Positions 1-64,000 of a stretch of DNA of 64,000 bases are shown in pieces. The notes beneath the pieces were generated by a model. That model did not search any database and was not told the DNA's origin. It saw only the letters and a list, made by a program, of their open reading frames with translations. Numbering within the stretch: the stretch's first letter is position 1; each line of letters opens with the position of its first letter. The stretch comes from Levilactobacillus humaensis. Lineage in GTDB: Bacteria > Bacillota > Bacilli > Lactobacillales > Lactobacillaceae. The DNA is taken from assembly GCF_024345185.1 (NCBI RefSeq), contig NZ_BROB01000004.1, positions 1 to 64,000 on the forward strand, read 5' to 3'. The position numbers and the translations under genes are program-made.

Positions 1-436
1 TTCCTCACCTTAGAGATCGAATAACCCAAGAATCCTTGGTATGGCGGGGGCTTGGTCTAGATAAAGAATTTGAGAATACTTACTTTATTGCGCATAGTTT
101 GGTCGAGTCATTTAGATCTCGTACCTACGAAACCTTTTTAGAAACGCTAAAATCCGTTGAGGACGTGAGTCCTCAGTTGTTTTCAACTATTAAAACTCTC
201 ATTCGTAATAAAAAACTCATTGAGAATATGACAAACTGTCGGCTCTCAAACGGTCCCATAGAAGGTGTAAATAGAAAAATCAAACAGATAAAACGCACTG
301 CATATGGTTTTCGAAACTGGAAAAACTTCGTATATCGAATTCAAATTGAATTTAAAATTAGGATAGAAAAAAGGAGCCCAATTCGTAAGTGAATTGAACC
401 CCTTACTCTCTCATCAACACCCGTTGACAAAGAGCC
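1..436 (+). mobile_element. Right end of an ISL3-family insertion sequence (cut by window edge)
   Basis: The transposase 3' end is followed by a terminal inverted-repeat-like end reading TTGACAAAGAGCC at 424-436. This is the complement of the GGCTCTTTGTCAA tip typical of ISL3/IS1165-type elements. The left part of the element lies outside the window, so completeness and the target duplication cannot be judged. Confidence 0.8.
3..392 (+). CDS. ISL3-family transposase, C-terminal part
   Basis: The frame is open to the left edge of the window, so this is the 3' end of a longer gene. The C-terminal motif SNGPIEGVNRKIKQIKRTAY followed by a GFRNWKNF-type segment is characteristic of the ISL3 (DDE_Tnp_ISL3) transposase family, which cuts and pastes its own element. 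The last catalytic acidic residue of the DDE triad is probably the Glu in the GPIEG motif. No frameshift or stop is seen in the visible 129 codons. Activity cannot be judged because the N-terminus is missing. Confidence 0.85.
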   Translation, partial: PHLRDRITQESLVWRGLGLDKEFENTYFIAHSLVESFRSRTYETFLETLKSVEDVSPQLFSTIKTLIRNKKLIENMTNCRLSNGPIEGVNRKIKQIKRTAYGFRNWKNFVYRIQIEFKIRIEKRSPIRK

Positions 437-580
437 GAAAGTATTGAACACTTTAGGTCAGGATTTTATTATTTTTAGGATGTATCTGAATTGACGAATA
501 CCATTAGGTCTAGTTTTCGGTAATTTGAATTTGGTCTTGGGCTAAAGCGATGTTGCCGTTAGAAGACAACCTTAGCCGTT
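437..580. other. Intergenic sequence with no recognisable gene
   Basis: AT-rich spacer between the insertion sequence end and a dispersed structured repeat. I see no ribosome-site-preceded ORF or clear terminator here. Confidence 0.5.
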
Positions 581-746
581 GGCAACCGGGGATGGAGCCG
601 GCCGTGGTGGTGGCGTTAGACCGAGTGGTCTGTCTCGGCCTTACGCCACGGGCGACTTTGAAGACGCGGGTTTTTCGCGGCTTCAAATCGAGCGAGAAGC
701 CCATAGGGCTGAAGCGTCCCCACAGCAGGCGGAATCCCTGGGTGCC
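581..746 (+). repeat. Dispersed structured repeat family A, copy 1
   Basis: About 165 bases that recur at 56358-56512 (same strand) and 50625-50779 (opposite strand). Ends pair (GGCAaCCGGGGA with TCCCTGGgTGCC). Conserved blocks include GATGGAGCC, GGGCGACTTTGAAGAC, GGCTTCAAATCGAGC, and CCCCACAGCAG. A variable hairpin (GTGGCGTTAGACCGAG with CTCGGCCTTACGCCAC) has a different sequence in each copy but keeps its pairing. ORFs through it in several frames are artefacts of the repeat. It may be a structured RNA or a non-autonomous element. Confidence 0.75.
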
Positions 747-799
747 GTCGGCGCCCCAGTTTTATCTAATTAATGGCAATGGCCAGTTTGATACTAATC

Positions 800-2449
800 C
801 TAGTGGACAAAATAGGCACTCTTGAAATTGGACTGCGTGCCGACCGTATTGTAGACGACCCCGTTCAATTTAGGATTGATCAGGTAGGTGCTGGCTGGCT
901 GTATCAGCGGCGTGGCACCCTGTTCTTGCATGAGCACGCCCTCGGCCTTGAGAAGCGTCTGCCAGCGCTGAGAATTGAAACTAGGGGCATTGCTGGCCTG
1001 ATCAATCAGGTCATCGTAGGTTTCATTGGACCAGTGCCCGAAGTTAGCGGCGTTGTCGCTGGTGAAGAGATCCAGCATGGCTAATGGATCGGCGTATTGG
1101 GCCCGCTGGGTGACCACCGTCATGTCCGCCGTTACGGGCGCGTAGTCTCGGTTGAGGCCTTCTCGTCGAGGCTTTAGCGTGATTGAAAGTCCTGGCAACG
1201 TTTCAATGAGTTGTTGTTTAAGAACTTTGGCAACCTTTTCTCCGGAACCGAGGTCTGAGTAACCGAGCGTCAGGGTGACCCCCTTTTGATGGGTGGCCTT
1301 GAGTGCGGCCAGCCATTCGGCTTGGGCGGTCTTGGGCAGGAAGGACAGTGTCTTCTGTTCTGGTTGCGCGGCCGCAAAGTCTGAGGTTCCGCGGACGCCG
1401 CGACTGAGACCAGCTGGAACGATACCCTTGGCTGGCAATGAGGTGGACCCATAGGAGGCCTGTGTGAGCACCTGGCGATTAATGGCATGGGAGATAGCTA
1501 GACGTGCCAGCTTCTGGCGCATCAGGTGAGTATTAGTCGCGTGTCCACGTTGGCGGTAGACCAAGTTAACCATCTTTGAATAGGGCCGGGCCGTATAGTC
1601 CGCGCTCTTTTCGAAACTCTTGAGGTTGGTTTTATTGACGAGGCGGATTTCATCAAGTGTTCCGTCTTCGTATGCATTCCATGCAGCACGTTGGCTTGGG
1701 TACATCCGAACGTCAATTTGGCGGAGGTAGACGTGCTTGCGATCCCAGTAATGGGGGTTCGGGACCATGTGCCAGTGTTGAATGCTAAATTTGTGGCTGG
1801 AGACCATGAAGGGTCCCGCATAGACCTGGTACTGGGGCTTGGTGCCATAGCGCTTGCCCATCTTTTTCGCAAACTTTTCGTTCTGTGGCCCAAATAAGGG
1901 GAAGGCCAGTCGTTGCGGTAGTTCGGCCATCGGGTGGTCTAGGTGGACGACTAAAGTGAATTTGTCCGGGGCACTGACGCCTAATTGGCTGGCTGGTAAC
2001 TTGCCATTTAAGATTTGGCGGGCATTTTTAATGCCGTCAAATAAGTCCGCATTAGGGGCCTTCGTGCGTGGTTGTAAGGCACGTTGCCAAGCGAAAACGA
2101 AGTCGCTGGCCGTGATTAAGTCACCGTTACTCCAGTAAGAATCTTTCCATAATGTGAAGGTGTAAGTGGTTCGACTCGCATTGATCTTCACCTTCTTGGC
2201 CAGGGCCAGCTCCGTATCGCTGTCGCCCATTGCCGAATAGAGGCCTTCGATCGTGTTGTTTAAACGCCCAAATTGAGAAAGCTTATCCGTGTCTAAACTG
2301 GTGATGGGATGAGTTGTTGTGAGGGTTAAGTCTTGATTCTTCGTCATGACGCCCTGACTATCGCTAGTCGTATCTGTTTCGTGGCTTGTGGAACAACCAG
2401 TCAAGATGACGCCTAGCATCAGAATCCCTAAGATTCGCCAATGTTTCAC
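800..2449 (-). CDS. Peptide ABC transporter substrate-binding lipoprotein (OppA-like)
   Basis: A 549-residue extracellular solute-binding protein of family 5 (SBP_bac_5, OppA/DppA type), which captures oligopeptides for an Opp/Dpp ABC permease. I chose the GTG at 2449 because GGAGGGG lies just upstream and it gives a lipoprotein signal peptide ending in the lipobox LTGC (Cys about residue 20). The family-5 signature region, ending with a WKDSYWSNGDLITASDFVFA-type block, is visible near residue 100. No permease or ATPase genes are adjacent, so it is probably an orphan binding protein. It is divergent from mutY. Substrate specificity cannot be read. Confidence 0.85.
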   Translation of the reverse strand: MKHWRILGILMLGVILTGCSTSHETDTTSDSQGVMTKNQDLTLTTTHPITSLDTDKLSQFGRLNNTIEGLYSAMGDSDTELALAKKVKINASRTTYTFTLWKDSYWSNGDLITASDFVFAWQRALQPRTKAPNADLFDGIKNARQILNGKLPASQLGVSAPDKFTLVVHLDHPMAELPQRLAFPLFGPQNEKFAKKMGKRYGTKPQYQVYAGPFMVSSHKFSIQHWHMVPNPHYWDRKHVYLRQIDVRMYPSQRAAWNAYEDGTLDEIRLVNKTNLKSFEKSADYTARPYSKMVNLVYRQRGHATNTHLMRQKLARLAISHAINRQVLTQASYGSTSLPAKGIVPAGLSRGVRGTSDFAAAQPEQKTLSFLPKTAQAEWLAALKATHQKGVTLTLGYSDLGSGEKVAKVLKQQLIETLPGLSITLKPRREGLNRDYAPVTADMTVVTQRAQYADPLAMLDLFTSDNAANFGHWSNETYDDLIDQASNAPSFNSQRWQTLLKAEGVLMQEQGATPLIQPASTYLINPKLNGVVYNTVGTQSNFKSAYFVH

Positions 2450-2590
2450 GTTTACCCCTCCGATAGTGAACTGTATTCTTCTCTGATAATAGGTGAGCGA
2501 GGCGGTGGCGTCAAGCTGATTTGGTCGGGTGACTTGTGGCACCGCAGGGAATTCGCTAGAATGGGGAAAACAAGCAGAGGAGCGAAACGG

Positions 2591-3730
2591 ATGGAACAGT
2601 GGTCTAACGAAACGATTGTCGATTTTCGCCGCACCTTACTGGGGTGGTACGACGCCGAGGGCCGCGATTTACCATGGCGGCATGGACGGAATCCTTATCA
2701 TACTTGGATCAGCGAGGTCATGCTGCAACAGACACAGGTCCAGACGGTCATTCCTTATTATGAAAATTTTATCGCAGCCTTTCCAACAGTTGCCGATCTC
2801 GCTCAAGCACCCGAAGCCACGTTACTGAAGGCTTGGCAGGGACTGGGATATTATTCGCGTGCGCGTAACCTTCAGCGGGCAGCACAACAGCTTGTCACCG
2901 ACTATCATGGTCAGTGGCCGGAAACGGCGGCCGAGCTCGAAGACCTGATTGGCGTTGGCCCCTATACGGCTAGCGCGATTGCCAGTATTGCTTTCGATCA
3001 GGTGGTTCCCGCGGTGGATGGCAATGCTTTTCGGGTGTTTGCCCGGTTACTCATGATTGATGCCGACATTGCCAAACCTAAGACCCGCCAAATTTTCACC
3101 GATATTATTCAGCCAATCGTGGATCCACAGCGGCCGGGGGCTTTTAATCAGGCCATTATGGACCTGGGGTCGAGTTACATGACAGCTAAGAATCCGGACC
3201 CGGAGCACTCGCCAGTTCGCCGCTTCGATGCCTCGTATCGCGCGGGCCGGGTTCTTGATTTTCCCGTGAAGACCAAGGCACCTCGCCCCAAATTAATCCC
3301 GTACTACGGCCTCATCGTTCATTCACCAGCGGGCTATCTGCTGGTCCAACGGGGAAGTCAGGAAATGTTATCGGGTTATTGGAGTTTTCCACTCGTCAAA
3401 CAGGCCGATCTGCGAGATGAGAAGCAATCCGACGAGGCGACTGAAGAGATGGACCTGGCCGTTTTAGAGGAGAAGTGGGCGCGCGAAAATCAATTGACGC
3501 TAACCCTTCAGCCGCTGGGCGGTCGCCAGGTTAGCCATACCTATACGCACCAGCGGTGGCAAGTTAAATTACTGGTGGCAGAACTCACGACGACACCGTC
3601 GTTAGATTTTTTGCCGGGGCAGTGGGTGACTGCTGATCACGTGACGGCTTTGCCTCTTCCTAAAGTTCAGGAGAAGATGATGGCCCGTTACGAACAACAG
3701 GTTGGCCACGCGGTGTTCAAAGAAAATTAG
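2591..3730 (+). CDS. mutY: A/G-specific adenine DNA glycosylase MutY, without Fe-S cysteines
   Basis: Removes adenine mispaired with 8-oxoguanine in base-excision repair. The ATG at 2591 follows AGAGGAG and gives 379 residues; upstream in-frame codons lack family similarity. HhH-GPD domain: catalytic Glu42 in SEVMLQQTQV, hairpin LIGVGPYTASAIAS, catalytic Asp143 in VDGNAFRVF. After DLGSSYMTAKNP, where most MutY proteins carry C-X6-C-X2-C-X5-C for a [4Fe-4S] cluster, there is no cysteine at all. The C-terminal NUDIX-like 8-oxoG recognition domain has the VSHTYTHQRW loop. The cluster loss matches MutY variants known from some lactobacilli. Confidence 0.93.
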   Translation: MEQWSNETIVDFRRTLLGWYDAEGRDLPWRHGRNPYHTWISEVMLQQTQVQTVIPYYENFIAAFPTVADLAQAPEATLLKAWQGLGYYSRARNLQRAAQQLVTDYHGQWPETAAELEDLIGVGPYTASAIASIAFDQVVPAVDGNAFRVFARLLMIDADIAKPKTRQIFTDIIQPIVDPQRPGAFNQAIMDLGSSYMTAKNPDPEHSPVRRFDASYRAGRVLDFPVKTKAPRPKLIPYYGLIVHSPAGYLLVQRGSQEMLSGYWSFPLVKQADLRDEKQSDEATEEMDLAVLEEKWARENQLTLTLQPLGGRQVSHTYTHQRWQVKLLVAELTTTPSLDFLPGQWVTADHVTALPLPKVQEKMMARYEQQVGHAVFKEN

Positions 3731-3886
3731 TTTCGCTTCGAGCAAAGTTGCAGTATCATCGAAGTAATCAATGATGCGGCGCGGTCAATGGTTTTGACCG
3801 GTGATCGCAATAGCGTTTTTAATTAGCAGTCGGTTAGATGGCCGAAAAAATTTGAATTTCCGGCCGTTACGAGGGGGTACTTAATC

Positions 3887-4207
3887 ATGCAAACCGTGTT
3901 TGATGTTCTCAAATCAGTATCCGTGAATCATCAGGAAGTCGAAAGCCATCAGGTGGTTGTGACCGATCCGAAAGGTAAACCCAATGGCTTATTGACTGAC
4001 CTGCTTCACGATTTGATCAATAATGCGTTACTCTTTGTTTCACTAAAAGAGATGGCAACTGCGCCGGTATTAATCGAACAGCTGAGAAGCCATACGCCAC
4101 TTCCTGACGACGTTTTAAGTGAGTACAGTAAGATTCTAACGGAACCATGTTATGGCCTGAATTTCGCCCCGCAGAAGGCTCAGATTGAGCTGATTGTTCG
4201 GCGTTAG
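3887..4207 (+). CDS. Conserved small cytosolic protein of unknown function
   Basis: A 106-residue protein preceded by GAGGGGG. It shows no signal peptide or transmembrane segment; the middle (LLTDLLHDLINNALLF) is helical. I considered a bacteriocin-immunity-like helical bundle, but no diagnostic motif supports it. It lies 10 bases upstream of the hydrolase gene on the same strand, so the two are probably cotranscribed. Confidence 0.6.
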   Translation: MQTVFDVLKSVSVNHQEVESHQVVVTDPKGKPNGLLTDLLHDLINNALLFVSLKEMATAPVLIEQLRSHTPLPDDVLSEYSKILTEPCYGLNFAPQKAQIELIVRR

Positions 4208-4217
4208 GAGGGATCGT

Positions 4218-4826
4218 ATGACGGACGAGTTAATTGAAACAGCTCCCGGAGCGAATACCGCCCCACCAGTCCTGTTATTGCAGGGCACGGGTGGAACTAA
4301 TGAAGAAATGCTGACTTTCGGTCGGCGTCTGGCCCCGCAGAGCCCGTTGCTGACGATTGGTGGTCGACTGGGCGAAGGGGCACAACGGCAGTATTTCCAA
4401 CAGACAGCAGCGGGGCCCGTCGATCCCCAACAGATCGCTACTGAATCAGCTTGGCTGGGGGCCAGTGTCCGCCAGATTTGTCAGAACCATCGGTGGGATG
4501 TTGACCACTTAATTACGGTGGGTTATTCTAATGGGGCGGCAATGGGATCTTATGGCTTGCGTACCGGAGATTTGCCGGGGACGACGGCGGTTCTATTTCA
4601 CCCATTATGGCTCGCAACACCCCAAATTATTGAGCGGCCAAAATTAAATATTTGGCTGTCTGCTGGGCAACGTGACCCGTTGGTAACGGTGGCTACGGTG
4701 CAAAAAGTAGCGGCTGATTGTCGGCGTACAAAAGCCGCGGTAACCCTTTACCAGACCGGTGGGAGCCACATGCTGACACCACAAGAAGTGAGTGCCGCGA
4801 AAGACTGGTTGGATGAAAACGATTAA
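4218..4826 (+). CDS. Alpha/beta hydrolase, carboxylesterase/phospholipase type
   Basis: A 202-residue protein of the Abhydrolase_2 (carboxylesterase) type. Visible: oxyanion region LLLQGTGGTNEE near residue 25, nucleophile elbow GYSNGAAMG (Ser near residue 110), Asp in GQRDPLV, and His in GGSHMLTP near the C-terminus. Start ATG 4218 follows GGAGGG; an upstream GTG-type start would overlap the previous gene and lacks a ribosome site. Expected to be a cytosolic esterase; the natural substrate is not evident. Confidence 0.8.
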   Translation: MTDELIETAPGANTAPPVLLLQGTGGTNEEMLTFGRRLAPQSPLLTIGGRLGEGAQRQYFQQTAAGPVDPQQIATESAWLGASVRQICQNHRWDVDHLITVGYSNGAAMGSYGLRTGDLPGTTAVLFHPLWLATPQIIERPKLNIWLSAGQRDPLVTVATVQKVAADCRRTKAAVTLYQTGGSHMLTPQEVSAAKDWLDEND

Positions 4827-4868
4827 GGGAGTACGCTAAAAAAGTTTTGAAAAACGAGCACTTCTCAT

Positions 4869-4897
4869 TTGCTATTTTGGAGAATACCTGTTATTCT
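4869..4897 (+). promoter_or_regulatory. Promoter of the cold-shock gene
   Basis: TTGCTA (4869-4874), 17-bp spacer, TATTCT (4892-4897). It implies a leader of about 120 bases before the csp start, typical of cold-shock mRNAs, with a small hairpin around 4940-4965. Confidence 0.6.
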
Positions 4898-5022
4898 ATT
4901 GATAATGTATTTATGGTTCGGAAGTTTTAAAGGCTCGACGTTCTTATAAGAATGGCTCCTTTTTACCCCAGCTTTCAAATGCAAATAATATTGCGCAATG
5001 CGCACACGGAGGTTTCATTCTT

Positions 5023-5226
5023 ATGGAACAAGGTACTGTTAAATGGTTTAACGCTGATAAAGGTTACGGCTTCATCACTTTGGAAAACGGCTCAGACGTG
5101 TTTGTTCACTTCTCAGCTATCAACAGTGAAGGCTTCAAGACGCTTGAAGAAGGCCAACACGTATCCCTTGATGTAGAACAAGGCGACCGTGGCCCACAAG
5201 CTGCTAACGTATCGGTTGTCGACTAA
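5023..5226 (+). CDS. csp: Cold-shock protein (CspA family)
   Basis: A 67-residue single cold-shock domain, an OB-fold RNA chaperone that binds single-stranded RNA and DNA. RNP1 is KGYGFIT (residues about 14-20) and RNP2 is VFVHF (about 27-31). Length and sequence are standard for the family. Ribosome site GGAGG sits 10 bases before the ATG. It forms a monocistronic unit with its own promoter, long leader and strong terminator. Confidence 0.97.
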
Positions 5227-5251
5227 TTTACATTAGCCTAAATCGTGTCGT

Positions 5252-5287
5252 AAAAAAACCACTAACTTCGGTTAGTGGTTTTTTTTC
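5252..5287 (+). terminator. Intrinsic terminator of csp
   Basis: Ten-bp stem AACCACTAAC / GTTAGTGGTT with a TTCG tetraloop and a following T run; the A run before it makes it potentially bidirectional. Confidence 0.92.
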
Positions 5288-5379
5288 GTCTATAGAGTTA
5301 TCGGGTGAAAGGCGAATTACTTGTAAAGTTTGATTAGTCAGTTTACGATAAGACTAATAAAATTAGGCGGTGATTTTGA

Positions 5380-5619
5380 ATGAGTGAAACGGTTTTTAAC
5401 CGAACAGAGTTGGCTAAGTTCAACGGTCAAGATGGGCAACCAGCCTATGTGGCAGTTGATGGCGTGGTCTACGATGTGTCCGGTGTTGAAGCTTGGAAGG
5501 GTGGCAAGCATCATGGCAATTTGGCGGGGAACGAGCTCACCAGTGTCATTGATGGCCAATCTCCCCATGGTCGCAAGGTTTTGGCAAAACTTCCTGTAGT
5601 CGGTAAGTATCAAGACTAA
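5380..5619 (+). CDS. Cytochrome b5-like heme/steroid-binding domain protein
   Basis: A 79-residue single-domain protein. The cytochrome b5 fold is recognisable by AYVAVDGVVYDVSGV followed by a first axial-His region GGKHHGNLAG and a second GQSPHGRKVLAKLPVVGKY. Such stand-alone domains occur in lactobacilli and probably bind heme or a similar ligand. There is no membrane anchor. Heme binding is inferred from the two histidine motifs only. It is the last host gene before the prophage left end. Confidence 0.85.
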   Translation: MSETVFNRTELAKFNGQDGQPAYVAVDGVVYDVSGVEAWKGGKHHGNLAGNELTSVIDGQSPHGRKVLAKLPVVGKYQD

Positions 5620-5649
5620 CGTTTAGTGGTCGGTAATAGAGATGAAAAA

Positions 5650-5684
5650 TAGGCGTCGCGAGCATAATCTGCTCACGACGCCTT
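5650..5684 (+). terminator. Terminator after the cytochrome b5-like gene
   Basis: Stem GGCGTCG(C)GAGCA / TGCTC(A)CGACGCC with a short T-rich tail (TTCTTT). Confidence 0.7.
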
Positions 5685-5713
5685 CTTTAACGTATTCGAT
5701 TACTTCTGAACGA

Positions 5714-5724
5714 TGTCGCAAGAG
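5714..5724. other. attL core
   Basis: TGTCGCAAGAG, identical to the 3' end of tRNA-Arg at 38446-38456. Bases left of it (CGA) and right of it (GACATG) differ from those at the right end, so the exact match is 11 bp. Confidence 0.75.
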
Positions 5725-5780
5725 GACATGTAACCCGGTTTTAAACGTTGATATACCGGCGTTTGTAAGGGGTGAAAACC

Positions 5781-5803
5781 ATTTGACCGACATTTGACCG
5801 ACT
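5781..5803. repeat. Integrase arm-type binding sites, left end
   Basis: Tandem TTTGACCGAC boxes 11 bases apart just after the integrase stop codon. The same tandem pair occurs at 38324-38345 near the other phage end. A second shared element, TGATATACCGGcGTTT, lies at 5749-5764, with its match (one change) at 38395-38410. Confidence 0.75.
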
Positions 5804-5807
5804 AAAT

Positions 5808-6935
5808 TTAGTTAGCAATCTGCGAAAGAGCGTCCAACATCTTAGTATTTTCTAGTTCTTCTTTTTCTTTCACAATGTGCGAATAAATCTGCATGGTAAT
5901 ATTATAGTTGGCGTGCCCCAATCGTTCGGAAATAAAGTAAATCGAGATATCTTTGTAGATGAGATATGAGGCGTGCGTGTGCCGCAATCCATGGAAGGTG
6001 ATTATTTTTTTACTACCCACGGCCACTAGAGAATGCTTCAGCGTTTTGTTAGCGGCAGTCGATGACGGGACTTGGCCAGTTGGCGTAAGGAAAAGCAGAT
6101 GCTTGTCATTTTGGATGCCGTATTTTAGTACCATCAGTTTCTGGCTATGATGGTATACCTTCAGCATCGCTAGTAACTCCGGGCTGACTGTAATGGTACG
6201 GTTAGATTGCTTATTTTTTGTGGGCTTAAAGCGGTTACCCGCTAGTGTGTCCCACGATTTTGAGATGGATATGGTGCCATCATCCATTGCGATATCATCC
6301 CACGTCAAGCCAGCTACTTCAGCGAAACGGGCCCCAGTGAAGAGTGCTACCAGGGCCATCATCTTAGTGGGCCTGGCCGCAGAAATATCAGTCTTCAGGT
6401 AAGCGATGAGGGCCTGCATCTGGCCAACATCAAGGAACTTTAAACGACGATCCTTGCTAGCGTGGCCACTGATAGAGGTGTGGGAGGTGAAGTCAATAGG
6501 GATGATGCCGTCTTCCATTGCACTCCGAACGGCCGCGCGGATCTGTGTGTTAACCTTTTTAGAACTAGCTAGTGCGTGGGCCTTACCATATCGATTAAGG
6601 AATCGCTGGTACTGCATCCGGGTAATCTTACTCATAACTTGACCAGCAAACTCTTTTTCTATCAAATTTATGGCATACTCATACCGATTCTTAGTGGAAG
6701 CTGCTACCAGCGGCTTCTTGTAGGCTTCGTACCACTGCCTGAAGTAATCAGGTAAAGTGATATTACTACGGTCAAGGCCCTTGCCAGATAGCTTGCGATT
6801 TTCCATACCGTTGGCCCATTCAATGGCCAATGACTTCTTTTCAAAGCCACCCTTAGTTTCTTCTTTTTTTTCGCCCCCGACAAGGTAGCTCACACGAGCT
6901 TGCCAGGTCTTACCGCGTTTTCTAAAACTTGCCAT
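5808..6935 (-). CDS. int: Phage integrase (tyrosine recombinase)
   Basis: A 375-residue tyrosine recombinase that integrates and excises the phage at the tRNA-Arg 3' end. Domains in order: an AP2-like arm-binding domain (MASFRKRGKTWQARVSYL, residues 1-55), a SAM-like core-binding domain (about 60-160), and the catalytic domain (about 170-375). The catalytic set is visible: Arg203 (GARFAEVAGL), His315 and Arg318 (HGLRHTHAS), His341 (LGHAN), and nucleophile Tyr351 (IYSHI). It is transcribed outward toward attL. A ribosome site AAGGAG precedes the ATG. Confidence 0.97.
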   Translation of the reverse strand: MASFRKRGKTWQARVSYLVGGEKKEETKGGFEKKSLAIEWANGMENRKLSGKGLDRSNITLPDYFRQWYEAYKKPLVAASTKNRYEYAINLIEKEFAGQVMSKITRMQYQRFLNRYGKAHALASSKKVNTQIRAAVRSAMEDGIIPIDFTSHTSISGHASKDRRLKFLDVGQMQALIAYLKTDISAARPTKMMALVALFTGARFAEVAGLTWDDIAMDDGTISISKSWDTLAGNRFKPTKNKQSNRTITVSPELLAMLKVYHHSQKLMVLKYGIQNDKHLLFLTPTGQVPSSTAANKTLKHSLVAVGSKKIITFHGLRHTHASYLIYKDISIYFISERLGHANYNITMQIYSHIVKEKEELENTKMLDALSQIAN

Positions 6936-6962
6936 TTTTTATTTTCTCCTTAGTTAAATTAA

Positions 6963-6975
6963 ACCTAGGCGGGTA
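6963..6975 (+). repeat. Thirteen-bp prophage motif, copy 1
   Basis: ACCTAGGCGGGTA just upstream of int. It is repeated exactly at 9707-9719 and, inverted with one change, at 38309-38321; the match to the last copy extends to 18 of 19 bases. Possibly a site for an accessory recombination or regulatory protein. Confidence 0.55.
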
Positions 6976-6990
6976 GAATTTTACTAGGGC

Positions 6991-7019
6991 TTGTGGTATC
7001 ACCTTCTTTCAGGTATTAT
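6991..7019 (+). promoter_or_regulatory. Plus-strand promoter between int and the lipoprotein gene
   Basis: TTGTGG (6991-6996), 17-bp spacer, TATTAT (7014-7019). It points toward a terminator at 7061-7103, with no protein gene between. Confidence 0.45.
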
Positions 7020-7025
7020 TAGTGA

Positions 7026-7103
7026 CGTAAAAGGGTGCACTCTGCCCCTAATACTGTGATGACGTATCCCAAACTTTGGACGGTGGGGGATGCGTCTTTT
7101 TTT
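7026..7103 (+). ncRNA. Candidate small RNA of the lysogeny module
   Basis: About 78 bases between the promoter at 6991-7019 and a rho-independent terminator (GACGTATCCC / GGGATGCGTC, then seven T). A second small hairpin is possible around GGGTGCACTCTGCCCC (7033-7048). Both neighbouring genes are on the minus strand, so the terminator does not serve them. No ribosome-site-preceded ORF is seen. Confidence 0.45.
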
Positions 7104-7167
7104 GTTTTCTCAGTAAATACATAAACGGCGGAAACGCCGGTGCGACAGGGATAGTTTATTTTCCCAA

Positions 7168-7719
7168 TTAAATTTCAACCTCATGGATAATATTTTTATC
7201 CTTGTTGGCTAGAGCCACACCCTCATATTGATTGGTGTCAATTTCGTAGCCGAAGAAAATAGTGTCATTACCTGACAGCTTTTTAGCTTGTTTGGCCACA
7301 GTTTCTTGAATTCCTAAAATATAAAGTTTCTGATTATTATTAGCTTTATTGCTTTCGATAGCCTCTTTATCTTTCTTTACCTTATCAAGGATCTTTTTAT
7401 CGGTTACCAAGACTCTAATTTCTTGATGAGGGACTTGATTCCCATTTTTATCGGTTTTAGATTGATCGTCTACCACATCAGTTTGAACCTTGACATCAAC
7501 GGTATCTGCTCCGAATTCCTTTGTGAGCGACTTAGCAATTCTTTCATTTGTAGAGCTGGCCGCCTTTGTTTTTGATGAGGATGCAGAACTGGAAGACTTA
7601 ATTTTCTTGCCAGAACCATAGTTATCTGGATTGCCAGTCGTTACGCTAGAGCTATTCGAGCAGGCGGCCAATGACAGGCCGGCTAAAATGATTGTGGAAA
7701 CGGTAATTATTTTTTTCAT
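7168..7719 (-). CDS. Prophage-encoded lipoprotein (possible superinfection exclusion)
   Basis: A 183-residue protein with a clear lipoprotein signal peptide (MKKII..., lipobox LAAC), then a Ser-rich linker (residues about 20-55) and a globular C-terminal part. It should be anchored on the outer face of the membrane. Position between integrase and the immunity genes is where temperate lactic phages often carry superinfection-exclusion lipoproteins. That role is an inference from position and topology; no family motif was recognised. Codon use is AT-rich and Lys-rich compared with the host genes. Confidence 0.75.
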   Translation of the reverse strand: MKKIITVSTIILAGLSLAACSNSSSVTTGNPDNYGSGKKIKSSSSASSSKTKAASSTNERIAKSLTKEFGADTVDVKVQTDVVDDQSKTDKNGNQVPHQEIRVLVTDKKILDKVKKDKEAIESNKANNNQKLYILGIQETVAKQAKKLSGNDTIFFGYEIDTNQYEGVALANKDKNIIHEVEI

Positions 7720-7792
7720 GAATGTTGCCTCCCTTTATAGGTTAAGCATATCAAAGATTTCGGGAATTACCAGAGATTTTGTGATGGCGGTT

Positions 7793-8215
7793 TCAGTGTT
7801 GGTAGATAAAACCCCTCATACACTTATCCACACTTTCAGATAAGTAATCGGGAACATCGAATGCTTCCATAAAGTCAACTGGACTAGCCATATCGCCTTC
7901 CCGGTCGTGCATGTAGAAGGGCATGATAAGACGCAATGCCCCCTGATTGGCGCTATTTTCAATTTCAGACTTAGTATATCGGTTAGAGTAGTAGAGATAC
8001 TCATCATGGGGATCATCGTGATAGATGTGGGCCATTTCGTGGGCCAGCTGAAAAGTTAACTCATCCTGCTTAATCCATTTTAAATTCATGATAATTCTGC
8101 GTCGCTTGACCGATGCGGCGGGTGGGGTAGTTTTCCCCAGGCCGTCTGTCCAAATTATTTCGATACCATCTTTTACTGCCTTTTTCTGAAGCTCATATAA
8201 AACGGGATTATTCAA
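7793..8215 (-). CDS. ImmA/IrrE-type metallopeptidase
   Basis: A 140-residue protein with the zinc-protease motif HEMAHIYH (HExxH) near residue 80, typical of ImmA-like (Peptidase_M78) proteins that cleave phage or ICE repressors to trigger induction. It lies two bases downstream of the CI-like repressor and is cotranscribed with it, the usual repressor/anti-repressor pairing. The likely substrate is therefore the neighbouring repressor, by analogy with ImmA/ImmR. Confidence 0.88.
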   Translation of the reverse strand: MNNPVLYELQKKAVKDGIEIIWTDGLGKTTPPAASVKRRRIIMNLKWIKQDELTFQLAHEMAHIYHDDPHDEYLYYSNRYTKSEIENSANQGALRLIMPFYMHDREGDMASPVDFMEAFDVPDYLSESVDKCMRGFIYQH

Positions 8216-8217
8216 TC

Positions 8218-8571
8218 CTACTCACCCCTCATCAGACGCTTGATAAGTGCCAGATCCTCAGGTGGGATCGGCTTACCATCGTACGTCTTAATGATTTCCT
8301 CATTATCAATTGCTTCTTTAAGATCGATCTGTTTCGGCTCATCCGATCTAGATAGGGTCTCAGGATTGCCTAAAAGGTAGTCAACAGAAACATTTAGCAC
8401 CGCACTGACTTTTTCAAGCACTTCCCGGCTAGGCTTTACGCCGTTAGGATATGTTTTGGATGGTTTCCAAGTGTAGATGCTCTTTTCACCTATCCCAGCA
8501 CGTCGCGCAACTTCAGCTATGGAAAATCCGTTATTCTTTGCAGTGGTTTTAACCCGTTCGAATAGTGTCAT
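8218..8571 (-). CDS. CI-like prophage repressor (XRE family)
   Basis: A 117-residue protein with an N-terminal HTH_3 domain (residues about 5-65: FSIAEVARRAGIGEKSIYTW ... LNVSVDYLLG). It lacks a LexA-like self-cleavage domain, consistent with control by the adjacent ImmA-like protease. It faces the Cro-like gene across a 277-base operator region and probably maintains lysogeny by binding the GTACTA repeats there. Confidence 0.9.
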   Translation of the reverse strand: MTLFERVKTTAKNNGFSIAEVARRAGIGEKSIYTWKPSKTYPNGVKPSREVLEKVSAVLNVSVDYLLGNPETLSRSDEPKQIDLKEAIDNEEIIKTYDGKPIPPEDLALIKRLMRGE

Positions 8572-8602
8572 GTCAACACTCCTAACGGTGCTTTCTTAAT
8601 AT

Positions 8603-8837
8603 TGTACTAAAAAAGTACTAGAATTCATTGACAAAGTACTAGATTGGTATTATATTAATACTTGTACCAAGTTGTTAAACAGCGTACACAAAAACCAAAT
8701 TAGTAATTTATCAGCTGGCAGGCTATCAGAATTACCATTTAAAGGCGTTTATTACGCTTATTTATGTATGTAATTTTAGTACTAATATGGTATTAAGTCA
8801 ACAAAGTTTAACAACTTTGTACTAGTTATGTACAAAG
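8603..8837. promoter_or_regulatory. Lysis/lysogeny operator region
   Basis: Contains repeated GTACTA-centred sites: AAAGTACTAGA at 8612-8622 and 8633-8643 (21 bases apart, two helical turns), TTTAGTACTAA at 8775-8784, and paired half-sites TTTGTACTA / TATGTACAAA at about 8817-8836. A 12-bp inverted pair, AAGTTGTTAAAC (8669-8680) and GTTTAACAACTT (8805-8816), brackets the middle. These are likely CI/Cro binding sites. Confidence 0.7.
8649..8678 (-). promoter_or_regulatory. Leftward promoter for the repressor operon
   Basis: On the minus strand: TTAACA (8673-8678), 18-bp spacer, perfect TATAAT (8649-8654). The first GTACTA repeats lie immediately downstream, which suits autoregulation. Confidence 0.65.
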
Positions 8838-8848
8838 GAGGCCAGAAG

Positions 8849-9076
8849 ATGGCAGACAAGTGGGAATGGGAAGCAGAACTGAAACGGGCCCATTTAATCC
8901 AAGAAGATGTTGGAAAGGTTTTAGGCTTGAGTAAAAGCCAGATGTCCCACCTAGTAAGAAAAATGATTATTGGGAAAGGACTTACTGCATCCGAGCTAGA
9001 CAAGCAACGATGGACTGATGCAGTGGAATACGTTCGGTTCCGTAAGAACAAGCTTCAGGAGCTAGCCAAGAAATAG
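8849..9076 (+). CDS. Cro-like early regulator
   Basis: A 75-residue protein with a helix-turn-helix-like segment (QEDVGKVLGLSKSQMSHLVR, residues about 18-37). It is the first rightward gene opposite the CI-like repressor. The ATG at 8849 follows AAAGGAGG; a nearer-upstream ATG at 8828 lies before that site. The Cro role is inferred from position, size and HTH. Confidence 0.75.
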   Translation: MADKWEWEAELKRAHLIQEDVGKVLGLSKSQMSHLVRKMIIGKGLTASELDKQRWTDAVEYVRFRKNKLQELAKK

Positions 9077-9089
9077 GAGGGCAAGAATT

Positions 9090-9347
9090 ATGGATTTTGA
9101 TTATTTCGCGCAGGAAGTAATGGCGCTAGCAGTTCAAAAGAAGTTACAAGCGGATTTAAATTCTATCAAGTCTGCAATCAGTTACGCCGCAGTAATGGGT
9201 GACGATGAAGCCAAGGTTATCCCAGATGGGCTTATCCCTGTTGCGGTCTTAGAAGCCCTAGGAGATTACGGCATCACCGCGCGAATCGAGCAGTCTGAAG
9301 ATGATAGTCTAACTTACTACTTCAATATTGAGAAAGCAGGTCAGTAA
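9090..9347 (+). CDS. Phage early protein of unknown function
   Basis: 85 residues, acidic, no membrane segment or known motif recognised. Ribosome site AGGAGG lies before the ATG. It follows the Cro-like gene by 13 bases and belongs to the early operon. Confidence 0.65.
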   Translation: MDFDYFAQEVMALAVQKKLQADLNSIKSAISYAAVMGDDEAKVIPDGLIPVAVLEALGDYGITARIEQSEDDSLTYYFNIEKAGQ

Positions 9348-9349
9348 TC

Positions 9350-9424
9350 ATGGTACTTTTAATTTCAGCTTCAGTATTTAGTTGGCTAGTTGGCCGCTAC
9401 GGTTGGGATCACGTATTCGACTAG
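9350..9424 (+). CDS. 24-residue hydrophobic peptide
   Basis: Starts 2 bases after the previous stop and reads MVLLISASVFSWLVGRYG..., a single hydrophobic segment with a charged tail. Its tight packing between two genes supports translation, but size makes the call uncertain. Confidence 0.4.
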   Translation: MVLLISASVFSWLVGRYGWDHVFD

Positions 9425-9435
9425 GAGGCAAAGCG

Positions 9436-9705
9436 ATGGACAATTTAATTGTAGGGTTGTCAAACCTTTTCAAGCAAGCCTACCAGCAAGGGCTGGAAGA
9501 CGGCCGCAAGGAAGCGACTGTAACGCCGGAATTGCTGGACAGAAAAGAAATTAGCAAGCGTGTACTACACGTAGCCCCCAACACAGCAGACCAATTCTAT
9601 TTGTACCAGCCGGGCTTTCCTTATATGGAACAGAACGGCAAGCGGAAATATTATTTGCCAGCCGTGAGTGAGTGGCTGATGAAGAATCAACAAATTACAG
9701 AATAA
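9436..9705 (+). CDS. DUF771-like phage DNA-binding protein
   Basis: 89 residues. ATG 9436 follows AGGAGGC. The C-terminal half (LDRKEISKRVLHVAPNTADQ ... YYLPAVSEWL) resembles the DUF771/excisionase-like fold, in which a winged helix reads DNA. In this position such proteins often regulate early genes or assist excision. The family call is from pattern recognition only. Confidence 0.6.
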   Translation: MDNLIVGLSNLFKQAYQQGLEDGRKEATVTPELLDRKEISKRVLHVAPNTADQFYLYQPGFPYMEQNGKRKYYLPAVSEWLMKNQQITE

Positions 9706-9706
9706 T

Positions 9707-9719
9707 ACCTAGGCGGGTA
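9707..9719 (+). repeat. Thirteen-bp prophage motif, copy 2
   Basis: Exact second copy of ACCTAGGCGGGTA, lying just before the next small gene. Confidence 0.55.
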
Positions 9720-9726
9720 ATGAACT

Positions 9727-9822
9727 ATGGAATCATTAATTATTTTTATCGCGGTGTTCGGCATCGGTGGGGCACTACGAGTGATTTACGAGAAGAAACA
9801 CGAAAGGAAGCACAAACGATGA
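9727..9822 (+). CDS. 31-residue membrane peptide
   Basis: Reads MESLIIFIAVFGIGGALRVI then a highly basic tail. One transmembrane helix is predicted by eye. Its stop codon overlaps the next start as ATGA, which supports real translation coupled to the downstream gene. Confidence 0.5.
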   Translation: MESLIIFIAVFGIGGALRVIYEKKHERKHKR

Positions 9823-9962
9823 AGCTAAACGAGATTATAGCTGAAAATTTACGCGTAGGAATGGCGCTTAAAAATTTAAGTGTTGGCGAGATTGCAAAAG
9901 AAACGGGGTTGTCGATAAATACAGTGATTACTACTGGCTTGGATGCCATGATGTTTCTCTAA
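9819..9962 (+). CDS. Short HTH protein, possibly frameshifted
   Basis: 47 residues with an HTH-like stretch (LSVGEIAKETGLSINTV). It ends early at 9962. In the -1 frame an uninterrupted reading frame runs on to 10108 and overlaps the Gam gene start, as a normal phage gene would. The HTH gene may therefore be the 5' part of a longer gene broken by an indel or joined by frameshifting. Confidence 0.45.
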   Translation: MKLNEIIAENLRVGMALKNLSVGEIAKETGLSINTVITTGLDAMMFL

Positions 9963-10108
9963 TCGAAAAATACCAAGACGGTGACGAATTTTTCCGTAAA
10001 GTTATTCGCCGGTCAACCTTGTGGAAAGAAATTATTTTGCGATTGAGAGAAGTCCCAGAAGGATTCAATTTCGATATTGAGGATGGTGAACCAGAATGGA
10101 CGCGTTAG
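9872..10108 (+). pseudogene. Open frame lacking a start, probable 3' part of the HTH gene
   Basis: The frame opens after a stop at 9869-9871 and has no ATG or GTG. It encodes ...YYWLGCHDVSLIEKYQDGDE and continues to EDGEPEWTR, which looks like real coding sequence. The stop (10106-10108) overlaps the ATG of the Gam-like gene at 10096. The only alternative starts are internal TTG codons past 10015. Bounds are those of the open frame. Confidence 0.45.
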
Positions 10109-10641
10109 AAAAATACGATTTAGAAAACGATAGTGAGATTAGTAAGCCCAAGTTTCAAGTGAAAGACCTAAGTTCAGCCACGTGGGTGATGCGCAAACTC
10201 CGGGCACTGGACGCCAATGATTCTGAAATTAATGTCACAGCGGATGACCAAATTCAAGCTATTCAAGGCTGGCGAGACCAACAATTGGCCGATAACGATG
10301 TTAATCGCGGCTTTTTAGAGGGATATTTAGGGGCCTACCTGGACAAGCTCCGGGAAGATGACCCGAAGGCCAGAATTAAAACACCGTATGGGACGGTTTC
10401 CACACGGAAAACGCCGGCCAGTGTACAGTGGAATGAAAAAAATGTACTGGCTAGCCTGGAAGACCAGAGTCTCACTGACTTTATCCGAATCAAGAAAGAA
10501 CCAGATAAGAAGGCTATCAAGAAGGCATTTAGTTTTGTAGGTGGCCACTATCTCAATGCCGACGGCCAGGAATTAAAGGGGGCCATCGAGAAACCAGAAC
10601 ACATTTCGCTGGTGGTGAAGACGGATGTACCAACTCCGTAG
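10096..10641 (+). CDS. gam: Gam-like host-nuclease inhibitor
   Basis: 181 residues of the phage Mu Gam-like family, which binds the ends of double-stranded DNA and protects them from RecBCD/AddAB. Recognised from the middle of the protein (IQGWRDQQLADNDVNRGFLE ... KTPYGTVSTRKTP ... VQWNE) and helical N-terminus. It overlaps the helicase gene by 17 bases and opens the replication/recombination block. Confidence 0.8.
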   Translation: MDALEKYDLENDSEISKPKFQVKDLSSATWVMRKLRALDANDSEINVTADDQIQAIQGWRDQQLADNDVNRGFLEGYLGAYLDKLREDDPKARIKTPYGTVSTRKTPASVQWNEKNVLASLEDQSLTDFIRIKKEPDKKAIKKAFSFVGGHYLNADGQELKGAIEKPEHISLVVKTDVPTP

Positions 10642-12001
10642 TTACCAGGAAGAGGCAGTTAAATCGGCACGAGATGCCGTTACTGCTGGCCACCGGGGGA
10701 TAGTCATCCAATCGCCACCACGGACTGGGAAGACAGTCATCATGGCCGATATCGCGAGGAGTGCCACCAAGCAATGCAACCGGGTTTTGTTTATCGTGCA
10801 TCGCGCCGAGATACTGGCCCAGGCCCGTGAAACTTTCCGTACCGATGGAGTCAACATGCGATTTTGTCAGATGGGGATGGTGCAGACTATCACCCGCCAC
10901 GTGGACGAACTGAAGACACCCACGATAATCATCGTAGATGAGGCTCACCACGCGCTGTCACGGTCTTATCGGAAGATACTGGATAACTTCCCTCAATCGG
11001 TGAAGCTGCTGTTCACGGCCACCCCATGGCGTATGGACGGCAAGGGACTTGATGGAGTAGCCGACACCCTTATCCAAGGCAAGCCAATTAGCTGGTTGAT
11101 GAATAACGGGTTCCTAGCTCCGGTAGACTACTACGCACCGTCTGGCCTGGATAACTCCCAGCTAAAGACGAAGCGAAACGGTGAATTCGATGAAAATTCG
11201 ATTGAGCAAGCTATGAAGCCGAAGATATACGGGGATACCGTCGCTCACTACCAAAAACTAGCAGCGGGTAAGCAAGCGATCGCCTATGCGTACAACGTTG
11301 CGAGCGCGAAGCGTCTGGCCGATGCGTTTAATGCCGCCGGGATAACGGCACGGTCCGTATCAGGTAAGACGAAGAAGAAAGACCGCGAGCGGATAGTAGC
11401 GGCCTACCGAGCAGGCAAGATTCAAGTGGTGACCAACGCGGAACTCTTTACCGAAGGCTTAGACCTTCCCAACGTCGATTGTGTCATCATGCTACGGCCC
11501 ACTCAGTCACTATCGCTGTATCTGCAATTCGCGATGCGGTCAATGAACCCACGTGAAGGCAAGACAGCCGTGATTATTGACCACGTAAATAACGTGGAAA
11601 GATTCGGATTGCCTACCATAGACCGGGTATGGACACTAGGTGGCCGTGACAAACACAGCAAGTCTAGTAATGGCGAGCCAATCAAGTCAGTAACCGTGTG
11701 CCCGATGTGTTTTGCGACGTTTTATCGCCACGGGGATGAGTGCCCGTTTTGTGGGGCCTTACTCACCGAAGAAGAAACCATTGCGGTTGACCCGAACGCC
11801 AAACTAAAAAAGGTGGAGGCCGATAAGCGAGTGGCTCTGGCCAAACGGCTAGCAGAAGATCGGGCCATGGATGCGGTGGCCGATAAGTCACCGGCAGAGT
11901 TGAAAACTTACGCGGAGATTAAAGCGTACGGAAAACTGCATGGATATAAGCCCGGTTGGGCCTACTTCCAAGCCAAACTGAAAGGACTGATTAGAAAGTG
12001 A
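10625..12001 (+). CDS. Phage superfamily II DNA/RNA helicase
   Basis: 458 residues. Motif I PPRTGKT (about residue 31-37), motif II DEAH (about 105), motif III TATPW (about 135), and a helicase C domain with ELFTEGLDLPNVD and QFAMRSMNPREGK. A C-terminal zinc ribbon CPMC...CPFC is followed by a basic tail. Such SSL2-type helicases sit in replication modules of lactic siphophages. It unwinds nucleic acid using ATP; the exact role in replication or recombination is inferred from neighbours. Confidence 0.92.
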   Translation: MYQLRSYQEEAVKSARDAVTAGHRGIVIQSPPRTGKTVIMADIARSATKQCNRVLFIVHRAEILAQARETFRTDGVNMRFCQMGMVQTITRHVDELKTPTIIIVDEAHHALSRSYRKILDNFPQSVKLLFTATPWRMDGKGLDGVADTLIQGKPISWLMNNGFLAPVDYYAPSGLDNSQLKTKRNGEFDENSIEQAMKPKIYGDTVAHYQKLAAGKQAIAYAYNVASAKRLADAFNAAGITARSVSGKTKKKDRERIVAAYRAGKIQVVTNAELFTEGLDLPNVDCVIMLRPTQSLSLYLQFAMRSMNPREGKTAVIIDHVNNVERFGLPTIDRVWTLGGRDKHSKSSNGEPIKSVTVCPMCFATFYRHGDECPFCGALLTEEETIAVDPNAKLKKVEADKRVALAKRLAEDRAMDAVADKSPAELKTYAEIKAYGKLHGYKPGWAYFQAKLKGLIRK

Positions 12002-12213
12002 AAACCAGACTTCGAGAGTTAAGAGAGGCATCAGGGATGACACAGGAAAGCGTGGCGTCTGTCATCGGTAGGACCAAACAAGCTGTTAGCTTGTATGAGA
12101 TTGGTACCCGTGAACCAAATGTTCAGAACCTAATTAAACTAGCCGATTTATTTCACGTAACTATCGATTATTTAGTGAAGAGGAGTGATGAAAATAATGT
12201 CAGTTTTACCTAA
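11998..12213 (+). CDS. XRE-family HTH regulator
   Basis: 71 residues, almost entirely one HTH_3 domain (LREASGMTQESVASVIGRTK ... LIKLADLFHVTIDYLV). The GTG start overlaps the helicase stop (GTGA) and the end overlaps the next gene, so it is translationally embedded in the replication operon. It could regulate early transcription. Confidence 0.85.
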   Translation: MKTRLRELREASGMTQESVASVIGRTKQAVSLYEIGTREPNVQNLIKLADLFHVTIDYLVKRSDENNVSFT

Positions 12214-12916
12214 AAATGAACCACATAAGCCAGCGGGAACCCCACGCAACTTCTTTATTTGGGGCGCTACCATGAGCGGCAAGAGTTTCCTAGCGGAGCA
12301 CTTCCCAAACACGCTGGTACTAAATACCGATGGCAACTCAGCAATGGGGACAGCCCCCAGCATTCAGATTCGCAACACCCGGAAAGCTGATGGGAGCCTA
12401 GACCAGAGCTGTATCAAGCAACTGGACGAGATCATTTTAGCCCTGGGTACCGAGGCCAACACCTACGAGACGGTAACACTGGATGTAATCGATGATATTT
12501 GTGGCCTGATTGAGCAAGCTGTATGCCTGAAAGCAGGAGTAGAAGCCCTGGCAGATATTGGTTATGGCAAGGGTTACGCGATGTTTAATTCGGCCTTGCA
12601 AGGGCTGGTAATGGATTTGAAGGCCCTACCACTCAACGTGGTTTACATCAGTCGTGAGGGTGAAGTAACTGACGATAATAATGTCACGACTAAAATCCCA
12701 TCACTGAAAACCAAGTACTACAACGTGGTGAACGGAAACTGCGACCTGGTGATCCACACACAACACGTTGGCAAGAATTATTTGCGAAACGTAACGGAGA
12801 TTCGCCGCCACTACCATGAAAGCCAGATTGACGATCCGCAGTTACTTCCAATCCTAAAGGCTATCCCGGGGGCCTTAACCCCGGAAACTAAAACTGTAAA
12901 GGCAGGTAATAAATAA
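12197..12916 (+). CDS. AAA-type nucleotide-binding protein (phage recombination/replication ATPase)
   Basis: 239 residues. Walker A GATMSGKS near residue 30 and a RecA-like core with TVTLDVIDDIC as a probable Walker B. It matches the AAA_24/Sak4-like ATPases that precede DUF669 genes in Lactobacillus phages and assist single-strand annealing. AGGAG at 12181-12185 lies 11 bases before ATG 12197; an ATG at 12188 is too close. It abuts the DUF669 gene. Confidence 0.8.
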   Translation: MSVLPKNEPHKPAGTPRNFFIWGATMSGKSFLAEHFPNTLVLNTDGNSAMGTAPSIQIRNTRKADGSLDQSCIKQLDEIILALGTEANTYETVTLDVIDDICGLIEQAVCLKAGVEALADIGYGKGYAMFNSALQGLVMDLKALPLNVVYISREGEVTDDNNVTTKIPSLKTKYYNVVNGNCDLVIHTQHVGKNYLRNVTEIRRHYHESQIDDPQLLPILKAIPGALTPETKTVKAGNK

Positions 12917-13521
12917 TGAGTTTACTAAGTTTAGCATCAGATACCCTGGATAATTTTGACGCAAAGAAGGACACGGTGGCCGCTGGTAATCAGGGGTTGC
13001 CCGATGGCGAGTACAACGTGGACGTAGAAGATATTTCACATGCCACTTACGATTCAGGTTGGGAATGCGTGAAGCTGGTGTTTGGCGTTTTGGACGGCGA
13101 GCACGCTGGCGAAAAGGAATACGACAACCTCAGTTTTGCCGAGAAGACTACCACCGGTAAGCCAATGCCCGATTTTGTTTTGAGCAATAACATCCGGTTT
13201 ATCACGAAACTAGGTGCCTTGATGGGTGTGCAGATTACACCACAGCATTTCGCCGGACCAACTGAAACCGAAGTACACGAGGCACTGGTAGCCGCCCTAG
13301 CCCCCGAAAAGGGTAAGGCCGTGGTACTGAAGGTTAAGCACACGCCAAATAAAAAGGACCCGTCGAACCCGTACGTGAACTATGAACTAGGCGAGGCTGA
13401 ACAGCCAGAGATTATTGATGTTACCGATGGCCAGTTACCCGATGCCATGACCCAACCGGCACCAACGCCAACAGATGATGATTTGCCACCAGTCACCGGG
13501 GCACAAAAATCTCCGTTCTAA
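12916..13521 (+). CDS. DUF669-family single-strand-binding-like protein
   Basis: 201 residues. The opening DTLDNFDAKKD ... LPDGEYNVDVEDI is typical of DUF669, whose members are thought to bind single-stranded DNA beside Sak4-like ATPases. The C-terminus is acidic and ends in Pro-Phe (TDDDLPPV ... KSPF), resembling the protein-docking tip of SSB. Function is inferred from this tail and the neighbourhood. Confidence 0.8.
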   Translation: MSLLSLASDTLDNFDAKKDTVAAGNQGLPDGEYNVDVEDISHATYDSGWECVKLVFGVLDGEHAGEKEYDNLSFAEKTTTGKPMPDFVLSNNIRFITKLGALMGVQITPQHFAGPTETEVHEALVAALAPEKGKAVVLKVKHTPNKKDPSNPYVNYELGEAEQPEIIDVTDGQLPDAMTQPAPTPTDDDLPPVTGAQKSPF

Positions 13522-13584
13522 ATTGATTAGCCGCAGTGACGGTATCCACCAGATGGGTGTAAGGCCCTAGATTGGAGGTTGAAG

Positions 13585-14370
13585 ATGCGTAACCTAGTCA
13601 AGTTTGCGGTGGCCTACGCCAAGGCAGGCTTTGCAGTGTTGCCGATGGTGGGGAAGCAACCACTGATGAAGTTCGCTGACCGGCCGCCACTCACCGTAGA
13701 GCAGATAGAGCAGTTTTGGCTGACTCACCCATACGCCCAGATAGCCTTACGTACGACTAACTTTTTCGTAGTCGATATTGACGAGCATCCGGACGGGGCA
13801 GACGGTTTCAAGACGTTTCGTGAGTTTGACCACCCGGAGTGGTTCCGCAACACCCTATCGCAGACTACCGCCGGTGGGGGCCGCCAACTTTTTTACCTGA
13901 AGCGAGACGATGCCGCAATCCAACAGAACATTGGGTGGCGACCGGGTATCGATATCAAGGCGCACGTGAATAACTACGTGGTAGTAGCCCCATCAGAACG
14001 GGATGGCCATCAGTACAAGTGGGAAAACAATAATCCGATTGTGACGGCTTCCCCCGAACTGGTGGCATCCATCAACCAGCGGCCCGACTACAAACCCAGT
14101 AGCCTCAGTATCGATTATGATGGCAAGACGGCCACAGCGGAATTGTTTGAAACTATCAGCAAAGGACTAGGCGATACAGGGGGCAGAAACAACGCCTTAG
14201 CGAGTTTCTCTGGTGGCCTACTCATTAGGGGCGTTGACCCTGAAAGTGTCCTAGACCTAGCAAGGATAGCCAATGCTAGGACACCTGACCAGCTTAGTGA
14301 AAAAGAACTGATTAGAACCGTAGAAAGTATGGTACGAAAAGAAATTAGACGAAGGGAGGCGCAGAGTTGA
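13585..14370 (+). CDS. Bifunctional primase/polymerase (Prim-Pol)
   Basis: 261 residues of the AEP Prim-Pol domain. Visible motifs: NFFVVDIDEHPDG with the metal-binding DxD (residues about 68-74), TAGGGRQLFY, and the IDIKAHVNNYVVVAPSERDG strand-helix. It makes primers for phage replication. ATG 13585 has GGAGG six bases upstream. The following VapE-like gene starts at the stop codon, giving a primase plus helicase pair. Confidence 0.9.
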   Translation: MRNLVKFAVAYAKAGFAVLPMVGKQPLMKFADRPPLTVEQIEQFWLTHPYAQIALRTTNFFVVDIDEHPDGADGFKTFREFDHPEWFRNTLSQTTAGGGRQLFYLKRDDAAIQQNIGWRPGIDIKAHVNNYVVVAPSERDGHQYKWENNNPIVTASPELVASINQRPDYKPSSLSIDYDGKTATAELFETISKGLGDTGGRNNALASFSGGLLIRGVDPESVLDLARIANARTPDQLSEKELIRTVESMVRKEIRRREAQS

Positions 14371-15629
14371 GTTTTGAAGAAGACGCAAAGAAATTACGCG
14401 AGCTAAACGCGAAAAAAATTATCCCGTTTGATAGCAAGATCGATTTCATGAAAAATGCTAACGGCAACATCAAGGCCAATTCAATCGAAAATGTGTGCTT
14501 GATTTTAGAGCACGATTCGGAACTGAAAGGCGAGTTTGCTTACAACGAATTTTCATACGAAACGGAATTCAAGAAGGATAGCCCCACACTCATGCTAGAA
14601 CATGGCCCGTTGCAAGATGAGTTCACACCAGCCTTACAGCGATACATGGAGAAGAAGTACCATGTCATGTTTCCGAAAAAGATTATTGAAGACTCAGTAA
14701 CCGAGGTTTCGCGACGGAATGTTTTCAATCCCGTGATTGAGTATTTTCAGCGGGTGCGCAAAGAGTGGGATGGCACCAAACGCGCGGCCGACTTTCTCCC
14801 AATGTATCTGGGCGTAGAACCATCCGAAACTACCACGTTAGAGACGAAGTTATTTTTCGTGGGGGCCGTGGCCAAGACGTTCAAGCCAGAAACCAAATTC
14901 GATTACGTCTTAGATTTGGTGGGTGGCCAAGGAACTGGGAAAACCACGCTGCTAAAAATGATGGCTAACGGCTGGTATACCGATCAGTTTACGGATTTTG
15001 AGAACAAGGATAATTTCGGGAATATGGTGCGTGCCTTGATTGTCAACGATGACGAGATGACCGCCACGAATAACAGCAGTTTCGAGATTCTGAAGAAGTT
15101 CATTTCGGGTGAGCAATTAGAATATCGGCCGGCGTATGGGCGTTACACCGTACGACGATACAAGAATTTCGTGATTGCCCGGACTACCAACGAGATTACT
15201 TACTTGAAGGATAAGACCGGTGAGCGGCGATTTATGCCGGTACTGGTACACCCGGAATTGCAGGAGAAGTCTCCCGTGACTGACCTTGACCAAACGACCA
15301 TTGACCAGCTATGGGGCGAGTTCGCAACCTACTACGCTGAAGGGTTCGATTTCGGACTCACGCAGGAGCAGGAGAAGCTGATGAACGAAAATCGCGAGCA
15401 GTTTAAGTATATCGATGCCGAGGAAGATGCGATTGAAGCCGCACTAGGAGCGATGAAGAAAGATTTCGTGATTAGCAGTGATATCGCGTTTCAGATGGGT
15501 GTACAAGACCTGGTAAAGAATCGCAAACTGGCAAAGAAAATTAAGTATGTGATGGATAATCACCCCGGCTGGGAGGCTGGCCAACAAAGAGTGATGGGTG
15601 TTCCGCGACGGGGGTACCGGCGAAAGTAG
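14367..15629 (+). CDS. VapE-like replicative ATPase/helicase
   Basis: 420 residues of the virulence-associated E family. Walker A GGQGTGKTTLLK near residue 192, Walker B region ALIVNDDEMTA, and the sensor-like RRYKNFVIARTTNEITYLKD followed by TGERRFMPV. It is expected to act as the superfamily III-type replicative helicase with the upstream Prim-Pol. The TTG start overlaps the previous stop codon (TTGA). Confidence 0.9.
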   Translation: MSFEEDAKKLRELNAKKIIPFDSKIDFMKNANGNIKANSIENVCLILEHDSELKGEFAYNEFSYETEFKKDSPTLMLEHGPLQDEFTPALQRYMEKKYHVMFPKKIIEDSVTEVSRRNVFNPVIEYFQRVRKEWDGTKRAADFLPMYLGVEPSETTTLETKLFFVGAVAKTFKPETKFDYVLDLVGGQGTGKTTLLKMMANGWYTDQFTDFENKDNFGNMVRALIVNDDEMTATNNSSFEILKKFISGEQLEYRPAYGRYTVRRYKNFVIARTTNEITYLKDKTGERRFMPVLVHPELQEKSPVTDLDQTTIDQLWGEFATYYAEGFDFGLTQEQEKLMNENREQFKYIDAEEDAIEAALGAMKKDFVISSDIAFQMGVQDLVKNRKLAKKIKYVMDNHPGWEAGQQRVMGVPRRGYRRK

Positions 15630-15863
15630 TAGCTGTAAGCGGTGTGTAGTTGGATTAGAGACTACGGCTGGCCCCTACGGCCCCAAGGTGTATATAGATA
15701 TGTAGATACTACTACATAAATATTATTATTATTATTTTTTATATAGTAATAGTGATATAGGGTATACAGCTAGTATGGGTGACAAAGTTAAAAATTACAG
15801 ACTACAGCACTACAAACGACGAAACGCATAGAGCGCCAAGCGATTTAGCGATTCAGTAGAATT
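15630..15863. other. AT-rich non-coding region after the replication block, possible origin
   Basis: No supported gene. Positions 15690-15780 are very AT-rich (ATTATTATTATTATT) and contain repeated CTAC/GTAG words including the inverted pair ATGTAG / CTACAT near 15699-15715. Location right after primase and helicase would suit a replication origin, but no iteron set was demonstrated. Confidence 0.35.
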
Positions 15864-15877
15864 GAGGTGTAGCAACT

Positions 15878-16228
15878 ACGAAAGAACAAATTATACAGAA
15901 TAAGATTCGGGTAGCCGTCTCAAAAGCAGATTGCACAATTTTCCGGGAGAATGTGGGAAAAGTAAGGATGGCTAATGGCAGAATGTTTGATACCGGGTTA
16001 CCGCGAGGCTTTCCAGACTTGTCAGGATTTCGCCACAGCGATCTTCAGGTTTTCTATATCGAAGTCAAAAATGAGAAAGGCAAGCCACGTGAAGATCAGA
16101 AACGGTTCCATCAGAGAATGATGCAACTGGGAGTTATCCATGGTATCGCCCGATCGCCCGAAGACGCTCTAAAAATTGTGAAGCTGGGATTAGTTGGATA
16201 TGGATGGAGTGAGTACGATGACACTTAA
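15878..16228 (+). CDS. VRR-NUC domain nuclease with non-canonical start
   Basis: About 116 residues. The VRR-NUC (PD-(D/E)XK) signature is clear: GLPRGFPDLSGFRHSDLQ then FYIEVKNEKGKPREDQKRF, with Asp and ExK catalytic residues. The conserved N-terminal helix (TKEQIIQNKIRVAVSKADC) is in frame but no ATG, GTG or TTG precedes it. GAGGTG at 15864-15869 is 8 bases from an ACG at 15878. A GTG at 15953 would delete the N-terminal helix. Likely a nuclease for replication or recombination intermediates. Confidence 0.7.
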   Translation, partial: TKEQIIQNKIRVAVSKADCTIFRENVGKVRMANGRMFDTGLPRGFPDLSGFRHSDLQVFYIEVKNEKGKPREDQKRFHQRMMQLGVIHGIARSPEDALKIVKLGLVGYGWSEYDDT

Positions 16229-16607
16229 TCGAGAATTACTTCGGTGTGTACGCAAGACCGAAGCAGAATATGGTATGAAGGCCGATGCCTGGCCGGAGGA
16301 TGTTTGCGACCAGCTGGCAGACTTATCGTGGCGGGGAGATACCTATCACGAAGAGATGAAACAAAGAACGGACAAGATGGATTGGATGTTTTGGCATTGG
16401 TTTATCAACAAGGCGATTGCCGACGAAATTGGGTTTAGCCCGGCATGGGTAGGGTATCGCCGTCCCAAGAACATTAAATTTGTGATGAGTTTAATCGAGA
16501 GAAGTGAACTGCAAGAGTTAGTTGCCCGTGGATGTAGTAACGACGAGATCGCACGGATGACTAAACACCGTATCGGTTGGATTCGTGAGATGAGGAGCAA
16601 ATTATGA
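16218..16607 (+). CDS. Phage HTH-like protein of unknown function
   Basis: 129 residues from ATG 16218, preceded by GGAG. The C-terminus (LVARGCSNDEIARMTKHRIG) looks like a helix-turn-helix. It overlaps the nuclease gene's end by 11 bases and the next start by 4. Confidence 0.6.
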   Translation: MTLNRELLRCVRKTEAEYGMKADAWPEDVCDQLADLSWRGDTYHEEMKQRTDKMDWMFWHWFINKAIADEIGFSPAWVGYRRPKNIKFVMSLIERSELQELVARGCSNDEIARMTKHRIGWIREMRSKL

Positions 16608-16825
16608 AGGATATCAGACCAGATTACTACCGCAAAGATGGCAGGGATTTGTTTGACCATTTCGCGGAGATGTTCCCCAGTCAATGGTTCAGAGGATTCA
16701 TGGTGGGGAACGTAATTAAGTACGTGGTGAGGTACACGGCGAAGAACGGGACACAGGATTTAGTGAAAGCCCGGACGTACGTGGATAGATTGATTCAATT
16801 TGAGGAGGGAAAGCATGCAAAGTAA
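16604..16825 (+). CDS. DUF3310 domain protein
   Basis: 73 residues. RPDYYRKDGRDLFDHF and NVIKYVVRYTAKNGTQDLVK match DUF3310, a small phage family sometimes called nucleotide kinase-like. The start overlaps the previous gene by ATGA. Biochemical role is unknown. Confidence 0.82.
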   Translation: MKDIRPDYYRKDGRDLFDHFAEMFPSQWFRGFMVGNVIKYVVRYTAKNGTQDLVKARTYVDRLIQFEEGKHAK

Positions 16826-16967
16826 ACGTATTAATCCCAGCGAAATTAGAGACTGTATAGAACTGGCAAAAGGACTCATCCCCAGATTTGATGAAGAAGA
16901 TATGGTGGGATATGCGCTATTCATGAATAGCATCGTAGAAAAGCATATTCAGGAGGGAGAAAAGTGA
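16815..16967 (+). CDS. 50-residue phage protein
   Basis: Begins with ATG 16815 after GAGGAGGG inside the end of the DUF3310 gene, and its stop overlaps the next start as GTGA. Reads MQSKRINPSEIRDCIELAKG and onward; no motif recognised. Ribosome site and overlaps support it. Confidence 0.6.
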   Translation: MQSKRINPSEIRDCIELAKGLIPRFDEEDMVGYALFMNSIVEKHIQEGEK

Positions 16968-17131
16968 AATATCTAATTAAAGCCCCAGTTGGTAGTGGGA
17001 AGCCAGTTTTTACTAAAGAATTCGATAGCCATGAAGAAATGGAACACTGGCTATTGGAAAAGAATAACGAGGTTTGGAAAGCCAGCCCACGAAACGAAAA
17101 GATTAATTTTCCGGTTAAAGAAATTTTATAG
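16964..17131 (+). CDS. 55-residue phage protein
   Basis: GTG start at 16964 after AGGAGGG, in the overlapping-gene chain. Reads VKYLIKAPVGSGKPVFTKEF and onward with a C-terminal NFPVKEIL. No family recognised. Confidence 0.6.
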   Translation: MKYLIKAPVGSGKPVFTKEFDSHEEMEHWLLEKNNEVWKASPRNEKINFPVKEIL

Positions 17132-17141
17132 GAGGCACAGC

Positions 17142-17594
17142 ATGAAAACTAGTGAATTTAAACAACGTATTGAAGATGCAGGTTACTCAGTGACCGAAGA
17201 AAGTGATTATTATTCATTCAGTGCTAACCGTGGTGTTGCAATGGTTAGTAAGGTAGATGCTAGAAGATTTAGCGTATATGGTTTGCCACTTTCCGTAACA
17301 AATGTGGTTGTTGAATATGCCTATACGCCAATTGAAAAGCGCGAAAACGAAAAGATCTGGAATGTGGTTTTGGGCTATGACTATGATTGTTATGTCGCTT
17401 GGCGTAAAGACGACGGCGCTTACACAACAACAGCGACCGCCACTGCCGTAGAATTACTAAACGATGACGATTTTGTTTTCACCGATTCAGAATTTAACGT
17501 TCTGATCGATCATCTAAAATCATTAACCAATGGTGCTACCTATGCCAAGATTGCCGAACTAGGCAAGCGTGAGGTGACACTCAATGCAGATTAA
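17142..17594 (+). CDS. Phage protein of unknown function
   Basis: 150 residues from ATG 17142, which follows TAGGAGGC; the reading frame extends further upstream but through the preceding gene. No motif recognised; Tyr- and Asp-rich, probably cytosolic. Its 3' end overlaps the next gene by 11 bases. Confidence 0.65.
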   Translation: MKTSEFKQRIEDAGYSVTEESDYYSFSANRGVAMVSKVDARRFSVYGLPLSVTNVVVEYAYTPIEKRENEKIWNVVLGYDYDCYVAWRKDDGAYTTTATATAVELLNDDDFVFTDSEFNVLIDHLKSLTNGATYAKIAELGKREVTLNAD

Positions 17595-17811
17595 ATTACC
17601 GAAGGCTGACGCGATTCAGCTGACGCAAGGCCATGATGCGGGTGGCTATACCTTTGTGGAAAGCACTACTGATAATGATCTAAAACAAACAGTGATCCTA
17701 GCAGCGGATGGCATCCACTACGCGCTGTTTAGCTCACAAGATGAGTTTTTAGGAAGTGGCGGTGAAGATGAAGCTGAAGCTGTCGAATTTCATAAGAAAG
17801 ACGAATACTAG
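17584..17811 (+). CDS. Small acidic phage protein
   Basis: 75 residues, acidic C-terminus (GGEDEAEAVEFHKKDEY). It overlaps the preceding gene and is followed immediately by AGGAGGTG for the next. No function recognised. Confidence 0.6.
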   Translation: MQIKLPKADAIQLTQGHDAGGYTFVESTTDNDLKQTVILAADGIHYALFSSQDEFLGSGGEDEAEAVEFHKKDEY

Positions 17812-17822
17812 GAGGTGTGGAT

Positions 17823-18023
17823 ATGGAAGAATGCCCGTTTTGCCATGGTAGCCACCCGGTTCGGGAAGTGTCTGGCCCGTGGGGAACGATGACGCTATGG
17901 AAAGATAGTGACGGTACGAATTGTTTGGACGTGTGCGACGAAACCCAGGAAGCTGGTTCAGTAACGTTCACTATCCACTATTGCCCGATGTGTGGCCGTA
18001 AATTACAAGAGGAAACCAAATGA
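17823..18023 (+). CDS. Lar-like zinc-ribbon protein
   Basis: 66 residues beginning MEECPFCHG and ending YCPMCGRKLQEE, a two-CxxC zinc ribbon as in Lar/restriction-alleviation-type and related small phage proteins. ATG 17823 sits five bases after AGGAGGTG. Restriction alleviation is only one possibility; the zinc-ribbon is what the sequence shows. Confidence 0.7.
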   Translation: MEECPFCHGSHPVREVSGPWGTMTLWKDSDGTNCLDVCDETQEAGSVTFTIHYCPMCGRKLQEETK

Positions 18024-18571
18024 GTTTAAATTTTTATGCAGAGATTGATTCTTTCAAAAACGATAGCAAGGACAACACGTCTATCACGCTTAAAGCCCAA
18101 GGTGGTAGCCTGGATCACTCACTGGACAAGCTACGTGAGCTGAAAAATGATTCAGTGGTTCGGATTGTGGTGGAGTCAGCCAAGGTTCACTATTTCGAGA
18201 CAACCGATGTAGAGACCGGGGCCAGTCTGGTAGAGTACGACCAAGACGAAGAAGGTGTATGGCAGGCCGTCACCTCAGACAGCACACTTGATTTAGATGG
18301 CGTCGATACGACAGTGGAAAACCAAAAAGATGTGACCGCCGATGTGGTAGATACTTTCTTACTCACACAAAAGTACCCGCTTGACCCGAAAGCCAAGTTT
18401 AAGCCAGCTCAACCACTGGCGATGATTGCTGAAGGCTATGGCATGGATGAAGTGGCCGATAAGATGAAGCTGACCACTAGCGATTTAATTGTGAAGCTAA
18501 ACCAATCACGTGAGGAGTTTGCGCCGTATGCCGTTGCGTGGAAAGCCCAGGTGGAAGCCGATGACGAATAG
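18020..18571 (+). CDS. Phage protein of unknown function
   Basis: 183 residues, ATGA overlap with the zinc-ribbon gene. N-terminal half is beta-rich (SITLKAQGGSLDHSLDKLRE), while the C-terminal part (IAEGYGMDEVADKMKLTTSD) may be an HTH. Acidic. No known family recognised. Confidence 0.65.
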   Translation: MSLNFYAEIDSFKNDSKDNTSITLKAQGGSLDHSLDKLRELKNDSVVRIVVESAKVHYFETTDVETGASLVEYDQDEEGVWQAVTSDSTLDLDGVDTTVENQKDVTADVVDTFLLTQKYPLDPKAKFKPAQPLAMIAEGYGMDEVADKMKLTTSDLIVKLNQSREEFAPYAVAWKAQVEADDE

Positions 18572-18761
18572 CGATATTTTTAGAAAGTTTTTAATTGAGG
18601 CTTACATTGACCAGCGCTATGATATGATTCGAGCGCTTAACTGGATGTCGCGACACTATGACAAACTTCCAAATTATTTCAGAACTGCGTTTCGTGAGAT
18701 GGGTTCTCAGGAAAGAAACAAAGTTATTGGGGAGGTGTTAAAGATTGACCAAGCAAGCTAA
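18561..18761 (+). CDS. 66-residue phage protein
   Basis: ATG 18561 overlaps the previous gene's end. Helical, rich in aromatic residues (YIDQRYDMIRALNWMSRHYD). Overlaps the next gene's TTG start. No function recognised. Confidence 0.6.
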   Translation: MTNSDIFRKFLIEAYIDQRYDMIRALNWMSRHYDKLPNYFRTAFREMGSQERNKVIGEVLKIDQAS

Positions 18762-18969
18762 AACGACGCTGACGCTCACACTGGACGATGATCTAATTCC
18801 TATTGATTTTCAAGTCGATTCTAATTTGCCAGAGCCTGACCGGCGAAGAATTATCTTAGATGCGTATGTAGGGTTGGCCGATAAGAGCGGTCTAGGGTTC
18901 GGTGATATGGTGGGGGAACTCATGAACGAGGCAAAGGCCATGCAGAATGGACGGCGTAAGAGGGAGTGA
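18745..18969 (+). CDS. 74-residue phage protein
   Basis: TTG start with GGAGGTG at good spacing inside the previous gene's end. Mixed charge and helical C-terminus (GELMNEAKAMQNGRRKRE). No function recognised. Confidence 0.6.
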   Translation: MTKQAKTTLTLTLDDDLIPIDFQVDSNLPEPDRRRIILDAYVGLADKSGLGFGDMVGELMNEAKAMQNGRRKRE

Positions 18970-18976
18970 TGATTAG

Positions 18977-19408
18977 GTGTGTGAGAATCAGTTCGAGAAA
19001 AATAAAACATTCCTAAGGCGTTACCGACCTTACCAGCGGCAAATTAAACGGTTGGAAGCCAAGCTATATCTGATTGACGATCGGATTGAGTCAACTCACT
19101 CACCCGCAATAACTGGCATGCCTAGCGGTGGACAGCGCCGTGAGTTAGCAGATGACTTGATTCGGCGTGAAGAAATTGAGGAACGTATTAATCGGATTAT
19201 CCATGAGTCACGGCCAATCAAGGCAGAGATACTAGAAGCCATTGACCACATGGACAACTCACTGGAAGCTAATGTTTTAGAGCAATACTTTATCGAAGAT
19301 GTTCAATTGGATAAGATTGCCGATCAGATTGGTTACTCTATTCGACAGGTAAAACGGTTGTATGGTGATGCTGTCAATAAGGTTAACGCCGTTAACCATG
19401 GCACTTAG
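18977..19408 (+). CDS. ArpU/DUF1492-like late transcription activator
   Basis: 143 residues. A coiled-coil-like N-terminal half (RRYRPYQRQIKRLEAKLYLI) precedes a sigma-70 region-4-like HTH (ANVLEQYFIEDVQLDKIADQ then IGYSIRQVKRLYGDAV). This is the organisation of DUF1492/ArpU/RinA-type proteins that switch on late phage genes. It is the last gene before the late promoter at 19409-19466, whose three phased boxes are plausible binding sites. The GTG start has only a modest ribosome site. Confidence 0.82.
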   Translation: MCENQFEKNKTFLRRYRPYQRQIKRLEAKLYLIDDRIESTHSPAITGMPSGGQRRELADDLIRREEIEERINRIIHESRPIKAEILEAIDHMDNSLEANVLEQYFIEDVQLDKIADQIGYSIRQVKRLYGDAVNKVNAVNHGT

Positions 19409-19466
19409 ATGTCACCCAAATGTCACCTCAATGTCACTAGAATGCCGACTATGAGGGTGCTATATT
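19409..19466 (+). promoter_or_regulatory. Late promoter with three phased activator boxes
   Basis: ATGTCAC occurs at 19409, 19420 and 19431, exactly 11 bases apart. TGcTATATT at 19458-19466 is an extended -10 with no recognisable -35, as expected for an activator-dependent promoter. The ArpU-like protein encoded immediately upstream is the obvious candidate activator. Confidence 0.72.
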
Positions 19467-19490
19467 GGTAATATCGAAAGAATGAAATGT

Positions 19491-19595
19491 ATCGCGGTGG
19501 CGCAGTGGGTAGCGTGGATCAGTTTGAGTCCATCAATGTTTCTCCTGACTCAAACTGATTTTGGTGTTGTGAGGTTCGATTCCTTACCCGCGATA
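19491..19595 (+). ncRNA. tRNA-like RNA with 13-bp anticodon stem
   Basis: Acceptor ATCGCGG (19491-19497) pairs with CCGCGAT (19588-19594); D-arm GCGC-AGTGGGTA-GCGT has the invariant A14, GG and A21; T-arm GTGAGG-TTCGATT-CCTTAC has the invariant loop. The anticodon arm, starting at canonical position 27, is a 13-bp stem (G19517 to T19529 with A19548 to T19560) closed by an 18-base loop CCATCAATGTTTCTCCTG. No normal anticodon loop exists and CCA is not encoded. Not a decoding tRNA as it stands. Confidence 0.7.
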
Positions 19596-19607
19596 TAGTT
19601 TGCAGAT

Positions 19608-19640
19608 AAAGCCTTAGCAGATTAATGCTAGGGCTTTTAT
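19608..19640 (+). terminator. Terminator after the tRNA-like RNA
   Basis: AAAGCCTTAGCA (19608-19619) pairs with TGCTAGGGCTTT (19626-19637), followed by TTAT. It would end a transcript of about 170 bases from the late promoter, though read-through into the late operon is possible. Confidence 0.65.
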
Positions 19641-19646
19641 AAAACA

Positions 19647-19686
19647 TATTTACTTTATACGTACAAAAGTATTTACTTTATACGTA
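19647..19686. repeat. Two direct repeats before the HNH gene
   Basis: TATTTACTTTATACGTA at 19647-19663 and again, exactly, at 19670-19686, 23 bases apart. They lie between the small-RNA terminator and the packaging genes; they could be a promoter duplication or terminase/HNH recognition sites. Confidence 0.6.
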
Positions 19687-19705
19687 TAGTATGGAGGTGA
19701 TGGCA

Positions 19706-20035
19706 TTGGTGCCACGGAAGATTAGCGAGCCATTCTATCATGGACGAGCGTGGCAACATACGCGTGCGGCTTACATTAAATCGGTTGGTGGATTGTGTGA
19801 GCGTTGTCTGGCTAAGGGTATCATCAAGCCAGGTTACATTGTGCACCACAAGCATTACATTACTGAGGATAACATCAACGATCCTAATGTCACATTGAGT
19901 TGGAATAACTTAGAATACCTATGTTTTGCATGTCATCAAGAAGAACATTTTGGTTCTGCCGAGGTGACGCGCGATGGATTGAAATTTGATTCGCACGGAA
20001 ACTTGATCCCGGTCGCTGACTCCCCCCGTGGGTAG
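19706..20035 (+). CDS. Phage HNH endonuclease
   Basis: 109 residues. The HNH motif is clear: CERC, then IVHHKHYITEDNINDPN, NLEYLCFACHQEEH, with two CxxC pairs for structural zinc. Small HNH proteins next to the terminase of cos phages assist cleavage of the packaging site. The TTG at 19706 has the best spacing from GGAGGTG (19693-19699); an ATG at 19700 is too near. Confidence 0.9.
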   Translation: MVPRKISEPFYHGRAWQHTRAAYIKSVGGLCERCLAKGIIKPGYIVHHKHYITEDNINDPNVTLSWNNLEYLCFACHQEEHFGSAEVTRDGLKFDSHGNLIPVADSPRG

Positions 20036-20113
20036 CGGTGCCGGAAACGCCGAAAGGAACGGGCATGAACTTTCGCGTAACACGCAGGTCAAAAATACAG
20101 ATGAGGGGGGTTA
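20023..20113. other. Candidate cos region
   Basis: Sequence between HNH and TerS includes CTCCCCCCGTGGGTAGCGG and a G-run GAGGGGGG before terS, with GGTGCCGGAAACGCC inside. This is where the cohesive-end site of HNH-containing cos phages usually lies. The exact cut positions cannot be read. Confidence 0.4.
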
Positions 20114-20117
20114 ACTA

Positions 20118-20495
20118 ATGACGGTTCAGTTTCCAGAAAAAAAGCAGGACGCGGCAATTAAAAAAGAATACGAGCGGCTCAAAAAAGTATTCGCTGGCAT
20201 CCCCGCGAAAAAATTAGCAGCGGCCGACAGTTTACTTCAAAGAGCGGCATTTATGGCCATAACCTTGCAAATCTTAGAAAATCAGGTTAAATATGATGGG
20301 CCAGTGATTGATTTTAAAAATGGGAAACAACAGATGAAAGTTGAGAACCCAGCCCAAAAGTCTTATAACACAATGATTAATCGGTACACGGCCACTTACG
20401 ATAAGTTATTCAGCTTACTACCGAAGGATGAGAATGCACGACCGGTTGATACGGGGGATGGGTTTGATGATTTTGTTGAGGGCCGAGGTGATTAG
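20118..20495 (+). CDS. terS: Terminase small subunit (P27 family)
   Basis: 125 residues. The C-terminal signature QKSYNTMINRYTATYDKLFS with preceding ENPA is typical of phage P27-type small terminases, which recognise the packaging site and load the large subunit. It lies between HNH and TerL as expected. Confidence 0.9.
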   Translation: MTVQFPEKKQDAAIKKEYERLKKVFAGIPAKKLAAADSLLQRAAFMAITLQILENQVKYDGPVIDFKNGKQQMKVENPAQKSYNTMINRYTATYDKLFSLLPKDENARPVDTGDGFDDFVEGRGD

Positions 20496-20497
20496 CT

Positions 20498-22213
20498 GTG
20501 GCCGAATATCAAGATAAGAAGGTTCACTACCCAGACGATTACGACCCGATTACTGAGTATTGGAATGCCTTCAAAAATAATGGCGGCGATATTGTGGTTA
20601 GTAAAAAGATTTTATCCACATACCAACGATTGATTCAGAACATGAAAAATAACGCGCTGATGTTTTACTACTCCAATCGCCGCGCCAATCACGCAATGGA
20701 ATTCATTGAGAATTATTGCCGCCACTCTAAAGGAAAGATGGGTGGCCAGCATATCAAGCTGGAACTATGGGAAAAAGCCATGGTTGCGGCCATTTTTGGT
20801 TTCATCGATATTGATGGCAACCGGCAATACCAGCGGGCCGTATTAATCGTTGGAAAAAAGAATGGGAAGTCTTTACTGGCTTCCGCAATCGGTCTTTATA
20901 TGTTAATCGCTGATGGTGAGGCTGGCCCAGAAGTTTACGCGGTCGCCACCAAAAAAGACCAAGCCAAGATTATCTGGAATGAGGCCAAGCGGATGGTACG
21001 TAAGTCGCCGGCGTTAGCTAAGCGGATTCGAGGGCGCGTGGCCGATCTAAGCTCCGAAGAATATAACGATGGTGATTTTAAACCTGTTGCATCTGACACC
21101 GACACATTGGACGGTTTGAACCCAAACTGTATTTTGATGGATGAAATTCACCAGTGGAAGAATGGTGAAGACCTTTATAACATCATGGCGGATGGTGTCA
21201 CAGCGCGAGACCAGCCACTACTGCTGATCACGTCAACGGCCGGTACAATCCGAGAAGATATTTATGACCAAATTTATGATGAAGCAGTTATGACTATCAA
21301 CGGTTACAGTCAAAAGAATGGCTACCGTGATGACCGTTCAATTTTCTTTATTTACGAGTTGGATAAGCGAAACGAGTGGAAAGATTCTGAAATGTGGATC
21401 AAGGCTAATCCTGGACTGGGAACTATCAAAAACAAGCAGACGCTGGCCGAAAAGGTTGCTAAGGCCAAAAAAAATCATCGATTGGTTAAAAACCTGGTGT
21501 GTAAGGAATTTAATATCAGAGAAACCTCAACGGAATCATGGTTGACTTTCGACGAATTGAATAATGAATCCACGTTCGACATTTCAAAGCTGAAGCCACG
21601 TTACGGAATTGCAGGTTCCGACTTGTCACAAACCACCGACTTGACCGCGGCTACTGTAATTTTCCAAGTGCCAGATGACCCGGTTATTTATGTGAAGACA
21701 ATGTACTGGTTACCAGAGGATACACTGCAACAGCGGGCCGAGGAAGATAATATCCCCTATGTCTTATGGCGAGACCAGGGCCGACTGCGGACTAGCCAAG
21801 GAAACAAAGTCTACTACCGCGATATTTTAGATTGGTTTCAGGAAATTGAAGATAAGTACGATATTTATCTGTTTAAAGGCGGCTACGATAGTTGGTCAGC
21901 AACGTACTACGTGAAAGATTTACAGCATCGGTACGGCGAAAAAACGTTTGAGCCGGTTATTCAAGGGAAGAAAACGTTGTCTAGCCCGATGCACTCACTG
22001 GCGGCCGACTTAAAGGCTAAACGCGTAAATTATGGGAACGACCCAATCATGAAATGGTGCCTGTCGAATACCACAGTAGATGTGGATCGAAACGGGAATA
22101 TCCAGCCGGACAAAGGCCATAATCGCCGCAAGCGGATTGATGGTCTGGCCGCGCTGTTAGATGCCTATGTGGTGCGCGACAGATACCTTGATGAGTATTT
22201 GAATGTAATTTAA
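20498..22213 (+). CDS. terL: Terminase large subunit
   Basis: 571 residues of the Terminase_1 family, the ATP-driven packaging motor with a C-terminal nuclease. Visible: adenine/Walker A region AVLIVGKKNGKSLLAS (about residue 110-125), Walker B ILMDEIHQW (about 212), and nuclease Asp regions GIAGSDLSQTTD and FKGGYDSWSA. GTG start two bases after terS. Confidence 0.96.
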   Translation: MAEYQDKKVHYPDDYDPITEYWNAFKNNGGDIVVSKKILSTYQRLIQNMKNNALMFYYSNRRANHAMEFIENYCRHSKGKMGGQHIKLELWEKAMVAAIFGFIDIDGNRQYQRAVLIVGKKNGKSLLASAIGLYMLIADGEAGPEVYAVATKKDQAKIIWNEAKRMVRKSPALAKRIRGRVADLSSEEYNDGDFKPVASDTDTLDGLNPNCILMDEIHQWKNGEDLYNIMADGVTARDQPLLLITSTAGTIREDIYDQIYDEAVMTINGYSQKNGYRDDRSIFFIYELDKRNEWKDSEMWIKANPGLGTIKNKQTLAEKVAKAKKNHRLVKNLVCKEFNIRETSTESWLTFDELNNESTFDISKLKPRYGIAGSDLSQTTDLTAATVIFQVPDDPVIYVKTMYWLPEDTLQQRAEEDNIPYVLWRDQGRLRTSQGNKVYYRDILDWFQEIEDKYDIYLFKGGYDSWSATYYVKDLQHRYGEKTFEPVIQGKKTLSSPMHSLAADLKAKRVNYGNDPIMKWCLSNTTVDVDRNGNIQPDKGHNRRKRIDGLAALLDAYVVRDRYLDEYLNVI

Positions 22214-22232
22214 GGGAAGGGAGGTGAAATTA

Positions 22233-23435
22233 TTGGGATTTTGGAAAAATCTATTTAATCGGGAAGACCATGGTGTTCAAGTATCGCCAAATTACAAGAT
22301 GGTGACCACGCTTGGAAATAACTTCTTTTCATGGAACGGTAAAGTTTATGAATCGGATATTGTACGGTCAGCTATCGAAGTCAAGGCAAACGCAATTGGT
22401 AAGGCCGTGGCCAAACATATTCGCGCGGGGGCTGCTGACAGTTTTACCGAGAACCCAGACGTTTATATCAAGTTTCTATTAACTGACCCAAATCCAATCA
22501 TGACCGGCCAAATGTTGCAGGAAAAATTGATTACGCAGTTGGAACTCAATAACAACGCGTTTGCATACGTTCAGCAGGACGCTAACGGCTTTCCTAATGC
22601 TATCTGGCCAATTACCCCTAATAGTGTGGAGGCCCTTCAGAACGCAAAAGGAACGCTTTTCCTACGGTTCTATTTACGGAGTGGTCAGATTTACACTTTC
22701 CCTTATTCGCAAATCATTCACTTACGTAAGGACTTTAACGAAAACGATATTTTTGGGGAGTCTAATGGGAATACGTTGGCCCCACTGATGGAGATTGTTA
22801 ACACTACGGACCAAGGAATTGTGAGCGCAATTAAATCATCTGGGGTTATCCGGTGGCTACTTAAATACCAGCAATCTTTGCGACCGGAAGACGTTAAGAA
22901 AAATACTGAAGAGTTCGTGGCCAACTACCTAGCTAGTACAGATGGCGGTATTGGTGCCGCTGGGATTGATAGTTCAGTTGATGCAGTACAAATCCATCCG
23001 GATGACTACGTACCAAATGAGAAACAAATGGAGGCTACTACCGAACGAATCTATTCAATTTTTCACATTAGTAAGCCAATTATTCAAGCCAGTTATACGG
23101 AAAATCAGTGGATTAGTTACTATGAGTCACAGATTGAACCATTCTTACGACAGATGTCAGAGCAGTGGACACGGGTGCTTTTTAACCGGCGTCAACGGTC
23201 TTTCGGTAACTCAATTGTGTTTGAATCGAACGATCTAAGCTATGCTTCCATGCAAACTAAGTTACAGCTGGTTCAATTTGTCGATCGGGCGATTATGTCA
23301 CCCAACGAGGTTCGGGGCTACTTCAATTTACCGCCGGTTGCTGGCGGGGATGAGTTATTACTTCGGAAAGATACAGGGACAGCCAACGACCCATTGAAGG
23401 GGGGTGAGGAGAACGATGAAAGCACTGAAAGTTAA
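22233..23435 (+). CDS. Portal protein (HK97 type)
   Basis: 400 residues. The family pattern YESDIVRSAIEVKANAIGKA, LLTDPNPIMTGQMLQEKLIT and NDIFGESNGNTL is characteristic. It forms the dodecameric DNA gate at the capsid vertex. The TTG at 22233 has good spacing from GGGAGGTG; an in-frame GTG at 22224 overlaps that ribosome site. Confidence 0.95.
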   Translation: MGFWKNLFNREDHGVQVSPNYKMVTTLGNNFFSWNGKVYESDIVRSAIEVKANAIGKAVAKHIRAGAADSFTENPDVYIKFLLTDPNPIMTGQMLQEKLITQLELNNNAFAYVQQDANGFPNAIWPITPNSVEALQNAKGTLFLRFYLRSGQIYTFPYSQIIHLRKDFNENDIFGESNGNTLAPLMEIVNTTDQGIVSAIKSSGVIRWLLKYQQSLRPEDVKKNTEEFVANYLASTDGGIGAAGIDSSVDAVQIHPDDYVPNEKQMEATTERIYSIFHISKPIIQASYTENQWISYYESQIEPFLRQMSEQWTRVLFNRRQRSFGNSIVFESNDLSYASMQTKLQLVQFVDRAIMSPNEVRGYFNLPPVAGGDELLLRKDTGTANDPLKGGEENDESTES

Positions 23436-24105
23436 TGGCGATATTGTCACAGACAATGAAGCCTGGATTTATGATTATTTGGGGATTGATTATGCTAGCC
23501 CGGAATTAATCCGAAACGGTTTAGGTGATGCAAATGGCGATCCCGTTACAGTGGAAATTAATTCCGGTGGTGGGGTAGTTACCGCGGGTACAGAAATCTA
23601 TACCATGCTACGCAAGTATTCAGGTAAAGTTACTACCCAAGTTGTAGGGATGGCGGCTAGTGCCGCTAGTCTGATTGCCATGGCTGGGGATGTTGTTGAG
23701 ATGAGTCCTGCGGCTACCATGATGATTCATAAGGCATCAACGGTTGCGGCTGGTAATATCAACGATTTAGAAAATGCACAGAATATGTTGGCCGCGATTG
23801 ATGATTCTCTGGCTAATGCCTATGCTGAAAAGACAGGCATGGATCATGATGAAATCCTTGGCTTGATGGATTCAACCTATTGGATTACCCCACAAGAAGC
23901 AATTGGAAAGGGCTTCGCTGACAGAATGATGTTTGAAGATTCAAAGGAACCACTTCCTGCTGTTGCAAGTTTTGGTGGGATTCGCAACATTGAAAAATTA
24001 AAGCAACACCTAAAGAAGTCAATCGCTCTGGATAAATCCGAGCAGTTGGCTTTTTTGAATGCTCAATTTAATTACTTAAAATTAGGAGGAAACACACATG
24101 ACTAA
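23416..24105 (+). CDS. Head maturation protease, ClpP type
   Basis: 229 residues, S14-like prohead protease that trims the capsid N-terminus. Catalytic Ser82 in GMAASAAS and His105 in MMIHKAS are visible, with an Asp further on. ATG 23416 follows TGAGGAG and overlaps the portal gene by 20 bases. Confidence 0.94.
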   Translation: MKALKVNGDIVTDNEAWIYDYLGIDYASPELIRNGLGDANGDPVTVEINSGGGVVTAGTEIYTMLRKYSGKVTTQVVGMAASAASLIAMAGDVVEMSPAATMMIHKASTVAAGNINDLENAQNMLAAIDDSLANAYAEKTGMDHDEILGLMDSTYWITPQEAIGKGFADRMMFEDSKEPLPAVASFGGIRNIEKLKQHLKKSIALDKSEQLAFLNAQFNYLKLGGNTHD

Positions 24106-25321
24106 AAATGATTATAAGAATAGCCGCGCACAATTAATGGCAGAGGTTCAAGCGGCCTTAACTTCAGGTGATGTTGATAAGGCAAACGACTTGATGGGCC
24201 AAGTAACAAAGATGGATTCCGAACACGAAGAAGTATCTAAGGCACAGGCAAACTTTAATGCCTTGACTGATGTCGCACCAACAACGATGGATGTGCAAGC
24301 CACGAGTGAATCATTAACGCCGGTAACTACTACTGCTCCTACCAAGCCGGTTGATAGTGACGAAGAAGATCCACGGTATAAGAGTGCTTGGGCCAAATTC
24401 GCTATGGGCAAGCCAATGGATGCAGACGATTTAAATGTGCTGGACTCTGTAAACCAAGCTTACAATGCTGAATTCACTCACCAAACGACTAATACGCCAA
24501 CCTTGATCCCACAAACTGTGGTTAATGGTATCTGGAAGTTAGCTGAAGAAGAATATCCATTATTTGCTGATTTTCGTAAGTTTGCGGTAACCGGGAAGCT
24601 AACTTTCAACAAGCACGATGGAATTGTTTCCGGGGATGCACAGTGGGTTGATGAAGACGGCCAAGCCGACGACGAAGAAAACAAGTTTGGTCAGTTGGTA
24701 TTGGATGGGTTTGAAGTGAATAAGGTCGCCACGGTTACCTGGAAGATGAAGAGTATGAGTGAAAATGACTTTATCACCTTCTTAACGCAGGAACTTGCCG
24801 ATCGGATCGGGGTTGCCTTGGGTGTGGGTGCTAGCCACGGTACTGGTGTTAAGCAAGCCAAGGGAGTCATCACTTTACTGAATGAAGAAACTGATAAGCC
24901 ACAAATTAAGACGTATACGAATCAAGTCACGTACCAAGACTTAACCGGCGCAATGGCCTTGATCCATTCTACGCTTGCTAATGGCACGGTAATTTATGCT
25001 AACAACGCGACTATTTGGAATCAATTAGCCAACGTTGTTGACACTAATAATCGCCCAATTTTTGTTCCTGATACGAATGCTGGCGGAGTTGGTAACATTT
25101 TTGGTCGTGCAATTAAGGCCGATGCTGGGTTAGCGGACGGTGAAATCTTAATCGGTAACGCAGCAGGCACTGGTGTTATGAACACAAACGAGGGTATGAG
25201 TGTTGCCATGGAAGACCACGTCAAGTCCCGCAAGACGGATTATGGTGCTTACGCTATCGTTGACTTCGGGTTACTTACCACTAAGGGCTTTGCCTTATTA
25301 ACTACCGCCCCAAAAGCCTAG
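24098..25321 (+). CDS. Major capsid protein (HK97 fold)
   Basis: 407 residues. Residues 1 to about 90 form a charged, helical scaffolding (delta) domain expected to be removed by the ClpP-type protease. The remainder shows the HK97 pattern (TPTLIPQTVVNGIWKLAEEE, KMKSMSENDFITFLTQELAD, FGLLTTKGFALLTTAPKA). The 3' end carries the slippery heptamer CCCAAAA (25309-25315), read as C CCA AAA in frame, which can give a longer form (next entry). Confidence 0.95.
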   Translation: MTKNDYKNSRAQLMAEVQAALTSGDVDKANDLMGQVTKMDSEHEEVSKAQANFNALTDVAPTTMDVQATSESLTPVTTTAPTKPVDSDEEDPRYKSAWAKFAMGKPMDADDLNVLDSVNQAYNAEFTHQTTNTPTLIPQTVVNGIWKLAEEEYPLFADFRKFAVTGKLTFNKHDGIVSGDAQWVDEDGQADDEENKFGQLVLDGFEVNKVATVTWKMKSMSENDFITFLTQELADRIGVALGVGASHGTGVKQAKGVITLLNEETDKPQIKTYTNQVTYQDLTGAMALIHSTLANGTVIYANNATIWNQLANVVDTNNRPIFVPDTNAGGVGNIFGRAIKADAGLADGEILIGNAAGTGVMNTNEGMSVAMEDHVKSRKTDYGAYAIVDFGLLTTKGFALLTTAPKA

Positions 25322-25464
25322 CCCCTCAAAGTGATGGACTAACTACCGTGCCGACTACCGCTAATACCGTTTCCGAGATTACAGCGTGGCTAGATGCCGC
25401 TGGTATCAAACATGACGGTGTGACGCTGAAGGCCGATTTACTGGCGTTAGTTCCCACTGAATAG
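25315..25464 (+). CDS. Capsid -1 frameshift extension (HeH/SAP-like domain)
   Basis: In the -1 frame after CCCAAAA an uninterrupted 49-codon stretch follows, giving a 455-residue capsid variant. It contains VPTTANTVSEITAWLDAAGI and DGVTLKADLLALVPTE, a helix-extended-helix (HeH/LEM-like) domain common at the ends of phage head and tail proteins. It has no start codon or ribosome site of its own at a useful place. Lactobacillus phage A2 is known to make two head proteins by a comparable -1 shift. Confidence 0.8.
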   Translation, partial: SLAPQSDGLTTVPTTANTVSEITAWLDAAGIKHDGVTLKADLLALVPTE

Positions 25465-25475
25465 GAGGGGTCGCA

Positions 25476-25742
25476 ATGGCTGAGAAAGATTTGCTAGCTG
25501 ACTTGAAGTCGCACATTCGTTGGGAAGATGGCATGGATGACTCTATGTTGTCTTTTTATCAGACAGCTGCCGACAAGTATGTGGTTAAGAAAATTGGTCA
25601 CAGTGAGGACTACTTAACCATCATGGTGGCAACTGTCATGTATGACAACCGGAGCGCTACTGAGGAACTTTCGGAGGCCCTCAATTCACTAGAGCCGATT
25701 TTTGCGTTGGAGGTGTTGACTGATGGCGGAGCTAACGAATGA
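25476..25742 (+). CDS. Head-tail connector (adaptor) protein
   Basis: 88 residues, helical, with the gp6-like connector pattern (LLADLKSHIRWEDGMDDSML, then FYQTAADKYVVKKIG). It forms the ring below the portal. ATG follows TAGGAGGGG; it overlaps the next gene by 20 bases. Confidence 0.85.
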   Translation: MAEKDLLADLKSHIRWEDGMDDSMLSFYQTAADKYVVKKIGHSEDYLTIMVATVMYDNRSATEELSEALNSLEPIFALEVLTDGGANE

Positions 25743-26046
25743 ATTAAAGTGGGTTGCCCAGCTGTTAGCATTAAAAGATAGTTTGGATGAGTATGATCGT
25801 TCGGTGCAAACGTGGCCGGTTGTGCGTAGCTTGCGCTATGAGGAGATTGGAATTACTAGCACTGAGCAGTTTCAGGCCAAGCAGGCTAAGACTGATGTTG
25901 TACTACGGATTTTAATTCGATACGACAAAAGAATTACTCAAAAAGCTAGCCGCGTGATGATTGATGGCACCCCATATAAAATTGTTCGAATTTATACGGA
26001 GCGGAATAAGAACAGAATGGAGCTGAGTTTAGCGTATGTTAATTAA
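25723..26046 (+). CDS. Head closure (head-tail adaptor) protein
   Basis: 107 residues of the SPP1 gp16-like family: WPVVRSLRYEEIGITSTEQF and RVMIDGTPYKIVRIYTERN, ending in a beta strand. It closes the head before tail joining. Overlaps both neighbours. Confidence 0.8.
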   Translation: MAELTNELKWVAQLLALKDSLDEYDRSVQTWPVVRSLRYEEIGITSTEQFQAKQAKTDVVLRILIRYDKRITQKASRVMIDGTPYKIVRIYTERNKNRMELSLAYVN

Positions 26047-26365
26047 TTTTGACGAATTTAGGGGCCGTTTGAAAGAGAGCGGTTTACCGTTATTTCGTGA
26101 CGAGGCCCCGAAGGGAGAACCGTTACCTTATCTGATCTATTCCAGTACCGGAGTTTCGGAAGTTTGGGGAAGTTCTAGGTCTCAAAGTACCTTGTGTGAG
26201 TATCAAGTTTCACTTTTTACCATGGGAACTGAGCAAGAACTATTGCCAATTAATCGCCTATTGAGCAACATCCCTCACCGGCCGTGGGTGTCGCAACAGG
26301 GCGATGAAAACGATGGTACGGTGACAAACTTTTTTACGTATGTAAGGGTGTTAATCGATGAGTGA
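26036..26365 (+). CDS. Tail completion/terminator-like protein
   Basis: 109 residues, with LIYSSTGVSEVWGSSRSQST and a beta-rich middle, similar to small DUF3168-like tail-end proteins. It precedes the HK97-gp10-like gene, the reverse of the most usual order. Assignment rests on size and position. Confidence 0.6.
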   Translation: MLINFDEFRGRLKESGLPLFRDEAPKGEPLPYLIYSSTGVSEVWGSSRSQSTLCEYQVSLFTMGTEQELLPINRLLSNIPHRPWVSQQGDENDGTVTNFFTYVRVLIDE

Positions 26366-26714
26366 TGGGAATGGTTTTGAAGACTTAGCCGAGAAGCTTT
26401 CTAATATCCATATCGGTGAAACGGTTGCTATTTCTGCACTTGAAGAAGCTGCGGATTTTTATTTGGAACAACTAATTCCACGGATTCCTGAATCGGTGCT
26501 CAATAAAGAACATGCCCGTGACCATATTCATGTAAAGGTCGAAAATAACGAAGTTAACGTTGCGTTTGACGACAAGGGTTGGTATTGGATCTTCCCTGAA
26601 AATGGGACGATCTACCAGCGGGCAACTCACTATGCACGGGGAACGTTTCAACAGAACCGTTCCCGAATTGAAGAAATTATGACACGAAAAATCATGTCAA
26701 AAATGAAAGGATGA
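26358..26714 (+). CDS. HK97 gp10-like neck protein
   Basis: 118 residues. IHVKVENNEVNVAFDDKGWY and ENGTIYQRATHYARGTFQQN followed by a helical tail match the HK97-gp10 family, which joins head and tail. ATG overlaps the previous stop region. Confidence 0.8.
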   Translation: MSDGNGFEDLAEKLSNIHIGETVAISALEEAADFYLEQLIPRIPESVLNKEHARDHIHVKVENNEVNVAFDDKGWYWIFPENGTIYQRATHYARGTFQQNRSRIEEIMTRKIMSKMKG

Positions 26715-26719
26715 TTTAA

Positions 26720-27370
26720 ATGACTGACACGAAAAATGACACGGTTAAATTAGTCACGGGGGTTAGCGATGCCTTCCTGGTTATGAAGACGGCATCCGAA
26801 ACTAGTAATAGCGCCCCAACGTATGACACACAAGTATGGCGATTGCCAACGTTGAAGAAGGTTGGATTTAAAGGCAATGGGAAGTCTGTGGATATCTATG
26901 GTTCTTCCAAGAAATTCGCGACTATTTCACAAGAAACAGGGGTAGAAGTCAGTGTATCTCACTTAGGCTTCCCAATTGAACTGTTGGACTTAATGCGTGG
27001 AGAAGTGGCAAAAAATGGTGTCACTTTCACTACTACCACACCTAAATCACTCCCAGAATTTGCTTTCGGATTCATTGGCAACAAGCAAGATGGGGAACAT
27101 GACGGGATTTGGTTGCCATCAGTCACCCTTGACCCAGCTATGAATGAAGAATGGGAAACCGGTGAAGATGAATTCAAGGAAGCAGACTTAGATATGACGT
27201 TGAATGCCGCTGGCTTGCGGAACAGTCAAGTTTACGCAACTAAGTATTCATCTATGCGGGAATCTGCGGCCGATTTTAGCATTGAGAACTTTTTCAAGCA
27301 GGTTATTTTTGATGAAGAATCATTGGCGGCGGCAGTTAGCGCGGCTACGACACCAGCATCGGAGGGTTAA
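26720..27370 (+). CDS. Major tail protein
   Basis: 216 residues of the siphovirus major tail tube family: VSDAFLVMKTASETSNSAPT at the N-terminus, then YGSSKKFATISQETGVEVSV and LPEFAFGFIGNKQDGEHDGI. It polymerises as the tail tube. It lies directly before the tail chaperone pair. Confidence 0.92.
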   Translation: MTDTKNDTVKLVTGVSDAFLVMKTASETSNSAPTYDTQVWRLPTLKKVGFKGNGKSVDIYGSSKKFATISQETGVEVSVSHLGFPIELLDLMRGEVAKNGVTFTTTTPKSLPEFAFGFIGNKQDGEHDGIWLPSVTLDPAMNEEWETGEDEFKEADLDMTLNAAGLRNSQVYATKYSSMRESAADFSIENFFKQVIFDEESLAAAVSAATTPASEG

Positions 27371-27373
27371 TAT

Positions 27374-27757
27374 ATGGCCAAGTTAAAAGATCTATTACCT
27401 AAAGTTTCCAAGCAAGAAACTATCACAATTCAAGGTGTGGAAATTCCAATCGCTTTTACGATGAAGTCAATGGATTATGTCCAAGAAGCTTATGGTAAGA
27501 GTTTTGCTGGTTTTCAATCCGACTTCGATAAGATGTTGAAGAAGAAAACGCAGACACTAGATACAGCTGGTTTAAAGCTGGTTAATGCCTTGATTTATGC
27601 CATGGTTCGAAGCGGTGGTACTGAGACTACCCCAGATGAATTGATGAACGCAATTGGTTTTGACGACTTGAAACCTATTTACGAAAAGGCCATGAACGTG
27701 TTTAGCGCTAGTGCTTTTCAGCCCGAAGACGCGGAGAAGTTAGGCGCAAAAAAATAA
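27374..27757 (+). CDS. Tail assembly chaperone G
   Basis: 127 residues. Encoded between the tail tube and tape measure genes, as lambda gpG. Its last codons are GCA AAA AAA TAA, giving the slippery heptamer AAAAAAA (27748-27754) for -1 frameshifting into the T frame. The free and extended forms together coat the tape measure protein during tail assembly. Confidence 0.9.
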   Translation: MAKLKDLLPKVSKQETITIQGVEIPIAFTMKSMDYVQEAYGKSFAGFQSDFDKMLKKKTQTLDTAGLKLVNALIYAMVRSGGTETTPDELMNAIGFDDLKPIYEKAMNVFSASAFQPEDAEKLGAKK

Positions 27758-27978
27758 ATAAGCAACATACGAACTCCCAACCGGTCGAAGACGATCCTTG
27801 GGAGTTTTATTTGTATGTTGCTGGATTACTCAATTGGACACAGGAAGAGTTTCTGGATGCAACACCGAACTACTGGATGAAGTCGTATATTCTGTGGCTT
27901 CAGGTCAATAACCCAGATGCCGTGCAACAACCAGAACAGGTCAAAGAAGTATCAATTGATCAGATTCCATTCTTTTAG
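27754..27978 (+). CDS. Tail assembly chaperone T part (made by -1 frameshift)
   Basis: 74 codons in the -1 frame after AAAAAAA, producing a 201-residue GT fusion. Reads INKQHTNSQPVEDDPWEFYL and later LNWTQEEFLDATPNYWMKSY, a typical T domain ending just before the tape measure ribosome site. It has no own ribosome site. Confidence 0.88.
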   Translation: MNKQHTNSQPVEDDPWEFYLYVAGLLNWTQEEFLDATPNYWMKSYILWLQVNNPDAVQQPEQVKEVSIDQIPFF

Positions 27979-27995
27979 AGAGGAGGTAAAAATTT

Positions 27996-30900
27996 ATGAG
28001 TGATTCACTTTCGAATGTGGTTTTGAAATTTAAAACCGATGGTGCGGTAGCCTTCAATAAGACTGTGAAGGATATCAATGCCATCATGAATACTGCGGCC
28101 AAGGAATACCGAGCGCAAGTCGCCGCTATGAAGGACAATTCTTCAGCTGCTGACAAGTTGGCTGCCACGCAGAAGAAATTGGCTACCCAATTGGAAGCCG
28201 CTGGTGAGCGGACTAAGATTCTCAAAGAACAATACGAGAAGATGGCCAAGAGTTCTGACACAAGTACAGCCGCGTTGGAAAAGCAAAAAGGTAAAATCGC
28301 CGATGCTGAACGGGCTGAAAGTTCACTGCGTTCTCAATTGGATAAGGTTAATGGCCAGCTGACTGAACAAGGTAAGGCCGCCCTGGCCGCTAAGGAAAAG
28401 CTGTCTGGTTTGCAGAATGAAGCTGGAGATTTAGAGGCCAAGGAAAAGGCGTTAACGGCGTCCTACACACGCCAAGAGGCCGAACTGGGTAAAGATGCCA
28501 CTAATGCCGAAAAGAACGCCCTAGCTAAGCGTAAGCTCACTGAACAGACTGCATTAACGGCTAAGCAAGTCGATAATCTGGAGAAGCAACTGAAGGAAAC
28601 CGAAGCCGCTTACGGGACTAATTCCCGGGAGGCTAATGAAATGCGGGCCAAGGTTGATGAGGCCAAGACTTCAGAAGCAAACTTGAAAAATGAATTGGCA
28701 TCCACGAATGAAGCAATTCGGAAACAAGGCGGACTGTCCACCGAGACGGCTTCAAAGATGGAACGGATTGGAACTTCCGGTAAAAAGGTAAGTTCTGTTG
28801 GTAAGTCACTAACTATGGGTCTTACAGTTCCATTGGTTGCGGTAGGAACTGCCGCAGTGAAAACTGGTGGTGATTTTGAAGCCCAGATGAACCGAGTTGG
28901 TTCTATTTCGGGTGCTACTTCAGGAGAACTGAAGCAACTTAGCGACCAGGCTGTTGATTTAGGGGCCAAGACCGTATTTAATGCTAAGCAGTCTGCCGAG
29001 GGTATGGAAAACCTAGCATCAGCTGGTTTCAGTGCTAAGGAAGTTATGGGGGCCATGCCTGGGGTTCTTAACCTTGCCGCCGTGTCTGGTGGTGACGTTG
29101 GGAAAGCTTCAGAATATGCCGCTAGTGCTTTACGTGGATTCGGATTAAATGCTAATCAGTCTGGCCACGTCGCTAACGTCTTTGCCGAAGCCGCCGCTAA
29201 GACCAACGCAGAAGTTGGTGATATGGGTGAAGCGATGAAGTATGTCGCACCAGTCGCTAAAGCAATGGGTATTTCTATTGAGGAATCTGCGGCCGCCGTT
29301 GGTATCATGTCAGACTCTGGGATTAAAGGTAGCCAGGCCGGGACAACTTTACGAAGCTCAATGGCACGATTAGCTGACCCCACAAAGAAAATGAGTGGAG
29401 TCATGGACGAATTGAATTTGAGTTTCTTCGATTCGCAAGGAAAGATGAAGCCATTAGCTAGTATCGTTGGTATGCTGAAAGAACGATTTAAGGGGTTAAC
29501 TAAGGAACAACAGGCGCAAGCCATGTCTACGCTGTTTGGTAAGGAATCAATGTCAGGGATGATGGCCTTAGTCAATGCTGGCCCTGATAAGATGAATAAA
29601 CTCACGAATAGTTTTAAGAATTCTGATGGTGCGGCCAAAAAGATGGCTGACACTATGAACAAGGGTTCCAAGGCATCAATTGATGCAATGATGGGTTCTC
29701 TAGAATCTGCTGCTATTAAGATTACACAAGTTCTGGCCCCAGCAATTAAGTCAGTCGCTGATTTCATTGGTAATTTGGTAGATAAATTTACAAATTTAGA
29801 TAAAGGTACGCAAAAGATGGTTCTGGTTTTTGCCGGATTGGCCGCAGCTATTGGGCCTGTAATCCTTACAGTTGGTAAGTTAATGATTGCAATTGGTAAG
29901 ATTCCAGAGACGTTGGCTGCCGTCAAAGCTGGATTTTCGGTTCTTTCTGGCGTTATGACAAATCCTTGGGTCTTTGCAATTGCCGCAGTGGTAGCCCTAG
30001 TTGTTGCCATTGTGACTCACTGGAAACAGATTAAAGAGGTCACTACTAATGTTTGGAATAGCATTAAGGACTTTCTTTCAGGTATTTGGAAAGGCATTGC
30101 CAGAGTGGCTACGGCCGTCTGGGACGGAATTAAAACATACTTCCAAGCAACGTTGAACCTGTTTAAAACTATTTTCACCACAGCATGGAATGCTATTAAG
30201 ACAGTCACTAGCACAGTATTTAATGCAATTAAAGGTGTGGTGACAACGGTTTTTGAAGCAATTCAGGTCGTGATTATGACCGTAGTTTCAGTAATTCAAG
30301 GGATTATCACGGTTGCTTGGAACGTTATTTTGGGGATTACTAGGGAAACCTGGGCAATCATTAAAGGTGTCATCCTGACTGTTTGGGATGGTATCAAGAC
30401 CCCAGTATTGGCTGCGGTTAATGCAATTAAATCTGGTGTATCTGCTGGATGGAATGCAATTAAATCAGTAACCAGTACAGTTTTCAACGCAGTGAAAAGC
30501 GTGGTAAGTACCGTGTGGAATGCCATTAAGAGGACAATTGATGGCGTCTTAAAGCCGATTAAGTCGGCTGTTAAGACCGCTTGGAACGCCGTAAAGTCTA
30601 CAACGTCTAATGTTTTCAAAGCTGTTAAGTCGGTAGTATCGAGTGTTTGGAATTCGATTAAGAGTGTTATTACAAAGGTTCTTAATTCAATTAAGAGCGT
30701 GGTTAAGACTGCCTGGAATGCTGTAAAGAGTACCACTAGTTCTGTTTTCAAAGCTGTTAAATCGGTGGTTTCAAGTGTCTGGAATTCGATTAAAAGCACT
30801 ATCACGAAAGTGGTTAACGGCATTAAAAACACCGTTAAATCTGTATGGAATTCGATTAAATCGGTTACCAGTTCTGTTTTCAACGGCATTAAGTCAGTGA

Positions 30901-31403
30901 CCTCACGTGTTTGGAATGGGATTAAGTCTGCCATGACAGCACCAATCAAGGCCGCTGCCAATACGATTTCTGGAATTATTAATAAGATTAAAGGTTGGTT
31001 TAGCGGGTTGCACCTACGCTTTCCAAGATTTGAGATGCCGCCGATGCCTCACTTTAGGTTGAATGGATCATTTAGTTTGAAGCCACCTTCGGTACCACAC
31101 ATTGGAGTTGACTGGTATGCAAAGGGTGGTATTTTCACACAGCCAACAATCTTTGGTAGTTCCGGTGGCCAGCTTAAAGGTGCCGGTGATGATGGCCCTG
31201 AAGCCGCAATACCACTTAACGCCGAAACACTGGGCGGAATTGGTAAGGGTATCGCCGCCGCTATGGGCGGTGGTTCCCAACAACCGATTATCTTAAATAT
31301 TGATGGTAGGACGTTTGCCGAGATTAGTGGCCCGTATATGAGTGGCTATCTGAAACAGCAAGACGTGACCGCCGGATTTAGCAAAGGGAGGCGAAGTTTC
31401 TAA
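27996..31403 (+). CDS. Tape measure protein
   Basis: 1135 residues. N-terminal coiled coil (to about residue 250), then the TMP core domain with GISIEESAAAVGIMSDSGIK (about 420-450), a hydrophobic segment WVFAIAAVVALVVAIVTHW near 650, a long array of Trp-Asn-(Ala/Ser)-Ile-Lys repeats (about 680-985), and a C-terminal domain (FPRFEMPPMPHFRLNGSFSL). It sets tail length and helps DNA entry. Confidence 0.95.
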   Translation: MSDSLSNVVLKFKTDGAVAFNKTVKDINAIMNTAAKEYRAQVAAMKDNSSAADKLAATQKKLATQLEAAGERTKILKEQYEKMAKSSDTSTAALEKQKGKIADAERAESSLRSQLDKVNGQLTEQGKAALAAKEKLSGLQNEAGDLEAKEKALTASYTRQEAELGKDATNAEKNALAKRKLTEQTALTAKQVDNLEKQLKETEAAYGTNSREANEMRAKVDEAKTSEANLKNELASTNEAIRKQGGLSTETASKMERIGTSGKKVSSVGKSLTMGLTVPLVAVGTAAVKTGGDFEAQMNRVGSISGATSGELKQLSDQAVDLGAKTVFNAKQSAEGMENLASAGFSAKEVMGAMPGVLNLAAVSGGDVGKASEYAASALRGFGLNANQSGHVANVFAEAAAKTNAEVGDMGEAMKYVAPVAKAMGISIEESAAAVGIMSDSGIKGSQAGTTLRSSMARLADPTKKMSGVMDELNLSFFDSQGKMKPLASIVGMLKERFKGLTKEQQAQAMSTLFGKESMSGMMALVNAGPDKMNKLTNSFKNSDGAAKKMADTMNKGSKASIDAMMGSLESAAIKITQVLAPAIKSVADFIGNLVDKFTNLDKGTQKMVLVFAGLAAAIGPVILTVGKLMIAIGKIPETLAAVKAGFSVLSGVMTNPWVFAIAAVVALVVAIVTHWKQIKEVTTNVWNSIKDFLSGIWKGIARVATAVWDGIKTYFQATLNLFKTIFTTAWNAIKTVTSTVFNAIKGVVTTVFEAIQVVIMTVVSVIQGIITVAWNVILGITRETWAIIKGVILTVWDGIKTPVLAAVNAIKSGVSAGWNAIKSVTSTVFNAVKSVVSTVWNAIKRTIDGVLKPIKSAVKTAWNAVKSTTSNVFKAVKSVVSSVWNSIKSVITKVLNSIKSVVKTAWNAVKSTTSSVFKAVKSVVSSVWNSIKSTITKVVNGIKNTVKSVWNSIKSVTSSVFNGIKSVTSRVWNGIKSAMTAPIKAAANTISGIINKIKGWFSGLHLRFPRFEMPPMPHFRLNGSFSLKPPSVPHIGVDWYAKGGIFTQPTIFGSSGGQLKGAGDDGPEAAIPLNAETLGGIGKGIAAAMGGGSQQPIILNIDGRTFAEISGPYMSGYLKQQDVTAGFSKGRRSF
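30040..30940 (+). repeat. Internal repeat array of the tape measure gene
   Basis: Roughly 11-residue units of the type VWN(A/S)IK(S/N)... alternate with V(F)KAVKSVVSS. The DNA is correspondingly repetitive (for example GTTTGGAATTCGATTAAGAG variants) and produces long spurious reverse-strand reading frames. Confidence 0.85.
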
Positions 31404-32122
31404 TGCAAATTTTCTTAGATGAAATTGGCAACGAATCGCAGGGAATTATTCTGGCCAGCAAACCGGATATCCCGACCGCCCAGCGAAATGTAGTCACGAC
31501 GATGGTACCGGGGAGCACTCACGGTAACTTAACGCAGTTTCAAGGCTGGCAAGACGTGGAAGTAAAGTGCACCTTTACCGTGGTGCCTTTGCTAGTCGAT
31601 GGATTGACTGGCCAACAGGGATTCAATGATATTCTGCGTCGTTTGAATGCCTGGGTGCTTAACGCTAAGCGGCTGAAGTTTTCTGATGACCGGCCTTTCT
31701 ACCGAATGGTGAAGCAGGTCAGTGTGGATGCGGCATCCCCCGGGGATATCGAACTGGTGGGAACCGTTCCGGTTACTTTCACACTAGACCCGTTTTGGTA
31801 TCGCGATGCTGACCCGGTGACACTGACTGGTACGAGCAACCAAGTTTTCAACCCTGGGACGGTGGATGCCGAGCCGCTACTTTCTGTGTACGGTTCGGGA
31901 ACAGTTAAATTTACCGTCAATGGCGAGGTGCTGACACTGCTAAAGGTATCTGACTTCCTGACGGTTGATAGCTGGGAGAAAACTGTTGTGCATGGTGACG
32001 ATGCCACAATTTACGACGAACAACTAGACGGAGCCTATCCGGTACTGCCACCTGGCAATAATGAAATTGACCTGGGAACTGCAAGTAAAATCACAATTGA
32101 AGGGAGGTGGCGATGGCTATGA
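31403..32122 (+). CDS. Distal tail protein (Dit)
   Basis: 239 residues of the siphovirus distal tail family, with an N-terminal ring domain (TAQRNVVTTMVPGSTHGNLT, ending near VTFTLDPFWY) and a galectin-like C-terminal domain. It forms the hub between tail tube and baseplate. It starts at the last base of the TMP stop codon. Confidence 0.9.
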   Translation: MQIFLDEIGNESQGIILASKPDIPTAQRNVVTTMVPGSTHGNLTQFQGWQDVEVKCTFTVVPLLVDGLTGQQGFNDILRRLNAWVLNAKRLKFSDDRPFYRMVKQVSVDAASPGDIELVGTVPVTFTLDPFWYRDADPVTLTGTSNQVFNPGTVDAEPLLSVYGSGTVKFTVNGEVLTLLKVSDFLTVDSWEKTVVHGDDATIYDEQLDGAYPVLPPGNNEIDLGTASKITIEGRWRWL

Positions 32123-34266
32123 TTCAACTGTATGGACGAGATGAGAGAGACTTTCAAGGCCACAATGGGCGGGTACTGGATGCCGTTACTAACGACACGG
32201 TTACCTGGGCCGTTAACAGTCAATACGATCTTCAATTCGATTACCCACTATTTGCGAAGCACGGGTTATCCATTGAAAATGAAATGATTGTGACGGCCCC
32301 CGTGCCTGGCTACGATGACCAGGCTTTCAGAATTAATTCAGTTGAAAAGTCGATGGGTGTGCTTACCGTGCACGCCTACCACATTTTCTGGGATTTGATG
32401 CAGAATTTTGTGGAAGATATCAACATCGTGGGGAAGAATGGCGATGGTGCTATCGCTCAACTCATGACGCAGACGCAGTTTCCTCATGAATTTTCCTACG
32501 AGTCAACGGTGGGTAATACCGCTAACGCGCGTATTGTGCGGATGAGTGTGATTGCGGCCCTGATTGGTACCGATGACAATACGATCCTGTCCCGGTGGGG
32601 CGGCGAGTACGAATGGGACAACTTCCATTTCAACCACGTGGCCAAACTGGGGGCAGATAGAGGTGTGGTTTTCCGCAACGGAAAGAATCTGCTGGGGTAC
32701 AAAGCGACTTCAGATCTCACTGACACAGTTACCCGGGTGATGCCTGAAGGCTACAATGGGCTATTTTTACCGGAGCTGTATGTGGACAGCCCGCTAATTG
32801 ATAATTATTCATCCCCCCGAATCGCCAAGATCGAATATTCAGATATCAAGGCGATTGACACCACTTCAGTGACTGCCGATGGGGATGATACAACCGATGC
32901 TGACGCCTTGCCGATGGATCAGGCGTTAGATGCGTTGCGGGCCGCGGCATCGCGTGAGTTTAGCGATAACCACATTGACCAGCCGGGCGAGCAGTATGAA
33001 TTAAACGTCGTGATGTTGGAGGACACCGAGGAATACAAGGGCCGCGGGATTTTCAGCCGAGTATACCCCGGCGACACGGCTACCTTTATCCACGATGAGG
33101 ATGGCTTACACGTCAAGGCCCGGATGACTGGGTACACATGGCGACCTAGCACGCAGGAGTATCTCACACAGTCTTACTATTCGAGCGCGGCCTTACGGGG
33201 CGGCACGGATATTGAACACAAGATTGATAACATCGCTAATCAGATCACAGTGATTGATAAAACCACGGTTATGAAGGCGGCCAACAACAGTAACACCGTG
33301 GGTTGGTCAACCGATAACCCGCCAACTGACGTTGTGGGGGCCAAGGAAGGCGATTTGTGGTACCAACAAGTGGGTAGTCATGTCATCATGTGGATGTGGA
33401 CAGACAGCGCGTGGAAAGAGGTTGCCAGCGATATTTCTGGCCATGATGCTAGCAGCTTAGTAGATGGGACTTTCAACGCCGCGAACGTCAACGTAATTAA
33501 TTTGAACGGGAACAGTATCGTGTCCCGGTCAATTAGTGCTGACAAGCTGGTGGCCAACTCTATCACGGCTAACGAAATTAAGGCCGGGTCAATCACTGCT
33601 GATAAGATTGCCGCTGGGTCAATTTTGGTGGGATTGAATGGCGAGCTGGATAGCATGCAACTTTCAAGAAACGCAATTAATATGTACACGGGTGGAAAAC
33701 TTTCATTGCAAATTTTGCCAGATGGAATGTATGTTTCTAACGATCTGACTGGTGATAATGTTGGTTTTATACACGCAAATACGTACGATGGCCACAGTGA
33801 TGTAGACGGATTAACATTCGACTTGCTACCACATGGCGATTACATGGCATGGGGCCATCAACAGAGCAGTTCTAGTAGCACGTTTGATACCGTATTTACA
33901 TGGCTTACGAGTTCTGCGGCATCGAAAGTAGGAATATCAGCCGGATTTACATTTAGTGATAATGTAGAGTTCCAAAAACAAATTACGATGTATGGTGATT
34001 TGGTTGTCCCCGGAGTGGCGGCGCACATCCAATTTATCCCCATTTCTTTTAATGACTATACCTATGCTTCCATTGGGCGTGATGGTGGCCATGTTGGGAT
34101 GGCACTAGGTGGCAATGAACTCTATATGTTAGATCACGGGATGTATTCAGCATATAGCCATGTGAGGATCGTTGGCACCCAGCTGTATGGCCACACGCTG
34201 TGCATCCCCACCTCAATTGGATCTAGTGGTTCAATCAAGGAATGGATAACCGTTAATCTTAAATAA
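32113..34266 (+). CDS. Tail endopeptidase/Tal-like protein with host-binding C-terminus
   Basis: 717 residues. The N-terminal third is the gp44-like 'prophage tail endopeptidase' fold (MIQLYGRDERDFQGHNGRVL ... YHIFWDLMQNF). The middle contains repeated SITADKIAAG/SISADKLVAN units typical of tail shaft connectors; the C-terminal 200 residues are beta-rich and probably bind the host surface. ATG 32113 follows GGGAGG; it overlaps dit. Confidence 0.88.
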   Translation: MAMIQLYGRDERDFQGHNGRVLDAVTNDTVTWAVNSQYDLQFDYPLFAKHGLSIENEMIVTAPVPGYDDQAFRINSVEKSMGVLTVHAYHIFWDLMQNFVEDINIVGKNGDGAIAQLMTQTQFPHEFSYESTVGNTANARIVRMSVIAALIGTDDNTILSRWGGEYEWDNFHFNHVAKLGADRGVVFRNGKNLLGYKATSDLTDTVTRVMPEGYNGLFLPELYVDSPLIDNYSSPRIAKIEYSDIKAIDTTSVTADGDDTTDADALPMDQALDALRAAASREFSDNHIDQPGEQYELNVVMLEDTEEYKGRGIFSRVYPGDTATFIHDEDGLHVKARMTGYTWRPSTQEYLTQSYYSSAALRGGTDIEHKIDNIANQITVIDKTTVMKAANNSNTVGWSTDNPPTDVVGAKEGDLWYQQVGSHVIMWMWTDSAWKEVASDISGHDASSLVDGTFNAANVNVINLNGNSIVSRSISADKLVANSITANEIKAGSITADKIAAGSILVGLNGELDSMQLSRNAINMYTGGKLSLQILPDGMYVSNDLTGDNVGFIHANTYDGHSDVDGLTFDLLPHGDYMAWGHQQSSSSSTFDTVFTWLTSSAASKVGISAGFTFSDNVEFQKQITMYGDLVVPGVAAHIQFIPISFNDYTYASIGRDGGHVGMALGGNELYMLDHGMYSAYSHVRIVGTQLYGHTLCIPTSIGSSGSIKEWITVNLK

Positions 34267-34277
34267 TGGAGGGAATT

Positions 34278-34718
34278 ATGAAACTTACATTAAAGAACGA
34301 GTATTTGTTACCGAGTATGAATTTGCTTCAATCACTGAAACTAAAGGGTGTTGACTCTATCGCCCGATCGAAGTTTGTGAAGTTACTGACCAAGGCTGGT
34401 GAGTCCCTCAGTGACAGTGAGATGGATCTTGTCAACGAGTATGGTGAACCTGAAGACTTAACGAAACCAATAAGCAAGGAAAACCCTGTTCACGTTAACG
34501 CCGATGGCCAATATGCTATCCGGGCATCTAAGCGAGGTGAGTACCAGCGGGAGCGTGTTCGGCTGCTACTTCAGGACACCGAGATTGAAGGCGGTACTTA
34601 CGTCAACCATACGGAAGACTTACTGAAAATTTTGAAAAATTATGATGAGGAGTTAACTGGGGAAGCCGCCACGGCTTACTTGGAACTCATCGAGGCATTA
34701 GAAAGGGCTGAAAAATAA
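34278..34718 (+). CDS. DUF1617-family phage protein
   Basis: 146 residues from ATG 34278 (GGAGGG just upstream). NEYLLPSMNLLQSLKLKGVD and the SKFVKLL motif match DUF1617, a small helical protein found near baseplate genes. Function unknown. The stop overlaps the next start. Confidence 0.8.
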   Translation: MKLTLKNEYLLPSMNLLQSLKLKGVDSIARSKFVKLLTKAGESLSDSEMDLVNEYGEPEDLTKPISKENPVHVNADGQYAIRASKRGEYQRERVRLLLQDTEIEGGTYVNHTEDLLKILKNYDEELTGEAATAYLELIEALERAEK

Positions 34719-35335
34719 TGGCAATTAATTTAAAACTAGATTTAAACAAGCGACCCAACACAGGCCCCATCAATTTCATTCGAGTTGGCGACGCCAATAT
34801 CGATTCTATCGAGGGAACAATCGTAAAAGATGGCGTGGCGTTTGACCTGACTGGGTACTCTATGGCGTTTGAGGGAATTAGTTCGGATGGCAGTAGTGTG
34901 ACCGATGCCCATGTGACGATCACCAACGCCACTACGGGCCAATTTAAGTACACCTTCAGCGGGTCAGTGGCTAATGCTGGGGGCCGTTATAAGAATGCGT
35001 ATTTTTCACTCACTAAGGGTGGTGACCGTACCACTACTGGCAATCTAGATTTATTTGTTTACAAAGATATTTCTGGCGATGTTTCCGATGTGTCACAAGA
35101 ACAGATTGACACCTACAACGATCTGGTTCAAAAATTGATGGATTTAAACGATGCCAATATGGGGAAGTTAAGTTCTGACGTAAAAGCATTTGGTGATAAG
35201 ATTGCCGCCTATATCAGTGGCACCGATGCTGATTTTAAAGATTATGATGCACAAGTGGCCAAACTGATTAGTGACACGCAAGCTAAGATTGCTACCATTG
35301 AGTTCTATAAATTTGTTGAAGAAGGTGCATCATAA
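34718..35335 (+). CDS. BppU-like baseplate upper protein
   Basis: 205 residues. N-terminal BppU domain (residues 1-120: FIRVGDANIDSIEGTIVKDG, then FDLTGYSMAFEG, and GGRYKNAYFSLTK), followed by a helical linker. In lactococcal phages BppU holds receptor-binding proteins on the baseplate; here no separate lower receptor protein follows, so the host-binding role may lie in the Tal-like C-terminus. Confidence 0.82.
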   Translation: MAINLKLDLNKRPNTGPINFIRVGDANIDSIEGTIVKDGVAFDLTGYSMAFEGISSDGSSVTDAHVTITNATTGQFKYTFSGSVANAGGRYKNAYFSLTKGGDRTTTGNLDLFVYKDISGDVSDVSQEQIDTYNDLVQKLMDLNDANMGKLSSDVKAFGDKIAAYISGTDADFKDYDAQVAKLISDTQAKIATIEFYKFVEEGAS

Positions 35336-35736
35336 TGCCCCCACAAGCGCCGTTCGGCTGGGACCTAGTAATCACAGCCGCAAGTAGTATGGTAAATAAT
35401 TATTACATTGAAGTTTTCTTGTGGGCGGTCATGGCTGACCTACTCACGGGGATCGTCAAGTCATTTACTCACCGTAGCAAAGTGAAGGCCGATAGCTCAC
35501 GCGGGCTACGTGGCCTAGCGAAACACCTACTAATCATCTTACTAGTGATTACAATTTATCCGATTTTAGATGTGCTACAGTTCGATGCAGTATCGAATGC
35601 TGTGGTACTTTTTTATATCGCAGAATATGCTATTTCAATCCTGGAAAACTTGCAGGTAATGGGGTTCCCCATCCCTAGTTTTTTAAAACAGCGATTCGAG
35701 AAAATGGCTAAAGACACAGGAAAGGAAGAAAAATAA
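35335..35736 (+). CDS. Holin (phage_holin_4 family)
   Basis: 133 residues with two to three hydrophobic segments (YYIEVFLWAVMADLLTGIV, LIILLVITIYPILDVL, VVLFYIAEYAISIL) and a charged C-terminus. The ADLLTGI motif is typical of this holin family. It forms membrane lesions that release the endolysin encoded immediately downstream. Confidence 0.92.
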   Translation: MPPQAPFGWDLVITAASSMVNNYYIEVFLWAVMADLLTGIVKSFTHRSKVKADSSRGLRGLAKHLLIILLVITIYPILDVLQFDAVSNAVVLFYIAEYAISILENLQVMGFPIPSFLKQRFEKMAKDTGKEEK

Positions 35737-36590
35737 TGGCACTCAATGGTATTGATGTAGCAAGCTATCAGGCTGGTTATAAGGTTGGTAAGGCTGGTGG
35801 CAGTTTCGTTATCGTGAAGGCTACCCAGGGAACGAACTACTTAAACCCGGAGTATGGTACTCAAGTCAAACAGACACTAGCAGCGGGTAAGAAGCTAGGG
35901 ATCTACCATTTCGCGCAGGGTGGTAGTGCAGTGGCTGAAGCCAAGTATTTCTTATCGAAAGCTAAGAAGTCCGTTGGTAAGGCTATTCTGGTACTAGATT
36001 TTGAAGGGTCAGCGGTCAACCGAGGTGTGGCCTGGGCTAAAACGTGGTTAGATTACGTCTACCAGCAGACCGGAGTTCGGCCCCTAATCTATATGGGGTT
36101 GGCTGACGAAAACCGCTTAAACTGGTCCCCAGTAGCTAAAAACTACGGCCTGTGGATCGCTCAATACAATAATTACAACCGAGTTAGTGGCTACCATCCC
36201 CGGAGTATGTATGGTTCGGTCAAGCATTGGAAAACCATTGCTATTTTCCAGTACACAAGCGCCGGAAAATTGAGTGGATGGGGTGGCAACCTAGACTTCA
36301 ATGTTTTTTATGGTAGCAAGGCTACCTGGGATAAGTATGCTAAGACTGGCGATAAGTCTAAGGCTAAGTCCAAGAAGAAAACTTATCTAAAGGCCGCTAA
36401 GCAAGTACAGGCACGGGCCGGCATCAACCGCTACTACGATACGGCTTTCAAACGTAAGGAAAACCACTATAAGAAGGGCACGGTGTTCGATATCGCCAAG
36501 GTGGTGAAGTACGGTAAGATTACCCGTCTGAAGCTGGCCAACGGGATGTATATCACGGCTAACGCGAGCCTAGTAAAGAAATTGAAGTAG
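35736..36590 (+). CDS. lys: Endolysin, GH25 muramidase with SH3-like tail
   Basis: 284 residues. GH25 catalytic domain (1 to about 190): GIDVASYQAG, FVIVKATQGTNYLNPEY, and catalytic VLDFEG (DxE) near residue 88. The C-terminal part (TYLKAAKQVQARAGINRYYD ... RLKLANGMYITAN) resembles DUF5776/SH3-like wall-binding domains of lactobacilli. It cleaves peptidoglycan. No signal peptide, so release depends on the holin. Confidence 0.94.
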   Translation: MALNGIDVASYQAGYKVGKAGGSFVIVKATQGTNYLNPEYGTQVKQTLAAGKKLGIYHFAQGGSAVAEAKYFLSKAKKSVGKAILVLDFEGSAVNRGVAWAKTWLDYVYQQTGVRPLIYMGLADENRLNWSPVAKNYGLWIAQYNNYNRVSGYHPRSMYGSVKHWKTIAIFQYTSAGKLSGWGGNLDFNVFYGSKATWDKYAKTGDKSKAKSKKKTYLKAAKQVQARAGINRYYDTAFKRKENHYKKGTVFDIAKVVKYGKITRLKLANGMYITANASLVKKLK

Positions 36591-36603
36591 TCAACAATGT
36601 ATG

Positions 36604-36634
36604 GCCTCACGTCTAACGGCGTGGGGCTTTTTTT
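36604..36634 (+). terminator. Terminator of the late operon
   Basis: GCCTCACG / CGTGGGGC stem with an 8-base loop and a run of seven T. Confidence 0.88.
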
Positions 36635-36648
36635 ATTTATTTTAAAAT

Positions 36649-36692
36649 ACTACACATTTTGTGTTGCAATTACTACACGTAGGGTGTAGTAT
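36649..36692 (+). promoter_or_regulatory. Moron promoter 1 with inverted repeats
   Basis: TTGCAA (36664-36669), 17-bp spacer, TAGTAT (36687-36692). The spacer and -10 hold ACTACAC-GTAG-GGTGTAGT, an operator-like palindrome; ACACATTTTGTGT lies just upstream. Nearly the same promoter precedes the paralogous gene at 37105. Confidence 0.75.
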
Positions 36693-36739
36693 GTAGACAT
36701 AGAGAGAAAGAAAAAAATAAATGAAAAGAGGAAATCATC

Positions 36740-36997
36740 ATGACAAACGAAAACACCGAAATTACTACCGCCGCACGTAGAATCGCCCGCGAGGTTAACG
36801 ACACCCCGAAGGAATACACAACCATGTTTGACAAGGACGGTCACAGCTTAGGAACCCACCCAACAGGCATGTGGTACGTCAATGGCCACCACGAACCAGA
36901 AGGTACTATTTACTCGGTTGTAGGGCACAGAGGTAGCCACATGACTTACCGCCAAGCACAAGACATGATTGATGATGAGGCCAATGGATACTACTAG
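36740..36997 (+). CDS. Prophage accessory protein, paralogue 1
   Basis: 85 residues, preceded by AGAGGAAA. C-terminal half reads MFDKDGHSLGTHPTGMWYVN and then IYSVVGHRGS, shared with the 141-residue protein at 37105. Located after the endolysin with its own promoter and terminator, so likely expressed in the lysogen (a moron). No known family recognised. The His-rich motif (GHRGSH, NGHHEPEG) may bind metal, but this is a guess. Confidence 0.75.
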   Translation: MTNENTEITTAARRIAREVNDTPKEYTTMFDKDGHSLGTHPTGMWYVNGHHEPEGTIYSVVGHRGSHMTYRQAQDMIDDEANGYY

Positions 36998-37006
36998 AAA
37001 TGGAAA

Positions 37007-37035
37007 GGTGCTACCGAAAGGTGGCATCTTTTTTT
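37007..37035 (+). terminator. Terminator of accessory gene 1
   Basis: GGTGCTACC-GAAA-GGTGGCATC with seven T; pairs include G-T wobbles. Confidence 0.82.
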
Positions 37036-37050
37036 AGTACACGTTTCGTG

Positions 37051-37079
37051 TTGTAATTACTACACATTAGGTGTAGTAT
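37051..37079 (+). promoter_or_regulatory. Moron promoter 2, near-copy of promoter 1
   Basis: TTGTAA (37051-37056), 17-bp spacer, TAGTAT (37074-37079). Again ACTACAC-(4)-GTGTAGT spans the spacer and -10, and ACACGTTTCGTGT lies upstream. The hairpin at 37041-37053 differs in its loop and inner bases but keeps its ends. Confidence 0.75.
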
Positions 37080-37104
37080 GTAGATATGGAAGAGAGGTGC
37101 AGTC

Positions 37105-37530
37105 ATGGCAATAGTGATGAAAAAACACTCAGGAAAAGCCCCACGCTATCGGATTTATAGGAGTGAGTTTGGCCTTCAGCGTGAGGTGGCCGCACGAAAA
37201 GCAGTTTATTTTATTCGCAGAGGTAAAGACCTGCATCGAGGGGAAAACAGACTCCGTTATTTCGATGAATATAAGGTTGTCATTTCAGATGTGGCCAAAA
37301 AGATTACATACGCGGCCAATCACTATGACAGACACTACATTGTGATGCTGGACAAGGACGGGAACGAGCTGGATACTCATCCAAGCGATATGTGGTACCG
37401 GCACGGCTATCCGAAAAATGTTGCCTATACTGTGTCTGGCCGGATGCGAGGAACGAAGTTGGAAAAAAAGATGTATGCGATTGAGGCTCAGATGCTGGTA
37501 GACCCCGATTCGGGAAGCTGCTACTTTTAA
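37105..37530 (+). CDS. Prophage accessory protein, paralogue 2
   Basis: 141 residues, preceded by GAGAGGTG. An extra basic N-terminal half (KHSGKAPRYRIYRSEFGLQR) precedes the region shared with paralogue 1: MLDKDGNELDTHPSDMWYRH, then YTVSGRMRG. It is probably cotranscribed with the downstream HTH-like gene. No known family recognised. Confidence 0.75.
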   Translation: MAIVMKKHSGKAPRYRIYRSEFGLQREVAARKAVYFIRRGKDLHRGENRLRYFDEYKVVISDVAKKITYAANHYDRHYIVMLDKDGNELDTHPSDMWYRHGYPKNVAYTVSGRMRGTKLEKKMYAIEAQMLVDPDSGSCYF

Positions 37531-37548
37531 TGAAGGGAACGATATTAG

Positions 37549-38082
37549 ATGGAAGATATTGAAGCAAGACTGAAGGCACTGGATGTACTTGCCGGAGATG
37601 GCGATGCAAAGAAAGCGGCACTGGCCTATTTTTCAGATAAAGGGATGAGTGAATCCGATGTGCTAGACTCATACTGGGCCGACAACAAAGGCGTGCTAGA
37701 CAGCTATCTATACGCCCACGGGACTACGCGCTATCAGGTCGCCCAGGCGAGTGACGTGAGTGAAACCCAACTCAATCGGGCGGTTGACAAGCCAGACGTT
37801 AGCGAGATTAAGATGAACATTATTTTCGCTGTGGCTGAAGTGGTGGGGGCAACACCCGGTTCAGTCCTAGATGATCTGATTGCCATTCAAAGCGGTGTGG
37901 ATGACTTCGATAAAAAATTAGAGCAGTTTGAAAGAGAATCTAAAGAGGAAGACGAGAAATATCTAAGCGAGCATGATGATGAAGTGGAAGCCTCACTGGC
38001 CAAATCAGTGGCAGAACTGAAGAAGTCTAATCCTGAAGCCTATAAGAGATACCTGAAGATGGTAGAACGGAACGCCAAATAA
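37549..38082 (+). CDS. Prophage accessory HTH-like protein
   Basis: 177 residues. The middle (YAHGTTRYQVAQASDVSETQ ... IFAVAEVVGATPGSVLDD) resembles a divergent XRE helix-turn-helix; the C-terminal third is a charged coiled-coil. It is 18 bases downstream of paralogue 2. A role as regulator of the twin promoters is possible but untested. Other roles, such as antitoxin-like binding, cannot be excluded. Confidence 0.65.
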   Translation: MEDIEARLKALDVLAGDGDAKKAALAYFSDKGMSESDVLDSYWADNKGVLDSYLYAHGTTRYQVAQASDVSETQLNRAVDKPDVSEIKMNIIFAVAEVVGATPGSVLDDLIAIQSGVDDFDKKLEQFERESKEEDEKYLSEHDDEVEASLAKSVAELKKSNPEAYKRYLKMVERNAK

Positions 38083-38088
38083 AAATAG

Positions 38089-38115
38089 CGCCCACCAGTG
38101 ATGGTGAGCGTTTTT
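38089..38115 (+). terminator. Terminator of the accessory operon
   Basis: CGCCCACC / GGTGAGCG stem with a 6-base loop and five T. Confidence 0.8.
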
Positions 38116-38261
38116 ATTTTATCGATATAGGGGTACTGTGGCGATGCCATTCACAGCTGGCAAAGGTCGATGATTAATTTCGGCCGCCGTTAATGATGTA
38201 GCAGAACACGAGCACTGTTAAAAGAAATACAATTATTGTTTAGATAAGATTACACTAAAAA
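38116..38261. other. Non-coding prophage right end
   Basis: No supported gene between the two terminators; a small ORF continuing from about 38336 across the tRNA is not credible. Confidence 0.5.
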
Positions 38262-38300
38262 AAGAGACATTCACAAACTTTGTGAGTGTCTCTTAATTTT
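38262..38300. terminator. Strong bidirectional hairpin near the phage end
   Basis: AAGAGACATTCACAAA / TTTGTGAGTGTCTCTT stem with an A run before and TTTT shortly after, able to insulate host and phage transcription. Confidence 0.8.
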
Positions 38301-38308
38301 ATGTATTC

Positions 38309-38321
38309 TACCCGCCCAGGT
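38309..38321 (-). repeat. Thirteen-bp prophage motif, copy 3
   Basis: TACCCGCCCAGGT, the complement of ACCTAGGCGGGTA with one change; the match to the copy at 6961-6979 extends to 18 of 19 bases. The two terminal copies are inverted relative to each other. Confidence 0.55.
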
Positions 38322-38323
38322 TT

Positions 38324-38345
38324 TTTGACCGACATTTGACCGACT
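38324..38345. repeat. Integrase arm-type binding sites, right end
   Basis: TTTGACCGACATTTGACCGA plus CT, the same tandem pair as at 5782-5803. In the circular phage the pairs would flank the core on both sides. Confidence 0.75.
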
Positions 38346-38445
38346 TTTTTCTATTTTATATGCTTTTACCTGACTTAGTAAAAATACAGAATGCTGATAT
38401 ACCGGTGTTTTGCAGCCAATGGCAATCAGTAAATATGCTACTTAC

Positions 38446-38456
38446 TGTCGCAAGAG
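38446..38456. other. attR core
   Basis: TGTCGCAAGAG, which is the last 11 bases of tRNA-Arg read on the plus strand. Host sequence (the rest of the tRNA) lies to the right. Confidence 0.75.
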
Positions 38457-38519
38457 AGATTCGAACCCTCGACCTACGGTTTAGAAGACCGTTGCTCTAT
38501 CCAGCTGAGCTATTGCGAC
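38446..38519 (-). tRNA. tRNA-Arg (anticodon TCT)
   Basis: On the minus strand: acceptor GTCGCAA / TTGCGAC with discriminator A, D-arm GCTC-AGCTGGATA-GAGC, anticodon arm ACGGT-CTTCTAA-ACCGT (anticodon TCT), T-arm GAGGG-TTCGAAT-CTCTC. CCA is not encoded. Its 3' end is the phage attachment site; the phage reconstitutes it so the tRNA stays functional. Confidence 0.96.
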
Positions 38520-38748
38520 CTAATGGAAGTCTGCTCGACAACTTCTTAATTATAGAGAAGCCAACCCAACCTGTCAATTACTGTTAGGAATTGCTTCTGA
38601 CGGCCAACCCCTGGTCAGGTTTACAGGCTTAACTTACTAGCCTGATAAAATCTCAAGAATTTTTAATTTTTGGGCAAAACGGCTTGCAATGTTCCTGTAA
38701 CATTACGATAATATAACTGTAACCTAAAAGTAGACGGGGGGAATTGCT

Positions 38749-38898
38749 ATGCGTGCACTAGTTATTATTTTATTTATTATTGGTTTAGCGGCAGGTGGTC
38801 AGTTGTATCTCAACAACCGAGAGGCATTCCGAAAGAATAGTAAGCATCTCGCTACCCGAAGCAAGTTACCTGACGATTCTGACCGTCGTTTGATTTAA
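38749..38898 (+). CDS. 49-residue membrane protein
   Basis: Reads MRALVIILFIIGLAAGGQLY then a basic tail ending DDSDRRLI: one N-terminal transmembrane helix and a cytosolic tail. GGGGGG lies 8 bases before the ATG. An inverted repeat AATGTTcctgtAACATT sits upstream near 38686-38702. No family recognised with certainty. Confidence 0.7.
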   Translation: MRALVIILFIIGLAAGGQLYLNNREAFRKNSKHLATRSKLPDDSDRRLI

Positions 38899-39098
38899 CT
38901 AAATTTTCATTTAGCAGTGACTGGATTCATTATTCCGGTCACTTTTCTTATACGCAGTTTTACGAAAGCGGCTAGAGTTACCCATACTAGCATGGCTAGA
39001 TTATTGGATGAGACGGGCTTCAGGTCCCTAAATAAAGAGGATTTGTGATAAAGTGGGGCTACAATCAAGTACACGACAGAAAGGGCGTTCGCACGACA

Positions 39099-39791
39099 AT
39101 GAAGACGTTAGTATTGGTAGCTCATCCCCATCTGGCAGATTCGAGTAGTCAACAGTTTCTAAAGGAAAGTCTACCGGCCACAGGGATCGATTGGGAGTGG
39201 TTGGACGGCCAACAAGTCATTGACGTCGACCAGGAACAGACGAGACTTCGTCAAGCCGATCGGGTCATTCTGCAGTTTCCCCTCTATTGGTTTGCCGCTC
39301 CAGCCAGCCTCAAGCAATGGGAGGACACGGTGTTAACCCGAAAGTTTGTTTACGGCGATCACCGGTATCCACTCGCGGGGAAGGAACTCGGCGTGGTGGT
39401 CACGACAGGAATGCCGGGTAAGGCTTTTCAACGGGGTGGCGCTGAGGGGATTACCCTGGACGCCGCATTGGCGCCACTCGCGGCGGTAGCGCAGCGGGCT
39501 AAGATGATCTGGTTGCCCACCCTGGCTATTCATCAATTTGGGTATCTCGATGAAAGTGAAAAGCTTCAACTGGTGATTCGCTATCAGCGTTATTTGACGC
39601 AAGCCCAACCAGACAGCCTCACCTCTCGTCAGGCTTGGTTTGCTGAAAGATTACCGGAAATGATTGATCGGTTACCAGCAGACCAGCAGGCCAAAGGCAA
39701 ATTGATTGCCAGCGTCTTCGAGCAGAAGAGTGCCGACCTGGACCAGTTGGCTGATACCCTGGCACTCATAAAGGAGCAGAGTGATGACTGA
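39099..39791 (+). CDS. NAD(P)H oxidoreductase, flavodoxin-like (YwrO/KefF type)
   Basis: 230 residues of the Flavodoxin_2 family: MKTLVLVAHPHLADSSSQQF, VILQFPLYWFAAPASLKQWE, and VVTTGMPGKAFQRGGAEGIT. These FMN proteins transfer two electrons from NAD(P)H to quinones or similar acceptors. A GTG at 39045 with GAGG upstream could add 18 residues not typical of the family. It is coupled with a small downstream gene. Confidence 0.88.
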   Translation: MKTLVLVAHPHLADSSSQQFLKESLPATGIDWEWLDGQQVIDVDQEQTRLRQADRVILQFPLYWFAAPASLKQWEDTVLTRKFVYGDHRYPLAGKELGVVVTTGMPGKAFQRGGAEGITLDAALAPLAAVAQRAKMIWLPTLAIHQFGYLDESEKLQLVIRYQRYLTQAQPDSLTSRQAWFAERLPEMIDRLPADQQAKGKLIASVFEQKSADLDQLADTLALIKEQSDD

Positions 39792-39963
39792 GAATGCAGC
39801 GTGGTTAAACGAACAAATTGATCAATTGGCCCAGCAACAGGAAAAGTTTACCGATCGCGCCTTCTGGCTAGCCTTAAAACAACTCATTGCCGAGCAGGAC
39901 CGGCGAGCGGACCAACTCGGGGGTGAGGTCGATGGCCGCACCTGGAGCCCCGATCAGTGGTAA
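39784..39963 (+). CDS. Small conserved-looking protein coupled to the oxidoreductase
   Basis: 59 residues, helical, acidic (LNEQIDQLAQQQEKFTDRAF). ATG overlaps the end of the oxidoreductase gene, with AGGAG at good spacing. Function unknown. Confidence 0.6.
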   Translation: MTENAAWLNEQIDQLAQQQEKFTDRAFWLALKQLIAEQDRRADQLGGEVDGRTWSPDQW

Positions 39964-40027
39964 AGGGTATGATGATAAAATAAAAGAGCCACGACTGATG
40001 TCGTGACCCAGTGTAGCGCGTTCATTA

Positions 40028-40843
40028 TTAAAGGTTTTGTTCCATCGCGGCCCAGTGGTTGATGGGGCCAAATTTGTGGCCGACTTCAACGGGATTACCG
40101 ATGGCGGTATTTACGAATTGCTTGGCAATCATAATCGCATCCTTCATCAGAGTCCCCTTGGCGAGTTCTGCGGTAATGCAAGCAGATAGGGAGTCGCCAG
40201 TACCGTTTACGCGGTCGGTCTCATGGTAAGGTTCACTCAACCAGAAGTTCTCGCCGGAATCTAACAGCACGAAGTCCTTGACGTGTGTCTGGTTTTCCTT
40301 AGCATGGCTACCCTTGGCGATGACATTCTTGGCGCCCATCTTTTGCATTTTACGGGCAGCTTCTTCCATGTCAGCATCGTTGTTGATCGTCATTTCGGCA
40401 ATCTTCTGAGCCTCGTAGAAGTTAGGCGTGAGGACCGTAGCGAGTGGCAACAGCTCGGTCCGTAGCGTGTTAAAGGCACTCTCTTCCAGGAGTTGGTTAC
40501 CATGCTTAGTCATGATGACGGGATCCACGACTAGGGGCCCGAAGTCGGCGGCCTGGTAATTCTTAACAACGTTATGGATCAACTCGGAATCAGCCAACAT
40601 CCCGGTCTTAGCGGCCTTGATGTGGTAGTCGTCGGCGAGGTCCTTAAATTCTTGGTCAATGAAGTCGGTTGGCATGGGGATACTAGCATGGATACCATAG
40701 GAGTTACCGGCGACACAGGCGGTGATGACTGAGGCACCGTGGACGTGCCGGGCAAAGAAAGTATGTAGGTCGGCTTGCATGCCGGCACTACCGTCGCTAT
40801 CAGACCCAGCGATGGTGAGGGCTTGTGGAAATGAGTTGACCAT
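40028..40843 (-). CDS. Pyridoxine/hydroxymethylpyrimidine kinase (PdxK/ThiD family)
   Basis: 271 residues, ribokinase-fold B-vitamin kinase. N-terminal ALTIAGSDSDGSAGMQADLH with substrate loop, internal GPLVVDPVIMTKHGNQLL, and the C-terminal anion-hole/catalytic motif RVNGTGDSLSACITAEL. It phosphorylates pyridoxine-type or HMP substrates; lactobacilli often use this single-domain form as a pyridoxal kinase. No thiamin genes are adjacent, which favours PdxK. Confidence 0.9.
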   Translation of the reverse strand: MVNSFPQALTIAGSDSDGSAGMQADLHTFFARHVHGASVITACVAGNSYGIHASIPMPTDFIDQEFKDLADDYHIKAAKTGMLADSELIHNVVKNYQAADFGPLVVDPVIMTKHGNQLLEESAFNTLRTELLPLATVLTPNFYEAQKIAEMTINNDADMEEAARKMQKMGAKNVIAKGSHAKENQTHVKDFVLLDSGENFWLSEPYHETDRVNGTGDSLSACITAELAKGTLMKDAIMIAKQFVNTAIGNPVEVGHKFGPINHWAAMEQNL

Positions 40844-40948
40844 AAGAGTGAGACCTCCAGTGTTTTAAGAATGGGTCTAGCATAGCATAAGTGATTGTAA
40901 GCGCGCTATTAAGTCCCTCTATAAATAAATCTATGAGGAGTGAGGACC

Positions 40949-41245
40949 ATGTCTAAAGCCCTGCGACAGTTGGCTTTTTGGTGGGTCATGGGGGTCGTTG
41001 TCAGCTGGTATGCGATCGTGGGATCGGTGACGACGGGATATCAAATTTTTTCCAGCGAACCCGTGACTTTATCGATCGGGATCGGATTAACTGTGATAAG
41101 CTTAATAGGGTTAAGTCGTGCCGCCAAGCGGGGGTCCGCTTGGAGCCTCATTCCATCAACGGTGATCACCATTGCCCTCATTCTGGGGCTGGTGGTGGAC
41201 GCCACGTTGTTGGGGCTGGGCATGACGATCCCAGGTTTTTATTAG
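40949..41245 (+). CDS. Small integral membrane protein
   Basis: 98 residues from ATG 40949 (AGGAG nine bases upstream). Three hydrophobic helices (LAFWWVMGVVVSWYAIVG, VTLSIGIGLTVISLIGLS, STVITIALILGLVVDATLLG). It lies 35 bases upstream of cytosine deaminase on the same strand; it does not resemble CodB. Function unknown. Confidence 0.65.
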   Translation: MSKALRQLAFWWVMGVVVSWYAIVGSVTTGYQIFSSEPVTLSIGIGLTVISLIGLSRAAKRGSAWSLIPSTVITIALILGLVVDATLLGLGMTIPGFY

Positions 41246-41280
41246 GTGAAAATAGAATTGTAGGAGGTCGATTAACGCCC

Positions 41281-42516
41281 ATGTTAATTCAACAAGGTCT
41301 TATCGAAAATGCAACACAACCACAAGATATTCGCATTGAGGATGGCAAGTTTACGGCAATTGCTGATCATTTAACGGCAAAAGATCACGAACAGGTGATT
41401 GATGCGCACGGTAAATTGATTTTGCCACCATTTGTTGACCCTCACGTTCATTTGGATAGTACCATGACGGCCGGTGACCCAGAATGGAACCAATCCGGGA
41501 CCTTATTCGACGGTATCCGCATTTGGTCAGAACGGAAGAAGACGCTCAGTATTGAAGACGTCAAGACCCGTTCACGCCAAGCGTTGGAACTTCAGGCCTC
41601 ACATGGGGTGCAGTTCGTGCGGTCTCATGTGGACGTCACCGACCCTGACCTCACGGCATTAAAAGCCTTGATTGAGGTTCGTGATGAAGTTAAAGACTTT
41701 ATTGAATTACAATTAGTGGCCTTCCCTCAAGAGGGGATTCTCTCCTTCCCACATGGGAAAGAACTGATGGAACAGTCTGCTAAGTTGGGTGTCGACGTTA
41801 TCGGGGCTATTCCGCATTTTGAATTCACTCGTGAATACAGCGTGGAATCCCTCCACTTCGCCGTTGAACTCGCTCAAAAGTATGGCAAGTTGGTCGACGC
41901 CCACTGTGATGAAATTGATGACCCGGCCTCTCGTGGGCTGGAGACTTTGGCCACGTTAGCCTTAGAAACCGGTTTGGGTGACCAAGTGACGGCCAGCCAC
42001 ACCACGGCCATGGGGTCTTATAACAATGCCTATGCCTACAAACTGATGCGTCTCTTACAGATGTCACACATCAACATGATTTCTAACCCACTGATTAACA
42101 CCCACTTAGGTGGTCGTTTCGACACCTATCCTAAGCGTCGTGGGTTGACCCGCGTGAAGGAATTGAACGCTGCCGGCGTTAACGTGGCCTTTGGGGAAGA
42201 TGATATCAAGGATCCTTGGTACCCAATGGGTGACGGGAACATGCTGGATGCGTTGCACATGGGAATCCATGTGACCCAGATGATGGGTTACGATGACATC
42301 AATGGATCATACAAGTTCGTGACAACTAACGGGGCTAAGGCCATGCACGTAGGTGACCACTATGGCATCACCGTTGGCAAGCCAGCTAACTTGGTCATCA
42401 TGAACAATGATAACTTCTACAACGCCTTGAACCAACGTTCCGAAGTCCTCTACTCGATTCACCATGGTAAGGTGATCGTGAAGACCGACCCGAAGCAGGT
42501 TCACTTAGACCTTTAA
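41281..42516 (+). CDS. codA: Cytosine deaminase
   Basis: 411 residues of the amidohydrolase family; converts cytosine to uracil and ammonia in pyrimidine salvage. HxH in PPFVDPHVHLDSTM, Gln/His residues in EFTREYS and VDAHCDEIDD, the His in TASHTTAMGSY, and Asp of VAFGEDDIKDPWYPMGDGN are all visible. ATG 41281 has AGGAGG about 13 bases upstream. The usual partner permease codB is absent in this window. Confidence 0.92.
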   Translation: MLIQQGLIENATQPQDIRIEDGKFTAIADHLTAKDHEQVIDAHGKLILPPFVDPHVHLDSTMTAGDPEWNQSGTLFDGIRIWSERKKTLSIEDVKTRSRQALELQASHGVQFVRSHVDVTDPDLTALKALIEVRDEVKDFIELQLVAFPQEGILSFPHGKELMEQSAKLGVDVIGAIPHFEFTREYSVESLHFAVELAQKYGKLVDAHCDEIDDPASRGLETLATLALETGLGDQVTASHTTAMGSYNNAYAYKLMRLLQMSHINMISNPLINTHLGGRFDTYPKRRGLTRVKELNAAGVNVAFGEDDIKDPWYPMGDGNMLDALHMGIHVTQMMGYDDINGSYKFVTTNGAKAMHVGDHYGITVGKPANLVIMNNDNFYNALNQRSEVLYSIHHGKVIVKTDPKQVHLDL

Positions 42517-42529
42517 GCTTAAATTAATG

Positions 42530-42568
42530 ACGACTTTCTCTGCCTGACGGCGGGGAAGGTCGTTTTTT
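42530..42568 (+). terminator. Terminator of codA
   Basis: ACGACTTTCTCTGCC / GGCGGGGAAGGTCGT imperfect stem and six T. Confidence 0.82.
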
Positions 42569-42572
42569 AGTC

Positions 42573-42607
42573 AAAAAAGGCGTTCCGGAAAAAATTCCGG
42601 AACGCTT
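42573..42607 (-). terminator. Terminator of the downstream minus-strand gene
   Basis: GGCGTTCCGGAA / TTCCGGAACGC stem; on the minus strand it is followed by a run of six T. Confidence 0.85.
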
Positions 42608-42620
42608 GTCTGAGTCGCAC

Positions 42621-43094
42621 CTATTTACGAGTGCGTTTAGTTTTTTTAACAGTAATGACACTGGCCGGTTCGGCAGGTGCCGCTGGTTTACGCTTGGCTT
42701 GATTCATGTCGCGTAATTCGGCCTTCAGAGCTTCAAGTTCGTCAACGTGATGGGTCTTCCATTCCTTGTAGGAACTGGCAGAGTCCGTATCGTTGGGCTT
42801 CAAGCCCATGTTGAGCCAGAAACAAGCTTCGGATAAACTGGAAAAGTTGTGAATCCAAAGGGTCTGGCCGTTGTCGGAATCAAAGGCAACGTAGGAACGG
42901 TAATGTTTCTTCAGGAACGTGTGACGCCGAATCTTGAAAGCCTCGCGTTTTCTGGTCATCCGGTAATCAGGTAAAATGTATTGGCCGGAGGTGGACAGCT
43001 TGGGAAAACGTTCGTCACGTTGTTCTCGCTGATCCTTGAGCATTGCGCGGGCTTGGTCGACGGTGATAAGTGAAGCGTGGATTGGATTCTTCAT
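42621..43094 (-). CDS. Conserved protein of unknown function with basic tail
   Basis: 157 residues from ATG 43094 (AAGGGGG upstream). Central region SYVAFDSDNGQTLWIHNFSS then LSEACFWLNMGLKP; C-terminal helix and a Lys/Arg/Ala/Pro-rich tail (AKRKPAAPAEPASV) that may bind nucleic acid. No membrane segment. Family not recognised. It has its own terminator and is divergent from rnhA. Confidence 0.7.
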   Translation of the reverse strand: MKNPIHASLITVDQARAMLKDQREQRDERFPKLSTSGQYILPDYRMTRKREAFKIRRHTFLKKHYRSYVAFDSDNGQTLWIHNFSSLSEACFWLNMGLKPNDTDSASSYKEWKTHHVDELEALKAELRDMNQAKRKPAAPAEPASVITVKKTKRTRK

Positions 43095-43364
43095 CAAAAA
43101 CCCCCTTAAATAATTGAAAAAAATACAGGTACTGACAGTCTCCGGCCAATACTCACACTATCTAGGTTATCATAATATAAAAGTTATGAAAACAATTTAA
43201 GCTTTTAAATTAACCTTTTTTAAGGATCGTTGAATTTTCAGAAACTTTCAGGCAAGACACCGGGGATGGTAACGGCACCATAAACTTGGCAATTGTGGAT
43301 TTACAGGATTGTGGGTAAAGTATGGTAAACTAGCTTAGATTAGTTTGAAAGCGGAGGGATTTAG

Positions 43365-44195
43365 GTGGCACAGAAATACTATGCGGTGCGCAAAGGAAAG
43401 AAGCCGGGTATCTATCGAACTTGGCCAGAGACCCAGAGCCAGGTGAGCGGCTTTTCCGGGGCTCAGTACAAGAGTTTTGCAACAGCGGCCGAGGCCAATG
43501 CCTTCATGAAGGGACAGGCAGAAACCAAGCCCACCACTAAGCGGCGTCAGGCAACACAGCCAACGACGAGCCCGGCAGATGCGGACATTACTGTGTACAC
43601 GGATGGTGGGTCGCGGAACACGGGCAACGTTGCCGGCGGACACGTCCGTGCTGAGGATAAGGCTGCTTGGGCCTATCGAATCGAGTTACCTGATCGCGTG
43701 GAGAAGGGATCCGATGGTGAGTTCGGCGCGACCAACAATCGGATGGAAATCATGGCTTTTCAAAACGCCCTGCAACATCTGGTTGATCTGGGTGTGGCCG
43801 ATCAGAAGATTTGCTTTGTTCTGGACTCGCGTTATGTGCTAAATGCTGTGACGCAAGGCTGGTTGGCCGGCTGGAAACGTCGTGGTTGGAAGCGGAGTGC
43901 GGGGCCGTTGGCCAATGCTGAATTATGGCAAGAGGTTGACCGGTTGTTACCCCAATTCGCACACTTGAGTTATCAGTGGACGAAGGGCCATGCGACGAAC
44001 CAAGGAAACGTTTTTGTCGATCACTTGTTGAATGAAACGATGGATCGAATGAGTGGCGGGAATCACTCGCAAGTGAAGGCCCCAGTGACGCCACAGACTA
44101 AGGCGACAACGACGCCGAAACACGGCCAAACGACGGCCCAATCTGTGGCCGATCTGAGCCGTAGCTTACAGGATTTTCCATTTCTTGATAATTAA
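43365..44195 (+). CDS. rnhA: Ribonuclease HI with viroplasmin-like N-domain
   Basis: 276 residues; degrades RNA in RNA-DNA hybrids. Residues 1-50 form the caulimovirus viroplasmin/HBD domain (KYYAVRKGKKPGIYRTWPET ... GAQYKSFATAAEA). The RNase H domain starts near residue 70: ITVYTDGG (Asp), TNNRMEIMA (Glu), VLDSRYV (Asp), and the last Asp in VDHLLNETMDR. An insertion NVAGGHVRAEDKAA lies between strands 1 and 2, as in eukaryote-like type 1 enzymes. GTG start with GGAGGG. Confidence 0.93.
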   Translation: MAQKYYAVRKGKKPGIYRTWPETQSQVSGFSGAQYKSFATAAEANAFMKGQAETKPTTKRRQATQPTTSPADADITVYTDGGSRNTGNVAGGHVRAEDKAAWAYRIELPDRVEKGSDGEFGATNNRMEIMAFQNALQHLVDLGVADQKICFVLDSRYVLNAVTQGWLAGWKRRGWKRSAGPLANAELWQEVDRLLPQFAHLSYQWTKGHATNQGNVFVDHLLNETMDRMSGGNHSQVKAPVTPQTKATTTPKHGQTTAQSVADLSRSLQDFPFLDN

Positions 44196-44306
44196 GGGTA
44201 TAATGAGACCTAAGGATTACATGCGGATAACCTAATTTGGGGGACTAGACTGGTCTGCCAGTCCTAGTCATGGGTTTAAAAAATTAAGTCAATGAATGGG
44301 GTACCG

Positions 44307-44759
44307 ATGATGCAAGCAAAATTAATTCCGTATCTGGAATTTGAAAACGCGAAAGAGGCCATCACCTACTATGAGCAGGTGTTTGGTGCAACCGATGCCT
44401 ATCGGGTTAGTCCGACAGCGGGTGAGGTTGAACAATTTGGGCTGGAACCAACCATGAATTTGGCCGAAATGACCATGAGTGGGGGCTTTCGGGTCATGGG
44501 CCTAGATATTCAGTGTGCTGATGCATTGATGGGTCAACCGACTTCATCAACCTTGGTGTCCTTAATGATTGCGGTGGATGAACAGGATTCCGAAGGCGTT
44601 AAGGCTCTGACCGACCTGTATCAACATCTACTTAAATCGGATGTCAAGGTTATCAGTCCGTTTACGACACAGACCGCTGGCGGCAAGATGGGACAGGTCG
44701 TTGATGCCTACGGGATTACCTGGATTTTGCGTGAACAGCCGATGTTATTGGATAATTAA
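44307..44759 (+). CDS. VOC-family (PhnB-like) protein
   Basis: 150 residues of the glyoxalase/bleomycin-resistance fold: AKLIPYLEFENAKEAITYYE, FGATDAYRVSP, FRVMGLDIQ, and C-terminal QVVDAYGITWIL. PhnB-like proteins lack an obvious shared enzymatic activity. Start ATG 44307 follows GGGGTACC; an ATG at 44292 lacks a ribosome site. Confidence 0.85.
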   Translation: MMQAKLIPYLEFENAKEAITYYEQVFGATDAYRVSPTAGEVEQFGLEPTMNLAEMTMSGGFRVMGLDIQCADALMGQPTSSTLVSLMIAVDEQDSEGVKALTDLYQHLLKSDVKVISPFTTQTAGGKMGQVVDAYGITWILREQPMLLDN

Positions 44760-44776
44760 AGAATTTTAGTGAGAGA

Positions 44777-44887
44777 GTGTGACAAAAGGCGGTTAGTCAA
44801 TGAGCATTAACGTCGATAGGCGAATAATCCCGGTCTTGGATTATTTGTCTATCGGGGTTAAGCGGAGTTGACTGCCTTTTGTCACAC
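44777..44887 (+). repeat. Dispersed structured repeat family B, copy A
   Basis: About 110 bases. Outer stem GTGTGACAAAAGGC / GCCTTTTGTCACAC is 14 perfect pairs. An inner stem (CGATAGgcGAATAATCC / GGATTATTtgtCTATCG) is capped by a short loop. Internal-loop bases GAGCATTAACGTCG and CGGGGTTAAGCGGAG are conserved in the other copies (47727-47836 and, reversed, 62377-62487). No ORF. A structured RNA or miniature element. Confidence 0.75.
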
Positions 44888-45190
44888 GTTTCGACCGTAG
44901 ATGTTCGGAGCGCAAGAATGGCCTGAGACAAAAGTCTCAGGCCATTCTTTGCATTTGTAGAGGCGGATTGGCCGCCTGAGGTAGTGATGGACAATCGAAG
45001 CATGCTACTTTGAAATGAATAGCTGCGAGCAACGACAGGTTTCGCGAAGAATCAAGGACAACAGATTGGTACCCAAAGGCTATTTGTCGTGAGCGCGTTT
45101 GGGTATCAGACACTGGTCGCCACTGCGAACCGATTTGGGGGCCAGGCCACTCGCGTGTTATCATGAAACGCAAGAGGAGTGATTCAAGAT
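44888..45190. other. Intergenic region before the acetyltransferase
   Basis: Apart from the terminator at 44914-44952 I see no gene; the stretch probably holds the acetyltransferase promoter. Confidence 0.5.
44914..44952 (+). terminator. Strong hairpin terminator
   Basis: AAGAATGGCCTGAGAC / GTCTCAGGCCATTCTT with AAAA loop; sixteen perfect pairs, T-rich 3' side. Confidence 0.82.
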
Positions 45191-45799
45191 ATGGCAACGG
45201 AACGAGAAAAGATGACGGCGGGACAACCGTACGAACAATTTGACAAGGAACTTATCGCACGGCGGATGGTGGCGCGTAAGCAATTACGGGCAGTCAATCA
45301 GCTGGATGACAACGCAGAAAGAAACGACGGTTATCGGAAATTAATCGAAGATACCGGGGATGACTTCTTCGTTGAGGCGGGGTTCAAGTTTGATTACGGC
45401 TGGAACATCCACATCGGGGATCATTTCTACGGGAACTATGATATGACGTTCCTAGATACCTGTCCGATTACAATTGGGGAAAACTGCTACTTTGGTCCAA
45501 ACATTGGCCTCTACACGCCAGTTCACCCCTTGAACGCCATGGCGCGGAAGAATGACGTTGAGATGGGTGCGCCCATTACTATCGGCAACAATGCCTGTTT
45601 GGGCGGTCGGGTCACGATTCTTCCTGGGGTTACCTTGGGAGATAATGTGGTCGTCGGCGCCGGTTCGGTCGTCACGAAATCCTTCGGGGATAACGTGGTC
45701 ATCGTGGGTAATCCGGCTCGGGCGATTAAGAAAATTGACAACAGTGAAGCTGGAAATGCCGCTGCGAAGGCACGTTGGGCAGATAAGCTCGGCGACTAG
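45191..45799 (+). CDS. Sugar O-acetyltransferase (Maa/LacA type)
   Basis: 202 residues. N-terminal Mac domain (MATEREKMTAGQPYEQFDKE), then a left-handed beta-helix with hexapeptide repeats: DYGWNIHIGDHFYGNYDMTF, ITIGENCYFGPNIGLYTPVH (catalytic His), ITIGNNACLGGRVTILPGV. Acetylates maltose, galactosides or related sugars from acetyl-CoA. ATG 45191 fits the family start; a GTG at 45179 touches the ribosome site. Confidence 0.92.
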   Translation: MATEREKMTAGQPYEQFDKELIARRMVARKQLRAVNQLDDNAERNDGYRKLIEDTGDDFFVEAGFKFDYGWNIHIGDHFYGNYDMTFLDTCPITIGENCYFGPNIGLYTPVHPLNAMARKNDVEMGAPITIGNNACLGGRVTILPGVTLGDNVVVGAGSVVTKSFGDNVVIVGNPARAIKKIDNSEAGNAAAKARWADKLGD

Positions 45800-45928
45800 T
45801 CGAAATCGCCCTCGACGTAAATTCTAATCAAATTCTTAGATTCCTATCATGATAGGGCGTGTAACCGCTTTAACTTCTATTTAAAAATCTTATTGTAGTG
45901 CTAGATTTTACTAATCATTGCTTCCGCG

Positions 45929-46050
45929 TATAATGGATTGTGGATATCGCTTTAAGAGATTTGCGAAGGCAATTTGTATACAACCGTTAGGCGCTGTACA
46001 GGTGGCTCGTAAGACGACCTGGGAACAGCGCTTTTTTCGTACAATCTCTT
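45929..46050 (+). promoter_or_regulatory. Attenuator-like leader of the BCCT transporter
   Basis: TATAAT at 45929-45934 is the likely -10. Downstream, GCGCTGT (45991-45997) pairs with ACAGCGC (46025-46031), with inner CAGGT / ACCTG, followed by six T: an intrinsic terminator before the gene. AAGAGATT-TGCGAA (45954-45967) can pair with TTCGTA-CAATCTCTT (46036-46050), across the T run. This suggests conditional termination. No known riboswitch class was matched. Confidence 0.55.
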
Positions 46051-46111
46051 CTGAATCGATGCCGCTGAGAGTCCACCGGATTTCTCAGGAATCAAATGAG
46101 GAGGATTATTT

Positions 46112-47725
46112 ATTTTAGCGCGTAAAAATATTGATAAGTTAGTATTCGTACCAACCATCGTGTTATTTATACTCGCGTCATTGTTATTCATTTTAGGCGG
46201 TGGCCAATTACAAGCCACTCTGAGCTCCATCTTGAATTGGATTGATACTCGCATGTCATGGGCCTATATGATGGTGTACGTGGTCAACTTTTTATTTTTT
46301 ATGTATTTGGCATTTGGTAAATTTGGTAAAGTAAAACTTGGTGACCCAGAGGACAAGCCTCACTACAGCAACTTCCAGTGGGGGTCCATGGTCTTCGCTA
46401 CGGCGATCGATGCCAGCATCTTGATGCTGTCCATCGTGGACCCATTGCGCTACTTACAACACCCTGCGTTTGGACTGAAGCCTTTCTCCGGAGAAGCTTA
46501 CAGCGCAGCACACATGTTGGGGCAGTTCAACTGGGGTCCAATGGCTTGGATGATGTTTGCGCCAGCCACCATTGCGATTGCTTACGTGTTGTACGTCAAG
46601 CACGCTAAGGTTCAACGAGTTAGTGCCGCTATCACCAGTCTTCAAGGTGACAGCAAGGGCAAGGTCATTGCGCGGCACGTCGTGGACTTCTTGGTGGTTT
46701 TTGGTATCATGGGCGGGATTGGTTCATCCGTTGGGATGGAAATCCCCATTATCTCCAAGGTTTTAAGCCGGCTTACCGGTGTTCAAGATAATTTGATGCT
46801 AAAAATTGAACTCTTTGTGATTCTATTTATTCTGTTTGCGGTCACGGTCTTCCATGGTTTAAATGGTGGGATCAACCGCTTAAGTTCCGCTCATATTTGG
46901 ACGGCGCTGGGGCTATTAGCGATTATTTTAATTATTGGACCCACAGTTTATATTTTAAATTCTGAAACGAACAGTATTGGTTTAATGGCTCAGAAGTTTG
47001 TGGCCATGTCGACCAACACCTTACCCAATGGGGGAGACAGTACCGCTCAGCAGGAAACTATTTTCTACTGGGGTTGGTGGCTCTCCTACATGCCCGTCAT
47101 GGGACTCTTCATTGCCCGGATTTCTAAAGGCCGGACGATTCGTCAAGTCCTCGTGGGGATGTTGACGTATGGGGCCTTAGGGTGCATGAGCTTCTACGCG
47201 ATCTTTGGGGGTTACTCCCTGTGGTTACAACGTACCGGAGCCGTTAACTTGGTCCACATCTTAAACACGCAGGGTCAAGCCGCCGTGGTTGCCACGGTGA
47301 TTGCGACATTGCCATTTAAGATGATTATCTTAGCGTTGTATTGTATCTCTTGTTTCATCTTCTTGGCCACGACGATTTCATCATCTGCTTTCATTGTGTC
47401 ATCCTTTACCAGTCTTCACTTGGATGACGGTGAAGAACCAAGTCGTTGGAATCGGATGATCTGGGTGGTTGTCTTCATCTTCTTCTCCTTCGGAATTGTG
47501 ATGGTTGGGGGCTTTAAGACCGTTCAAACGGTCTCCACGATTGCTGGATTTCCACTGATGTTTGTCTGTGTGCTGTTGTTACATTCAATCTGGCACATGT
47601 TGGCTGCCAAGCCAAAGACGGCACCGGTGGTCGTGCCTCAACCGGTGGTTGTTCGTCGGATTACCGTCGAATTGCCACGTGCGGTTCGCGGACCAATGAT
47701 TCTTTCGCCGGACCACGCGAGGTAG
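46112..47725 (+). CDS. BCCT-family transporter (glycine betaine/choline/carnitine)
   Basis: About 537 residues, twelve hydrophobic segments. The BCCT signature is seen in FYWGWWLSYMPVMGLFIARI then SKGRTIRQVL. It imports betaine-type osmolytes with sodium or protons. GAGGAGG (46098-46104) is followed by no ATG, GTG or TTG at normal distance; ATT at 46112 or TTA at 46115 (LARKNIDKLVF) must serve, since the next GTG (46160) would cut into the first membrane helix. The C-terminus ends in a short tail. Confidence 0.88.
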   Translation: MLARKNIDKLVFVPTIVLFILASLLFILGGGQLQATLSSILNWIDTRMSWAYMMVYVVNFLFFMYLAFGKFGKVKLGDPEDKPHYSNFQWGSMVFATAIDASILMLSIVDPLRYLQHPAFGLKPFSGEAYSAAHMLGQFNWGPMAWMMFAPATIAIAYVLYVKHAKVQRVSAAITSLQGDSKGKVIARHVVDFLVVFGIMGGIGSSVGMEIPIISKVLSRLTGVQDNLMLKIELFVILFILFAVTVFHGLNGGINRLSSAHIWTALGLLAIILIIGPTVYILNSETNSIGLMAQKFVAMSTNTLPNGGDSTAQQETIFYWGWWLSYMPVMGLFIARISKGRTIRQVLVGMLTYGALGCMSFYAIFGGYSLWLQRTGAVNLVHILNTQGQAAVVATVIATLPFKMIILALYCISCFIFLATTISSSAFIVSSFTSLHLDDGEEPSRWNRMIWVVVFIFFSFGIVMVGGFKTVQTVSTIAGFPLMFVCVLLLHSIWHMLAAKPKTAPVVVPQPVVVRRITVELPRAVRGPMILSPDHAR

Positions 47726-47726
47726 A

Positions 47727-47836
47727 GTGTGAGCGAGGGCGGTTGACCCTGAGCATTAGCGTCGACCGGTGCCTGTTTGGCGAAGCCGAACGGGTGCTGA
47801 TCGGGGCTAAGCGGAGGGGGCAGCCCGAGCGAACAC
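47727..47836 (+). repeat. Dispersed structured repeat family B, copy C (divergent)
   Basis: Shares GAGCATTAGCGTCG and CGGGGCTAAGCGGAG with the other copies, but the inner stem is replaced by CCTGTTTGGC-GAA-GCCGAACGGG. Outer ends GTGT / ACAC and GGGC / GCCC still pair, while the middle of the outer stem reads GAGCGA on both sides. It begins right after the BCCT stop codon. Confidence 0.65.
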
Positions 47837-47938
47837 GTTTCCGAGGCCGCCAGTACCGGGATTGGACGGCGAGAGCCGCTCCCTTCCGTCTGACAACTCT
47901 CGGCAAACTCACGATCTAAAAGTAAATCTAACAAAACC

Positions 47939-47988
47939 AAGAGTCACCAGCACCTCTCCGCAAAGGAAAGGTTACTGGTGACTCTTTT
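47939..47988. terminator. Convergent terminator after the BCCT region
   Basis: AAGAGTCACCAG / CTGGTGACTCTT stem with a T run on the plus strand; also usable for the minus-strand small gene. Confidence 0.82.
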
Positions 47989-48012
47989 CGTTTCAAGCTA
48001 GTTAAGAGGAAG

Positions 48013-48150
48013 CTACTTTAATTTCAAAGTCGTATCAAAGTTTTTCGCAAAATTGTTGTCGTTCTCGTCATCGGTATTGTAGAAGGCGTCCCATTTCAGC
48101 CGAATGGATGTGATACTAGCAGCTGACTTGAAGTCGGTTTCGGTTGGCAT
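48013..48150 (-). CDS. 45-residue protein
   Basis: On the minus strand, GGAGGTG lies six bases before ATG 48150. Reads MPTETDFKSAASITSIRLKW and ends NFAKNFDTTLKLK. Good ribosome site, sensible composition and a terminator downstream support it. No family recognised. Confidence 0.6.
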   Translation of the reverse strand: MPTETDFKSAASITSIRLKWDAFYNTDDENDNNFAKNFDTTLKLK

Positions 48151-48343
48151 TGCGGGCACCTCCATGGGGTGGGAACGTGATGTGATTGCTGATCTAAATT
48201 AACCATACACTAGCTAGTTTAGAATGAAAAGGTTTAGTTATTGCATAGATTTCCCTGGCTAAAATTTTACGGGACAGGCGGCTTCTTTCCTGTCAGATAT
48301 GATACAATGGGCTCGTGTTACCAATCATTGCAGGAGGGGTTTT

Positions 48344-48802
48344 ATGGCAGACGAAAGTAATAATCCACTATTTTTCCGGCGGATATTAATCACGATTGAC
48401 GAGGACGACCGGCCGTCGACGAGCCGGGCTTTCCGGTTCGCGTTGACGATGGCCCGGGACTATCAGGCTCATCTGGGGATTGCCTCCGTGCTTGAGAACA
48501 ATGATATCAGTATTTATGAGTCACTGATGCCCGACAAACTCAACCAAAAGCGCGATCACCTGAAGGCCATCGTGCAAGACTACGCCAATAGAGCGAAAGC
48601 CTTTGGAGTCGAAGATGTTCGGTCAATCGTTGGTGAGGGTGGCGATGTCGATGACGTCATTCTTCAAAAGATTGTTCCAGAATTCAAGCCTGACCTGATC
48701 GTTTCAGGAGCCGACGTTGACTTTGCTAGTCACGGTCGTCCCGGTGCCATCGGGTTACGCTTGGCGAAAAAGTCTGATGTTTCAGTTATTGTCATTCGAT
48801 AA
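48344..48802 (+). CDS. Universal stress protein (UspA family)
   Basis: 152 residues. FRRILITIDEDDRPSTSRAF at the N-terminus, DLIVSGADVDFASHGRPGAI and the C-terminal SDVSVIVIR match the Usp fold. The nucleotide-binding G-2x-G-9x-G(S/T) pattern is only partly kept, so ATP binding is uncertain. ATG 48344 has GGAGGGG. TACAAT at 48303-48308 may be its -10. Confidence 0.9.
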   Translation: MADESNNPLFFRRILITIDEDDRPSTSRAFRFALTMARDYQAHLGIASVLENNDISIYESLMPDKLNQKRDHLKAIVQDYANRAKAFGVEDVRSIVGEGGDVDDVILQKIVPEFKPDLIVSGADVDFASHGRPGAIGLRLAKKSDVSVIVIR

Positions 48803-48808
48803 ACAAAT

Positions 48809-48846
48809 AATGGTTCACTGCCTCGTTTTAGGCAGTGAACCATTTT
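48809..48846 (+). terminator. Terminator of usp
   Basis: AATGGTTCACTGCC / GGCAGTGAACCATT, fourteen perfect pairs, then TTTA. Confidence 0.85.
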
Positions 48847-48891
48847 AGAATCAGTTATAATGAGGTCAGAAAACGGTTAGGGGGAGAGCAC

Positions 48892-49569
48892 ATGCCAACA
48901 CCACAACGACCAGGATTCCTATTCGACCTCCACGGGGTCTTAGCCGACTCGTGGCAGTATCACCTGCGATCATGGCAGACGATTGCCACCGAATTGGCGA
49001 TTCCTTGGACGGCGGCATTAGCTGCTAAATTACCAGGAATGAGTCGGGACGACTCACTGGGGGCTATATTGGCCTCTGTGGGCCGACAGGAGGACTTTAA
49101 TGCCAGTCAGCGACAAGTGATCACGGATCATGAAAACACGCTGTACAAGCAGTATGTGGCCGCTCTGACCCCAGCCAATTGTTTGCCAGGCATTACAGTC
49201 TTTCTGCAGGAGTTGAAGCAGGCGGGCTATCCCCTGGCCGTGGCTTCGGCCTCGACCAATGCCGCCAGTGAGATTGACCACTTGGGACTGCGGCCCTTTT
49301 TCCCTCATATCGTGGATGCCCGGCAACTCAAGGCCAGCAAGCCCGCGCCGGATGTTTATCTTGCCGCCGTGAAATTGGTTGACCGCGCTCCCGAAGACTG
49401 CGTGGCATTTGAGGACACGGTGACCGGGGTGCAGTCGGCTGTGGCCGCCGGTTGTCGTGTGGTTGGGATTAATCAGAATCCCTTGGCCGGCGCGACCGTC
49501 ATGGTTGCCAGTACCAGCGACCTTAGTCTGTCAGCCGTGCGGCAGGCACTCGACCTGCCAGATGTTTAA
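48892..49569 (+). CDS. HAD-superfamily hydrolase, beta-phosphoglucomutase-like with altered motif I
   Basis: 225 residues, cap C1 type. Motif I reads FDLHGVLADS: nucleophile Asp12 is present but the acid/base Asp two residues on is His14. Motif II is in ASASTN, Lys in LKASKPAPDVYL, and motif III in VAFEDTVTGVQSA. It may be a mutase or phosphatase with changed chemistry, or not active. ATG 48892 has GGGGGAG. Its last 47 bases overlap the convergent DUF488 gene. Confidence 0.88.
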   Translation: MPTPQRPGFLFDLHGVLADSWQYHLRSWQTIATELAIPWTAALAAKLPGMSRDDSLGAILASVGRQEDFNASQRQVITDHENTLYKQYVAALTPANCLPGITVFLQELKQAGYPLAVASASTNAASEIDHLGLRPFFPHIVDARQLKASKPAPDVYLAAVKLVDRAPEDCVAFEDTVTGVQSAVAAGCRVVGINQNPLAGATVMVASTSDLSLSAVRQALDLPDV

Positions 49570-49915
49570 GTAGGAATTCTTTTAGGATAATTGCTTGGTT
49601 GTGTTCCTCATCTTTGGCGCCGTATAATAAAATCACATCCTGGTCGGCGAGTTGTCCCGCAATCAAGTCCAAGAAGGCCGGTAGCGCTTCGTTGGCTTCA
49701 ATTTCCGCCACGTAGCGCTTTTTGAATTCTGGAAACTTTTCGGGTTCATGGTTGAACCATTTCCGTAGGTCGGTCGTGGGGCCCATTTCTTTTTCCCATG
49801 AGGCCAATTGCGCGTTCGCCTTTGAGATGCCACGTGGCCAAAGCCGGTCGACCAAGACCCGATACCCGTTGAGATCAGCGGGCTTCGTATAAATTCTTTC
49901 ACACTTAATTGCCAT
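49523..49915 (-). CDS. DUF488 family protein
   Basis: 130 residues. RIYTKPADLNGYRVLVDRLW then PRGISKANAQ, SWEKEMGPTTDLRKWFNHEP, and VILLYGAKDEEHNQAIIL are diagnostic of DUF488 (YeaO-like). Function unknown. The 3' end overlaps the HAD gene in opposite orientation. Confidence 0.9.
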   Translation of the reverse strand: MAIKCERIYTKPADLNGYRVLVDRLWPRGISKANAQLASWEKEMGPTTDLRKWFNHEPEKFPEFKKRYVAEIEANEALPAFLDLIAGQLADQDVILLYGAKDEEHNQAIILKEFLLKHLAGRVPAARLTD

Positions 49916-49966
49916 AAGGAATCATCTCCATGGTCCCATTCTAACATAGCAAACGGGAGGTAAATG

Positions 49967-50593
49967 ATGTCAGATGCATTAGCGGATTTCTATACGGGAC
50001 GGCCAACGCCCCAGATTGCCCAGGACTTGTTGGGGCATGAATTGGTCTATCAAACCCCAGCTGGAACCATGAGTGGGTGGATTGTGGAAGCCGAGGCTTA
50101 TCTCGGGGAACAGGACACGGCGGCCCACGCTTTTAACGGGCGATACACCGCGGCCAATGCGGCGCTCTACGATGCACCGGGAACGATCTACATTTACATT
50201 CTGCGGGGCTATTACATGTTCGATGTGGCCACGCAAGCCGAGGGAACGCCTCAAGGAATTCTGATCCGTGGGATTGAACCCCACGAGGGTCTCGATCTGA
50301 TGCAACAGAACCGTGACAAGCCGGTGCCAGATGTGACGAATGGTCCCGGTAAGTTGATGGCCGCCTTGGGAATTCAGTCCAAGGATCTGAACCGCACGAT
50401 GTTGGGGGCTCAGAACCTGACGATTACGCCAACCGCGACCCGTATTCCACGGAAAGTCGCGGCAACGTCGCGCGTCGGCGTATCCGCCGGGAGTTGGCAG
50501 GACCGCCCGTTACGTTTTACCGTAGCCGGCAATCCCTTTGTCTCCGGCAGTCGCAAGCGTGACTGGGATCGCGACGGACACGGTTGGAAATAA
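49967..50593 (+). CDS. 3-methyladenine DNA glycosylase (AAG/MPG type)
   Basis: 208 residues; excises alkylated purines. IAQDLLGHELVYQTPAGTMS, GWIVEAEAYLGEQDTAAHAF with the catalytic Glu, GTIYIYILRGYYMFDVATQA, and NGPGKLMAALGI are family landmarks. ATG 49967 has a better distance from GGGAGG than ATG 49964. Confidence 0.93.
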   Translation: MSDALADFYTGRPTPQIAQDLLGHELVYQTPAGTMSGWIVEAEAYLGEQDTAAHAFNGRYTAANAALYDAPGTIYIYILRGYYMFDVATQAEGTPQGILIRGIEPHEGLDLMQQNRDKPVPDVTNGPGKLMAALGIQSKDLNRTMLGAQNLTITPTATRIPRKVAATSRVGVSAGSWQDRPLRFTVAGNPFVSGSRKRDWDRDGHGWK

Positions 50594-50624
50594 GCGAGCT
50601 GTTGGTTGTTAGCCGCCTACGGAT

Positions 50625-50779
50625 GCCAGGGATTACGCTGCTGTGGGGATACTTCGGCCTCATGGGCTTCTTGCTCGATTTGAAGCCGCGAAGATCACAC
50701 GTCTTCAAAGTCGCCAGTACTGTTAGGCCGAGAAAAGTACTCGGTCTAACAGTACTCTCACGGCTGGCTCCATCCCTGT
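50625..50779 (-). repeat. Dispersed structured repeat family A, copy 2
   Basis: Reverse-strand copy. Read on the minus strand it begins CAGGGATGGAGCCAGCC, has the variable hairpin AGTACTGTTAGACCGAG / CTCGGCCTAACAGTACT, the conserved GGCGACTTTGAAGAC and GGCTTCAAATCGAGC blocks, and ends AATCCCTGGC. It lies just after the 3-methyladenine glycosylase gene. Confidence 0.75.
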
Positions 50780-50933
50780 CCTCCTCCGTCTAAAAATAAT
50801 CAATGACTTTCATTTCAAACGACCTCCGGAAACAGTTAAGCTTTTTCGTCCAGTGAGTTGGTGCAAGAAAGACTATTTTTCAACTTGAACTAACTGGTTG
50901 TGAGGGGTAAGCTTTCTTCAAGGGGAGCTGATA

Positions 50934-51134
50934 ATGATGGATGAAATTACATCTTTTGAATATTCTGCAGGGGCCACAACTTTAGATTCTAATATTTACG
51001 AAGTCAAGGTTGATGGCAAAAAAATACTTAAAATTGATTACCCAGATAATAATGGGTTTATCGCCGTTCATAAGCAGAATGGCGAGGCTGAGTACATTAA
51101 GGCGTCATATATGAAATTTTCTACGACTAAGTAG
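50934..51134 (+). CDS. Small acidic protein of unknown function
   Basis: 66 residues, beta-rich (TTLDSNIYEVKVDGKKILKI). AAGGGGAGC lies upstream; its AT-rich codon use differs from neighbouring host genes, which hints at recent acquisition. Possibly a KTSC-like small domain (the C-terminus KASYMKFSTTK), but not certain. Confidence 0.55.
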   Translation: MMDEITSFEYSAGATTLDSNIYEVKVDGKKILKIDYPDNNGFIAVHKQNGEAEYIKASYMKFSTTK

Positions 51135-51139
51135 GACTT

Positions 51140-51200
51140 AAAATAGGCTCGAATCTTTATCATCCTTTTTCGAGGGATAGTAGAGATTCGAGCCTATTTT
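51140..51200. terminator. Long bidirectional terminator
   Basis: AAAATAGGCTCGAATCT / AGATTCGAGCCTATTTT, 17 perfect pairs with a 27-base loop, between convergent genes. Confidence 0.85.
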
Positions 51201-51212
51201 ACTGAGTTTTTT

Positions 51213-51932
51213 TTAGCGATAAGGTTTCGTTCCAAAATGCACCGCCGCGGCACCTAGGTTGAAGCGTTCATAGTGAACCTGTGTCAGCCCAGCCGTTTCA
51301 AACATCGCTACCAATTCGGTCACGGAAACGAAACGATGTGTCGAGCTTTGGAGGTAGTTGTAGGCTTGGTAGTGATGAACCAGACGGCCCATCATGGGAA
51401 CGACGTGGCCAAAGTAGAGTTGCCAGCCGGCATGCACCAATCGGTTGTCAGGTTGTGAGGTTTCGAGGCAGACCACCTGGCCACCAGGCTTGACCACCCG
51501 AGCCATTTCCCGGAGAACTTGGTTGGCGTCGGGGACGTTACGCAGACCGAAACCGATCGTGACGACGTTGAAACTGTTGTCCGGATAGGGCAGATGCATG
51601 GCATCGCCCTGACGCAGGGTGATCCGGTCTTGCAGACCCGCTGATCGCACCTTGTGGGTGGCTTCTTGCAGCATGACCGAGCTGAAGTCCAAGCCCACGA
51701 CTTGGCCGCGAGGGCCGACTGCTTGGGCGAGGGACAATGTCCAGTCACCCGTGCCACAACAGAGATCGAGGGCAAAGTCTCCGGGTCGAACAGTCATCAG
51801 GTCCATGACGCGTTTACGCCAGATGCGATGGGTTCCCAGGCTAATGAGGCCATTCATCTGGTCATACTGTGGGGCGATGTGGTCGAAGATTGTTTGAACG
51901 GTATCCTCCGATGTTTGATTGGTTAAGGTCAT
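51213..51932 (-). CDS. Demethylmenaquinone methyltransferase (UbiE/MenG)
   Basis: 239 residues of the class I SAM methyltransferases. IFDHIAPQYDQMNGLISLGT at the N-terminus, SAM motif I in FALDLCCGTGDWTLSL, then DAMHLPYPDNSFNVVTIGFG and LRNVPDANQVLREMARVVKP are UbiE hallmarks. It methylates demethylmenaquinone in the last step of menaquinone synthesis. In a lactobacillus lacking most men genes it may act on an imported precursor or be vestigial. Monocistronic. Confidence 0.95.
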   Translation of the reverse strand: MTLTNQTSEDTVQTIFDHIAPQYDQMNGLISLGTHRIWRKRVMDLMTVRPGDFALDLCCGTGDWTLSLAQAVGPRGQVVGLDFSSVMLQEATHKVRSAGLQDRITLRQGDAMHLPYPDNSFNVVTIGFGLRNVPDANQVLREMARVVKPGGQVVCLETSQPDNRLVHAGWQLYFGHVVPMMGRLVHHYQAYNYLQSSTHRFVSVTELVAMFETAGLTQVHYERFNLGAAAVHFGTKPYR

Positions 51933-52047
51933 TTGTTGTTACCTCCTGGCTAAGACGATTCGTTTTGATTATCTTCAGTGTAAAACAAAAGAGTGAGAAT
52001 CAAAACTGATTCTCACTCTTAATTGAAAGTCTGAATAGATTTTAGGA

Positions 52048-52842
52048 TTAAAGTTGGTACTTCTTGTCGATCTCATCGCCTTGAGAGGTCAGGATCTTAG
52101 GACCATCATCGGTGATGACCAAGGTGTGTTCGTATTGGGCGGACAGAGAGCCATCGGCCGTAACGTAGTAATCCCAAGACTTGTCAGCGGTTTGGCGAGT
52201 GGCAATCTCCCAAGTTCCCAGGTTAATCATGGGTTCAATGGTGATGGTCATTCCGGCCCGTAACCGCAGTCCCTTACCGGCTTCACCGTAGTTAGGAACG
52301 TTTGGTTGCTCGTGCATTGTAGGTTGAATCCCGTGACCGATTAATTCACGGACATCTCCCATGTGTTCCTGACCTTCCGTGTAGGCTTGAATAGCGTGAC
52401 CAATGTCACCGATCCGGTTGCCGACAATGGCTTGGTCAATCCCCAGGTACAGGGACTTCTTGGTGACGTCCATCAGGTGTTGGGCTTCTGGACTGATCTT
52501 ACCAACCGCGTAGGTCCAGCAAGAGTCACTTTCAAAGCCGTCCAGGTTGACGGTCATGTCGACTGCGACAATGTCGCCTTCCTTGAGTAAGAGTTCCTTA
52601 CGAGGAATGGCATGGGCCACTTCGTCGTTGACACTGACACAGGTGGCATACTTGTAGCCTTCAAAGCCCTTTTCGGAAGGGGTGGCACCGTGTTCTTCAA
52701 TATACTTGTTGGCAAACCGTTCGATTTCCCAGCTGGAAATTCCGGGTTTGATGATGTCGCGTAGTCCCTTGTGGACACCGGCTAAAACGGCTCCGGACTC
52801 CGCCATTTTTTCAATTTCACGTGCTGATTTAATGGTTATCAA
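52048..52842 (-). CDS. map: Methionine aminopeptidase, type I
   Basis: 264 residues; removes initiator Met from nascent proteins. The five metal ligands can be placed: Asp in GDIVAVDMTVNLDGFESDS (two), His in ELIGHGIQPTMHEQP, Glu in MTITIEPMINLG, and Glu in SAQYEHTLVIT. The family's usual 'H-G-I-G' region is GHGIQ here. AGGAGG precedes the ATG. Confidence 0.94.
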   Translation of the reverse strand: MITIKSAREIEKMAESGAVLAGVHKGLRDIIKPGISSWEIERFANKYIEEHGATPSEKGFEGYKYATCVSVNDEVAHAIPRKELLLKEGDIVAVDMTVNLDGFESDSCWTYAVGKISPEAQHLMDVTKKSLYLGIDQAIVGNRIGDIGHAIQAYTEGQEHMGDVRELIGHGIQPTMHEQPNVPNYGEAGKGLRLRAGMTITIEPMINLGTWEIATRQTADKSWDYYVTADGSLSAQYEHTLVITDDGPKILTSQGDEIDKKYQL

Positions 52843-53028
52843 CGTGTTACCTCCTCAAAAATTTCGTCTGTGTTCACTGAAATCAAGTTGCTGCCGACGT
52901 GCGAATAAGTCCGTAAATGTCAGCTGACGACTTGGAACCAGACATTTTCATACAATACTAATTTACACCTAATTTGTTATTTAGGCGAACCGAGTCTTTG
53001 ATCCCAGTCATACTGGAAAGCGTTATGG

Positions 53029-53184
53029 TTACTTATCAAAGAAGTGGGTTTTAATCAAACGGGCTGCGACCAGGATTAAGAGGCCGAGTAGGGTGAACTT
53101 GAAGTCCGTCACGAAACAATAGACCAGCCAGGCCAGCAGGGCAAATAAGCCGATAAAGATCAGTTCGTCGATGATGGTCCGCAT
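53029..53184 (-). CDS. 51-residue two-helix membrane protein
   Basis: From ATG 53184 (GAAAGGA upstream): MRTIIDELIFIGLFALLAWL then FKFTLLGLLILVAARLI, two hydrophobic helices and a basic C-terminus. Function unknown. Confidence 0.65.
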   Translation of the reverse strand: MRTIIDELIFIGLFALLAWLVYCFVTDFKFTLLGLLILVAARLIKTHFFDK

Positions 53185-53220
53185 ACGCTCGGAGTTCCTT
53201 TCATATCGGGTTGACGGCAG

Positions 53221-53254
53221 AAACGAGTCTGAGACAATTGTCCCAAACTCGTTT
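53221..53254 (-). terminator. Hairpin between small minus-strand genes
   Basis: AAACGAGT / ACTCGTTT with inner GAGACAATTGTC; weak T tail, so termination is uncertain. Confidence 0.5.
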
Positions 53255-53282
53255 GTGAGGTGCTTCCCGGTGGAAGTCACCG

Positions 53283-53459
53283 TTATTCAGCGGTTAACCG
53301 GTCAATTGTTCCGTTATCAATTTGGGTCAAGATTCGCTTAGCTTCCGTGATTCGAGCGTCACAAAGGAAGTTCATGGCGTTGTCCTTTTCGTCTTTAGCG
53401 CGGTTCATTTGTTCGGTTAGAAAATTAATTTCGTCATGTAAATAGGCTACTAAGTCCAT
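53283..53459 (-). CDS. 58-residue helical protein
   Basis: On the minus strand AGAGAGGG precedes ATG 53459. Reads MDLVAYLHDEINFLTEQMNR and ends GTIDRLTAE, one long amphipathic helix with a Cys. Function unknown; composition and ribosome site support coding. Confidence 0.65.
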   Translation of the reverse strand: MDLVAYLHDEINFLTEQMNRAKDEKDNAMNFLCDARITEAKRILTQIDNGTIDRLTAE

Positions 53460-53661
53460 ACTTTACCCTCTCTTTATCGTGTCATGATTGTGCTCACAGG
53501 TTCGCAAACACCAATTACATTTATTGTACCAAAGTTTACCCCATAAGTAACTCGATTGCTTAGACCGATCATGGGGCACGTTGGTTTACAGAGAATGAGA
53601 AAAGGACTACGATAACTATTAGTTGATAATGTTTCTAAAGTAGAGAAGTGGGAGTGAGTGA

Positions 53662-55077
53662 ATGGAGAAGGCAATTGATTTACAGGGGAAGCCATACAAT
53701 CACCTGGCGTTTATTTGGACGTTGCTGGCGGGGACCTTTACCATGTCGATTAGTCAGTCGTCCTTGTCGACGGCCTACCCGACGCTGATGCGGTACTTTA
53801 ACGTGCCAGCATCAACGATTCAGTGGCTAACGACAGGATTTATGCTGGTGATGGTGGTGATGATGCCGATCAGTCCGTGGATGCTTAACAATGTTCGCTT
53901 TCCGGTTATGTTTGTGAGTGTTTTGGCCTTATTCGATATCGGGACCTTTATTATTTATCTTGCCCCTAGCTTTGGCCTGATGATGCTAGGCCGAGTGATG
54001 GAGGCCATGGCCGTGGGGATCATGTTTCCCTCGTATCAAACAGTCATGTTGCGCATTACCCCAGAAGATCAGCGTGGTGCGGTGATGGGGATGGCCGGAC
54101 TCGTCATGGGGTCGGCATTAGCCGTGGGTCCAATTATTTCAGGAATCATCCTGCGTTACACCACCTGGCAGGGACTCTTCGTGGTCTTCATGGTTATTAT
54201 TACCATCGTCTTCGTGATTGCACTTAAAACGATTAAGGATGTTATGCCCCAGGCCGCGTCACATCTGGACTACTGGTCGGTGTTGAGTAGTATTGGGTTC
54301 ATTGGGATTCTCTATGTCGTCAATCAAATTGGCAAGGCCAATGCCAACTGGGCCCTCATGTTGGGTCTGTTAGTAGTCAGTGTCTTGGCCGTGACGTTCT
54401 TCGTTTGGCGTCAATTTAAGGTCGACACGCCACTTCTGGATTTGCGGGTGCTCAAGACGTTCAACTTCGATCTGGCCGTTCTCTTGACGGGAGCGTCTTA
54501 CATTGCTTTGATCGTCGTGACCATCATCTTCCCGTTGTATTATCAAGAAGTGCTGGGGCTATCGCCATTTGCCTCGGGGATGGCATTGGTACCAGGGGCC
54601 ATTGTCCTGAGTTTGCTAAATCCGTTGACGGGGAAACTGGCCGACCGGATTGGCTTTAAGGCGACCATGTTAACGGGGATGAGTATGATTGTTGTCGGCT
54701 GGCTCTGGTTGAGCTTGGTTGGTGGTCGCCAGTCATTGTTGGCGATGGTTCTGACGGCGGCACTGATCGAAGGGGGCAATGCCTTCGTCATGATGCCAGC
54801 GGTCACCTTAGGGGCAAACTCGTTGCCCGATAATCTGATCTCCCACGGGACGGCCGTGATTACCACGGTGCGGCAAATCCTAGGGTCGACTGGGGTTGCC
54901 GTGGCCACGTTGGTGCTGGCCATGGTCACCAGAAGTCATGCTAAGGTGGGAAGTGCCACAGCAGCAACACTTGCCGGGTATCGCGCCGTGTTCCTGACCT
55001 TCCTAGGTGTCGCTATCGTTGGCTGGATCTTTGCGGTTATGTTGCGTGATGGTCGGAAGTCGGTTCCCGCCAAATAG
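53662..55077 (+). CDS. MFS transporter, DHA2-like drug exporter
   Basis: 471 residues with 12-14 hydrophobic segments. Motif A appears as GKLADRIGFKATM, motif C-like regions near GMAGLVMGSALAVGPIISG (Gly/Pro-rich), and TIQWLTTGFML matches the DHA2 (EmrB/LmrB) subfamily. It exports toxic compounds using the proton gradient. No regulator gene is adjacent. Confidence 0.9.
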   Translation: MEKAIDLQGKPYNHLAFIWTLLAGTFTMSISQSSLSTAYPTLMRYFNVPASTIQWLTTGFMLVMVVMMPISPWMLNNVRFPVMFVSVLALFDIGTFIIYLAPSFGLMMLGRVMEAMAVGIMFPSYQTVMLRITPEDQRGAVMGMAGLVMGSALAVGPIISGIILRYTTWQGLFVVFMVIITIVFVIALKTIKDVMPQAASHLDYWSVLSSIGFIGILYVVNQIGKANANWALMLGLLVVSVLAVTFFVWRQFKVDTPLLDLRVLKTFNFDLAVLLTGASYIALIVVTIIFPLYYQEVLGLSPFASGMALVPGAIVLSLLNPLTGKLADRIGFKATMLTGMSMIVVGWLWLSLVGGRQSLLAMVLTAALIEGGNAFVMMPAVTLGANSLPDNLISHGTAVITTVRQILGSTGVAVATLVLAMVTRSHAKVGSATAATLAGYRAVFLTFLGVAIVGWIFAVMLRDGRKSVPAK

Positions 55078-55130
55078 GATAAAGACAACCTTTATAAATA
55101 TGCTTTTACTGATAACGTATAGTTGATAAA

Positions 55131-55173
55131 TGGACTCCTTGAGTGGAATTTTCCACTCAGGGGGTCCATTTTT
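55131..55173 (+). terminator. Terminator of the MFS gene
   Basis: TGGACTCCTTGAGTGGAA / TTCCACTCAGGGGGTCCA followed by five T. Confidence 0.85.
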
Positions 55174-55198
55174 GTGAGGTGTTTGATTTTGAAACTGT

Positions 55199-56035
55199 TT
55201 ATCTCAAAAAATCATTAGCTTGTTTGACAAAATCGTTGTTAAATTGGAAGACACCAGCGTGACCAGCGTCGGGATAGATCACAAGCTTGCTGTTTTTAAA
55301 GGCCTTGGCTAGGTCATAGCTGTTCGGTTTTGTCGGGACCATCAAATCATGGTCCCCATTGCCGACTAAGACTGGAATTTCAAGCTTAGAAAAGTCGATG
55401 GCAGACTCGGTACTCCATTGGTTAATGGCCTTCAGTTGGGTCCGGTAAGCGTTCCAGCCGATTGAACGGTCGCGGTTCGTCTTCCGGGCCTTGATGCGCT
55501 TTAAGAAACGTGCGGCTTGGTTCTTACCATTGGCCGTCCGGGTGAAGAAGAGGTAGGTTTTCACGTCGGTAAAGGTGAAGATCGCCTTAGCTAAAGAGCG
55601 ATCGGAGATGCTGGTCACATCGCCGATACCTTGACCACCACGAGGACCCGTTCCCGTCAACATGGCCCGTCGAATCAAGGTCGGTTCCTGATTGATGACC
55701 TCTTGGGCAACGAAGCCGCCCATTGAAAATCCGAACAAGTCGATCTGCTTGAGGCCGAGAGCGTGGATGAATTCACGAATCTCTTGGGCCATGCCTTGAA
55801 TGGTCTTGGCAGCTTTACCGCCGGAACCACCAACGCCTTGGTAGTCTGGTAAGATCAGCCGATGTTCTTGCGCGAGACCGTCGATCACGGTTGGGTCCCA
55901 GTTATCGAGATTACCGGAAAGGTGAATCAATCCGATTACGGGAACGCCAGTGTTCGTTCCAATCTCGCGGTAGGCAAAGGTTTTATTTTCCGGGGTGACA
56001 ATGGTCTTGGTTGGTACATCAATGTATGAGGTCAT
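55199..56035 (-). CDS. Alpha/beta hydrolase
   Basis: 278 residues. Oxyanion region VIGLIHLSGNLDNWDP, nucleophile elbow GFSMGGFV (Ser near 102), Asp in GNGDHDLMVP, and His in PDAGHAGVFQ. It fits the general esterase/epoxide-hydrolase-like Abhydrolase_1 family; the substrate is not evident. Monocistronic, with a T-rich region after it. Confidence 0.88.
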   Translation of the reverse strand: MTSYIDVPTKTIVTPENKTFAYREIGTNTGVPVIGLIHLSGNLDNWDPTVIDGLAQEHRLILPDYQGVGGSGGKAAKTIQGMAQEIREFIHALGLKQIDLFGFSMGGFVAQEVINQEPTLIRRAMLTGTGPRGGQGIGDVTSISDRSLAKAIFTFTDVKTYLFFTRTANGKNQAARFLKRIKARKTNRDRSIGWNAYRTQLKAINQWSTESAIDFSKLEIPVLVGNGDHDLMVPTKPNSYDLAKAFKNSKLVIYPDAGHAGVFQFNNDFVKQANDFLR

Positions 56036-56357
56036 AGTGAAGAGTCCTTTCCGGTGAAGTGGACACGTCCGTTGACCATGAGCTGAGAAGTTTGATCCGC
56101 TACACGGCTTTTGTTAACAGTTCCTTCATTTGTCTTAATGACAGATTGTCAATTCAGTGAATAAAGTGAGTTTACCGTATTTGGTGACAAAAATCAACAA
56201 TTGTAACTTATGGAACTTTCACATGAGAAATTAAAAGGAGCGGATCGGCTGTGATAAGCTGGTTCGTTCCTTTTAATTTGGATTGCAAATTTTGATTTCA
56301 ACTTAAACCTGATTGGTTTAGATAGGTGATAAAAACGGTGGATCTTAGCCGGAGGAG
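56036..56357. other. Intergenic region upstream of the hydrolase
   Basis: Probably contains the minus-strand hydrolase promoter. No gene found. Confidence 0.5.
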
Positions 56358-56512
56358 GCCAGGGATGGAGCCGGCCGTGAGGGTGGTGTTAACTGGTGGT
56401 TTTCCAGTTTACAGCACGGGCGACTTTGAAGACCCGTGTTCCTGGCGGGGCTTCAAATCGAGCGAGAAGCCCAAGGGGCTGAAGCGTCCCCACAGCAGGC
56501 GTAATCCCTGGC
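56358..56512 (+). repeat. Dispersed structured repeat family A, copy 3
   Basis: Ends GCCAGGGA / TCCCTGGC pair. The variable hairpin is GTGTTAACTGG / CCAGTTTACAGCAC here; conserved blocks GATGGAGCCGGCCGTGAG, GGGCGACTTTGAAGAC, GGCTTCAAATCGAGCGAGAA and CCCCACAGCAG are shared with the other copies. Confidence 0.75.
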
Positions 56513-56563
56513 AGCCGCAGGCGGCCTTTTGATCACTCGGTCGACTTAATCTACCTAAAATTT

Positions 56564-57385
56564 TTAGTGCGTTTCGGCGAAGCCGCGACGGCCACCTGGC
56601 TTAGGAATCTGGTTTTGCATCATGACACTGAAACCACCATCGATGGCGAGACTGGTGGCGTTGACGTAGCTCGACCGGTCGCTGGCCAGGAAGAGAATGG
56701 CATTGGCAATATCATCGGTCGTCCCGATCCGTTTGCTAGCGGTCAATTTCTTTCGACCATTTTCAACCTCTGGGTCCGCGTAGAAGGCGGCGGACATTGG
56801 GGTCTTGACCAGGCAAGGCTCGAGAACGTTACTCCGGATGCCGAACATGCCCCATTCGGCCGCGACCTGCTTGGAAAGCATGTTGACACCGGCCTTACTG
56901 GTGCTGTAAGCGCCACTGTAAGTTTCAGGGATGTCACTGGCAACCGTAGAGATGTGAACGAATGTCCCGTGCTTCTGGGCAATCATGACCTTCCCAAATT
57001 CATGGGTAATGAGGTAGTAACCGTTCAAGTTGACGTCAAGCACCTGTTTCCAGGTGGCATAGTCCAGGTCCTCAAGCGGATCGAACTTCAGAATGCCGGC
57101 AGTGTTGATGACCACATCGACCCGATCGAAGGTTGATTGAACTTGAGCGACGGCGGCCTTGACGCTAGCCTCGTCGGTGACGTCACAGCTGACGGCTAGT
57201 GCCGGAACGTCATAGTCGTGGGCCAGCTCCTTAGCGAATTTTGTCGTGGGATCAGCTTCACGATCCAAAACAACGACCTTCGCGCCTTGTTCGGTGAGAG
57301 CGGCACAAATCTTGGTGCCCATACCACCGACCGCACCGGTAACGACACAAACTTTATCGCGTAATCCTAACCATTCTGTTGTCAT
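56564..57385 (-). CDS. Short-chain dehydrogenase/reductase
   Basis: 273 residues. Cofactor motif VVTGAVGGMG (TGxxxGxG), NTAG active-site motif as INTAGIL, catalytic Ser/Tyr/Lys in SGAYSTSKAG. The acidic residue after strand 2 (VVLDREAD) favours NAD. It starts at the stop of the shikimate/quinate dehydrogenase gene, so the two act together, perhaps in quinate or shikimate metabolism. Confidence 0.9.
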   Translation of the reverse strand: MTTEWLGLRDKVCVVTGAVGGMGTKICAALTEQGAKVVVLDREADPTTKFAKELAHDYDVPALAVSCDVTDEASVKAAVAQVQSTFDRVDVVINTAGILKFDPLEDLDYATWKQVLDVNLNGYYLITHEFGKVMIAQKHGTFVHISTVASDIPETYSGAYSTSKAGVNMLSKQVAAEWGMFGIRSNVLEPCLVKTPMSAAFYADPEVENGRKKLTASKRIGTTDDIANAILFLASDRSSYVNATSLAIDGGFSVMMQNQIPKPGGRRGFAETH

Positions 57386-58257
57386 TATTCGTCCTCCTTA
57401 AAGAAGTGTTTCCGTACTTGATCGACTGGCATTGCCTGGCCGGTCCACAATTTAAAGGCCGCGGCACCTTGATTGAGTAGCATGCCCTGGCCATTCAAAA
57501 TATGGGCCACGTTGGCTTGCTTGGCGACGCGCATGAGCTTGGTTTCGCTCGGGGCATAGACAGTATCGAAGACCGTCATGTTGGTGTGGAACCAAGTTGG
57601 ATCAGTCACGAGGGCCTGATCCACGAGCTTACCCATCCCCAGACCGGTGGCATCGACGTACAGGTCGCTCTGCGCGATGGCGTCTTGGAACTGGTCCTGG
57701 TGATCCAGGAGCGTAAACGTGGCGTGACAGTCGGTTTGGGCATTGATTTCGGTGACGATTCGTTTGGCATTGGCTACGGCACCGTCATTGATATTAAAGA
57801 TATTGAGGGTCTTCAGGCCAGCTAATGCGGCTTGAATGGCAATAGGCGTCCCTGCGCCGCCAACCCCGGCGAGCGTCATCGTCTGACCTTTGAGGGCAAC
57901 ACCTTCGTCCTTTAAAGCATTGACGAAGCCGATCCCATCGGTGGTGTAGCCGGTGAGGTGACCATCGTGGTTGACGACGGTGTTCACGGCCCCAATCATC
58001 TTGGCGGCCGGGTCGAGTTCATCGAGCAGAGGGATCACAGCCTGTTTGAAGGGCATCGAAATACTTGCCCCTAACATTTTAAAGGCGCGGATGGCGTCGA
58101 TGGCTGGCTTGAGGTGTTCGGGTTCGACGTCGAAAGCCAGAAAGCGGGCGTTAATGTGGTCCGCCGCGAAAGCTAGATTGTGCATGGCCGGGGACTGTGA
58201 GTGACCGGCTGGGTGAGCGATGAGGCCCACTAGTGCTGTGTGTCCATCAATTTCCAT
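57385..58257 (-). CDS. Shikimate/quinate dehydrogenase (AroE/YdiB family)
   Basis: 290 residues. N-terminal substrate domain GLIAHPAGHSQSPAMHNLAF (Ser-x-Ser) and GASISMPFKQAV with catalytic Lys; the SMPFK form resembles YdiB rather than the NVTxPxK of AroE. NADP/NAD domain starts at LAGVGGAGTPIAIQ. C-terminal LNQGAAAFKLWTG. It reduces 3-dehydroshikimate or oxidises quinate. No other aro genes are nearby, favouring a catabolic role. ATG 58257 has AGGAAG upstream. Confidence 0.9.
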   Translation of the reverse strand: MEIDGHTALVGLIAHPAGHSQSPAMHNLAFAADHINARFLAFDVEPEHLKPAIDAIRAFKMLGASISMPFKQAVIPLLDELDPAAKMIGAVNTVVNHDGHLTGYTTDGIGFVNALKDEGVALKGQTMTLAGVGGAGTPIAIQAALAGLKTLNIFNINDGAVANAKRIVTEINAQTDCHATFTLLDHQDQFQDAIAQSDLYVDATGLGMGKLVDQALVTDPTWFHTNMTVFDTVYAPSETKLMRVAKQANVAHILNGQGMLLNQGAAAFKLWTGQAMPVDQVRKHFFKEDE

Positions 58258-58405
58258 GACAGAAGACTTCCTTTCGAAACAAGTTCCATCTTTATCGTCA
58301 TCCATGGGCGACCGGATTGCCACCGATGTCGCAAGAAGTCACTTCCCTCGGCTGGCAAAGTAGGCTAGAATGGCGAGTAAGGATAGATCTGAAAGGAGAC
58401 CGCTT

Positions 58406-60124
58406 ATGCAAACACCCGAATCATTAAATTTACCGTCATTTTACGCGAACCCGGACCGCAATGTGGCCGTGTTGAACTATAACGAACACTTCATTACCAG
58501 TATTTTCGACTTGGTGAATAGCCCCGAGTTGGCTGGTTTCGTGAAGTTGTTTTTAGAGGAACAGCGCGATCGCACGCCGGAAGCCGCCGATCCCAAAACG
58601 ACCTTTGATTTAGTCACGCCAGACGTGTATCTCGCGACCATCAAGGCCGTTCTGACCGACCGGGTGGACGCGTTTGATCGTTTCAAACCGGCTGAGATTC
58701 TGGCCAGCATTGAGGATCTTTACTCATATTACCGGACGTATCTGCGAGTGGCCACGATGACCGTTACGCAAAACGATGTGGTCACCAGTGAATTTATGAC
58801 GATTGACCAACGCTTCAATGACTTGGTTATTCGGTTATACCGGACGATTGAGGAAAAGTTGCAAGGCCATCCCAACCACGTTTACCGTCAAGTGAGCGCC
58901 GGGTCGAGTGCCTGTGTGCTGTTACGGCGGTTGGCTTGGAACATGCCCGCTGGCTATGAAGGACTGAAGGACATTCGCTTCATCAGTCGCTTGATGTTAC
59001 GGCCGCCGATGATGTTGCACACCAAGAGCAACAAGCGAAAGGGGACCTTCACCGCAACCCAAGTCAACCCAATGAAAAACTTTACCGGTACCGAAGATGA
59101 CTGGTTCTGTTACCCAGCTAAGATTGGGGAGAGCCTGGCTTACCTGTACTTCCACCGTGACTATTTGGCTTCCGGTTTGGCCCTAGCCAATCTCTTCCAA
59201 TTGGCGGACAGTACCGAGGTGGCGGCGCACAAACCAGACTTGGTCTTGTTGTTTGGGACCCCAGGGGTTGAGAGCGATACCGATCACGAGAACGGCCATT
59301 ACTTCTATGATGCCGCTAATGATATTTATGTGGGTCAAGTGCCTTACAACGACCAAACGACCTACTTTGGGTACATGAAGAAGATGTGTTTGACATTGCA
59401 TAACCTGCACATGATTGCGCAGAAGCGGTTGCCAATTCACGGGTCCATGGTGAAGATTACCTTTGCTAATGGGCAAACCAAGACGGTCGTTTTCTTCGGG
59501 GATTCCGGTGCCGGCAAGTCCGAATCCATCGAGGCCCTCCAAGAGGTAGCCGACGATCAAATTGTCAGCATGGAAACCATCTTCGATGACATGGGAAGCT
59601 TCACGTTGAACGGAAAGGATCTCTATGCTCAGGGGACCGAAACTGGGGCCTTTGTCCGTTTGGATGACCTCAGTAGTGAAGTGGCCTTCAACAATATGGA
59701 CCGCGGAATTTACATGAACCCCGAGCAGAAGAATGCCCGGGTCATCATCCCGGCCAACACTTGGCCACGTGTTGTGGCGCACCATCACATCGATATGTGG
59801 GTTTATGCGAACAACTACGACGACGCTGTGGGAATTCACCGTTTCGACGACCAGCAAACGGCCGAAGAAACCTTCGTGGCCGGCAAGCGTAAGGCGCTGG
59901 GCACGACCGATGAGGTGGGGATGAGCACGACGTTCTTTGCCAACCCATTTGGTCCTGTTCAAGAACAAGCTGCCACCCAGCCAATCATTGATGCCGTCTT
60001 CGACCGGTTATTTGCCGATGGCGTCTACGTGGGTGAAATTTACACCCACCTGGGTAATGACAAGTCGCAAGCCAAGTTGAACGAGTCTGCTCGCGAACTC
60101 TTAGCGGTTTTGTTGGATCTCTAA
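58406..60124 (+). CDS. PEP carboxykinase-like ATP-binding protein
   Basis: 572 residues. The P-loop GDSGAGKSESIEAL (residues about 365-378) and downstream ETIFDDMGSFTLNGKDLY, VIIPANTWPRVVAHHHIDMW match PEPCK/HPr-kinase-like kinase domains found in lactobacilli. The N-terminal 350 residues are not typical of ATP-PEPCK. Whether it forms PEP is unproven. ATG 58406 follows AAAGGAG. Terminator downstream at 60209. Confidence 0.8.
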   Translation: MQTPESLNLPSFYANPDRNVAVLNYNEHFITSIFDLVNSPELAGFVKLFLEEQRDRTPEAADPKTTFDLVTPDVYLATIKAVLTDRVDAFDRFKPAEILASIEDLYSYYRTYLRVATMTVTQNDVVTSEFMTIDQRFNDLVIRLYRTIEEKLQGHPNHVYRQVSAGSSACVLLRRLAWNMPAGYEGLKDIRFISRLMLRPPMMLHTKSNKRKGTFTATQVNPMKNFTGTEDDWFCYPAKIGESLAYLYFHRDYLASGLALANLFQLADSTEVAAHKPDLVLLFGTPGVESDTDHENGHYFYDAANDIYVGQVPYNDQTTYFGYMKKMCLTLHNLHMIAQKRLPIHGSMVKITFANGQTKTVVFFGDSGAGKSESIEALQEVADDQIVSMETIFDDMGSFTLNGKDLYAQGTETGAFVRLDDLSSEVAFNNMDRGIYMNPEQKNARVIIPANTWPRVVAHHHIDMWVYANNYDDAVGIHRFDDQQTAEETFVAGKRKALGTTDEVGMSTTFFANPFGPVQEQAATQPIIDAVFDRLFADGVYVGEIYTHLGNDKSQAKLNESARELLAVLLDL

Positions 60125-60208
60125 ACTTTAGGGCTTACTCTTACTAACGAAATTCGGCCGTGTTTTTTCGCAGATTTTCGTGAAATAAATTTAATTATGA
60201 GTTGGGCT

Positions 60209-60255
60209 AGGCGTCGTTTGATTCTCATTTTTGAGGATTGAACGACGCCTTTTTG
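60209..60255 (+). terminator. Terminator of the PEPCK-like gene
   Basis: AGGCGTCGTT / AACGACGCCT with inner TGATTCTC / GAGGATTG and five T. Confidence 0.87.
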
Positions 60256-60322
60256 AGACCTGATGATCGTTAGCAGTCATTTTTTTAGTAAAAACGAAAT
60301 AATCCAAACGTTTAAAATAGGG

Positions 60323-60573
60323 TACAATGAAAGCGGATTACCTGATTGTTAAGGTGTAAGGGCAGACAGTTTCCTAAGGGAAATTATTGAGCCACACTGG
60401 TTTAGAACGCCCAAACGGGGTATGATTTTAGTAAGCGTCAAAATTAACAGGGGAGGCGCCAATAGGTTGGACCAAAGCAGGCACGCAACTATGGACGTGT
60501 TGCTGGTCCAAGGCATCCAATTAAGCCTATGGCGTTAGTCATTAGAACGTATAACTATTAAGGAGAGATAATC
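60323..60573 (+). promoter_or_regulatory. Long structured leader of the phosphoglucomutase gene
   Basis: TACAAT (60323-60328) is a probable -10. The leader then contains an outer stem CGCCAATAGG (60457-60466) with CCTATGGCG (60526-60534) around a long hairpin TTGGACCA (60467-60474) with TGGTCCAA (60504-60511), extended inside by AGCA / TGCT and CACG / CGTG. No T run follows, so translation or stability control is more likely than attenuation. Confidence 0.5.
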
Positions 60574-62304
60574 ATGAGTTGGCAAACAAATTATCATACT
60601 TGGCAAGAACAACCCACAATGATTCCTTACATCCATGACGAATTAACCGCCATGGCTGGGAATAGCGAAGCCTTGGAGGCGGCCTTCAGCGGTCCCATGA
60701 GCTTTGGGACTGCCGGCATGCGTGGCGTCATGGGACCCGGTATCGGGCAAATGAACGTCTACACGGTACGTCAGGCAACCGAGGGGGTTGCCCGTTACTT
60801 GGATACGTTGGATGAAGCCACGAAGCAACGTGGCGTGGCTATCAGTTTCGACTCCCGTTACCATTCTCGTGAGTTTGCCCATGAAGCGGCACACGTCCTG
60901 GGGGCTCACCAGATTCCAAGCTTTGTCTTTGATGACATGCGGCCAACGCCTGAATTGTCATTTGCTGTGCGGCACTTGCAGACGGCCATGGGAATCATGA
61001 TCACGGCCAGCCACAACCCTAAGCAGTATAACGGGTTCAAAATTTATGGGCCAGACGGTGGTCAGATGCCACCTATTGACTCGGATAAAATTACCGAATT
61101 TGTCCGTTCCGCAACCGACGTTTTTGCTATTCCAGTGGCCGACGAACGTGACTTACGACAGAATAAATTACTCCGGATTATCGGTGAGGATGTCGATCAA
61201 GCCTATCTCGCCAACGTGGCCAGTGTGACGATCAATGCCGACCTGATTCAAAAGGTCGGGAAGACCATGAAACTCATTTACACGCCACTTCACGGGACGG
61301 GTAAGGTGATTGGCGAACGTGCGCTGCGGGCAGCCGGTTTTGAGAACTTTACCATGGTACCCGAACAGGCGATTGCCGATCCCGAATTTCCAACGGTGCC
61401 ATTCCCGAACCCTGAATTTGCGCAAGCCTTCGATATGGCGATTGCCTTGGGTAAGAAGGAGGACGCCGATCTCTTAGTGGCCACCGACCCTGACGCCGAT
61501 CGCCTTGGTGCCGCCGTTCGTCAACCGAGCGGGGACTATCAACTGTTGACTGGAAACCAGATCGCTTCAATTTTGTTGGCCTACATTTTGAAGGCCCGCA
61601 AAGAAGCCGGTCAGTTACCAGAAAATGGTCGCGTGGTAAAATCCATCGTCTCGACGGAATTGGCCACGAAGATTGCGGCAGCTTACGGCATCGAAATGAA
61701 GAATGTCCTGACTGGCTTTAAGTTCATTGCCGAACAGATTCACCAGTACGAAACGCAACACGACCACACCTTCCTCTTTGGTTTCGAGGAAAGTTATGGT
61801 TACCTGATCAAGCCATTCGTCCGGGACAAGGATGCCATTCAGTCGACGGTTCTGTTGGCTGAGGTTGCGGCGGATTACAAACAACGTGGCATGACGCTGT
61901 ACGACGGGATCGAAGAACTCTATGCGACCTATGGCTACTACGCCGAAAAGACGGTGGCTCAGGAATTCCCTGGAGTCAACGGTGCCCAAGAGATGGCACA
62001 TCTCATGACCGAGTTTAGAGAAAATGCCCCGCATGATTTTGCGAACGTCGCCATTACGGAGACCGAGGACTTTTCAACCGGCGTTAAGACGTCAGCCACG
62101 GGTGAGACGAGTACGATTGATTTGCCACAAGCCAATGTTCTGAAGTATTGGTTGGCCGATGGGACTTGGATCTGCATCCGGCCTTCTGGGACTGAGCCTA
62201 AGGTGAAGTTCTACGTGGGAACCAGTGCCAAGACGGATCAAGCGGCCCAAGAAAAATTGGCCACCTTTGAAGCAGCTGTTAATGCCTATGTAGCCTCAAT
62301 TTAA
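60574..62304 (+). CDS. pgm: Phosphoglucomutase/phosphomannomutase
   Basis: 576 residues, alpha-D-phosphohexomutase family; interconverts glucose 6-phosphate and glucose 1-phosphate for UDP-glucose and polymer synthesis. Catalytic Ser in MITASHNPKQYNG (about 145), metal-binding DPDADRLG, sugar-binding FGFEESYGYL, and phosphate-binding RPSGTEPK are all intact. It pairs functionally with galE downstream. Confidence 0.96.
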   Translation: MSWQTNYHTWQEQPTMIPYIHDELTAMAGNSEALEAAFSGPMSFGTAGMRGVMGPGIGQMNVYTVRQATEGVARYLDTLDEATKQRGVAISFDSRYHSREFAHEAAHVLGAHQIPSFVFDDMRPTPELSFAVRHLQTAMGIMITASHNPKQYNGFKIYGPDGGQMPPIDSDKITEFVRSATDVFAIPVADERDLRQNKLLRIIGEDVDQAYLANVASVTINADLIQKVGKTMKLIYTPLHGTGKVIGERALRAAGFENFTMVPEQAIADPEFPTVPFPNPEFAQAFDMAIALGKKEDADLLVATDPDADRLGAAVRQPSGDYQLLTGNQIASILLAYILKARKEAGQLPENGRVVKSIVSTELATKIAAAYGIEMKNVLTGFKFIAEQIHQYETQHDHTFLFGFEESYGYLIKPFVRDKDAIQSTVLLAEVAADYKQRGMTLYDGIEELYATYGYYAEKTVAQEFPGVNGAQEMAHLMTEFRENAPHDFANVAITETEDFSTGVKTSATGETSTIDLPQANVLKYWLADGTWICIRPSGTEPKVKFYVGTSAKTDQAAQEKLATFEAAVNAYVASI

Positions 62305-62376
62305 AACCGATGTTTTCTAAGGACCTGAGATTAAATTCTCGGGTTCTTTGTGTTTCCAAACTTAACTGGTCGAAAC
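62305..62376 (+). terminator. Short terminator of pgm within intergenic sequence
   Basis: GGACCTGAGA / TCTCGGGTTC stem (about 62321-62346), ending in TTTG. Confidence 0.6.
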
Positions 62377-62487
62377 GTGTGCCAAAAGGCAGTCAACTCC
62401 GCTTAACCCCGCTAGACAAATAATCCAAGGCCGGGATTATTCGTCTAGCGACGTTAATGCTCATTGACTAACCGCCTTTTGCCCCAC
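62377..62487 (-). repeat. Dispersed structured repeat family B, copy B
   Basis: Minus-strand copy very close to copy A. The inner stem base is CGCTAG / CTAGCG where copy A has CGATAG / CTATCG, a two-sided compensatory change. Lies between pgm and galE. Confidence 0.75.
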
Positions 62488-62699
62488 TCTTAGACGAGTG
62501 CGTTTGGCACCCGATCAGACTGGAAGATTTGCGGGGCTTCGGTTTTGGATTTAGGCCGGTGGATGGTAATCTTAAGGAGAGTGGGGAAGTAGGTTTAAAA
62601 AAGACTTACATTTAGGTTGTTTCCCAATTAGTACTGGTCAATTTCGCTAAAATGATGGAAAATGAACACATTACAGTCAATCTGAGGAGGAGTTTACCC

Positions 62700-63701
62700 A
62701 TGACAGTTTTAGTCTTAGGTGGTGCGGGCTATATTGGTTCCCACGCCGTTGATCGATTGATCCAACGCGGTTACAATGTGGCGGTGGTTGATAGTCTCGT
62801 CACTGGCCATCGCGCCGCGGTCAATCCCAAGGCCCGGTTTTATGAAGGCGATGTCCGTGACCAGGTTTTCCTGAACGACGTTTTCGATCGCGAAACGATT
62901 GAAGGCGTGATTCACTTTGCGGCCTTTTCAATCGTACCGGAGTCGATGCAGGCACCGTTGAAGTATTTCGACAACAACACAGCTGGCATGGTAACATTGC
63001 TTGAAGTAATGACCCAACACCAGGTTAAGCGGATCGTGTTCTCCTCAACGGCGGCCACTTATGGTGAACCTCAGCAGATTCCAATTCGTGAAACTGATCC
63101 ACAAGTACCCACGAACCCTTATGGTGAAAGCAAGCTCATGATGGAAAAGATCATGCACTGGGCAGATGAGGCTTATGGCATTAAGTTCATCGCGTTACGG
63201 TACTTTAACGTCGCCGGTGCTAAGGAAGACGGGAGCATTGGGGAAGACCATCACCCTGAGACGCATTTGATTCCAATTATTCTTCAGGTGGCGGCCGGGG
63301 AACGACAGGAGCTGGCTATCTTCGGGGATGATTATCCGACAAAGGATGGCACCAATGTCAGAGACTACGTTCACGTGGTTGACCTCGTTGACGCCCATAT
63401 CCTAGCGTTGACCTATCTCAAGGATCACAACGTCAGTGACGCCTTTAACCTCGGGTCATCGACGGGCTTCTCCAATCTGGAAATCCTGGAGGCGGCGCGC
63501 CGAGTGACCGGTAAGGCCATTCCAGCTAAAATGGCCCCACGGCGTGCTGGCGACCCCAGCACGCTGATTGCGGCCAGCGACAAGGCCCGTGACCTGTTGA
63601 ACTGGCAGCCACAATTTGACAATGTGGATGATATTATTCGGACGGCCTGGAACTGGAAACAAAAGCATCCGGCCGGATATGCCGATGTTCAAAAGGCCTA
63701 G
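62700..63701 (+). CDS. galE: UDP-glucose 4-epimerase
   Basis: 333 residues, extended SDR. NAD-binding [14 protein letters not shown], catalytic [10 protein letters not shown] and [14 protein letters not shown] (YxxxK), and [20 protein letters not shown] are diagnostic. It interconverts UDP-glucose and UDP-galactose in the Leloir pathway and for surface glycans. ATG 62700 has GAGGAGG. Confidence 0.96.
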
Positions 63702-63755
63702 GGTAGATATTCTACGGCAAATAAACATGTTGTAGGATGAACTAAAAAACAATCA

Positions 63756-63794
63756 TAAGGGCTCGTTGGCTCATCGCTAACGGGTCCTTATTTT
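63756..63794 (+). terminator. Terminator of galE
   Basis: TAAGGGCTCGTTGGC / GCTAACGGGTCCTTA stem followed by TTTT. Confidence 0.85.
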
Positions 63795-63960
63795 AGTGGC
63801 CCAATGACTTGCCATGACTAGTATTTACACGGCTAATCATCAGGATTCACGGATAATAGGAAATTTAACAAACCAGTCATTTGTCTAACTCTTAATGTAT
63901 AAACGTGCTAATTTATAGGTGCTTAAAAGGCGCGATGGAGAGGTTAGGAGGAAAGACAAA

Positions 63961-64000
63961 TGCGAAATCATATCAAAGGATTATTATTGATTGCGACCTC
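63961..64000 (+). CDS. Start of a gene cut by the window edge
   Basis: AGGAGGA precedes ATG 63961; the visible 13 residues MRNHIKGLLLIAT suggest a signal peptide or membrane protein. The rest is outside the window. Confidence 0.5.

Follow-up and report, generated by a model that had tools for sequence, protein, structure and literature searches.

Among the RNAs with tRNA-like parts described so far, tmRNA has a tRNA-like end without an anticodon, and bacterial tRNA-Sec stacks its acceptor and T stems into 13 bp as 8+5 and carries a UCA anticodon. The pRNA of phage phi29 is a packaging RNA for the terminase. Bacillus cereus tRNA-Other, according to PMC3399842, is a tRNA-like RNA that stands outside translation and lies within a larger RNA. 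The element considered here lies in a 64,000-nt stretch of Levilactobacillus humaensis DNA, the whole of which is called the window.

Folding of window positions 19487-19597 gave -43.2 kcal/mol (z -4.16), and none of 200 shuffles was equally good. Positions 19491-19595, on the plus strand as are all the parts of the element named below, form a tRNA-like fold whose anticodon arm is exchanged for a hairpin of 13 bp and two G-U pairs. The acceptor 5' strand (ATCGCGG, 19491-19497), with the same letters in the genus-mate L249, pairs with the 3' strand CCGCGAT (19588-19594) to give a stem of 7 bp by folding; the 3' strand and the discriminator A together occupy 19588-19595, CCA is not encoded, and both strands are covered by the Rfam tRNA match. 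The D arm, GCGC-AGTGGGTA-GCGT (19500-19515; stem 19500-19503/19512-19515), likewise folds and aligns to the Rfam model, with A14, GG and A21 in place. It runs directly into the replacement hairpin (19516-19561), whose 13 Watson-Crick and two G-U pairs join 19516-19530 to 19547-19561 around a 16-nt loop (19531-19546); folded alone, this arm reached z -3.54 with 0 of 200 shuffles as good, and 14 of its 15 pairs formed. The linker TGGTGTT (19562-19568), its last base being U48 (19568), leads to the T arm (19569-19587; folding and Rfam), which has the loop TTCGATT and a 6-bp stem, GTGAGG/CCTTAC (19569-19574/19582-19587), the same as in locus L258. Sequence and folding bore out the canonical acceptor, D arm (A14, GG, A21) and T arm (TTCGATT) and the replacement of the anticodon arm by a 13-bp stem, as claimed in the earlier note, and its sum of 7+6 = 13 bp for the acceptor and T stems is correct by folding. 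The loop it gave as 18 bases is in fact 16 nt long, as the last G of the UUUCUCCUG that it quoted is paired.

A 5-bp anticodon stem with a 7-nt loop is absent from the element according to ARAGORN, Rfam and folding. Against the Rfam tRNA model (RF00005), positions 19491-19595 scored 30.8 bits and passed the gathering score of 29, with 31 nt jumped in the anticodon arm. A fast-filter Rfam scan of the whole window missed the element, ARAGORN run on the window did not call it, and apart from tRNA nothing in Rfam release 15 matched it better than an E-value of 0.67. It is confirmed, then, that the window holds a real tRNA-like fold with a replaced arm.

The gene upstream (18977..19408, +) encodes an ArpU/DUF1492-like late transcription activator, matching PHROG 36 'transcriptional regulator' at E 4.3e-19; its product scored 22.1 bits with Pfam DUF1492 (cut-off 21.5) and 22.4 bits with sigma-70 region 4, which is under the cut-off of 24.1. 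Three ATGTCAC repeats follow (19409..19437, +; starts 19409, 19420 and 19431, 11-bp spacing) and are probable activator sites. An extended -10 without a -35, TGG then TAATAT (19469-19474), was read by eye at 19466..19474 (+), 16 nt ahead of the acceptor, and the genus-mate L004 has one in the same place, TTGGTAACAT. Downstream of the element lies an intrinsic terminator (19608..19640, +), with a 12-bp hairpin at 19608-19637 (-18.0 kcal/mol) and a short U tract. A generic promoter and terminator scan listed neither this extended -10 nor this terminator. The first gene past the terminator (19691..20035, +) encodes an HNH endonuclease (Pfam HNH, E 5.7e-08), and the gene of the terminase large subunit is found at 20498..22213 (+; Pfam TerL_ATPase and TerL_nuclease). 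A transcript of about 160 nt, starting near 19481, is predicted. The earlier placement of the element as first after a late promoter, with its own terminator after it, is supported, and a similar layout recurs in relatives. Elsewhere in the window, ARAGORN and Rfam identify a tRNA-Arg (TCT) at 38446-38519 (-), beyond the prophage late region and possibly an attachment site, and Rfam matches a cspA thermoregulator at 4878-5285 (+) with 80.7 bits.

The long hairpin of the window was found nowhere else by phage blastn, a DNA search of the genus or viral pattern scans; covarying relatives, described below, exist for the tRNA-like top half. Blastn of 19400-19700 against phages matched only the promoter part, in PM411, and an exact-pattern viral scan with the window's own D arm gave 0 matches; another such scan with this D arm returned one stretch (L247), which was rejected as an ordinary tRNA by eye. 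The DNA search of the genus (35 genomes) yielded the window's own copy, L004 and two weak matches (L005, L006) in which no tRNA-like gene is visible. Related-locus searches gave none when seeded with the activator and 22 loci when seeded with the HNH gene. One of the 22, L048, carries another kind of tRNA-like RNA at about 2203-2278, upstream of an HNH gene; its arm region is irregular and 28 nt long, and a terminator-like hairpin comes after it.

A pattern built on the ATGTCAC repeats matched 23 IMG/VR stretches, which have the promoter region in common and vary after it; by eye, many show only a short hairpin and a T run, then varied sequence. A descriptor search located a tRNA-like RNA in 7 of the 23 and no such RNA in the other 16 prophages with the same promoter repeats, within the stretch examined. 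In four of the seven (L010, L019, L020, L024) the RNA comes after a short hairpin and is some 90-230 nt away from the repeats; in the other three (L011, L014, L021) it lies about 0.8-2.7 kb further downstream. All seven have a leucine-tRNA-like D arm, the T loop TGCAAAT and 7+6 pairs.

A pattern with the leucine-like D arm and the TGCAAAT T loop matched at least 120 viral stretches and 66 genome-contig stretches, the titles of the latter being mostly Bacillota (Lactobacillaceae, Leuconostoc, Weissella, Bacillus, Paenibacillus, Listeria, Clostridia), with some metagenome bins otherwise. Among the matches listed, 193 instances comprised 177 distinct sequences, and dereplication dropped 36 of these, so that 141 copies with different arms were kept. 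The pattern fixes the D arm GGCGGAATAGGTAGACGC, the T loop TGCAAAT, A15 and two T pairs, and leaves the acceptor free. Counted over all 141 copies, with no filter for good pairing, each acceptor position is Watson-Crick in 121-137 copies, all four pair orientations occur at six of the seven positions, and 131 copies have G-C at the remaining one, position 7. All but one of the copies (140) make the sixth pair of the T stem. The base that precedes this stem was left free by the pattern and is U48 throughout (141/141), as a Levitt pair with the pattern-fixed A15 would need. The model R1 was built from 40 sequences drawn from the 126 well-paired copies; its covariation score of 0.70, as against 0.17 for shuffled and at most 0.15 for slid alignments, is biased upward because of that choice, and in the same selected copies 99.7% of cells are paired as compared to 74.8% in shuffles.

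ARAGORN calls none of the 141 copies. CCA is encoded in one of them and, by a crude test, in 50 of 113 ARAGORN tRNAs at the same loci; the rarity of an encoded CCA lends no support to the idea that the 3' end is used as in a tRNA. Ten annotated phage regions have no feature under the family match, and Rfam, which is without a model for the family, returned for four relatives only a chance snoRNA match (E 0.5). None of the papers listed by searches of open-licence PMC describes such a family in its title or the opening of its abstract; a report elsewhere is possible. A short composite query hit 279 phage records, which is no family count because in about 150 of them, from cyanophages, the match was confined to the D arm, in some cases at annotated tRNA-Leu genes. 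A strict scan across the phylum matched 2 of 249 sampled genomes, a lower bound because of its stricter filters and strict E-value. The family seems to be large, structured, present in many phages and unannotated.

In all 141 copies a hypervariable arm takes the place of the anticodon arm. It measures 41-73 nt in this set, a range largely set by the gap limit of the pattern (about 41-71 nt), and up to 152 nt in annotated phages. Of the 141 copies, 89 have a closing helix that stops 2 nt short of the T stem and 80 one that stops 3 nt short of it, against about 31 and 27 by chance; the first nucleotides after the D arm pair less than in shuffles, and in 108 copies the arm has a better fold than five shuffles of its own sequence have on average. 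A subfamily of 19, picked by the motif GTAACGGG, also keeps CCACAC and shows two-sided changes of helix pairs with a few unpaired exceptions. The family arm, then, is not random filler. Several variants were seen alongside. The arms of the genus-mates L263 and L264 (near 1500-1700) hold, by eye, a whole tRNA, that is, a tRNA nested in a tRNA. Armless tRNA-likes of 57-63 nt, with 7-15 nt between D and T arms, occur in L053 (2897), L057 (2256), L060 (1146), L122 (617) and others, and several of them adjoin main-family RNAs. Metagenome phage tRNA-like genes in L079 (4089), L092 (2435) and L127 (1961) have inserts of about 45 nt in the anticodon region which share, by eye, CAGCAATT and then a GC-TTTTG-AGCC-like motif, possibly a small intron. 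L053 is a Tenericutes-host record (OP650937, Hujiaoplasma phage zrk29-2) with an RNA of a subfamily otherwise found in Lactobacillaceae loci, and its host label looks doubtful.

The window element has the 7+6 = 13-bp acceptor/T stack of the family and its replaced anticodon arm, and it opens the late region behind a late activator gene, a trait that is common in the family, not universal. Every letter of its acceptor is shared with L249, and every letter of its T stem, G-U pair included, with L258. In the genus-mate L004/L253, TATATTGGTAACATC is followed by a family RNA, and in the window TATATTGGTAATATC is followed by its own RNA. On the other side, the window element scored 27.7 bits with R1, no better than ordinary host matches (27-33 bits), which from their length of 82-86 nt are taken to be tRNA genes. 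Its D arm, TGGCGCAGTGGGTAGCGT, and T loop, TTCGATT, differ from GGCGGAATAGGTAGACGC and TGCAAAT of the family, and, although U48 is present, position 15 is a G and not the A of the family. The window hairpin sits at the anticodon position and ends 7 nt before the T stem, whereas the closing helix of the family adjoins the T arm at 2-3 nt. The window element is probably a diverged member of the family; it is placed there by position and stem identity, and only as a probable member because its R1 score is not above that of ordinary tRNAs. An independent origin, from an ordinary tRNA, is also conceivable.

R1 matched at 60 bits or more in 14 of the 35 genus genomes (best match in each 63-86 bits), the window's own genome having no match at that level. 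The L004/L253 RNA lies at a distance after its matching promoter similar to that in the window. Of 15 genus-mate upstream ORFs, ten were scanned with Pfam, which recognised DUF1492 in none of the ten, and nine with PHROGs; eight of these nine match a transcription-regulation PHROG, L249 only marginally, and the ninth matches only PHROG 1558, which L249 and L251 also match. The distance from the end of the upstream ORF to the RNA was 43-90 nt in 6 of 9 cases and 335-505 nt in 3 of 9. For the wider family 24 loci were prepared, of which 23 upstream and 22 downstream ORFs were scanned. Upstream, 14 ORFs had no Pfam match, three had regulator models above cut-off (L178, L187, L230), and four more had regulator or HTH models with E <0.001 that fell below cut-off (L186, L191, L208, L219). 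The largest ORF within 3 kb downstream coded for terminase or portal in 11 of 22 loci and capsid in one, for other products in five and for none recognised in five; replication or partition genes, not late genes, lie downstream in two (L201, L209). A terminator follows within 350 nt in 38 of 130 family copies, compared to 19 of 337 random stretches. Family copies also lie among the tRNA genes of large phages (EFDG1, ATCC 8014-B2).

EFDG1, a 147-kb Herelleviridae phage with the RNA in its tRNA cluster, and VEsP-1, a 39-kb phage with the RNA after ArpU, have this RNA gene in common. The shared 209 bp (98.6% identity) begin with the acceptor's first base and stop 4 nt beyond the discriminator, and the compared stretches (8.2 kb of EFDG1, 3.5 kb of VEsP-1) have no other match. 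The two records name the same host genus, Enterococcus. All 20 records with this RNA are Enterococcus phages, VEsP-1 being the only small one; the sharing is known from this one pair. It is the best pointer to how the RNA works, since a gene that travels by itself is likely to act in trans.

The reading that we prefer, tentatively and at somewhat less than an even chance, places the window element, as a diverged member, in a large family of phage tRNA-like RNAs that would act late and in trans, with the exchangeable arm engaging a host factor. Judging from the layout, the RNA would be the first to be transcribed from the activator-dependent late promoter and would end at its own terminator, and read-through would give the late mRNA. 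Its constant part, the acceptor, D and T arms with the 13-bp stack, would be cut and stabilised by host tRNA enzymes, as expected from tRNA biology; RNase P and RNase Z may be what matures the window RNA. The extra base pair and the missing anticodon would, on the same grounds, exclude the RNA from translation. The exchangeable arm would be the working part, and the host factor on which it acts in trans would probably be a target in defence or host takeover. This would explain why the arm is hypervariable yet structured, and why the same gene can be found, as in the one pair above, in phages that differ widely but have a host genus in common; structured, varying arms on a constant scaffold would fit a varying host partner. 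A defence target is suggested by analogy with phage tRNAs that, according to PMC13096335, counter tRNA-cutting systems.

The same source lends some weight to a different role, namely that of a decoy or replacement against tRNA-attacking defences, in which the top half would soak up enzymes that cut or modify the acceptor or T arm. The neighbourhood of tRNA genes fits such a role, since 29 of the 141 copies lie within 1 kb of a same-strand ARAGORN tRNA and the armless tRNA-likes stand beside some copies. However, the element has no anticodon loop to offer to an anticodon nuclease, and a structured hypervariable arm would be needless for a pure top-half decoy, so that we consider this role unlikely.

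Could the element instead work in cis, as a leader whose processing or attenuation signal determines where the late mRNA begins or when it is made, much like a switch composed of promoter, short RNA and terminator? Its place as the first feature after the promoter, with a terminator behind it, is what such a leader would show, and in several relatives this place is taken, by eye, by a short hairpin with a T run and lacks the RNA. The occurrence of the family among the tRNA genes of large phages and in other places, and the one copy common to two phages without its flanks, argue against it, and we regard a leader function as quite unlikely.

The earlier note had proposed that the loop serves as an antisense element, which would pair with the Shine-Dalgarno and start regions of host or phage mRNAs. 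Its complementarity claim stands in so far as the 16-nt loop exactly complements AGGAGAAACATTGATG, which has Shine-Dalgarno and start-codon spacing (AGGAG-N8-ATG), and a site with two mismatches precedes a 398-aa ORF that is transporter-like by eye. Beyond the loop itself, the claim is not supported, as no excess of pairing was found in its own genome, in the 141 relatives or at 126 own phage loci. The genome of the window has 16 matches with at most three mismatches, one of which is the loop itself, against 12 for a reversed control; the Shine-Dalgarno complement occurs in 1 of 141 relatives, against 2.1 in shuffles, and is thus not enriched; the arms tested against the 126 own phage loci gave a mean excess of 0.003 (s.e. 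0.085), and 4 of these loci reached a level expected once in 40 or less often, close to the number that chance would give. An antisense regulator is accordingly a very unlikely reading.

A role in DNA packaging by the terminase, like that of the phi29 pRNA, is scarcely probable: it would suit the 11 of 22 loci with terminase or portal as the largest downstream ORF, but the RNA was not seen in most close-relative stretches and is present in the EFDG1 tRNA cluster, where no terminase is annotated in the 8.2 kb shown. Equally hard to credit is a decayed tRNA gene with an inserted hairpin, which would leave recognisable tRNA remains in a form found only once, as in the window, but would not be expected to keep all seven pairs of the acceptor, all six of the T stem and the 13 Watson-Crick pairs of the hairpin intact, or to have strongly covarying relatives, as the element does.

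To return to the trans-acting RNA that we prefer, a broader form of it, which we rate as doubtful, would give the phages of Bacillota a common, modular platform for RNA effectors. Its constant tRNA-like scaffold, with the 13-bp stack, would be processed by host tRNA enzymes and kept out of translation, and the structured, interchangeable domains mounted on it would be directed at host targets, most likely defences, and be swapped between unrelated phages of the same host. If the arms act on host factors, each arm is a ready means of finding such a factor, and a further kind of player enters the question why phages carry tRNA clusters. Even a function in cis would provide a handle on the start of late transcription in ArpU/RinA-type phages.

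Compared with the known systems, the RNA resembles species 1 and 2 of phage T4 (rnaC, rnaD), which are phage-encoded, adjoin tRNA genes and are annotated as small stable RNA; species 1 also has a T-arm-like end, CCGGG-TTCGAAT-CCCGG. The T4 region gave no family-model match and, by descriptor, no 7+6 stack. With tmRNA the RNA has in common a tRNA-like end without an anticodon, and the Rfam tmRNA models did not match the window or four relatives. B. cereus tRNA-Other, compared by description only, differs in keeping a Trp anticodon and in being chromosomal. Bacterial tRNA-Sec is alike in its 13-bp stack, which in the window is composed of 7+6 pairs and goes with no anticodon loop. From tRNA (RF00005) the window element differs in lacking the anticodon arm, in its 13-bp rather than 12-bp acceptor/T stack and in being silent to ARAGORN; what it shares with tRNA is the acceptor, the D and T arms, U8, A14, the GG of the D loop and the T-loop motif.
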